IMG/VR virus record: IMGVR_UViG_3300025112_000177
Coordinates: 1-24,832 of that record
Strand: one strand, 5' to 3'
DNA length: 24,832 nucleotides
Source: a virus
This document shows, in pieces, positions 1 through 24,832 of this stretch; within the stretch, counting starts at the first letter, position 1, and every line of letters begins with the position of its first letter. Both the position numbers and the translations under genes were made by a program. The notes under the pieces were generated by a model. The model was not told the DNA's origin. It ran no database searches and saw only the letters and a program-made list of their open reading frames with translations.

Positions 1-13
1 GCTCTTCGTGAGG

Positions 14-67
14 TATAAAATATTGTCTTTACAGTCTTTTTAGTATTCTCAATACTAATTAAGTTGA
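14..67 (+). promoter_or_regulatory. Leader and candidate late promoter of the head module
   Basis: This AT-rich leader lies ahead of the scaffold gene. TATAAAAT at 14-21 is close to the T4 late promoter core TATAAATA. ATACTAATTAAGTTGA at 52-67 is one copy of a motif found ahead of four other late genes in this window. The frame beginning at base 1 reads five codons (ALREV) and then TAA at 16-18, so the very start may be the tail of an upstream gene, but that is too short to claim. The promoter role is inferred from position and recurrence only. Confidence 0.35.
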
Positions 68-94
68 TAAATTATCAGGAATGGGAGTGATTTA

Positions 95-1132
95 ATGTCT
101 TCATTGTTAGAACAGGCTATTGTAGACGCTAAGTCTTTAAAAGACGCAGCTATGAAAAATGCCGAAAATCTCGTTTTAGAGAAATATTCTGGAGAGGTTA
201 AGGAGGCTATAGACAGCCTTTTAGAACAAGAGGAGGAGCCCCCTGTGGGTATGGGAGAGCCTCTCGGCATGCCCGAAGAAACAACTCCTCTTGAAGACTC
301 TTCGTTTATAGATGAAGTCCCGCTAGCACATGAAGATCCAGAAATTGACGGACCAAAAGAAGATGAAGTAATTGAAATCGATTTTGATGATATCCGCGCG
401 CGCCTTCATGCTGAAGAGGAAGCCGACGAACTTGAAGCATCAGAATTAATCGGTTCTGAGGAGGCCGCCGAAGAAATTTTTGGTGGTATGCCAGCGGCAC
501 CAGAAGAAGCAGCTCCTCCCGAAGAAGAATTAACGATTTCTGAGGATCTCCTTAAATCGGTTGTTGAAGAGCTTACGGTTGACATTGATCCAAAAGCTGA
601 TATTGCCACTGGATTTGCCCCCCTTGCTTCCGCCGATACGCAAGAGCATACCGAAGAGGTAGAGGCAGAGATAAGAGCAAAAGCACAAGAATCAGAAGAA
701 GCTTCCGAAAAGAGAGAAAAATATCAAAAAGTATACGAAAATAAAATTAAAAGCCTTAGCGTTGAGGCAGAGGAACTGAAATCCCTGCTTAATGAGGCAA
801 AAGAACATCTAAATTATTTGATTCTGGAAAACGCGAAATTGGTTTACCAGAATAAAGCATTGAACGATTACTCCTTGAATGAGCGACAAAAAGAAAAAAT
901 TGTCGAAGCAGTTTTCAATGCTAAAACGGTAGAAGAGGCAACGTCGTTATATGACACGCTTCAGGGAGCGGTGAGCGTTCACAAAGGACGACAAACAAAC
1001 TCACTTAGCGAAGCTGTAAGTCGTCCTGTGACTTCTATGCTACATTCTGCCAGGAGAAGACAAGATTTGCCTTCTCCAACAAGCGACCCGCACATGGCAC
1101 GTATGTTGCGTTTGGCGGGTATAAAAAACTAA
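95..1132 (+). CDS. Prohead core scaffolding protein, gp22-like
   Basis: 345 aa, probably the internal scaffold around which the capsid shell assembles and which is degraded by the prohead protease before packaging. The protein is strongly acidic, with Glu-rich stretches over roughly residues 45-190. A charged, coiled-coil-like helix spans about 190-265, and the C-terminus is basic and ends RMLRLAGIKN. The family is assigned from this composition and from its place directly before the major capsid gene, as gene 22 precedes 23 in T4; sequence identity to gp22 is not obvious. It is longer than T4 gp22 (about 270 aa). The start ATG has a purine-rich SD (GGGAGTGA, 83-90). There are many L-x-E tripeptides, the type of site cut by T4 gp21 protease. 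The gap to the capsid gene is 29 bases, so they are probably co-transcribed. Confidence 0.72.
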   Translation: MSSLLEQAIVDAKSLKDAAMKNAENLVLEKYSGEVKEAIDSLLEQEEEPPVGMGEPLGMPEETTPLEDSSFIDEVPLAHEDPEIDGPKEDEVIEIDFDDIRARLHAEEEADELEASELIGSEEAAEEIFGGMPAAPEEAAPPEEELTISEDLLKSVVEELTVDIDPKADIATGFAPLASADTQEHTEEVEAEIRAKAQESEEASEKREKYQKVYENKIKSLSVEAEELKSLLNEAKEHLNYLILENAKLVYQNKALNDYSLNERQKEKIVEAVFNAKTVEEATSLYDTLQGAVSVHKGRQTNSLSEAVSRPVTSMLHSARRRQDLPSPTSDPHMARMLRLAGIKN

Positions 1133-1161
1133 GATAAACATTTAAGGAGGAAATTAAAATA

Positions 1162-3036
1162 ATGTCTATTGTAGAAAAACTGACAGAAGGAATCGTTCGA
1201 CGAGATCTCTCACAGGAATCCAGCGCTCTTGTCTCCAAGTGGGAAAAGACTGGTCTTCTTGAGGGTCTAGGCGGCGACCACCTTCGAAACGGGATGGCTT
1301 CTTTGCTTGAAAACCAAGCCAAAGAGCTACTCCGAGAAGGATCCTCGATGTCCAGTGGCGATGTTGAAGGCTTTGCAGCCGTCGCATTCCCCCTCGTTCG
1401 TCGCGTATTCGGCAATTTAATTGCCAATGATCTAGTAAGTGTTCAGCCCATGAGTTTACCCTCTGGCCTGATCTTCTTCCTAGATTTCGTTGTTTCTGGC
1501 GATCTAGGCGCAGGAAAGGACAGCGGAGATGGTTCCGCTCGACTCGGCTATCATGCCGCAGATCGATCCCTTTATGGCGGCAACGTTGTAGGCGCCGAGC
1601 TTACTGGCGGTGTAGACCTGGGTAATCAGTTCGCTGATAAGGGTCCGTATAACCTTAATAATGGTTATGCTTCACCGACCGGTTCGAATGCTCGCACATT
1701 TGCTCAGCGAAGCGCTCCGGATGTACTCCGCCCGCTTGTTTCTGGTACGGTTGGAGATACTACCAAGACCACCAACGACCTTTCTGGTCGCGGTAAGCAC
1801 ACTCTTGACGAGCTTATTCAGTTTGATCCGGATTTATTGGCCCTTTCGGGCACAGCAAACGTTTTCGTTTTCGAAGCGGTACTTACCGGCCTTACGGCAT
1901 CTGGTGATACGCTGAATAAACAAGACCTAATTGCTATTCAGGTTTCCGGCGTTGATGGAGGCAGGGGCATTTTCGATGGTACTGACGACAGCGTGCCGGC
2001 ACATCTCGTTCGTAGATTAACGCGATATGGCTCCGGTTCTCAAAATGGAGCGCTTAACGATCAGGCATCTGAGGCTGTTATCATGGTCGCTGCATCTTTC
2101 GATGGTGCTGCTTCCGCTGTACAGCTTAGCGAATCTGTCGGTGGTGTTTCAGCTGGTTCTTTGGGAACTTCCGAGACCTTTACTTGGGAATACCCGATTG
2201 ATGATACCTTTAATGCAGGCGGGGCTATCGGCTCTGTTGTTGGAGCAAGCCCATGGGGTCTTGAGAACAATACTCAGATTCCTGAGATCGACATCAAGGT
2301 CGATTCGGTGGCCGTCACGGCGATCACTAAGAAGCTGAAGGCCAAGTGGACTCCGGAATTGGGACAGGATCTTAATGCCTATCACAATTTGGATGCCGAA
2401 GTCGAGCTCACTCAGATCCTTTCTGAGCAAATTGCGCTCGAAATTGACCGTGAGATTCTTGAAGATCTGGTTCGAGGCGCTACGACCGTGCGTTATTGGT
2501 CCCGTGCTCCCGGTAAGTTCGTAAACCGTGAGACTGGTGTCGAGGTTGGTGCAGATACAGTTGCTCCCGACTTCACTGGTAATGTAAGTGAATGGTATGA
2601 GACTCTCATTGAGACAATCAATGATGTCTCGGCTCAGATCCACCGTAAGACTCTACGTGGTGCTGCTAACTTTGTGGTGTGCTCACCAGAAGTTGCTAAC
2701 ATCCTTGAGTTTACCGCTGGTTTCCGCGCGAATGTTACTGTTGACAGTGATAGAGGCGATGCTGGTTCGGTTAAGGTTGGTAGCCTTTCTAAGAAGTTCG
2801 ACATTTATGTCGATCCTTACTTCCTGCGTGGTTTGATCCTCGTTGGACGTAGAGGAAGCTCCTTCCTGGAGTCTGGTTATGTTTATGCACCTTATGTGCC
2901 ACTCCAGACTACCCCCACGATCTTTGGTGTTGAAGACTTCGTGCCCCGCAAGGGAGTCATGACCCGATATGCCAAGAAGATGGTTCGACCCGACATGTAC
3001 GGGATCGTTTTTGTCCAGGATATGATGGTAGGTTAA
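1162..3036 (+). CDS. 23: Major capsid protein, gp23-like (HK97 fold)
   Basis: 624 aa, the main shell protein of the head. Several blocks match T4 gp23 as remembered. The N-terminal propeptide-like segment contains LLEGLGGDHL (32-41) and ENQAKE (50-55). Around residues 79-98, VRRVFGNLIANDLVSVQPM parallels the T4 motif ending FDICGVQPM. Near residue 391, KLKAKWTPELGQDL, followed by Asp-Ala-Glu-Val-Glu-Leu and EIDREI, parallels the T4 helix region. Near the C-terminus YAPYVPL and FVPRKGVMTRYAKKM match closely. L-R-E at 57-59 is a possible prohead protease site (inference from the I/L-x-E rule). It is about 100 aa longer than T4 gp23, with the extra length between about residues 107 and 390. A strong SD (AAGGAGG, 1144-1150) and AAG/GAG-rich codon use fit very high expression. 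A terminator follows. Confidence 0.95.
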   Translation: MSIVEKLTEGIVRRDLSQESSALVSKWEKTGLLEGLGGDHLRNGMASLLENQAKELLREGSSMSSGDVEGFAAVAFPLVRRVFGNLIANDLVSVQPMSLPSGLIFFLDFVVSGDLGAGKDSGDGSARLGYHAADRSLYGGNVVGAELTGGVDLGNQFADKGPYNLNNGYASPTGSNARTFAQRSAPDVLRPLVSGTVGDTTKTTNDLSGRGKHTLDELIQFDPDLLALSGTANVFVFEAVLTGLTASGDTLNKQDLIAIQVSGVDGGRGIFDGTDDSVPAHLVRRLTRYGSGSQNGALNDQASEAVIMVAASFDGAASAVQLSESVGGVSAGSLGTSETFTWEYPIDDTFNAGGAIGSVVGASPWGLENNTQIPEIDIKVDSVAVTAITKKLKAKWTPELGQDLNAYHNLDAEVELTQILSEQIALEIDREILEDLVRGATTVRYWSRAPGKFVNRETGVEVGADTVAPDFTGNVSEWYETLIETINDVSAQIHRKTLRGAANFVVCSPEVANILEFTAGFRANVTVDSDRGDAGSVKVGSLSKKFDIYVDPYFLRGLILVGRRGSSFLESGYVYAPYVPLQTTPTIFGVEDFVPRKGVMTRYAKKMVRPDMYGIVFVQDMMVG

Positions 3037-3060
3037 TTCTCCATCTGGGTGAATAAATGT

Positions 3061-3098
3061 GAAAGCCTCGGCTCATAGAGCCGGGGCTTTCTATTTAT
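3061..3098 (+). terminator. Intrinsic terminator after the capsid gene
   Basis: GAAAGCCTCGGCT (3061-3073) pairs with AGCCGGGGCTTTC (3079-3091), giving a 13-bp stem with one G-T wobble. A further C-G pair closes a tiny loop, and the stem is followed by the T-rich TATTTAT. It lies 25 bases after the capsid stop codon. It would end or reduce transcription after the head module and protect the 3' end of the abundant capsid mRNA. Confidence 0.85.
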
Positions 3099-3105
3099 AA
3101 TAGTT

Positions 3106-3125
3106 ATACTACTTAAAATGAGGAG
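3106..3125 (+). promoter_or_regulatory. Candidate late promoter motif ahead of the gp13-like gene
   Basis: ATACTACTTAAAATGAGGAG combines the recurring ATACTAnTTAA element with the SD (AGGAG, 3121-3125) of the next gene. It directly follows the terminator, where a new promoter is expected. The function is inferred. Confidence 0.35.
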
Positions 3126-3134
3126 TATTATAAT

Positions 3135-4400
3135 ATGGCGCTTCCTACACTTAGTCCGGCTTCAACCACAAATAACAATATATTACCGATAACTGGCACT
3201 TTAGGAAATATTTCTTCTTCGTTGCCGTTTGGCGTATACGTATTAAATTCTTTTTTCCAATCAGGGTCTGTAGATCAGGTTGCCTATACATATAAAAAAT
3301 TGGGCGGAGACGTATTAGATATTGAGCTAACAGAGGGAAACGTTTATGCAGCCTACGAAGAAGCTTGTTTGGAATATTCTTATATAGTTAATGTACACCA
3401 AGCAAAAAATTCTCTTTCCAGTTTTCTTGGACACACCACTGCTTCGTTTACTCACGATGGCCAAGTCATTTCTGGAGACGACCTGGCTGATTTAAATATT
3501 GAGTTAAGATATCCAAAATATGATTATGGACACGTTAGGAGGGTGTCCGACCACGCCATTACAGAGGCCGGCCTGGGGGGCACAAAAAACATATATTCAG
3601 GTTCTTTTGATACTGTAACCGATCAGCAAGATTATGATATACAAACAATAATATCAGAATCTGCTGCCACCGAGACTGGTCAAGAATATTATGGGAAAGT
3701 TGGCAAGAAGAGAATTATAATTCGAAAAGTATTTTATAAATCACCGAACGCTATGTGGCGCTTTTACGGGTATTATGGCGGGTTCAGCGTTGTTGGCAAC
3801 TTGCGTACGTATGGACAGTATGCAGATGATTCAACATTTGATATTGTTCCCGTTTGGCAGAATAAACTTCAAGCAATGAACTATGAGGATGCGCTTAACA
3901 CCAGGGTTTCTCATTGGTCATATGAAATTAAGAACAACAAACTAAGAATTTTCCCTCCACCAAAGGATGCAAGCCCAACAAAGTTTTGGTTCTATTTTAC
4001 GGTCGATGAAGACCCATGGGATGAAACAGATTCTGGTGTAGATACAGGAGTTTTGGGCATCAACAACATGAACACACTTCCATTTCAAAATATTGATTAT
4101 AACAGTATTAACTCGATTGGAAAACAATGGATCCGCCGCTTTGCGCTGGCTCTTTCAAAAGAAATGCTGGGACAAATTCGTGGTAAATTTAATACAGTGC
4201 CAATTCCAGGGGAATCGGTGACGCTAAACCATGCCGAATTGCTTTCTCAAGCGAAAGCGGAACAAGACGCATTGAGAGAGGAGCTTAAGACAACATTTGA
4301 TGAACTGACATATGTGAACCTTTCCACGAAGGATTCAGAAATGTCTGACAATGCAGATAAACTATTGGCCGATGTCCCCGGCGGCATCTATGTAGGGTAG
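3135..4400 (+). CDS. 13: Neck protein, gp13-like
   Basis: 421 aa, probably one of the two neck proteins that close the filled head and provide the tail docking site. Two blocks match T4 gp13 as remembered. Near the N-terminus, YKKLGGDVLDIELTEGNVY (about residues 52-71) is followed by AYEEACLEY. Near the C-terminus, QWIRRFALALSKEMLGQIRG is followed by an AEQDALREEL motif; T4 has the equivalent WATALAKEL and EALREEL. It is about 110 aa longer than T4 gp13 (309 aa), with extra sequence in the middle, rich in Tyr and Asp. The start ATG has an AGGAG SD nine bases upstream. It ends four bases before the gp14-like gene, forming a neck operon with it and the gp15-like gene. Confidence 0.85.
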   Translation: MALPTLSPASTTNNNILPITGTLGNISSSLPFGVYVLNSFFQSGSVDQVAYTYKKLGGDVLDIELTEGNVYAAYEEACLEYSYIVNVHQAKNSLSSFLGHTTASFTHDGQVISGDDLADLNIELRYPKYDYGHVRRVSDHAITEAGLGGTKNIYSGSFDTVTDQQDYDIQTIISESAATETGQEYYGKVGKKRIIIRKVFYKSPNAMWRFYGYYGGFSVVGNLRTYGQYADDSTFDIVPVWQNKLQAMNYEDALNTRVSHWSYEIKNNKLRIFPPPKDASPTKFWFYFTVDEDPWDETDSGVDTGVLGINNMNTLPFQNIDYNSINSIGKQWIRRFALALSKEMLGQIRGKFNTVPIPGESVTLNHAELLSQAKAEQDALREELKTTFDELTYVNLSTKDSEMSDNADKLLADVPGGIYVG

Positions 4401-4404
4401 TTAG

Positions 4405-4911
4405 ATGGCAAATCCAGACGATAAATGGGCACAACCCGCGGCCCCTCCACCTCCCATGTTTTTTGGGAAGAAAGAGCGCGATCTTGTAAAACAGGTTAAT
4501 GATGAACTCGCTGAAAGAATTATTGGCCAAACAATAATCTATTATCCTGTTGATGCCGAGGCAACTGATTTTCATCCTCTTTATGGAGAATCCGTAAATA
4601 AAAGTTTTCTACCCCCAGTCCGCGTATACGCATATGTAGAAGTAGAAAATGTACAAACCAATGATCGTTATTCGTATGAATATCAGACGAAGCTGACTGT
4701 TAATTTTCATAGAAAACGACTCACGGAAGACCAAAATCTTTTTGTTCGAGCCGGAGATTTTGTTCAATATGGTGATAAGTTATATGAAATTGTTAAAACC
4801 TTTAATGATACAAGATATTACTTTGGTCAAGTTGACCACAAGTTCCAAATTAGTGCCGAATGTGTCCGGGCCCGCCGCGGCACATTTAGGGGTATAAGTG
4901 ATGCCGGTTAA
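4405..4911 (+). CDS. Probable neck / head-completion protein, gp14-like
   Basis: 168 aa. It is placed between the gp13-like and gp15-like genes, exactly where gene 14 lies in T4, and this position is the main argument. The sequence begins with a Pro-rich stretch and a helix (RDLVKQVNDELAERIIG). It continues as a beta-rich domain containing LYGESVNKSF, VRVYAYVEVENV and FVRAGDFVQYGDKLYEIV, which looks like the small beta-barrel domain of head-closure proteins. It is much shorter than T4 gp14 (256 aa). Another head-tail joining protein is an alternative. The coding sequence overlaps the next gene by 11 bases, indicating translational coupling. Confidence 0.55.
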   Translation: MANPDDKWAQPAAPPPPMFFGKKERDLVKQVNDELAERIIGQTIIYYPVDAEATDFHPLYGESVNKSFLPPVRVYAYVEVENVQTNDRYSYEYQTKLTVNFHRKRLTEDQNLFVRAGDFVQYGDKLYEIVKTFNDTRYYFGQVDHKFQISAECVRARRGTFRGISDAG

Positions 4912-5842
4912 AAAAACCCAACGACAATTACAGGATAAAAAATCTCGTCGATATGATTATATTCGTGCACCGCAGGTAAAAGAAAAACTGCATGAGATAG
5001 TTTTTATGCCCTCCACACTGGAAACTATAGATTATGCTTTGTATGATTTTGTGAATGAGAAATTAAATCTATTTACCACCTCCAATAAGGGATTTAAAAA
5101 GGTGCCCATAATTTGGGCTTCCGCCGAACGAGCATTTCAACTGAAGGCCAACAAAGAAATACGAGATGCAGAAGAATCCTTGATTTTGCCGCTGATTACT
5201 ATTGAAAGAAAAACAGTGACCAAAGATCCCAATAAGCGGGGTCTTCCATGGGCCAATGTTTTTCCAATTAATGATGAAAAAGGGGGCACAATTACAATCG
5301 CCCGAAAGATAAATCAGAAAAAAACGGCTGAATTTCAAAATGCAGTCGCAAATCGGCGCCTGGGTCCGAACGAAGCAAGAGGAGCAAATAATAGCGCTCA
5401 CGCTAGAAATATGTCTACCGCTAAAGTTGTTTATCAGACGATCACTATTCCACTACCAACTTGGGTAACTGTCAGATATCAGATTAATCTACGCACGGAA
5501 TATCAACAGCAAATGAACGATCTTATACAGCCGTGGGTGACAATTTCGGGCAATAGTTCGATGGCTCCTCGAATTGAGCGAGACAATCACAAATTTGAAG
5601 TCTTTATAGATGCAAGTTATGACAACAACAGCAATACGAGCAATTTGGGGTTTGAACAGAGGAATTATGAAACCACAATCAACGTTGATGTGCTTGGTTA
5701 TTTAATTGGCGAGGGCGATAATCAAGAAAATCCCAAAATTGTAAAACGTGAAAACGCGGTTGAATTTAAGTTCGCCAGAGAGCAAGTTATTTTTGGAGAC
5801 ATACCTGATAATATCGATGGAAGAGGATTTTATAGAGAATGA
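4901..5842 (+). CDS. 15: Tail sheath stabiliser / tail completion protein, gp15-like
   Basis: 313 aa from ATG 4901. This start was chosen over GTG 4898 because AGGGG (4888-4892) then lies eight bases upstream. In T4, gp15 forms the ring that caps the sheath and tube and connects the tail to the neck. Matching blocks are KVPIIWASAERAFQLK (about residues 65-80), ESLILPLITIERK, and YQTITIPLPTWVTVRYQINL, followed by a Gln-rich helix leading to IQPWV. These parallel VPITYASKEHF, ETILPRINL and the YELSIFTRY...ILPYFQPHF region of T4 gp15. Length is close to the T4 protein (272 aa). It is the last gene of the neck operon, followed by an 84-base gap with a candidate promoter. Confidence 0.8.
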   Translation: MPVKKTQRQLQDKKSRRYDYIRAPQVKEKLHEIVFMPSTLETIDYALYDFVNEKLNLFTTSNKGFKKVPIIWASAERAFQLKANKEIRDAEESLILPLITIERKTVTKDPNKRGLPWANVFPINDEKGGTITIARKINQKKTAEFQNAVANRRLGPNEARGANNSAHARNMSTAKVVYQTITIPLPTWVTVRYQINLRTEYQQQMNDLIQPWVTISGNSSMAPRIERDNHKFEVFIDASYDNNSNTSNLGFEQRNYETTINVDVLGYLIGEGDNQENPKIVKRENAVEFKFAREQVIFGDIPDNIDGRGFYRE

Positions 5843-5859
5843 GTCTTTCGAGCTATCTA

Positions 5860-5886
5860 ATACTATTTATTAATGAATTAACTTGC
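5860..5886 (+). promoter_or_regulatory. Candidate late promoter ahead of the sheath gene
   Basis: ATACTATTTAT at 5860-5870 and ATTAACTTGC at 5877-5886 form a two-part element also seen at 11131-11155. It sits 57-67 bases before the sheath ATG in an AT-rich gap with no coding signal. The function is inferred from position and recurrence. Confidence 0.35.
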
Positions 5887-5926
5887 ATAACATATGCATA
5901 CGCAGTAAACAGGGAGATATCTAAGA

Positions 5927-8900
5927 ATGGCGGTTAAGAAGTTTAGATTTGTTTCGCCGGGAGTTTTCATTAATGAAATAGACAACTCCCAGATTCCAGC
6001 CTCCCCAGCTGGTATTGGCCCAGTCGTTATTGGGCGCGCTAAGTCGGGGCCCGGCCTTCGACCGATCACAGTCGAATCCTTTTCAGAGTTCGTTGAGACG
6101 TTTGGTGCCCCTATCCCAGGTGGAGCCGGCGGCGACGTTTGGCGAGATGGCAACAACGTTGGTCCCACTTATGGTGGCTATGGCGCCCAGGCATATTTGC
6201 GGAACAGTTCTCCATTAACTTTCGTTCGTCTCATGGGCGCAGAAAGTCCCGATAAAACATCTGCCGGATATGCAGGATGGAAGATTAATCCAGCACAATC
6301 CACAAGCGGCTGTGGCGCATACGGACTGTTTATTTGGAATTCTGGATCTCAGGACGGTAACTTGCAAGCTACCGGAAGTTTGCAAGCCTCACACGCCACT
6401 AATACCCCCGGCGAATATGCGATTGTTGCGTTTACTGGCAGCGATGGTCATGTTTTTAGATTTCAGTGGTCGCCCAGCGGAAGTGATGACGGGGTGGACA
6501 CCCAAGGCGTTGCTGGCCAGCACGAAGAAAATGCAATTCTTGTCTCGGGCGGTGTGGCGACGGCCGCCGGCGCGACGGCGCTGGCAGATCATTTTTTCCA
6601 CGAACTGATGATTTCAATGACTCGATCGATTGGTACCAAATATGTGGGGACCTCCACCGGAGCGCCCACAACCGATTATCCCAAAGTCTTTGGTTCGTGT
6701 TCGCTAGGCGGAGACCTCGACGGTACCTCGAACGGCCCCACTACATCCGATGGCGCCGCAACACATCAGTTCGTTGTTAGCAGCGGTAGCGTCTCAGGAC
6801 CGCGCATTAATGTTACCGCTTCCATTTCCGGCGGCCTCGTCGGGTACGCTAGCAATACCTTAATTCAATCATTAAATTGTTCCAATGTCACATTTACAGG
6901 ATTATCTGGCGGCATGAGCAACTATGTTTCAACTGGAGCGTTGGCTGCCATTCTTTATGCAAATAGTTCTAGCACCAATCAGTCTAGTTTTGCTTTAAGT
7001 GGTACTTTGGCCGGCCGAGATGATTCGGCTGTTGTAACTGGTACATGTGCCATGGTTGAATCATCCGTTGCAAGTTCGGATTATGAATTTAAGATGTATA
7101 TCAAAAATTATCAAGGAAGCAAGGATTTACTAACATCTGTTAATTTTAATTCTGAATCCCCCCGGTATATTCGAAAGGCACTGAACACCAACCCTCAGCT
7201 CTCGAATACAGCAACATCTGATACTGTAACAAAATATTGGGTCGGCGAGACATTTGATCGACATTTGAAAGATACAGTTACAGCCGGCTCTTCAAATAAA
7301 TATTGGGGTGCTCTTTTGCCCCTTCTCGAAGCCGCCGGAGGCAATGGCGCTAGTTTTGCGATGCCACTACTGTCGGCACAAACTCCGTGGATAATTTCTC
7401 AAGATATTACCACTGATTCTGGAAGCTACGATGCCACCGCCATGCAAAAATTGTTTAAACTGCATGCTCTTAATGAGCCCGGCGACTGGACAAATCGTAA
7501 TTTGAAAATTTCAATTGAAGATATTGCGGCGCCCCCCAATCCTGACGCGGACCCGTGGGGCAGCTTCTCTATAGTGGTGAGAAGTCTAAAAGATTCCGAT
7601 AATGTTGTTCGGGTGTTGGAACAATTTAATGATTGCAACCTGAATGAGAATTCTTTAAATTATGTAAAGAGAAAAATTGGAGATCGTCGTACTTCGTGGG
7701 ACAACACTCTTAAGAGATATGTAACATACGGCGAATTTGATAATCAATCGCGATATATTCGTATAGAACTGGCGAACGGCCATGGTGGAAGCACACAATA
7801 CCTGCCCTTTGGGTTCCTTGGGGTCGTTAAATATGCAGATGTTTCTGTTAACCTAAGTGGCAATTCACCAGATTTAGGATCTTATATTGCCGCTTCTGGT
7901 TCGTCATTTGATGCCGCATCCCTAGCAAATACCACGGCACTTCCTGGCCCCTCCGTCGCCGGCGTAGCTACGGGACTGAGCGGCTCCTATTTGCTATTCG
8001 GCTCAGGTACGCAGGTTAATCACGGCCTAGGCTTCCGATCGGCAGACTTTACCGGATCGATTAAATTCCCAGCACCCGCACTGCGTAAAAGCGGTTCAGA
8101 CGGAGGTTTGGGTAATACTACTGATGCTTATTTCGGATTTAATACTGGGCGTACTGCCGGATCTGTTCGATTCGGCGAATCTAACCTCGATCTTTTGATG
8201 CCGCGCGGCGGGGTGCTCACAGATCAGTTTACTTCTACTGCGGCTGGTTGTGAATTATCGGTGCCATTTACACTAGACGATCTTATTTTCACCGGGTCGC
8301 TTAATGCGGCATGGGTTTCTGGTTCTCGTAGAATTCTTTCGACCGGAGGCCCCGGAGCCGCCGGCGCCTCTATGACCGCGGTGTCTAGTTCGTGGGAAGA
8401 GCCGCTCAATCAAGGATTTGATAGGTTTACGGTCCCGCTTCATGGTGGTTTTGATGGGCTTGATATAAGAAAACCAGAGCCTTTTGACAATACCGCTTTG
8501 GAGGACTCCACTGAGTTTGGTTATTATGCCAATTACTCTATTAAACGAGCCATTGATGCAATTGCCGACCCAGAGGTAGTAGAAATGAATCTTGCGACCG
8601 TTCCTGGTATCACAAATGAGGGTCTCACGACGCATCTGATTAATACATGTGAGGATCGCGCGGATGCCTTGGCGATTGTCGATTTGAAGGGGGGCTTTAA
8701 GGAGACCACTGAAAACACCGACTCTTTTTCGGGTCGCGTGGGGAGTGTAACAGACATCCTTAATAACCTGAAGTCACGCGGATTAAATTCCAGCTATGGC
8801 TGCGCATACTATCCTTGGGTTCAGGTCAGAGATACTATTAATGGTAAGCTACTTTGGGTACCTCCGTCTATCCCGGCATTGGGGACGTTCTCTAGCTCTC

Positions 8901-9436
8901 AGCGGAAGACTGAAGTTTGGTTTGCACCGGCCGGATTCAATCGTGGAGGCCTTACAGAGGGTTCTGCGGGTCTCCCGGTCGTAAACATCGTCGAACAGCT
9001 TACAAGGAAGCAGAGAGACGATCTCTACGCCGCAAATGTCAATCCAATTGCCAAATTCCCGGCGGAAGGAATCGTGATTTTTGGGCAGAAGACGCTTCAA
9101 GTAACATCGTCTGCGCTAGATCGCATTAATGTTCGAAGAATGCTGATTTTTGTCAAGAAAAGAATCTCCCAGATTGCAACAACGTTGCTCTTTGATCCCA
9201 ATGTTCAGAGTACGTGGGACCGATTTACAAGTCAAGTGACACCCTTCTTGGATACGGTCAAGACTAATTTTGGCCTTACCGATTATAAGCTTGTCCTCGA
9301 TGAAACTACGACGACTGCTGACTTAATCGATAGAAATATTATGTATGCTAAGATATACTTGAAGCCCACACGAGCTATCGAGTTTATTGCCCTTGACTTT
9401 AATATTACAAGGACGGGGGCATCATTTGTTGATTAA
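5927..9436 (+). CDS. 18: Contractile tail sheath protein, gp18-like, greatly enlarged
   Basis: 1169 aa against 659 in T4 gp18. The sheath wraps the tube and contracts to drive it into the host. The N-terminus is a classic sheath start: FVSPGVFINEIDNSQIP (about residues 7-23), then GPVVIGRAKSGPG and a FVETFGAP segment. A middle conserved block begins near residue 545 with SFSIVVRSLKDSDNVVRVLE and NSLNYVKRKIGD. The C-terminal domain includes RRMLIFVKKRISQ, a Phe-Asp-Pro-Asn motif and a final beta region ending TRTGASFVD, as in sheath subunit interlocking arms. The extra length lies in Gly/Ser/Thr-rich segments around residues 110-540 and 630-890, probably surface domains. SD AGGGAG at 5911-5916. 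No frameshift is visible. Confidence 0.93.
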   Translation: MAVKKFRFVSPGVFINEIDNSQIPASPAGIGPVVIGRAKSGPGLRPITVESFSEFVETFGAPIPGGAGGDVWRDGNNVGPTYGGYGAQAYLRNSSPLTFVRLMGAESPDKTSAGYAGWKINPAQSTSGCGAYGLFIWNSGSQDGNLQATGSLQASHATNTPGEYAIVAFTGSDGHVFRFQWSPSGSDDGVDTQGVAGQHEENAILVSGGVATAAGATALADHFFHELMISMTRSIGTKYVGTSTGAPTTDYPKVFGSCSLGGDLDGTSNGPTTSDGAATHQFVVSSGSVSGPRINVTASISGGLVGYASNTLIQSLNCSNVTFTGLSGGMSNYVSTGALAAILYANSSSTNQSSFALSGTLAGRDDSAVVTGTCAMVESSVASSDYEFKMYIKNYQGSKDLLTSVNFNSESPRYIRKALNTNPQLSNTATSDTVTKYWVGETFDRHLKDTVTAGSSNKYWGALLPLLEAAGGNGASFAMPLLSAQTPWIISQDITTDSGSYDATAMQKLFKLHALNEPGDWTNRNLKISIEDIAAPPNPDADPWGSFSIVVRSLKDSDNVVRVLEQFNDCNLNENSLNYVKRKIGDRRTSWDNTLKRYVTYGEFDNQSRYIRIELANGHGGSTQYLPFGFLGVVKYADVSVNLSGNSPDLGSYIAASGSSFDAASLANTTALPGPSVAGVATGLSGSYLLFGSGTQVNHGLGFRSADFTGSIKFPAPALRKSGSDGGLGNTTDAYFGFNTGRTAGSVRFGESNLDLLMPRGGVLTDQFTSTAAGCELSVPFTLDDLIFTGSLNAAWVSGSRRILSTGGPGAAGASMTAVSSSWEEPLNQGFDRFTVPLHGGFDGLDIRKPEPFDNTALEDSTEFGYYANYSIKRAIDAIADPEVVEMNLATVPGITNEGLTTHLINTCEDRADALAIVDLKGGFKETTENTDSFSGRVGSVTDILNNLKSRGLNSSYGCAYYPWVQVRDTINGKLLWVPPSIPALGTFSSSQRKTEVWFAPAGFNRGGLTEGSAGLPVVNIVEQLTRKQRDDLYAANVNPIAKFPAEGIVIFGQKTLQVTSSALDRINVRRMLIFVKKRISQIATTLLFDPNVQSTWDRFTSQVTPFLDTVKTNFGLTDYKLVLDETTTTADLIDRNIMYAKIYLKPTRAIEFIALDFNITRTGASFVD

Positions 9437-9456
9437 AGTGGGGAGAAAAGATTTTT

Positions 9457-9477
9457 TTCACTATTTAACTTGAGGAG
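9457..9477 (+). promoter_or_regulatory. Candidate late promoter / leader of the tube gene
   Basis: TTCACTATTTAACTTGAGGAG aligns with the recurring ATACTAnTTAA motif (first bases less well conserved) and runs into the SD GAGGAG of the tail tube gene. It gives the tube gene its own possible start site just after the sheath gene. Confidence 0.3.
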
Positions 9478-9488
9478 ATTGGAATAAA

Positions 9489-10049
9489 ATGGCATTTTGG
9501 AATTTAGCGTCTTCGGAGCCCAAGAGACAACATAGATTTTTGGTTAATTTTAGTAACTTGGTTACAGCGGATGGTGCAAGCTTTGAAGACTATCTTGCAA
9601 AAACAGTGCTTACGCCGGGATATACAATCTCTACAACGCCCCACAGGTTTTTGGGCAATGAATATCATTACCCGGGCACCGTTACATGGGATGAAGTAAC
9701 CGTCACTATCGTTAACTCAGTCAATCCGGATGGAAACGCACTCTTATATGATGCTCTCTCGAAATCAGGATATCTCAGACCCGATCAGCAATCTGCAGCT
9801 TTGCAGGGTGCTCAACAGCAGGTTGGCACAGTTAATAAAGTGAATGCTCATGATGCCATTGGAGATGTGATTATTCGTCAATTGGATGGCGAAGGTACCC
9901 TTATTGGCAAATGGATTTTAAATAATGCCTTTATAACTGGTGCAAAATTTGGTACACTGGATTATACGGGCGATGCTCTTTTGAATGTGGATATTACAAT
10001 TCGTTACGATTGGGCAACATATGAATCAAGCCCGCCGCTAGATATTTAA
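9489..10049 (+). CDS. 19: Tail tube protein, gp19-like
   Basis: 186 aa against 163 in T4 gp19. It would polymerise as stacked rings forming the inner tube through which DNA passes. The N-terminus (SSEPKRQHRFLVNFSNL) is typical of T4-like tube proteins. The central YPGTVTWDEVTVTIVNSVNP (about residues 59-78) and the C-terminal ILNNAFITGAKFGTLDYTGD, DITIRYDWA match the family pattern. It directly follows the sheath gene, as in T4. SD GAGGAG lies 11 bases before the ATG. The next gene begins 21 bases downstream. Confidence 0.92.
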   Translation: MAFWNLASSEPKRQHRFLVNFSNLVTADGASFEDYLAKTVLTPGYTISTTPHRFLGNEYHYPGTVTWDEVTVTIVNSVNPDGNALLYDALSKSGYLRPDQQSAALQGAQQQVGTVNKVNAHDAIGDVIIRQLDGEGTLIGKWILNNAFITGAKFGTLDYTGDALLNVDITIRYDWATYESSPPLDI

Positions 10050-10070
10050 AAATAAAGAAATGAGGTAAAT

Positions 10071-10928
10071 GTGTCAAGAAACAATGAAGACCGCCTAGGC
10101 CTAGGCGCCCCAGCACCGGATGTTTCCCCCCCTCCCTTAGTCACAAGTCAACAAAACGAAGATCTCTTTTCGTTTGTTACGCCAACAGAATTTATTGATC
10201 TTCCGAGTCAAGGGAGGTATTATGCCGAAGGGCACCCCCTCCACGGTAAAAGTTCTGTAGAAATCAAACACATGACTGCAAAAGAAGAGGATATTTTAAC
10301 CTCTGAAAGTCTTTTGCGAAAAGGAATTGCTATCGATAGACTATTACAGTCACTAATAGTCGACAAATCAATTAAAATAGATGAACTTTTAGTTGGTGAC
10401 AAAAATGCTCTAATCATTGGAGCGCGCGCAACGGGCTATGGGCCCCATTATGAAACAAGAGTGGGGTGCCCCGTCTGTACCACTCAGCAATCAGTCAATT
10501 TCGATCTAGACAACCTTACTGTACATCATTCAGAAGTGCCCGAAGAGGTGCACGCATCTGAAAATAATACCTATTTTGTTGTTTTGCCCAAATGTGGACT
10601 TCAAGTGGAGTTGCGCCTTTTGACGGGCGCCCAAGAAAAGGCATATTCAGAAGGAACTGAAAGAAAAAGAAAACAAAAGCTCCCTTCCTCGATCGCTACC
10701 GATCTTTTAAGGCTAATGGTGGTTTCTGTTAATGGTAGAACAGATGCCGCCACTATTAATAAATTTTTAGAAGTATTGCCAATTCAGGATTCTGTGCATA
10801 TTAAATCAGTTTATGAAAAAATTAGTCCCGATGTCGACCTAACTCACGATTTTATTTGTGTATCGTGTAATCACGATGGGAGGGTTGCAGTTCCATTGAC
10901 TGCAGGCTTTTTTTGGCCTAAGCGATGA
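10071..10928 (+). CDS. 26: gp26-like tail/baseplate assembly protein (unshifted product)
   Basis: 285 aa, starting at GTG with SD TGAGG five bases upstream. It resembles the T4 baseplate-protein family that includes gp26. Visible family-like segments are FIDLPSQGRYYAEGHPLHG (about 41-59), IKHMTAKEEDILTSESLL, and a C-terminal helical region. Two Cys-x2-Cys knuckles (C133/C136 and C263/C266) could bind zinc. The reading frame ends in a run of seven T (10908-10914) followed by TGG CCT AAG CGA TGA. Its position between tube and tape measure is that of tail-assembly chaperones in many phages. A hub-assembly role, as named in T4, and a tape-measure chaperone role are both possible. Confidence 0.72.
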   Translation: MSRNNEDRLGLGAPAPDVSPPPLVTSQQNEDLFSFVTPTEFIDLPSQGRYYAEGHPLHGKSSVEIKHMTAKEEDILTSESLLRKGIAIDRLLQSLIVDKSIKIDELLVGDKNALIIGARATGYGPHYETRVGCPVCTTQQSVNFDLDNLTVHHSEVPEEVHASENNTYFVVLPKCGLQVELRLLTGAQEKAYSEGTERKRKQKLPSSIATDLLRLMVVSVNGRTDAATINKFLEVLPIQDSVHIKSVYEKISPDVDLTHDFICVSCNHDGRVAVPLTAGFFWPKR

Positions 10929-11112
10929 GTATCAAGAATCCATATATGAAGAGTTGTTTATATTGAAACACCACGGCGGTTGGAGTTTTTTTGAGGCGTA
11001 TAATCTTCCGATACAATTACGTCATTGGTTTGTTGAGCGTCTAATTAAAGAATTTGAAAATATAAGAGCGGCACGCGAAAAGAATTCTTCTCATTATAAC
11101 CTTGGTGGTTAA
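10900..11112 (+). CDS. 3' frameshift extension of the gp26-like protein (chaperone GT-like)
   Basis: An open frame, +1 relative to the upstream gene, runs from after a TGA at 10897 to TAA at 11110-11112. It has no ATG or GTG; only TTG codons at 10954 and 10963 could start it, without a good SD. A +1 or -2 slip on T7 (10908-10914) joins it to the gp26-like protein and adds about 65 residues, giving a product of about 346 aa. The extension contains SDEYQESIYEELF and HHGGWSFFEAYNLPIQLRHW, followed by a charged helix. This resembles short proteins found next to the gp26-like gene in other T4-like phages. A -1 slip would stop at once (TTG GCC TAA). Known parallels are lambda gpG/GT, P2 E/E' and the Mu -2 shift. 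Confidence 0.6.
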   Translation: MQAFFGLSDEYQESIYEELFILKHHGGWSFFEAYNLPIQLRHWFVERLIKEFENIRAAREKNSSHYNLGG

Positions 11113-11124
11113 ATGCATTTTGTT

Positions 11125-11156
11125 CCTCAAATACTAATTAGTATATTAACTTGAGG
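11125..11156 (+). promoter_or_regulatory. Palindromic leader with candidate promoter motif
   Basis: ATACTAATTAGTAT (11131-11144) is a perfect 14-base palindrome and contains the recurring ATACTAATTA motif. ATTAACTTGAG follows, as at the sheath leader. Outer arms CCTCAA (11125-11130) and TTGAGG (11151-11156) also pair and would cover the SD (GAGGG) of the next gene. It could be a promoter, an operator or an RNA structure limiting translation. Confidence 0.4.
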
Positions 11157-11163
11157 GACAAAG

Positions 11164-11538
11164 ATGCCGCATGAACAAGAACAATTAATTATTAATTTAA
11201 ATAAGAATCCATCGCTTTTAAATGAGTCGTTCATAGCTCAATTTGGCGGCCTCGTGAAATTATTACTTCGGCATATGTTTGGCGAGGGGGCGGGAAGTCC
11301 AGGCCGCCACAAGGTTGAAGAATCGTCCGACGGCCAGCCAGAACCACAGGTTAAAATTGTGGGTACCCCCTCGCAAGTAGAAACTTTTATGAAAACTCTT
11401 CGCAGAGAAAAAAATTATATGAAAGACTACATAGAACACGGCCTTGGCGCGCCCGAGACTTTTGAATCTCGGCATGCTTTAAATCGGGCAGTGGAAGAGT
11501 TTGAGAATAAAACTGGCATTTTGTGGCCAATTAAGTAG
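11164..11538 (+). CDS. Small conserved T4-like protein of unknown function, before the tape measure
   Basis: 124 aa. The N-terminal half is helical (INLNKNPSLLNESFIAQFGG, then a Leu-rich segment). A short Gly/Ser/Pro and charged linker follows at about residues 40-60. The C-terminal half contains VKIVGTPSQVETFMKTL, KNYMKDYIEHGL, ESRHALNRAVEEFENKTG and ends LWPIK. I recognise this GTPSQV...Y...FE..TG..WP pattern as recurring in small proteins of T4-like phages, but I know of no function for it. The position just before the tape measure suggests a tail role. SD GAGGG at 11153-11157 may be occluded by the leader structure. It ends 11 bases before the tape-measure start. Confidence 0.65.
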   Translation: MPHEQEQLIINLNKNPSLLNESFIAQFGGLVKLLLRHMFGEGAGSPGRHKVEESSDGQPEPQVKIVGTPSQVETFMKTLRREKNYMKDYIEHGLGAPETFESRHALNRAVEEFENKTGILWPIK

Positions 11539-11548
11539 GAACTTAATT
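11529..11548 (+). promoter_or_regulatory. Hairpin presenting the tape-measure SD in its loop
   Basis: AATTAAGT (11529-11536) and ACTTAATT (11541-11548) form a perfect 8-bp stem closed by the tetraloop AGGA (11537-11540). The loop is the SD of the tape-measure gene, whose ATG is at 11550. The upstream stop codon TAG (11536-11538) lies in the same structure. Ribosomes finishing the upstream gene would open it, so translational coupling is plausible. Confidence 0.45.
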
Positions 11549-11549
11549 A

Positions 11550-13745
11550 ATGAGCTTATGGAATAAAATATATTGGTCTCCTGAAGGCGGCGGCGGCGGT
11601 TCCGACAAGCCGCCGGAAGACGACGTTAAAACAATTCAGATGTCGGTTCGGGAGATCGCGAACCAGGCAGAAGCCACCCGAGACTTGGTTGCCGCCCAGG
11701 AGGGAGAACGCGACGTTCAGGGCGAATTAGACGTGATGCGCCTGGACCGGGTAAAGGTCCTCAAAGATGAAATTTCGCTTCTTGAGAGAAAAATTGCTTT
11801 CACCACCGAGATAAACAAGAAAATTGATTATCAACTTGAGATGGACGAAAAGGCGCTTCAGCTAGAAATTGAATCAACACTGCAATCGGAAGAATTCCTC
11901 AAGCTGTCGGAGAAGCTGCAGGAAGCCCGCAAAGCCGAGCTCGCCGACAAAGAAGAAAGGTTAGTTTACCAGAGAGAGGGCATTGAGGTTGGTAAAGAAC
12001 TAGCTGAAACCATGTTCGGCCTCGCTACCGCCTCTAAACAGGCAGACTTTTATGCTCGACTTCACGCCGGCGGAATCAAAGGGGTGGCGACTGGATTTAA
12101 AGGCCTTATTACCAGAAATAGTGCCCTCAATTCTCTCTCTGCCAAGGGAGCTGAACTAGCATTAGGATTTGCCGGCGCCGTGATCAAGCTTGCCGCGGCT
12201 CAAGACACAGCGCGGTCCCAATTTATGAAATCAACCGGGGCTGGGATGGAATATGGACAAACAATTTCCACTATTCAACGCGCCACGGCATTGTATGGTG
12301 TCGATAGTGCAGAAGCCGGCCAGGCCGTTACAGATCTATATACGAGTTTTTCTCAATTTAGTCAATTAAGCGAAACATCACAAAGAGATATAGGCGAGAC
12401 AGTTTCACTCTTAGCGGAACTCGGCGTATCGAGTTCTGTGTCAGCCAAAAATTTAGATATTGCAACTCGCTCTCTGGGGCTGAATGCCACCGAGGCGGAA
12501 GAATTGCTACTTGAGATTAAAGCAACTTCTGATGCTATTGGGCTCCCCGCTAGCAAACTGGCAGAAGATTTTTCGGCTTCGGCCCCCGTTTTGGCCAAAT
12601 ATGGTAGAGATATGATGAGTGTATTTGAAGGGCTCGCAAAACACTCTAAGCAGACGGGCATTGAGATGGGTCAACTTCTTAATATTACTGGCAAATTTGA
12701 TACTTTTGAAGATTCTGCCCGGGCAGTGGGCCGCTTGAATGCGATTCTTGGCGGTCCGTATTTGAATTCAATTGATCTTCTTAACGCAACAGATGAAGAG
12801 CGTATATCTATTCTACAAAGATTGACGAATGTGGCTGGTTTACAATTTGATGAACTAAATCGATTTGAAAGAATGGCAATTGCTGACGCGCTAGGTGTTA
12901 GCGTGGATGAGGCAAATAGAATATTTGGCGCCACGACCGCTCAATTTGAGAAACAAAGATTGGCTCAAAAGAAATTGGCCGATCAGGCGGCCGAAGCCCA
13001 ATCGGTCATAGACCAATTAAAAGCAGCATTTAATGCCATGCTGGTTGATATGCAGCCTCTAATTGAAGAACGCATTTTACCCATGGTGCGAGGCTTCCGG
13101 AGTATGGTAGAAAGTAGCGGCCAAGCTGCAGCAGAAATTTATGGATTGACAAAGGCAATTATATACTTCTCGACATATGCCGGCGCGGCCATGATCGCTG
13201 GTGGCGTAATCGGGTTGATTGCGACCAAAGGCGCCGCAGCGGCGTGGGCAGTTCCTATGATAGTAAGCGGCGCCAAAATGTTCGGCGTGGGCATTGCCGG
13301 CCATATGGCCATGGACGAAATGGAAGATGCCGCTGCTCAGGGTATGGCAGGAGTTCAACGAACGCAAGCGGCAGTGGGAGGACCGACCTCAAGGCAGCCG
13401 CTCAACATACCGCGTGTCAGCACTGTCGTTCCACAGTCAGCGCTTCAGGCGGCCGCACAGCCCCCCCACAGCCCTGTTACCTCTATGGGCCCTGGCGGTG
13501 TCTCGCAACCCGCACAAATGCCAACCCCGGGCGCCCCAGCCTCGCAGGCAGGCATTACAGGCCTCCCCCAGAAAGACTGGGACCTTTTGACGCAGAGCGT
13601 CGCAGCGTCCAACAGAGTGGCCGCGGCCGTCGAAAAATCCAGCAAACAACCCGCCACGATAGTGCTTGGTGATCGAAACTTCACGGCTCACGTGGTTAAG
13701 CATGGCACGAACAAGTTAAGACACGTGACACAGGGTGTAGGATGA
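11550..13745 (+). CDS. Tail length tape-measure protein, gp29-like role
   Basis: 731 aa. It would set tail length inside the growing tube and pass into the host at infection. A Gly-run N-terminus (EGGGGGSDKPPEDD) is followed by long charged coiled coil (about residues 25-150). Ala-rich amphipathic helices come next, including FAGAVIKLAAAQ near 210. A hydrophobic pair of segments spans about 530-585 (AIIYFSTYAGAAMIAGGVIG, then an Ala-rich stretch and VPMIVSGAKMFGVGIAG), likely membrane-active. The tail end is Pro/Gln/Ala-rich (about 600-690) and closes with ATIVLGDRNFTAHVVKHG, a typical tape-measure ending. Size, composition and place after the chaperone-like gene support the call; direct identity to T4 gp29 (590 aa) is not obvious. 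By the usual 1.5 angstrom per residue, the tail would be about 110 nm. Confidence 0.82.
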   Translation: MSLWNKIYWSPEGGGGGSDKPPEDDVKTIQMSVREIANQAEATRDLVAAQEGERDVQGELDVMRLDRVKVLKDEISLLERKIAFTTEINKKIDYQLEMDEKALQLEIESTLQSEEFLKLSEKLQEARKAELADKEERLVYQREGIEVGKELAETMFGLATASKQADFYARLHAGGIKGVATGFKGLITRNSALNSLSAKGAELALGFAGAVIKLAAAQDTARSQFMKSTGAGMEYGQTISTIQRATALYGVDSAEAGQAVTDLYTSFSQFSQLSETSQRDIGETVSLLAELGVSSSVSAKNLDIATRSLGLNATEAEELLLEIKATSDAIGLPASKLAEDFSASAPVLAKYGRDMMSVFEGLAKHSKQTGIEMGQLLNITGKFDTFEDSARAVGRLNAILGGPYLNSIDLLNATDEERISILQRLTNVAGLQFDELNRFERMAIADALGVSVDEANRIFGATTAQFEKQRLAQKKLADQAAEAQSVIDQLKAAFNAMLVDMQPLIEERILPMVRGFRSMVESSGQAAAEIYGLTKAIIYFSTYAGAAMIAGGVIGLIATKGAAAAWAVPMIVSGAKMFGVGIAGHMAMDEMEDAAAQGMAGVQRTQAAVGGPTSRQPLNIPRVSTVVPQSALQAAAQPPHSPVTSMGPGGVSQPAQMPTPGAPASQAGITGLPQKDWDLLTQSVAASNRVAAAVEKSSKQPATIVLGDRNFTAHVVKHGTNKLRHVTQGVG

Positions 13746-13763
13746 ACCAGGGATAATTAAAAA

Positions 13764-14756
13764 ATGGCCATACCACCAAAACCGATATCTCCCTCGCAGG
13801 CTGCAGCAAACATTAAAAAGAGGCGCGAGGAAGACCTGAAAAAAGCTGCTAAGGGCGGTGGCAATCCAAATCTTATTGCAGATCCAAACAACCCTCTATG
13901 GCAAATATCGTTTAAATACATCGCCGCCGGCAGCCAGAATGACGTCATTGCCGGCGCGCAGGGTGTCACGTACCCGAACGTAGTCAGTTTTCCTGGCTGG
14001 GTCACAAGTTTTGTCGATAGTCTTAGTTCTACTTGGAAGGAGGAAACGGTTTATGGGCGCATGGACCCCCTTGTAACTTTTCAGCGCACACAAAGAACGA
14101 TTTCTATGTCTTTTGATATAGTAGCTTCCAACCTTTTCCAAGCCATGGCCAACACGGGGTACGTTGACGAGCTTATGGGATATTTATATCCCACTTACAA
14201 TGAAGGCGGCTTTAGTGATTCAAATACGTTGAAAGCAGCACCGCTCATAAAAGTTAGGTGGGCAAACTTAGTCAAGGGCCGCGGCAGGGGCGCCCGGGGC
14301 GGCCATCTGGGATACATCGATGGATTTTCATATCAACCAGACTTCGCTTCGGGATTTTTTTTACAAGACGGTGAGATGTTCCCGCAATTATTGAGAATAA
14401 ATTTTAATCTTAAGGTAATCCACACCGCGTTGCCCGGATGGGATGGTTCCTCTCACCCCGCGCACGAACCGGGTGTGACCGACCATGCCCTCGCCGCCGA
14501 TCCAGAGCGCACTGCTCTTAGCGGCTATGGTCTAGCTGCCTCCGGAATTAACGTTTCAGAGCTGGAACAGCAAAAACGTCAACTTTTGGAAACTCAAGCT
14601 CAGGAAAAATTGGTGCTGCAGAACGTCAACAGGGACTTCACCGCACAAGGCGGCCGGCCACCACGCCGAGGGCCCGCGTGGCATAGAGCAAGAAAGGACG
14701 CCCTCGAACAGTACCGCACAAACCCGTCAGCTTTTTCAAATCTATGGGGCGAATAA
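13764..14756 (+). CDS. Baseplate / tail-tube junction protein, gp48/gp54-like candidate
   Basis: 330 aa. The N-terminal 35 residues are basic and helical. A beta-rich domain follows with FPGWVTSFVDSLSSTWKEE (about residues 76-94), VYGRMDPLVTFQRTQRTISM, an Ala-Pro-Leu-Ile-Lys-Val strand, LGYIDGFSYQPDFASGFF and QLLRINFNLKVIHTALPGW. This pattern of strands and the RMDPL...TQRTI segment resemble the tube-like baseplate proteins that start tail-tube assembly. The C-terminal 80 residues are Gln/Arg-rich and helical. Its place after the tape measure and before the LysM-type wedge gene fits. Another baseplate protein is possible. Confidence 0.55.
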   Translation: MAIPPKPISPSQAAANIKKRREEDLKKAAKGGGNPNLIADPNNPLWQISFKYIAAGSQNDVIAGAQGVTYPNVVSFPGWVTSFVDSLSSTWKEETVYGRMDPLVTFQRTQRTISMSFDIVASNLFQAMANTGYVDELMGYLYPTYNEGGFSDSNTLKAAPLIKVRWANLVKGRGRGARGGHLGYIDGFSYQPDFASGFFLQDGEMFPQLLRINFNLKVIHTALPGWDGSSHPAHEPGVTDHALAADPERTALSGYGLAASGINVSELEQQKRQLLETQAQEKLVLQNVNRDFTAQGGRPPRRGPAWHRARKDALEQYRTNPSAFSNLWGE

Positions 14757-14782
14757 CAATCTAAAATTATGGAATAACTATT

Positions 14783-15121
14783 ATGACTTCAAGATACGAT
14801 AATTCCGGCATAGTGAGAAACCAAAGTTCTCATTACAAAGAGTTTTTTAAAAAGCGCGCCGTGAACTTTATAAGACAATATCCCACTCAGATATTAAGCA
14901 GTCCAACATCCGAAGAGACTTTAAATTTGATCCCCGCAGAGAGGATTTGGTCAACCGGAGATAGATTTTATAAATTAGCACATGAGTACTATGGAGACGT
15001 TAAATATTGGTGGGTGATAGCCTGGTACAATCAGGCTCCCACCGAATCACATTTAAAAACTGGCGATCTTGTATATATTCCTCTTCCACTAGAGCGCGCC
15101 TTCGAGTATTATGGGGTTTAA
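14783..15121 (+). CDS. 53: Baseplate wedge protein, gp53-like, LysM-type fold
   Basis: 112 aa. The C-terminal two thirds read IWSTGDRFYKLAHEYYGD, then KYWWVIAWYNQ, a short loop, and LKTGDLVYIPLP. This is the LysM-like arrangement (start motif, Tyr-Gly-Asp, Trp-rich helix, then G-D-x-[IV]-x-IP) seen in T4 gp53 and other small baseplate wedge proteins. The N-terminal 45 residues contain a basic helix (FFKKRAVNFIRQYP). It is shorter than T4 gp53 (196 aa). SD is weak (ATGGAAT), so expression may depend on read-in from the previous gene, 26 bases upstream. Confidence 0.72.
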   Translation: MTSRYDNSGIVRNQSSHYKEFFKKRAVNFIRQYPTQILSSPTSEETLNLIPAERIWSTGDRFYKLAHEYYGDVKYWWVIAWYNQAPTESHLKTGDLVYIPLPLERAFEYYGV

Positions 15122-15131
15122 TCACCGGTGA
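15122..15131. repeat. Short palindrome over the SD of the giant baseplate gene
   Basis: TCACCGGTGA is a perfect 10-base palindrome immediately after the gp53-like stop codon. Its right arm holds the GGTGA SD of the next gene (ATG 15141). It could slightly mask the ribosome site or be a chance palindrome. Confidence 0.25.
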
Positions 15132-15140
15132 GATAAAAAC

Positions 15141-18100
15141 ATGACCGTTCAAACAGATAATGTCCAAAATGTTAAGCTAAATTTTCAAAGATTTTGGATG
15201 GCTGGTTATAACTGGTTAAAAGAAAATGGCTTCATAAACGCCGTATACGACGCTTCAGTTGGCACAGCAGCGCCGGTTGCAGCGGAGCCGCTGCGACCAG
15301 AAGTCGCATACAAGAACGCATTTTATCCAAAGGTCGGTGCTGACGGCAATTCCGCGGTAACATACAACTTTGCCCCGTCTTCAATAGCGTCACGGATTTT
15401 GGGCAGCCCGACCGCTATAGCGACTCAAGAATACTTGGACTATAATATTTATGGATACCCGTTTGGGGCCCCCACGAGATATGGTCTCCACACGGATGCT
15501 TATCTTTCGATGAATATTTTGGACATGCCGCTCCCAGGCAATAATATGGAGAACGTTGATATGGAAGGTGAGGTTTTGTTGTTGCCTGAACTTTTAGCCA
15601 TATTCAATCGCTTTGTCGAGCCAAATCTAGGATTTGTTTTCGGCACCCGAGATGTAAATGATGCAGCCGAGGAAGTTTGGTGGCCATGGAACATGGCCAA
15701 CGGTGCGGATAGCTCCACGGGAGGCGCCTCGGCGTCCTTCCAGGGCGATAACATGCATATCGTTGGCTGGTGTGATATGAAATATGCCCGGGCCCTCAAA
15801 AGTAATTTGTTTGCTAATGTTTTTTTTCCCCAAGAGGGCTATTGGGACCGCCTCAGTGCAGTGCGCCCGGGCCCCCAGCCATCCGTCGCCCAGACCGCCG
15901 AGTACGAGGAGTGGAAGGGACTTAGCTACCTCGCCACCGCCGACCCAACCTTCTACCGCGTTGTTGAGGAAATCCAGGCCGCGTCCCGAAGGCCGAACAC
16001 GGGCATACCATTTCCTGTAATTTTAAATCTAGCATACGGTGGCGCCGCCGGCGAGGTTTCCGAGCGTCTATTATGGAACGGCGCCGCAGGAGATATATCG
16101 GCGCGCGCATCGTGGGATCTGGCCATGTACCGTCTTCGCGCCTTTTTAGACGGTAAGTATAGCTTCGCGCACACGGTCGATTTCTTCAAACCGGGGAGAA
16201 CCAACGTCGAGGAGATGCCCACGCGCGAGTTCGCCGCTGGGGTGCAAGAAGCACGCACCACGTCAAGCCACACATTTATAGACCGCGACTTTGCGCTTCA
16301 GACGGCCGGGTGGAGGGACGAAAACGGTGTCGCAATCATCACCAAGGACGATGAGCTTGCAGGCTGGATGGACAAGGTAGAAACCAATTGGGACTCTTTT
16401 TGGTCCTTCACGTCCCTCATCGGCGACTCGGATATATATAAATCTGCTACATTTAATGATCAGTTCCATGAAGTATTTAAAGCATTAATAAGAGTATATA
16501 AGCATATTGGGATTCTCGAGATCGCCGAGGATATGCAGGCCATGCTTGAGGAACAGCAACAGAATCGGGCGGCTCGCGAGGGCTTTGGCGAAACCCGAGG
16601 CGAGGTAGTGATCGACCCCGAGCCAGTCGAGGAGATTCCGAAGGCAGTTACGGTGTGGGACCAGCAGTGTTTTTTGATCGAGAACATACGAAGCATTACA
16701 GCTGCAGCAAAAGCTCGACGATATCCAAACATCGCTAATTTAAGTGCTCCTCCCGGTAATATAGTTTCCCAATTGCAACATGGAGATCCAAAAACAAATA
16801 ATACATCAACAGAGGCAATATTAAATTTAACGCCAGCACAACATGCTCTTCTCGTGCCGTACATAAGACTTTATCGAGTAATATACGATAAAGAGGATCC
16901 GCTATTACCCAAAGGTCAAACCGCTCTTCCATTTAAAAGCCATACTGAGCCTGATGATATAAAAGAGATGTTGGATGGAAAGATAGGGCGCCAAGCCGGC
17001 GCCGGCCTGAAAAGTTTCGAGTGGACGCTCCAAGGAGTGCAGCCTGCCGAGGTCGATAATAATATAGTAGCCACTTTGACCGTACACTTTCAAAGCATGT
17101 ATGATCTTTTTAGGCCCACGATGGAACAAATAGCCGGAGGAAAACTAAAAGATTGGCAAGCCGGCCTGGCGAATCCAGCATTTTTGGATTTAATTATGGC
17201 GCCAGAGACCATTCCAAATATAGTAGATCCAAAGATTGGTGATATCGGCGAGAAGGCGTTCGCATGTTTCGACAACCCCAGAAAAATATATGACGGAGTT
17301 TATTACAGAATTAAAGCGGTTGTTGGATGGGCCATTCCCGATGAAGAAGCCATGAGGGCCATAGGCGATCTGACCTCGGCCCAAGTTAAACAGTTAAATC
17401 TTGCGTTGATCAATCAGAGGACAACACTCTTTTTACAACTGGCGCGCCACGAAATTGATATTAATGATGACGGATCGGTTACCCTTGTGGTTAATTATCA
17501 AGGAGCGCTCTCCGGCATTATGAGATCTCAACGCGCCGATTTGCTTGCCAATAAGGCGGCAATTGAAAATCCTTTTTCGGATCCAAACTCTGAGCTGTCT
17601 CAGCTGCGAGCCATAAGCATGGATGAGAAAAAAAAGCTGAGCGCTCGCCAAGAGGCAAAGTATGAAAAATTGTTAAATGACCGAGAAAGCGCAGAGTCTG
17701 AGGATAAAATTGTCAGGTATCGGCGCCTTTTGGGTAATCTCTTTAAAAGCGGCCTTGTTAACACCGTCAGAGTGCCAATGAGCGAATTGTTGCTGACCCC
17801 GTGGAAAGATTTAAGTCCGAAGGGACGTGAGGAACGAGCCAAAAAACGTCAGGGGCTTGCTGCTGGAGGTGCGACCGGCTATACAATTAATCCTGGCGGT
17901 CGAACTGGGTTAAATCAACAAACAAATCCGCTCTATTTGGCTTTAGAAAATGTTACTGGGCCGATTGATAGCAAAACGAAGGATCAGTTGGGACAATCTA
18001 TTAACACCATACAAAGCGCAACTCCAGAAGATGTAGTTGACATCCATTATATGTATTTGGGGGATCTTATATCCTCAGTATTGGAGCAGCCCCATCTTAA

Positions 18101-19838
18101 GAAGCAGTTGCATGCCGGCGTTTTTTCTATTTTTTTGGGAACTCTTGAGTTGGTTGACCCGTTGGTGGCGTATAGTGTAAAAAATATTCATAGGAAGGCT
18201 GACTGCGAAGGCCTGCGAAAGATAGATGTTTCCAGAATAGTTTCGAAACTAGAACCATTAAGCAATTTAGGACGACTTGGAATCGTTGAACAAATGCTTA
18301 TAAGTCATATCCCCATTTCTTTAAATGCTTTTAATGAATGGTTTTTGCAAAATGTTATTAAAAAGGATAGAGTAAAATATTATTTAGATTTTTTTGTAAA
18401 AGACATTTTAGCTGGTTTAGTTTCACAGGCTCTGGGGCCTGGCTGTTTTCCCGGCATTCCGTATGTACCAACTAGATTTGCCGTTAATGAGTTTGTCGTC
18501 CTGGATGGCCATAAATTTCGAGGAAAGACCACGACGTTAACCCGAGCCCGCCGAGCCATCGCGAAGGGGGAGTATCGACTGGGCGAAAACTTGCGGCACG
18601 TGCAGTCCAAGGGGCGGACATCGGGATTCCGACGAGCCCCCTCTGGAGTGCCTTCTCTATTTGTTTATTCTACAGACTCGTTACCACAAGCGCCCGGTTT
18701 AGATAATCCCGCCGACGATTTAGCTCAGGGAATTTATCATTTTTATTTGGGCGCTTCGTCAGGCCTTGTTAAAAAGATCACATTTAATAGACAAGATCAG
18801 CCATATCTTCGTGAGGCAAAAATTCAAAGGCAAGGAACTTTGGGGCCCGCTCAATTAAGAGAATACTATGGAGCCACATTAAATATGGTTGGAAACACGC
18901 TTTTGAAAAATGGTCAATACATCTTTATCAACCCCTCTTTGATGGGGCTTGGTTCGCCTCAAAGCCGCGGCTTTCCCAATCTTGCAAGGATGTTGGGCCT
19001 AGGTGGTTATTTTCTGGTTACTGGCGTAACTCATAGGATTGATGAGAATGGTTTTAGCGTTACAGCCGAGGCGCTCCACGAAGCAATGCGCAAGCCCGAT
19101 GCACAAACGACCGCACAAGAGGAAACCGGGGACGATCGAGAAGAAGAACAGATCGAAGAGCAAGAACCGACCAAGACCAAGAAGAAGCAAGAGGAGAAAA
19201 AGAAAGAGAAGAAGAAGAAGAAGAAAGCGCCTACTAAAAAACCGCCACCAACCAAAGAAGAGATAAAAAGATACAAGGAGAGAGAAAAAGAAAGGGAGAG
19301 GAAACAACAAGAAGAGAAACAAAGAGAAAGAGAAGTTTCTCTTTCTCGAGAAAGAGAAGAGGGGTATACCATGGCCACGGACCTGCCGGACTTCACCCGC
19401 GATGAAGAGCGATTTGTGCCCATAGAGGCCGCGAACGGAGAGTGGTTTATTTATGATCGACTCTTAGAGCAATACGGTAGAGCCCGAGATCCATCGCAAA
19501 CTACTGGTGAAATATCAGGGTTTTATGACCCTTTTTCTGGTGGGCAGACCGATCGCCCGGGCTCTTTCGTCAATGCAGCAGGGGGCTTCACCACCGATCT
19601 ATTGGAGTTCGGCGGCGGCGGCCGCGGAGATCAGAGTGGCGCCACCACAGACGCATATAATCCTAATGATCCTTGGGACCCGTTGAGGACCGGCCCAGAG
19701 TTTGTCGATCGACCACAACACAGCCCCTTCTATAGGGAGACCAATGCGCAGTGGAGGGGCCGCGTCCTCGACCTCCTCGCCGCCGGCGACCACGCCGAAG
19801 CGTACCGCATTCGCGATGGGGGCCCCGGTACTGAATGA
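15141..19838 (+). CDS. Giant baseplate/hub-like virion protein
   Basis: 1565 aa, not matched to one T4 protein. The N-terminal 500 residues are Tyr/Asp/Pro-rich (FQRFWMAGYNWLKENGF near the start). A second part begins near 503 (VTVWDQQCFLIENIR) with beta-rich stretches such as KSFEWTLQGVQPAEVDNNIV and VTLVVNYQGALSG. The part before about 1315 ends LGLGGYFLVTGVTHRIDENG followed by FSVTAEAL, a pattern typical of hub proteins whose last strand-turn-strand reads YLVTxVxHxI. Residues about 1334-1409 are almost entirely Lys, Glu and Arg, a likely stable single helix or flexible spacer. The last 155 residues are Gly/Asp/Pro-rich and unlike the rest. An internal ATG at 19371 has a strong SD. GC-rich patches alternate with AT-rich ones inside the gene. 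Confidence 0.6.
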   Translation: MTVQTDNVQNVKLNFQRFWMAGYNWLKENGFINAVYDASVGTAAPVAAEPLRPEVAYKNAFYPKVGADGNSAVTYNFAPSSIASRILGSPTAIATQEYLDYNIYGYPFGAPTRYGLHTDAYLSMNILDMPLPGNNMENVDMEGEVLLLPELLAIFNRFVEPNLGFVFGTRDVNDAAEEVWWPWNMANGADSSTGGASASFQGDNMHIVGWCDMKYARALKSNLFANVFFPQEGYWDRLSAVRPGPQPSVAQTAEYEEWKGLSYLATADPTFYRVVEEIQAASRRPNTGIPFPVILNLAYGGAAGEVSERLLWNGAAGDISARASWDLAMYRLRAFLDGKYSFAHTVDFFKPGRTNVEEMPTREFAAGVQEARTTSSHTFIDRDFALQTAGWRDENGVAIITKDDELAGWMDKVETNWDSFWSFTSLIGDSDIYKSATFNDQFHEVFKALIRVYKHIGILEIAEDMQAMLEEQQQNRAAREGFGETRGEVVIDPEPVEEIPKAVTVWDQQCFLIENIRSITAAAKARRYPNIANLSAPPGNIVSQLQHGDPKTNNTSTEAILNLTPAQHALLVPYIRLYRVIYDKEDPLLPKGQTALPFKSHTEPDDIKEMLDGKIGRQAGAGLKSFEWTLQGVQPAEVDNNIVATLTVHFQSMYDLFRPTMEQIAGGKLKDWQAGLANPAFLDLIMAPETIPNIVDPKIGDIGEKAFACFDNPRKIYDGVYYRIKAVVGWAIPDEEAMRAIGDLTSAQVKQLNLALINQRTTLFLQLARHEIDINDDGSVTLVVNYQGALSGIMRSQRADLLANKAAIENPFSDPNSELSQLRAISMDEKKKLSARQEAKYEKLLNDRESAESEDKIVRYRRLLGNLFKSGLVNTVRVPMSELLLTPWKDLSPKGREERAKKRQGLAAGGATGYTINPGGRTGLNQQTNPLYLALENVTGPIDSKTKDQLGQSINTIQSATPEDVVDIHYMYLGDLISSVLEQPHLKKQLHAGVFSIFLGTLELVDPLVAYSVKNIHRKADCEGLRKIDVSRIVSKLEPLSNLGRLGIVEQMLISHIPISLNAFNEWFLQNVIKKDRVKYYLDFFVKDILAGLVSQALGPGCFPGIPYVPTRFAVNEFVVLDGHKFRGKTTTLTRARRAIAKGEYRLGENLRHVQSKGRTSGFRRAPSGVPSLFVYSTDSLPQAPGLDNPADDLAQGIYHFYLGASSGLVKKITFNRQDQPYLREAKIQRQGTLGPAQLREYYGATLNMVGNTLLKNGQYIFINPSLMGLGSPQSRGFPNLARMLGLGGYFLVTGVTHRIDENGFSVTAEALHEAMRKPDAQTTAQEETGDDREEEQIEEQEPTKTKKKQEEKKKEKKKKKKAPTKKPPPTKEEIKRYKEREKERERKQQEEKQREREVSLSREREEGYTMATDLPDFTRDEERFVPIEAANGEWFIYDRLLEQYGRARDPSQTTGEISGFYDPFSGGQTDRPGSFVNAAGGFTTDLLEFGGGGRGDQSGATTDAYNPNDPWDPLRTGPEFVDRPQHSPFYRETNAQWRGRVLDLLAAGDHAEAYRIRDGGPGTE
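19187..19364 (+). repeat. Polypurine tract with triple GAGAAAGAGAA repeat
   Basis: The + strand is largely purine over about 180 bases. Within it, GAGAAAGAGAA occurs at 19324-19334 and 19348-19358, with its exact complement TTCTCTTTCTC at 19337-19347. The last two form a perfect 22-base palindrome centred on CTCGAG. Two alternative hairpins are possible (first with second, second with third copy). It encodes part of the charged segment of the giant baseplate protein. Confidence 0.8.
19371..19838 (+). CDS. Possible internal in-frame product: C-terminal domain of the giant protein
   Basis: An in-frame ATG at 19371 (residue 1411 of the giant protein) is preceded by GAGGGG at 19359-19364 with six bases of spacing, which is an excellent ribosome site. 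It would give a 155-aa protein, starting MATDLPDFTRDEERF, that is Gly/Asp/Pro-rich with a helical end (RGRVLDLLAAGDHAEAYRI). The start lies exactly at the end of the charged segment and just after a 22-base palindrome. It may be made separately in addition to the fused form, or the SD may be a by-product of the purine-rich sequence. Confidence 0.35.
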   Translation: MATDLPDFTRDEERFVPIEAANGEWFIYDRLLEQYGRARDPSQTTGEISGFYDPFSGGQTDRPGSFVNAAGGFTTDLLEFGGGGRGDQSGATTDAYNPNDPWDPLRTGPEFVDRPQHSPFYRETNAQWRGRVLDLLAAGDHAEAYRIRDGGPGTE

Positions 19839-19854
19839 AACGGAGAGTATTAAA

Positions 19855-21177
19855 ATGGTAGCTATATTCGATTATTCAATTAATGATGAGATAAATCCTC
19901 TAGGGACTAATGATTTAAGCCCCCTAGCTCTTTTTTATCAACGTTCTTTGTACAGTGATGCCGTTTATCCCGACGACTATCCTACTGATTTGGACACGTG
20001 GTACGGCAAGTCACTTTATGGTCGCGTAGACAATGCACAAAACACCATTATGTTCAACGCTAAACGTTTGCGACCGGTCATAAGCGCAAAAAAGAAAAGA
20101 GTATACGCAGCCGATTTTGTAGTTGAGTCATTTGAAGCTTTCGCAAGGCATATGAAAACTGCCACTACTAATGGATTGTTGGCTCCTGGCAGTAATGAAG
20201 ATCTAAGATTTCTGATGGCCTCGGAGGGATGGGTGTGTCCGGAAAAATCATACGGCACGTACATAGAAGGTATATATGAAGGCATGCTGAGATACTATAT
20301 GCCGGTGCACAATAACAAAATTAAAAATTTTGAGACATTTGTTCCTGTTTTTAAACAGTTCTTGAAAGATTCTGCAAGAATATTGCCCATTACAATAACA
20401 AATTTTCTCCTTACGGGCACCGTGAATCCACAGATCTCAGGGATCACCATTAAAATAGGAAATTATGATTGTGGAAATGATAAGGAAAAATTTCGCCATT
20501 TTGTAAGTGATCCAAATTTTGCTTTTTATCGAGCCGCGGCCAAAAAATTTGGGTTTATAGTAAATAAAAACGCCCCATGGATTTTAACCGCAGATCTTTT
20601 TTCTCCAGCGATGCTTGCTTATGTAGGTCGCTATACCAACCTCGGGGGAAATTCGATCACAAAAAGAAATTTCTTTTCTCACTATTATAATCCTAGTTGC
20701 CTTTACGACATTGCTAATTTGAAGGAGATGTTTGTTAATTTTTATAATAAATACATTGACTTGAATCCTTTTTATCAAGAAGAAAAGATCGCAGACGCTC
20801 GATGTCCAAATAAAACAGCAATATCCGAACCCATTCAAAGATTCCCGGATGCGTCATTACATACGCTGTCAATAAAAATGCTAGATTTCGATTGGATAAA
20901 CTTTTATATTGATTTACGAACCATAGAGCAGGGGAACACACACCTCAACAAAGAATATATGGTACGTATTGCTCGTGATGTTTATGATATAAAGCCAATT
21001 AAATTCTCAAGTGGGCTTGAAAATGCTATAATTTATATTAATTCTATTTATAAAAGATACGTTTATCCGCGCAGCTTTTTGATGACATCAAAAAATATAA
21101 AACCCTTGAAATGGAAACATAAAGATGGTAGAATAACACATAGGTCATTAGTAGAAAGGCTTACTGAGTTCGATTAG
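19855..21177 (+). CDS. Unrecognised protein, probably a tail/virion structural component
   Basis: 440 aa from ATG 19855 (SD GGAG at 19842-19845); the open frame extends further upstream only as an overlap with the previous gene. I do not recognise the family with certainty. It is Tyr/Phe/Asn-rich with no signal peptide or membrane segment. Notable stretches are NDLSPLALFYQRSLYSDAV (about residues 19-37), FMNAKRLRPV-like FNAKRLRPV, FKQFLKDSARILPITITNF (about 163-181), FRHFVSDPNFAFYRAAAKKF and GLENAIIYINSIYKRYVYP. It shows no DxE/DEDD exonuclease motifs, which argues against it being the missing exonuclease half of the downstream polymerase. Its place at the end of the structural cluster suggests a virion role. 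Its TAG is in the same frame as the polymerase gene, 12 bases before that gene's TTG. Confidence 0.7.
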   Translation: MVAIFDYSINDEINPLGTNDLSPLALFYQRSLYSDAVYPDDYPTDLDTWYGKSLYGRVDNAQNTIMFNAKRLRPVISAKKKRVYAADFVVESFEAFARHMKTATTNGLLAPGSNEDLRFLMASEGWVCPEKSYGTYIEGIYEGMLRYYMPVHNNKIKNFETFVPVFKQFLKDSARILPITITNFLLTGTVNPQISGITIKIGNYDCGNDKEKFRHFVSDPNFAFYRAAAKKFGFIVNKNAPWILTADLFSPAMLAYVGRYTNLGGNSITKRNFFSHYYNPSCLYDIANLKEMFVNFYNKYIDLNPFYQEEKIADARCPNKTAISEPIQRFPDASLHTLSIKMLDFDWINFYIDLRTIEQGNTHLNKEYMVRIARDVYDIKPIKFSSGLENAIIYINSIYKRYVYPRSFLMTSKNIKPLKWKHKDGRITHRSLVERLTEFD

Positions 21178-21186
21178 GGAGGACAT

Positions 21187-22380
21187 TTGTTTTTTCAACC
21201 ATTAGATAACAAAAATCAATGTATTGGATATTATGCTGAGGGAAATTTTTATTACTATCTACCTGATGCGTCATTAACAAAAACATGGGATTACAGCACG
21301 AGTTTGAAAAATTACCAAATTGAATTTGGGCGTGTATATTGTAATGGCAAAAATTTAACTGAGGTGTGCCCTCCGCAATATAAGTCTATGTGGGAGAGAA
21401 TTAAAACAAAATTTGAAGCATTTAGAAAATCATTTATATTGTCCAAGTTAAATTTAGAAGAGCTGTGCCTTTATGAGATCCTACCAGAACCATTCCTTTT
21501 CGAATTTTATGATCTTAAAAATGAAATCACCAAGCATGTTTTTGAAACTTATCCTAGGCCTCAAAATCATGATGATATGACCGATGTCCTAAAACTGATT
21601 GGTGACATAAGACAACAACCATTGAGAATCAATTTAAGTGCGATAAAACATAAATTGGGCTCTTTACAGGGTAAAAATTTTGCTGGCCGTATTCAAAAAA
21701 TTAAAAAGATTTGTGACTATAATCCGTGGGGCACCATTACCGGCCGTCTGGCCGGGGTGCCCAACACCTTCCCCATATTGACGTTAAACAAGGAATTTCG
21801 AGGATGTATTTTTCCACAAAATGATTGGTTTTTGGAACTAGATTACAATGCGGCCGAAGTCCGGACCCTGTTGGCCCTCTCTGGGGAATCACAGCCAGAG
21901 CAAGACATTCATGAATGGAATATTAAAAATATTTATGATGGAAATTTGACACGAGAAGAGGCCAAGAAGAAAATATTTGCATGGCTATATTCAAAGAGGG
22001 CGAACAAGCGCGCCCAAAGATTTTATAACAAAGAGCTGGTTCTTGAAAAATATTGGGATGGCCACGACATTGTAACAGAGTTCAAAAGAGAAATAAAAAA
22101 TGTTGACAATCACCACGCCTTGAATTATATTATACAAAGCACAACGAGCGATCTGGTATTAGCAAAGGCGGTTCAGATCAATGATAAACTTAAAGAACAA
22201 AAGAGCAATATCGCATTCATGCTTCACGATTCGATTGTTATCGATTTAAAAGATGAAGATAGATACCTTATTCCAGATCTTATGAAAAGCTTTAGTGAAA
22301 CTAAATTTGGTAAATATAAAGTAAATATATCCGTGGGCAAAACCTTTGGCGAGATGAAAAGGTTAAATTACAATGGCTAA
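21187..22380 (+). CDS. Family A DNA polymerase, polymerase domain only
   Basis: 397 aa, template-directed DNA synthesis. The first 165 residues are poorly conserved and may be thumb. NPWGTITGRLAG precedes motif A, DYNAAEVRTLLAL (catalytic D219). Motif B is REEAKKKIFAWLYS: R256, K260, F264 and Y268 correspond to R518, K522, Y526 and Y530 of T7 polymerase. NHHALNYIIQSTTSDLV is the following conserved helix. Motif C is LHDSIVID with catalytic D348 and Ser replacing the usual Glu. There is no 3'-5' exonuclease domain and no 5' nuclease. T4 itself uses a family B enzyme; a PolA split into separate exonuclease and polymerase genes is known, as I recall, in Rhodothermus phage RM378. The start is TTG with SD AGGGAGGA (21176-21183). 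Confidence 0.93.
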   Translation: MFFQPLDNKNQCIGYYAEGNFYYYLPDASLTKTWDYSTSLKNYQIEFGRVYCNGKNLTEVCPPQYKSMWERIKTKFEAFRKSFILSKLNLEELCLYEILPEPFLFEFYDLKNEITKHVFETYPRPQNHDDMTDVLKLIGDIRQQPLRINLSAIKHKLGSLQGKNFAGRIQKIKKICDYNPWGTITGRLAGVPNTFPILTLNKEFRGCIFPQNDWFLELDYNAAEVRTLLALSGESQPEQDIHEWNIKNIYDGNLTREEAKKKIFAWLYSKRANKRAQRFYNKELVLEKYWDGHDIVTEFKREIKNVDNHHALNYIIQSTTSDLVLAKAVQINDKLKEQKSNIAFMLHDSIVIDLKDEDRYLIPDLMKSFSETKFGKYKVNISVGKTFGEMKRLNYNG

Positions 22381-22417
22381 AAAACATTGCAATATTTTTG
22401 ATTGGGCAGGGGAATGA
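22373..22417 (+). CDS. Possible 14-codon leader peptide
   Basis: ATG 22373 opens MAKKHCNIFDWAGE and stops at TGA 22415-22417. The ATG overlaps the last codons of the polymerase gene, and its stop overlaps the next gene's start as ATGA. A weak SD (AAAAGG, 22357-22362) lies ten bases upstream. It could bring ribosomes to the next start codon, which has an SD too close to use well. Too short to prove from composition. Confidence 0.3.
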   Translation: MAKKHCNIFDWAGE

Positions 22418-23271
22418 ATATAATAGGTCTTGGGAGCGCCGGCTGCGCAATTGCAAATTGTTTTTCTAAATTTCCACAATATAGTATTTATAAAATAGAT
22501 ACCGGAATCAAGGGGCCCGGCTGTTTTAATATTCCAAAACAGAAAGGACACCAACAGTACGAAGAAAACTACCCCTCTTTCGCGAAGCAATTTAAGAAAA
22601 TTCATGGAGAAAGCATTTTTATATTGGCCGGCGCCGGCGCGATAACCGGGTGTTGCTTGAGAATATTACAGGAGCTATCTCATAATCCGACTTCCATTTT
22701 ATATGTGCGCCCCGATATACAGCTTTTAAGTGAACTAGAAGCCAAGCAAGAGAGAATAGTTTATAATGTTCTTCAAGAGTATGCGCGCTCCGGACTTGTG
22801 GAAAGAATTTATTTGATTTCAAATTTACAGATGCAAGAGGTGCTTGGTGATATTTCCATTATGGAATATTATGATGCCATTAATCAGGCGATTGTTAACA
22901 CGTTTCATATGATAACTGTATTTAATCGGTCGGAGGCTGTTTTGGGCACCTTCACTCAGCCTGCGGAAATTTCTAGGATATCAACCGTGGGGGTTTTGGA
23001 CCTAGAAAATGGCGAAGAAAAATGGTTTTTTGACTTGCAATTACCACGTGATGTGGTATACTATTATGGTATCAATGAGGAAGAGTTGAAGACAAACGAG
23101 AAGCTTTTCAAGAACATCACAAGCTTTGTCAAAGACAAAGTAGAAGACAATCTTAATGTTTCTTATGGTGTATATAAAACCAACTATGAACAAAAATATT
23201 GTTATTGCATTAAGCATTCTTCTGTGGTACAATCATATATAGATATTTTAGACGATCAGGATATTGGCTGA
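22414..23271 (+). CDS. Divergent tubulin/FtsZ-like protein
   Basis: 285 aa from ATG 22414; TTG 22402 is an alternative but has no SD. The N-terminus, MNIIGLGSAGCAIANCF, parallels the first nucleotide-binding loop of FtsZ (IKVIGVGGGGxNA). SIFILAGAGAITGCCLRIL (about residues 69-87) parallels the FtsZ signature FIAAGMGGGTGTGAAPV. It is followed by ILYVRPD where FtsZ has VVTKPF, then a helix, VERIYLISN (FtsZ: VDxxIVIxN), MEYYDAINQAIVN, and EISRISTVG where FtsZ has the DFADV...GxA region. The catalytic NxDxxD loop is not evident, so GTP hydrolysis may be altered. Phage tubulins (PhuZ, TubZ) are known in jumbo phages and plasmids. A Rossmann-type nucleotide-binding protein is the main alternative. 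Confidence 0.6.
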   Translation: MNIIGLGSAGCAIANCFSKFPQYSIYKIDTGIKGPGCFNIPKQKGHQQYEENYPSFAKQFKKIHGESIFILAGAGAITGCCLRILQELSHNPTSILYVRPDIQLLSELEAKQERIVYNVLQEYARSGLVERIYLISNLQMQEVLGDISIMEYYDAINQAIVNTFHMITVFNRSEAVLGTFTQPAEISRISTVGVLDLENGEEKWFFDLQLPRDVVYYYGINEEELKTNEKLFKNITSFVKDKVEDNLNVSYGVYKTNYEQKYCYCIKHSSVVQSYIDILDDQDIG

Positions 23272-23275
23272 TCGT
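23252..23275 (+). promoter_or_regulatory. Hairpin spanning the stop codon upstream of the gp32-like gene
   Basis: ACGATCAG (23252-23259) and CTGATCGT (23268-23275) form a perfect 8-bp stem with an 8-base loop; the TGA stop (23269-23271) lies in the 3' arm. No T-run follows, so it is a poor terminator. It ends 27 bases before the SSB start, and the spacer is unstructured and A-rich. T4 gene 32 mRNA carries an upstream pseudoknot used in autoregulation; a similar role here is a guess. Confidence 0.4.
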
Positions 23276-23302
23276 ACTCTAACCCGATGAAAGGAAAACA
23301 AA

Positions 23303-24079
23303 ATGGGTATTAATGTAGAAAAGATGCGAGCAAAGCTCGCTAACGTTCGCGGCGAAGGCGGCGATAGGGACACCTTCTGGCGTCCCAACGATGGGGAGCA
23401 GAGCATTCGAATTGTTCCGACTTCCGATGGGGACCCTTTCAAGGAGAAGTGGTTCCATTATAATTTGGCAACGAATCCAGGATTTTTATGTCCTAAGCGC
23501 AATTTTGGAGAAGAGTGCCCCGTATGTGACTTTGCTTCACAGCTGTGGCGCGAAGGCGTTGACAATAACGATGAGGAAAGTAAGAAGCTTGCCAAGAGTC
23601 TTTTTGTTCGAGCGCGCTTCTTCTCCCCCGTGTTGGTTCGCGGTGAGGAAGATAAGGGAGTCCGTATCTGGGGCTATGGTAAGACTGCGTATGAGAACCT
23701 TCTTACTCTTGTTTTGAACCCCGAGTATGGAGACATTACCGATCCCGAAACCGGTACCGATTTGACGATGGTGTATGGCAAGCCTCCAGGCGCCAGCTTC
23801 CCGCAGACGAAGCTTACGCCGAGGCGGCGCAGTTCTGAACTATGCGAGGATATGACCTCCGAAAAGTGCACAGAACTGCTTGAGTCTATCCCCGATTTTG
23901 ATACTCTTTTTGAGCGCAAGACATTTAATGACGTAAGCGCCATGTTGGACGCCTTTGTTAATGGTGGTGTTGAAGATCCGGAAACGGTTTCTTCGGAGAC
24001 TAAGAAGTATAACGAAAGCAACGCTAGTGAAGAGACGAACGCTGTTGATGCTGCGTTCGCAGAGCTGGGCGCCCTGTAA
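23303..24079 (+). CDS. 32: Single-stranded DNA-binding protein, gp32-like
   Basis: 258 aa (T4 gp32: 301). It would coat single strands in replication and recombination and work with UvsX. The basic N-terminus (MGINVEKMRAKLANVR) fits the cooperativity segment. SIRIVPTSDGDPFKEKWFHY leads into a zinc site, H52-x10-C63-x8-C72-x2-C75, close to the H-x12-C-x9-C-x2-C of T4 gp32. Next come aromatic and basic strands (ARFFSPVLV, GVRIWGYGKTAYENLL, DPETGTDLTMVYGKPPG). The C-terminal part is acidic (residues about 225-258), as in proteins that recruit partners through the tail. AAG and GAG dominate Lys and Glu codons, as in the capsid gene, fitting high expression. SD AAGGA at 23291-23295. Confidence 0.93.
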   Translation: MGINVEKMRAKLANVRGEGGDRDTFWRPNDGEQSIRIVPTSDGDPFKEKWFHYNLATNPGFLCPKRNFGEECPVCDFASQLWREGVDNNDEESKKLAKSLFVRARFFSPVLVRGEEDKGVRIWGYGKTAYENLLTLVLNPEYGDITDPETGTDLTMVYGKPPGASFPQTKLTPRRRSSELCEDMTSEKCTELLESIPDFDTLFERKTFNDVSAMLDAFVNGGVEDPETVSSETKKYNESNASEETNAVDAAFAELGAL

Positions 24080-24095
24080 ATTATTCACCCACAGG

Positions 24096-24130
24096 AAGGC
24101 ACAGGGTTATCAGGTGCCTTATTTATTTTA
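24096..24130 (+). terminator. Probable terminator after the SSB gene
   Basis: AAGGCAC (24096-24102) pairs with GTGCCTT (24114-24120) around an 11-base loop, followed by ATTTATTTTA. The stem is only 7 bp and the tract after it is A/T rather than pure T, so termination may be partial, separating abundant SSB mRNA from the recombinase gene. Confidence 0.6.
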
Positions 24131-24139
24131 GGAGACAAG

Positions 24140-24265
24140 ATGGAGTTGCTACCCGCACTGGCGTTTTTTATAGGCGCATTTTATTTAGTGTATAGGCTTA
24201 GACGTCTGGATGCTCAAGTTTATGAGCTTCAGGAAAGAACAAAGGATCGAGATGGCGCGGAGTAA
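24140..24265 (+). CDS. 41-aa single-pass membrane peptide
   Basis: ATG 24140 with strong SD AGGAGA (24130-24135). The sequence starts MELLPALAFFIGAFYLVYRL: a hydrophobic helix (about residues 3-18) followed by RRLDAQVYELQERTKDRDGAE, a short charged helix expected in the cytoplasm by the positive-inside rule. It overlaps the recombinase gene by 14 bases in another frame. No family recognised. The strong SD and the clear membrane helix support it being real. Confidence 0.6.
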   Translation: MELLPALAFFIGAFYLVYRLRRLDAQVYELQERTKDRDGAE

Positions 24266-24832
24266 ATCAACGGCGGGCAAGGTTTCTATTGGCGATCTTC
24301 GAAGCTTAATCAATAAAACTTCTGGAATGGAAGTTGCCTACAATCTTAAAAATGAAAATCCAACCGAGGTTAAGGAATGGATTCCCACAGGATCACGCTG
24401 GCTCGATAGCATTATATGCCGCGGGAAGCTTGCGGGCATTCCGGTTGGAAAGATATCAGAGATTGCTGGTTTAGAATCAACAGGCAAATCTTTCATGGCT
24501 GCACAGATTGCTGGCAACGCCCAGAGAATGGGCATGAATGTAATCTATATGGATGCCGAGTCTGCGATCGATCCAGCCTTCTTAGAGCGCGCCGGATGTG
24601 ACTTAGAGACGCTTATTTACGTTCAGGTCCAGTCAGTCGAGCAAGTACTTGAAACTATTGAACAAATCCTCAATAGCGGAGCAGAGAAAACCCTGTTTAT
24701 TTGGGATTCGCTCGCCCTTACCCCGTCTGTTTCAGACGTGGAGGGAGATTTCAACCCTCAATCATCGATGGCAGTGAAGGCTCGCATCCTCGCCAAGGGA
24801 ATGTCCAAGCTGACCATCCCTATTGCGAACAG
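24252..24832 (+). CDS. uvsX: RecA/UvsX-family recombinase, partial (3' end outside window)
   Basis: The first 193 codons of an open frame that runs off the window. It is the strand-exchange recombinase that acts on SSB-coated DNA. Walker A is G-L-E-S-T-G-K-S (73-80), the canonical RecA form rather than the unusual one I recall for T4 UvsX. MDAESAIDPAF (E103) matches RecA IDAEHALDP, and Walker B is LFIWDSLALTP (D152). A Met-Lys-Ala-like stretch (SSMAVKARILAKGMSKL) follows where RecA has its DNA-binding loop region. SD AAAGGA at 24241-24246 lies inside the overlapping 41-aa gene, indicating coupling. Whether it is closer to UvsX or bacterial RecA cannot be settled by eye. Confidence 0.9.
   Translation, partial: MARSKSTAGKVSIGDLRSLINKTSGMEVAYNLKNENPTEVKEWIPTGSRWLDSIICRGKLAGIPVGKISEIAGLESTGKSFMAAQIAGNAQRMGMNVIYMDAESAIDPAFLERAGCDLETLIYVQVQSVEQVLETIEQILNSGAEKTLFIWDSLALTPSVSDVEGDFNPQSSMAVKARILAKGMSKLTIPIAN

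Follow-up and report, generated by a model that had tools for sequence, protein, structure and literature searches.

The gp26-like gene of the window (the whole stretch of 24,832 nucleotides analysed here, from IMG/VR virus record IMGVR_UViG_3300025112_000177) is in our reading a tail assembly chaperone gene that is decoded in two ways, as a short form and as a longer form reached by a +1 frameshift; we give this reading a probability of about 0.86. The gene has two overlapping frames that meet at a conserved site, at which coding selection passes from the gp26 frame to the +1 frame, and it is related to other systems that carry the PF12322 domain.

Arrangement of the two frames

The gp26-like protein is encoded on the plus strand at positions 10071–10928, with GTG as the start codon. 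Its zero-frame product of 285 amino acids, the short or G-like form, contains zinc-ribbon cysteines and matches PF12322 (T4_baseplate; the gp26/gp51 family) with 47.7 bits (E value 2e-12), above the curated Pfam cut-off of 24.5, as well as phrog_150 (baseplate hub; E value 3e-15). Structures were predicted with AF2/AlphaFold for this protein (pLDDT 91) and for a T4-type gp51. The zero frame terminates at TGA 10926–10928, just after a run of seven T residues (10908–10914). The shift site, TTT TTT TGG (10908–10916, plus strand), is near-invariant or present in few variants in all +1 relatives. Past the Trp codon the zero frame has a short tail (P K R stop; 10917–10928, plus strand) that varies between relatives, its stop lying 3–6 codons beyond Phe-Phe.

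The +1 frame is open across the T-run, from 10900 to 11109 (70 codons; translation LQAFFGLSDEYQESIYEELFILKHHGGWSFFEAYNLPIQLRHWFVERLIKEFENIRAAREKNSSHYNLGG), and ends with TAA at 11110–11112. The C-terminal extension encoded downstream of the site comprises 65 codons plus the stop (10915–11112, plus strand), as indicated by the open frame, the relatives and the coding signal in the +1 frame. The long, GT-like product is predicted to have about 346 amino acids. Sequences of relatives share 42–87% identity with the extension of the window, from FFGL on. The conserved core of this C-terminal domain (YEELFILKHHGGWSFFEAYNLPIQLRHWFVERLIKEFE; 10945–11058, plus strand) aligns by hhalign with the C-domains of jumbo phages and has a weak match to DUF6760 (PF20546; E value 0.0042, 17.6 bits, below the cut-off of 27; 2.7e-4 in a single-record search). 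The +1 frame includes neither ATG nor GTG. It has two TTG codons (10954 and 10963), both past the conserved FFGLSDEY block, and the only Shine-Dalgarno (SD) candidate for the first of them, GAAGAG, directly abuts that codon. A -1 slip in the window would read TTT TTG GCC TAA, an immediate stop. The first-pass annotation had described a gp26-like frame ending just after the T-run, a protein-like +1 frame of 65 codons without a usable start, and a stop at once upon a -1 slip, all of which agree with these results.

The two frames lie between the gene for the tail tube protein (9489–10049, plus strand; phrog_4542, tail tube, E value 1e-22) and a candidate tape measure gene (11550–13745, plus strand), which is named from its position and length only and has no family match. 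In the Flavobacterium phage immuto, the gene at the corresponding position is annotated as tail tape measure. The earlier placement of the frames ahead of the tape measure gene holds in that they are upstream of the candidate, yet one further small ORF (11164–11538, plus strand; no family match of note in Pfam or PHROGs) intervenes.

The capsid gene of the window phage is Gp23, and the phage accordingly falls within the T4 superfamily, broadly defined. Elsewhere in the window, positions 21187–22380 match the Family A DNA polymerases (PF00476; E value 4e-15), the best stretch covering the C-terminal part of the profile only, and a gene for a gp32-like single-strand binding protein (23303–24079) is located downstream. 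An ORF of 289 amino acids (22402–23271; no Pfam match) contains a glycine-rich segment, FILAGAGAITG, that by eye resembles a tubulin/FtsZ-type nucleotide loop.

Conservation of the frame relation

IMG/VR was scanned separately with the gp26 sequence and with the downstream frame, giving two sets of loci that come partly from common contigs, and a third set was collected with gp26 of a Flavobacterium phage as the query. In all 164 loci of the first two sets for which both parts could be scored, and in all 81 scorable loci of the third, the C-domain lies in +1, these counts referring to loci fetched by similarity (the best 80 per scan, overlapping between scans) and not to a random sample. The loci collapse to 122 gp26 clusters (at most 85% similarity). 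The same frame relation is found in the isolated phages Mel-JY01 (Microcystis), immuto (Flavobacterium), SP-15 (Bacillus), LIS04, GXN1, and RM378 (Rhodothermus). A genome scan with the window protein returned a single MAG contig, and one with the GXN1 protein returned no match.

The results from the selection analysis, based on 110 distinct contexts of the marine group, indicate that the frame under coding constraint changes at the site. Upstream of it, 59% of the single-base codon differences are synonymous in the gp26 frame, versus 9–18% in the other frames; after the slip, 73% are synonymous in the +1 frame, versus 17–19% in the other two. The third positions of gp26 vary freely up to the last codon before the site, while the nine bases of the site itself are near-invariant (entropy near 0), and the conserved block FGLxxEY starts at the slip site. 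The comparative evidence thus favors the programmed frameshift at the T-run that was initially proposed, with a site that is one of few variants and with a +1 relation of the two frames throughout.

The first-pass annotation had also named, as observations that would speak against such a shift, an independent 3' gene or a simple fusion of the frames in relatives. On both counts the outcome favors the shift: the near relatives of the +1 group have no conserved start for the 3' frame, and none has gp26 and the 3' frame simply fused; fused ORFs were found at two distant contractile injection loci and a separate gp51 gene in T4, as described below.

Relatives with the C-terminal domain in the -1 frame

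In the jumbo phages 121Q, RaK2, GAP32, Munch, XaC1, XacN1, SCTP-2, Phosso, Atu_ph07, Vibrio 2.275, a PA5oct-like phage, and RAS14, as well as in RL38J1, the C-domain is located in the -1 frame. The gp26 genes of the jumbo phages and the cyanophages resemble that of the window in the protein, in the Phe-Phe codon pair and in the out-of-frame C-domain, but the domain is in -1 behind the canonical heptamer T_TTT_TTY, whereas that of the window is in +1. The Phe-Phe position reads T_TTT_TTC, T_TTT_TTT or T_TTT_TTG in the jumbo phages and RL38J1. In the cyanophages it reads T_TTT_TTC in 52 of 52 distinct contexts, with four different preceding codons, each ending in T (17 clusters; naive P 2e-6). 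The sequences of Mendera, ValKK3 and Syn9 agree with the -1 arrangement.

Based on profile comparison, the +1 C-domain is related to the C-domains of the jumbo phages (hhalign probability 94%, E value 9e-8), with probabilities of 86–95% against the jumbo and SP-15 sets; the controls with reversed sequences gave E values above 0.02. The small ORFs annotated behind gp26, such as gp51 of the cyanophages and various hypothetical proteins, are probably truncated pieces of the C-domain product.

Salmonella phage Marshall (Ackermannviridae; L361:2250–2480) and Vibrio phage D510 (L363:2160–2400) have a C-domain-like stretch in the -1 frame with no T_TTT_TTY, and both were excluded from the shift claim. 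In D510 the stop and start overlap as TAATG.

T4 gp26 and gp51 and the contractile injection systems

Both gp26 and gp51 of T4 match PF12322, as does the window protein. In the T4 alignment, gp26 stops near EFFELL and gp51 extends about 46 residues further, and this extension matches the cyanophage C-domain (hhalign probability 88.5%, E value 2.7e-6), which in turn matches the jumbo set (92%). A direct hhalign comparison of the +1 C-domain with T4 gp51 gave no significant match, so that the link passes through the cyanophages. T4 gp51 consists of a gp26-type domain that continues at its C-terminus into a stretch related to the frameshifted domain. Unlike in the window, the short and long forms of T4 derive from two separate paralogous genes, with no frameshift. 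In Acinetobacter phage Stupor (MN662249; L276:1–96 and 1678–3145), gp26, gp51 and gp28 are annotated as tape measure protein assembly chaperones.

A third arrangement occurs in some bacterial contractile injection systems, where both domains of the window are found beside sheath and tube genes in one in-frame ORF, with no shift. This ORF of 251 amino acids, with PF12322 and DUF6760 in a single frame, was identified in two genomes belonging to the same phylum as a Flavobacteriales MAG (L374:4977–5732 and L375:4074–4829), at loci with genes for sheath, gp19 tube, Pvc16 and AAA proteins. One of the two loci matches DUF6760 with 28.7 bits, above the cut-off, and the other is just under it; in the L374 ORF the Phe-Phe position is kept (QSFFML). 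The gp26-type part and the C-domain would accordingly belong together as one protein, which could arise by the predicted shift, from a second gene (in T4) or from an in-frame fusion. At another sheath and tube locus (L376:640–1194, minus strand), a short CPQC protein (123 amino acids, no Pfam hit) is followed by DUF6760 in -1; the junction TCG GGG GAA TCA TAG is possibly another frameshift, on a G-run.

A tree of 45 gp26 rows places the 18 with the +1 arrangement in a single clade (support 84/70). Mapped onto it, the five states (+1, -1, two-gene, no-heptamer or fused) require four changes, the minimum possible. The branches of RM378 and RL38J1 are long. On this unrooted tree, a -1 ancestor is the simplest reading.

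Predicted function of the two products

The two products would act on the tape measure protein as do those of lambda G/GT. By analogy with lambda gpG/gpGT, the tape measure protein would be coated by many short and few long copies, the latter recruiting tail-tube subunits through their extra domain. A chaperone role is indirectly suggested by the position of the gene, by gp51 of T4, which is needed for assembly and is absent from the particle (PMC3004832), by the T4 review in which gp26 and gp51 are listed as hub assembly chaperones (PMC3004832), and by one GenBank record in which both proteins bear the name 'tape measure protein assembly chaperone'. Searches with Pfam, PHROGs and PDB folds recovered no tail-chaperone family at significance. 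With Foldseek no significant match to the PDB was obtained, the HK97 tail assembly chaperone (PDB: 2ob9) having the highest probability among the listed matches (E value 2.4).

An unlikely alternative, although the most probable of those considered, accepts the frameshift but takes the product for a structural protein of the hub or tail that carries an optional extension, and not for a chaperone. The family name, baseplate hub, is in keeping with this, as are the older genetics which place gp26 in the T4 hub (PMC3004832), and frameshifted extensions are known on structural proteins, namely the T3 capsid and those of Listeria phage PSA (PMC5009743). Against it stand the behavior of gp51, the long paralogue, in T4 assembly together with the listing of both proteins as chaperones, and the location of the gene between tube and tape measure, which is that of tail assembly chaperones.

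Shift site and direction of the shift

Among the 122 clusters, the site is TTTTTTTGG in 95, TTTCTTTGG in 15, TTCTTTTGG in five and TTTCTATGG in two, with five singletons. Every listed site lets tRNA-Phe on UUU re-pair one base forward with UUU or UUC (UUY), and the codon that re-pairs is necessarily the second of the pair at TTCTTTTGG and the first at TTTCTATGG. From these sequences, we read the shift as a +1 movement of the P-site tRNA-Phe, which could occur at either codon of the Phe-Phe pair. In the window, most ribosomes would terminate at 10926–10928 and release the short form. In a smaller fraction, in which tRNA-Phe sits on UUU in the P site while the A site presents UGG, the tRNA would move one base forward, from UUU to UUU, re-pairing from 10911–10913 to 10912–10914, with GGC at 10915 as the next codon; the +1 frame would then be read for 65 codons to give the long form with its extra helical domain. 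Both products are thus expected to be made, the long form as the minority, and the predicted peptide spanning the joint in the window is VAVPLTAGFFGLSDEYQ.

The first-pass annotation had left +1 and -2 slippage side by side. A -2 frameshift, as in phage Mu, would lead to the same downstream frame with one extra residue; the T7 sites alone would permit it, and such a slip is known in a tail-assembly gene (PMC5009743). However, at TTCTTTTGG, TTTCTTTGG and TTTCTATGG, a -2 slip would put tRNA-Phe or tRNA-Leu on non-cognate codons (UCU, UUC), while +1 re-pairing of UUU to UUY is always possible instead. These sites in relatives, which keep the +1 frame without T7, decide for +1, and we regard a -2 slip as quite improbable.

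Little probability is likewise left for translation of the C-domain alone, either by ribosomes that reinitiate once gp26 has terminated or through initiation at TTG or another non-ATG codon. In the cyanophages, the zero-frame stop is closely followed by a -1-frame ATG, from which gp51 is annotated, and reinitiation is therefore possible for these phages; in some jumbo phages too, a -1-frame ATG follows or overlaps the stop, and some +1 loci have ATG codons inside the +1 frame. The +1 group, however, has no conserved start, and 37 of 175 distinct loci have no ATG, GTG or TTG at all in the +1 frame ahead of the conserved LP motif, while selection on this frame starts directly at the slip site. 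In RaK2, GAP32, XaC1, Munch, and RAS14, the zero-frame stop is located some codons beyond the slip and no start codon of the -1 frame is nearby, so that reinitiation is weak as an explanation there.

The chance that RNA polymerase slips on the T7, giving mRNAs with a U inserted or deleted, is very small. The T7 form predominates among the sites, and slippage on poly-T is possible, but it needs the run, and about a fifth of the +1 clusters are without T7 and keep the arrangement; TTTCTTTGG, TTCTTTTGG and TTTCTATGG argue against it as they do against a -2 slip. A sequencing error or a decayed gene in the window contig, to which a homopolymer at the junction (a classic error site) might point, is refuted by the presence of the arrangement in more than 100 clusters and in the isolated phages Mel-JY01, immuto, SP-15, LIS04, and RM378.

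In the 116 clusters whose first codon is TTT, T never precedes the site, although T makes up 34% of the third positions there (naive P 1e-21, a value that ignores kinship between clusters). Thus T_TTT_TTT is avoided; this heptamer would invite a -1 shift, for which the window has an immediate stop. T does occur before the site when the first codon is TTC, as in two of the five TTCTTTTGG contexts.

A search downstream of the +1 sites found no conserved RNA structure, and SD-like 4-mers upstream of the site are in weak excess (12/63 versus 1–8/63 elsewhere). The UGG codon was set aside as proof of a slow A site because TGG follows in any case from the needed T and the conserved Gly of the +1 frame. 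In prfB constructs in E. coli, UUU_U reportedly supports +1 shifting less strongly than CUU_U does (PMC5009743).

Relation to known frameshifts and significance

Frameshifting in genes for tail assembly chaperones is a known phenomenon. That of lambda gpG/gpGT was reportedly described by Xu, Hendrix and Duda in 2004. Like the window, lambda has the gene pair ahead of the tape measure gene, a short protein and a long one to which frameshifting adds a small C-terminal domain, and a downstream frame without its own start. Lambda shifts by -1, whereas the shift in the window is +1 at UUU_UGG, and the upstream protein of the window is longer than gpG and has a zinc ribbon and PF12322; the likeness seen in this analysis is one of arrangement, with no sequence or significant fold match found. 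Frameshifts of -1, -2 and +1 exist in tail assembly chaperone genes, and according to a 2016 review the G/GT frameshift is widely conserved among phages with long tails, 'except T4' (PMC5009743). In the myovirus HSTV-2, a tail gene unrelated to that of the window probably undergoes a +1 shift (PMC5009743). The prfB gene, also unrelated, resembles the window in its +1 shift on CUU_U or rarely UUU_U (PMC5009743); it differs in having a stop codon in the A site (CUU_UGA) and an SD-like stimulator, where the window has UGG and no clear stimulator.

Searches of the published open-access literature turned up no description of a frameshift in gp26 or gp51. This fits the earlier statement that none is known to have been described for gp26-like proteins, although one phage annotation already gives T4-type gp26 and gp51 the chaperone name quoted above. 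Within the open-access literature the family, the +1 signal and the switch of direction appear to be new. More broadly, we consider it fairly likely that PF12322 represents an unrecognised short-plus-long tail chaperone of the T4 superfamily, in which an older phage state with a -1 shift was switched once to +1 at the same Phe-Phe in a large, mostly environmental clade, while T4-type phages turned to duplication (genes 26 and 51) and some injection systems to a fused ORF.

If this is true, the apparent exception of T4 would end, and there would be one family in which the direction of frameshifting was switched at a fixed site. The role of two much-cited T4 'hub' proteins would change, gp26 corresponding to the short form and gp51 to the long form, and small hypothetical ORFs in many phages and some injection systems (annotated as gp51, DUF6760 and others) would be reinterpreted. 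The family would also offer a natural experiment, a Phe-Phe site tuned to +1 in one clade and to -1 in others, with the wrong heptamer avoided, and this contrast may help to show how the direction of ribosomal frameshifting is determined.

Follow-up and report, generated by a model that had tools for sequence, protein, structure and literature searches.

What is the product of the short gene lying between a DNA polymerase gene and a single-stranded DNA-binding protein gene in an uncultured phage, and what could it do there? The DNA analyzed (the window) is the whole 24,832-nucleotide stretch of IMG/VR record IMGVR_UViG_3300025112_000177 (positions 1 to 24,832), in which a first-pass annotation, made from the letters of the sequence, had placed a tubulin/FtsZ-like reading frame at 22414-23271 between DNA polymerase and SSB. 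Profile matches of the two neighbors (PF00476 and PF08804) confirmed this position, and the replication genes of the region are as follows.

21187..22380, + strand, DNA polymerase family A (polA), 397 aa, upstream neighbor (PF00476, E 4e-15; phrog_17, E 1.9e-16)
22414..23271, + strand, gene of the predicted tubulin/FtsZ-fold protein, 285 aa, ATG start, stop codon included
23303..24079, + strand, gp32-type single-stranded DNA-binding protein (SSB), downstream neighbor (PF08804, E 1.3e-15; phrog_1192, E 2e-23)
24210..24830, + strand, UvsX-like recombinase, open at the window end (phrog_97, E 1.8e-37; searched part, 24252-24830)

In the window, the gap between polA and the tubulin gene is only 33 bases. 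The annotation was also right about the T4-like setting and the short length of the protein (285 aa), as the window encodes a Gp23 capsid protein (Pfam, E 6.8e-74), tail sheath domains and a T4-type baseplate protein, with a gp19 match that was weak and under the cut-off. For SSB and gp23, the nearest named phages were Flavobacterium phages (Immutovirus) and Microcystis phage Mel-JY01, with Rhodothermus phage RM378 additionally among the nearest for gp23 alone; the best matches of the UvsX part were Mycobacterium phages. When the window polA was compared with phage records by tblastn, just nine matches were obtained, all weak, with 22-24% identity across about half of the query. This polymerase has only 397 aa. 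The tail sheath protein (5927-9436) is very long (1169 aa); its sheath domains are confined to residues 872-1161, and the rest had no Pfam match at E ≤ 1. Two further proteins of 491 aa (19702-21177) and 1565 aa (15141-19838) had no Pfam match at E ≤ 0.01, and in many related loci relatives of both precede polA in the same order.

Relatives of the tubulin-like protein were abundant in IMG/VR. Among the matches listed in pattern scans, 580 of 600 stretches encoded relatives when the window protein was the query, and 579 of 600 did so for a query from a divergent second clade (headed by L085); the two scans may overlap, and the best 80 loci of each were retrieved. From 169 loci, which include some contigs retrieved twice, we obtained 131 distinct relatives reaching both ends of the profile, and these, with the window protein, form the 132-member set used below. 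As trimmed they measure 273-298 aa, which is approximate because the first residues were set by the profile and not by a start codon. A smaller, 64-row alignment holds the window protein and 63 of 90 loci; L027 and L032 were omitted because the matched range ran past the stop codon, and the other 25 were partial, same-contig repeats, near-duplicates, L008 (unidentified letters) or omitted for no stated reason.

The closest relative in hand is 69% identical to the window protein. None of the 169 loci had a second ORF matching the family, and the six long IMG/VR records carrying the gene (102-194 kb) each have exactly one copy; family contigs reach 204 kb and may be fragments. With two different members as queries, tblastn against phage records, PhuZ included, found no relative at E ≤ 1, and the family profile had no match at E ≤ 1 in one Immutovirus record, in Mel-JY01 or in the huge phage record LR756508. 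A scan of prokaryote genomes, in which each of 84,980 species was represented by one genome, yielded 56 pattern matches, none of them a relative. The gene is under purifying selection, with a median dN/dS of 0.07 and a maximum of 0.20 in the 57 pairs with 0 < dS < 3, out of 67 pairs at 80-97% protein identity, none of which includes the window protein. We found no published description of a tubulin family between polA and ssb in the open-access literature searched.

Sequence comparison gave little to identify the protein by. Alone, it had no credible match in Pfam (best E 0.1) or PHROGs (best E 0.057), and nothing better than E 0.038 across Pfam, PHROGs and NCBIfam, so that routine annotation would miss the gene. 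The tubulin profile PF00091, at E ≤ 1, gave nothing in six carrier records (the control was found in 13 of 14 genomes), and its gathering score of 33 bits was exceeded in none of nine records searched. Searched protein by protein, it matched 3 of 64 members (best E 0.011), and NCBIfam TIGR00065 (ftsZ) matched 5 of 64 at E ≤ 1 (best E 0.068). PDB sequences gave no match with the single sequence or a 12-row profile, and chance matches only with the 64-row profile (E 0.64 and 1.5). In profile-profile comparison by hhalign, residues 2-165 of the family were collinear with residues 14-194 of E. coli FtsZ (P 0.0098, probability 4%), and the 132 members aligned to 22 FtsZ-like sequences with P 0.0018, probability 15% and score 31.1. 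None of 200 column shuffles attained this FtsZ score (maximum 22.3), but shuffling in 15-column blocks attained it 3 times in 200; reversing the alignment gave 16.5. Against PhuZ, only residues 2-97 were aligned (P 0.035, probability 1.5%). Since the sequence evidence alone is weak, it is the structure match that carries the tubulin case. Weak matches were also recorded to phrog_23490 (54 positions, function unknown; 27 of 64 members, best E 0.0011) and to phrog_154 (replication initiation protein; 8 of 64 members, best E 0.011).

Two Pfam families did better than PF00091, namely TrkA_N (30 of 64 members, best E 1.5e-5) and Sacchrp_dh_NADP (11 of 64, best E 0.003). The profile check proposed in the first-pass annotation was thus divided, with a tubulin match that was present and weak, and contrary matches to unrelated families. 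Taken at face value, these would suit a plain Rossmann NAD-binding protein that resembles FtsZ by its glycine loop only; we read the TrkA_N matches as probably reflecting a shared N-terminal glycine loop. The AlphaFold2 model of the window protein, made with the 64-row alignment, had a pLDDT of 91.3 and a pTM of 0.89, and that of the second clade (19 rows, all of them also within the 64-row alignment) a pLDDT of 89.4. Both predicted models have the two-domain tubulin architecture, with a GTPase domain, a central helix H7 and a second domain. With Foldseek, the window model gave 495 PDB matches at E ≤ 0.001 (best E 4.7e-12), the best 50 rows being exclusively FtsZ and TubZ chains, and the second-clade model gave 557, with FtsZ at E 3.9e-13. 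With VIA-align, the window model matched archaeal CetZ at the top (3zid; Z 24.7, rmsd 2.8 Å, 256 residues, 13% identity), the remaining rows of the best 50 being other CetZ, TubZ, FtsZ and tubulin chains at Z 20.8-23.3; for the second-clade model, CetZ matched at Z 23.5, rmsd 3.2 and 260 residues. In all four PDB lists (two models, each by Foldseek and VIA-align), the best 50 rows were, by title, FtsZ, TubZ, CetZ or tubulin only. The fold search therefore returned the tubulin superfamily throughout and not the plain Rossmann enzyme that the annotation had considered, and this, together with a CetZ match covering nearly the whole length, leaves the Rossmann explanation scarcely credible. The proposed tubulin/FtsZ-like identity is upheld at the level of the fold, in models of two clades, and a tubulin/FtsZ fold is well supported by confident prediction.

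Fold matches of this kind do not place the protein within a known subfamily. CetZ chains (3zid, 4b45, 4b46) were the highest VIA-align matches of the window model, but rows within 1 Z of each other are tied, so the top match does not make the phage protein a CetZ; unlike CetZ, it is shorter, lies in a replication cluster, lacks H8 and has no conserved T7 acids. FtsZ, which supplied the top Foldseek matches, has the same succession of T1 loop, T4 loop and the Asn that follows S5; however, identity in the Foldseek rows is 9-16%, and the family lacks both the N-x-D-x-x-D of T7 and the glycine loop of T3. PhuZ chains were not among the best 50 VIA-align rows of either model, which says nothing on kinship. 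Among viral models in BFVD, 10 in all matched at E ≤ 0.001 by structure alone, the best being A0A6J5RW92 of an uncultured phage ('FtsZ Cell division GTPase', E 1.4e-12, 452 aa, 16% identity), with A0A8S5UFG9 ('Cell division protein', E 4.2e-9, 387 aa, 7% identity) and A0A8S5USZ9 ('Tubulin', E 3.2e-6, 347 aa, 12% identity) also among them. Tubulin/FtsZ protein clusters have been reported among hot-spring viruses, without detail in the accessible text (PMC8597652). We also noted 35 IMG/VR contigs (L197-L231) with FtsZ-like proteins, most of them 47-53% identical to E. coli FtsZ; these belong to another family and are either FtsZ carried by phages or host sequence mistaken for viral.

The annotation had pointed to an FtsZ-like first loop, IIGLGSAGCAIAN, and to an AGAITG block in the position of the FtsZ signature loop. 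Both are present and conserved across the 132 sequences, and they belong to a nucleotide site that can be followed along the protein.

22420..22455, + strand, T1 glycine loop, residues 3-14 (IIGLGSAGCAIA), aligning to FtsZ VIGVGGGGGNAV
22498..22500, + strand, aspartate D29 at the end of strand S2 (T2)
22627..22650, + strand, T4 signature loop, residues 72-79 (AGAGAITG)
22822..22824, + strand, N137, aligned to FtsZ N165 in two hhalign alignments
22858..22926, + strand, central helix H7, residues 149-171 (DSSP on the model)

Most nucleotide-site positions are conserved. In the T1 loop, G5, G7 and G10 occur in 132/132 and A9 in 127/132, and D29 is aspartate in 127/132. In the T4 loop, G73 (121/132), G75 (129/132), S/T78 (123/132) and G/A79 (122/132) define a reduced form, GxGx[IV][ST][GA], where the FtsZ kind is GGGTGTG. 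N137 is kept in 130/132, its FtsZ counterpart N165 being invariant in 8 of 8 FtsZ sequences, and in H7 we found N157 in 131/132, H165-M166 in all 132 and D, E, N or Q at position 158, beside N157, in 121. By eye, no counterpart of the glycine-rich T3 loop of FtsZ (GLGAG) was visible in the family columns. The gamma-phosphate site may therefore be built differently, and GTP binding is a prediction. From the conserved positions, it is most likely that a guanine nucleotide is bound in the usual tubulin pocket.

In GTP-hydrolyzing tubulins, the two aspartates of the T7 loop act on the GTP of the neighboring subunit. The annotation had found these aspartates not evident, and the family confirmed it.

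22927..22977, + strand, segment replacing the T7 loop and helix H8, residues 172-188, short strand plus coil, no helix, no invariant acid

When the hhalign register was extended ungapped, FtsZ N207, D209 and D212 fell on family positions 178, 180 and 183. All 8 FtsZ sequences compared have both D209 and D212, whereas positions 180 and 183 are acidic in none of the 132 members. One FtsZ alignment omits L105, as its range is without the N-terminus. The commonest residues are glycine at 178 (70/132; aspartate in 30), phenylalanine at 180 (87) and proline at 183 (100). The stretch from N168 to R188 is 21 residues long in every member and holds an NxDxxD-like motif in none, DxxD in 6 and any [DE]xx[DE] in 51. 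This register is itself a putative one: the most acidic positions near the segment are 174 (69%) and 185 (70%) and, given also the 51 [DE]xx[DE] cases, some members may have a partial replacement that would show only in a different register. Nevertheless, the T7 aspartates for GTP hydrolysis seem to have been lost in the aligned sequences. Helix H8 was absent from both clade models; without it, the longitudinal contact between subunits may be gone, in which case no filament would form.

These features bear directly on whether the protein is a dynamic, GTP-hydrolyzing positioning filament of the PhuZ or TubZ type. Phage tubulins that center or segregate phage DNA are established (PMC4244570, PMC7824862), and the predicted fold is the same. 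PhuZ, also described in PMC13282480 and represented here by 201phi2-1 gp59 and relatives from nucleus-forming jumbo phages, is likewise phage-encoded and has about 300 aa; its strand S2 ends in an invariant Asp, with T or S as the next residue (5/5), and this Asp corresponds by eye to D29. However, PhuZ keeps the T7 aspartates D187 and D190 (LDxxD in 5/5), where the new family has no acid at either aligned position in 132/132 and no H8, and profile similarity between the two is weak. The five PhuZ are also encoded on genomes of 237-317 kb, compared with contigs of ≤204 kb, perhaps fragments, for the new family. TubZ shares the fold (4ei7; VIA-align Z 22.7 over 276 residues) but has 381 residues in 4ei7, against the shorter phage protein and its missing T7 acids, and it serves plasmid or prophage segregation, while the neighbors of the phage tubulin are polA, ssb and uvsX. 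A canonical dynamic filament driven by GTP hydrolysis is unlikely, and we put the PhuZ/TubZ-like explanation as a whole at a slender chance.

With the T7 aspartates and H8 absent, hydrolysis-driven dynamics are not expected, since such a subunit could not make its neighbor hydrolyze GTP. What a tubulin of this kind could still do is suggested by the catalytically inactive D190A mutant of PhuZ, which, as reported in PMC4244570, still needed GTP for assembly, assembled at about tenfold lower concentration than the wild type and formed non-dynamic filaments. By this precedent, a GTP-binding protein without T7 acids could form a stable polymer or work as a switch held by GTP.

Gene order provided the next indication. 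Among distinct loci with room for the gene in question, polA was upstream of the tubulin gene in 110 of 110, ssb downstream in 119 of 119, both flanked it in 98 of 98, and uvsX was present in the cluster in 35 of 35. All these loci were retrieved via the tubulin itself, so the counts show its constant place and not how frequent it is in the lineage. Identity matrices of tubulin and SSB were correlated over 113 loci (Mantel r 0.773, reached in 0 of 999 permutations), with median pairwise identities of 0.44 and 0.61, respectively, which is consistent with joint inheritance. The unvarying position of the tubulin gene, with polA on one side and ssb on the other, directs attention to the replication complex, although neighborhood does not prove a role in replication.

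The Immutovirus side has a different arrangement, in which polA is followed by two small genes (151 and 171 aa), ssb and the recombinase. Scanning IMG/VR with an SSB alignment headed by the Immutovirus SSB, which samples the Immutovirus side only, we took the best 80 of at least 587 confirmed loci; the tubulin profile matched in 0 of these 80 at E < 1, a relative of the 151-aa gene was present in 78 and polA lay upstream in 73. In Immutovirus and its relatives, the interval from polA to ssb thus holds a gene of some 150 aa that is unrelated to tubulin (L092:1346-1801; L232-L311). That the two small ORFs represent a split tubulin was considered and rejected, as the T1 and T4 motifs are absent from them and the profile matched none of the 80 loci.

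The constant position also weighs on the main rival to a replication role, in which the protein mimics a subunit of host FtsZ: its nucleotide face would meet the T7 end of an FtsZ protofilament and, as the phage protein has no T7/H8 face of its own, would cap it, so that division stops during infection. A nucleotide face that is mostly kept, next to a changed T7 segment, is a one-faced anatomy that would allow such capping, and phage proteins acting on FtsZ are known (P1 Icd, T5.008 and lambda Kil). These inhibitors are, however, other proteins (Icd has 73 aa), a gene for host takeover would not be expected at a constant polA-ssb site in 98 of 98 loci, and a similarity to FtsZ barely above noise makes a kept FtsZ-binding interface doubtful. 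We consider this explanation unlikely, if still worth keeping in view. The first-pass annotation had offered two functions, a filament that positions replication and a non-polymerizing regulator of host FtsZ, and the present results bear on both.

A further set of residues is conserved in the family and may mark a surface of its own.

22774..22791, + strand, QEYARS motif at the end of helix H4, residues 121-126 (Q121, R125 and S126 in 132/132)
23248..23268, + strand, C-terminal tail LDDQDIG (pLDDT <50 at 281-285; in about a third of the family)

Besides Q121, R125 and S126, the family-specific residues are H165, M166 and Y258 in 132/132, N168 in 127 and R188 in 122; the aligned FtsZ sequences do not have Q121, R125, S126, H165, M166, N168 and R188 in common with the family. 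This would fit a non-cytoskeletal, tubulin-fold nucleotide-binding adaptor or enzyme, regulating, for example, SSB/UvsX loading or nucleotide pools, with QEYARS, H165-M166, N168 and R188 as its working surface. In 53 of 110 loci, a small ORF (YNKLVRDKIPQI...; L025:7687-7998, L085:7652-7984) precedes the tubulin gene at a distance of ≤700 bases; one example matched PF01503 (phosphoribosyl-ATP pyrophosphohydrolase) under the cut-off (E 0.0051) and a second had no Pfam match. The weak PF01503 match can be counted for a role in nucleotide pools, but no enzyme with a tubulin fold was among the best 50 VIA-align rows of either model, and the family-specific residues may simply bind a partner; an adaptor or enzyme thus seems to us quite improbable. 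The acidic end of LDDQDIG somewhat resembles the tip of bacterial SSB, and the tail is possibly a partner-binding tip. Its residues D280, D281, Q282 and I284 occur in 47, 46, 44 and 48 of 132 members, and presence in only about a third weakens the case for DDQDIG as a general working part.

Together, the best reading of these results is that short tubulin/FtsZ-fold proteins, encoded in a polA - tubulin - ssb - uvsX cluster of a lineage of uncultured T4-like phages, make up a new phage family. For its function, we tentatively favor, at a little under an even chance, a nucleotide-binding, hydrolysis-deficient tubulin that serves the phage replication machinery as a static scaffold or switch. The protein would bind guanine nucleotide in the tubulin pocket and, in a nucleotide-dependent manner, would organize or position the replication complex as a stable oligomer or short filament, or as a GTP-loaded monomer; oligomerization, partner proteins and the replication role are all presumed here from fold, residues and gene order. 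A more specific form, which we regard as rather doubtful, is that of a naturally hydrolysis-dead tubulin within a T4-like replication module, whose GTP-locked, non-dynamic filament or scaffold would fix polymerase, SSB and UvsX at one site.

In the open-access literature searched, the phage tubulins described comprise PhuZ, from jumbo phages that form a nucleus, and segregation proteins of the TubZ kind. With a syntenic tubulin family in a T4-like replication cluster, phage cytoskeletons would reach one more group, and the GTP-locked replication scaffold, if true, would be a use of tubulin unlike those described for PhuZ, TubZ and FtsZ. With the acidic T7 pair present in 0 of 132 members, the family would offer a natural test of what a tubulin is capable of without GTP hydrolysis.
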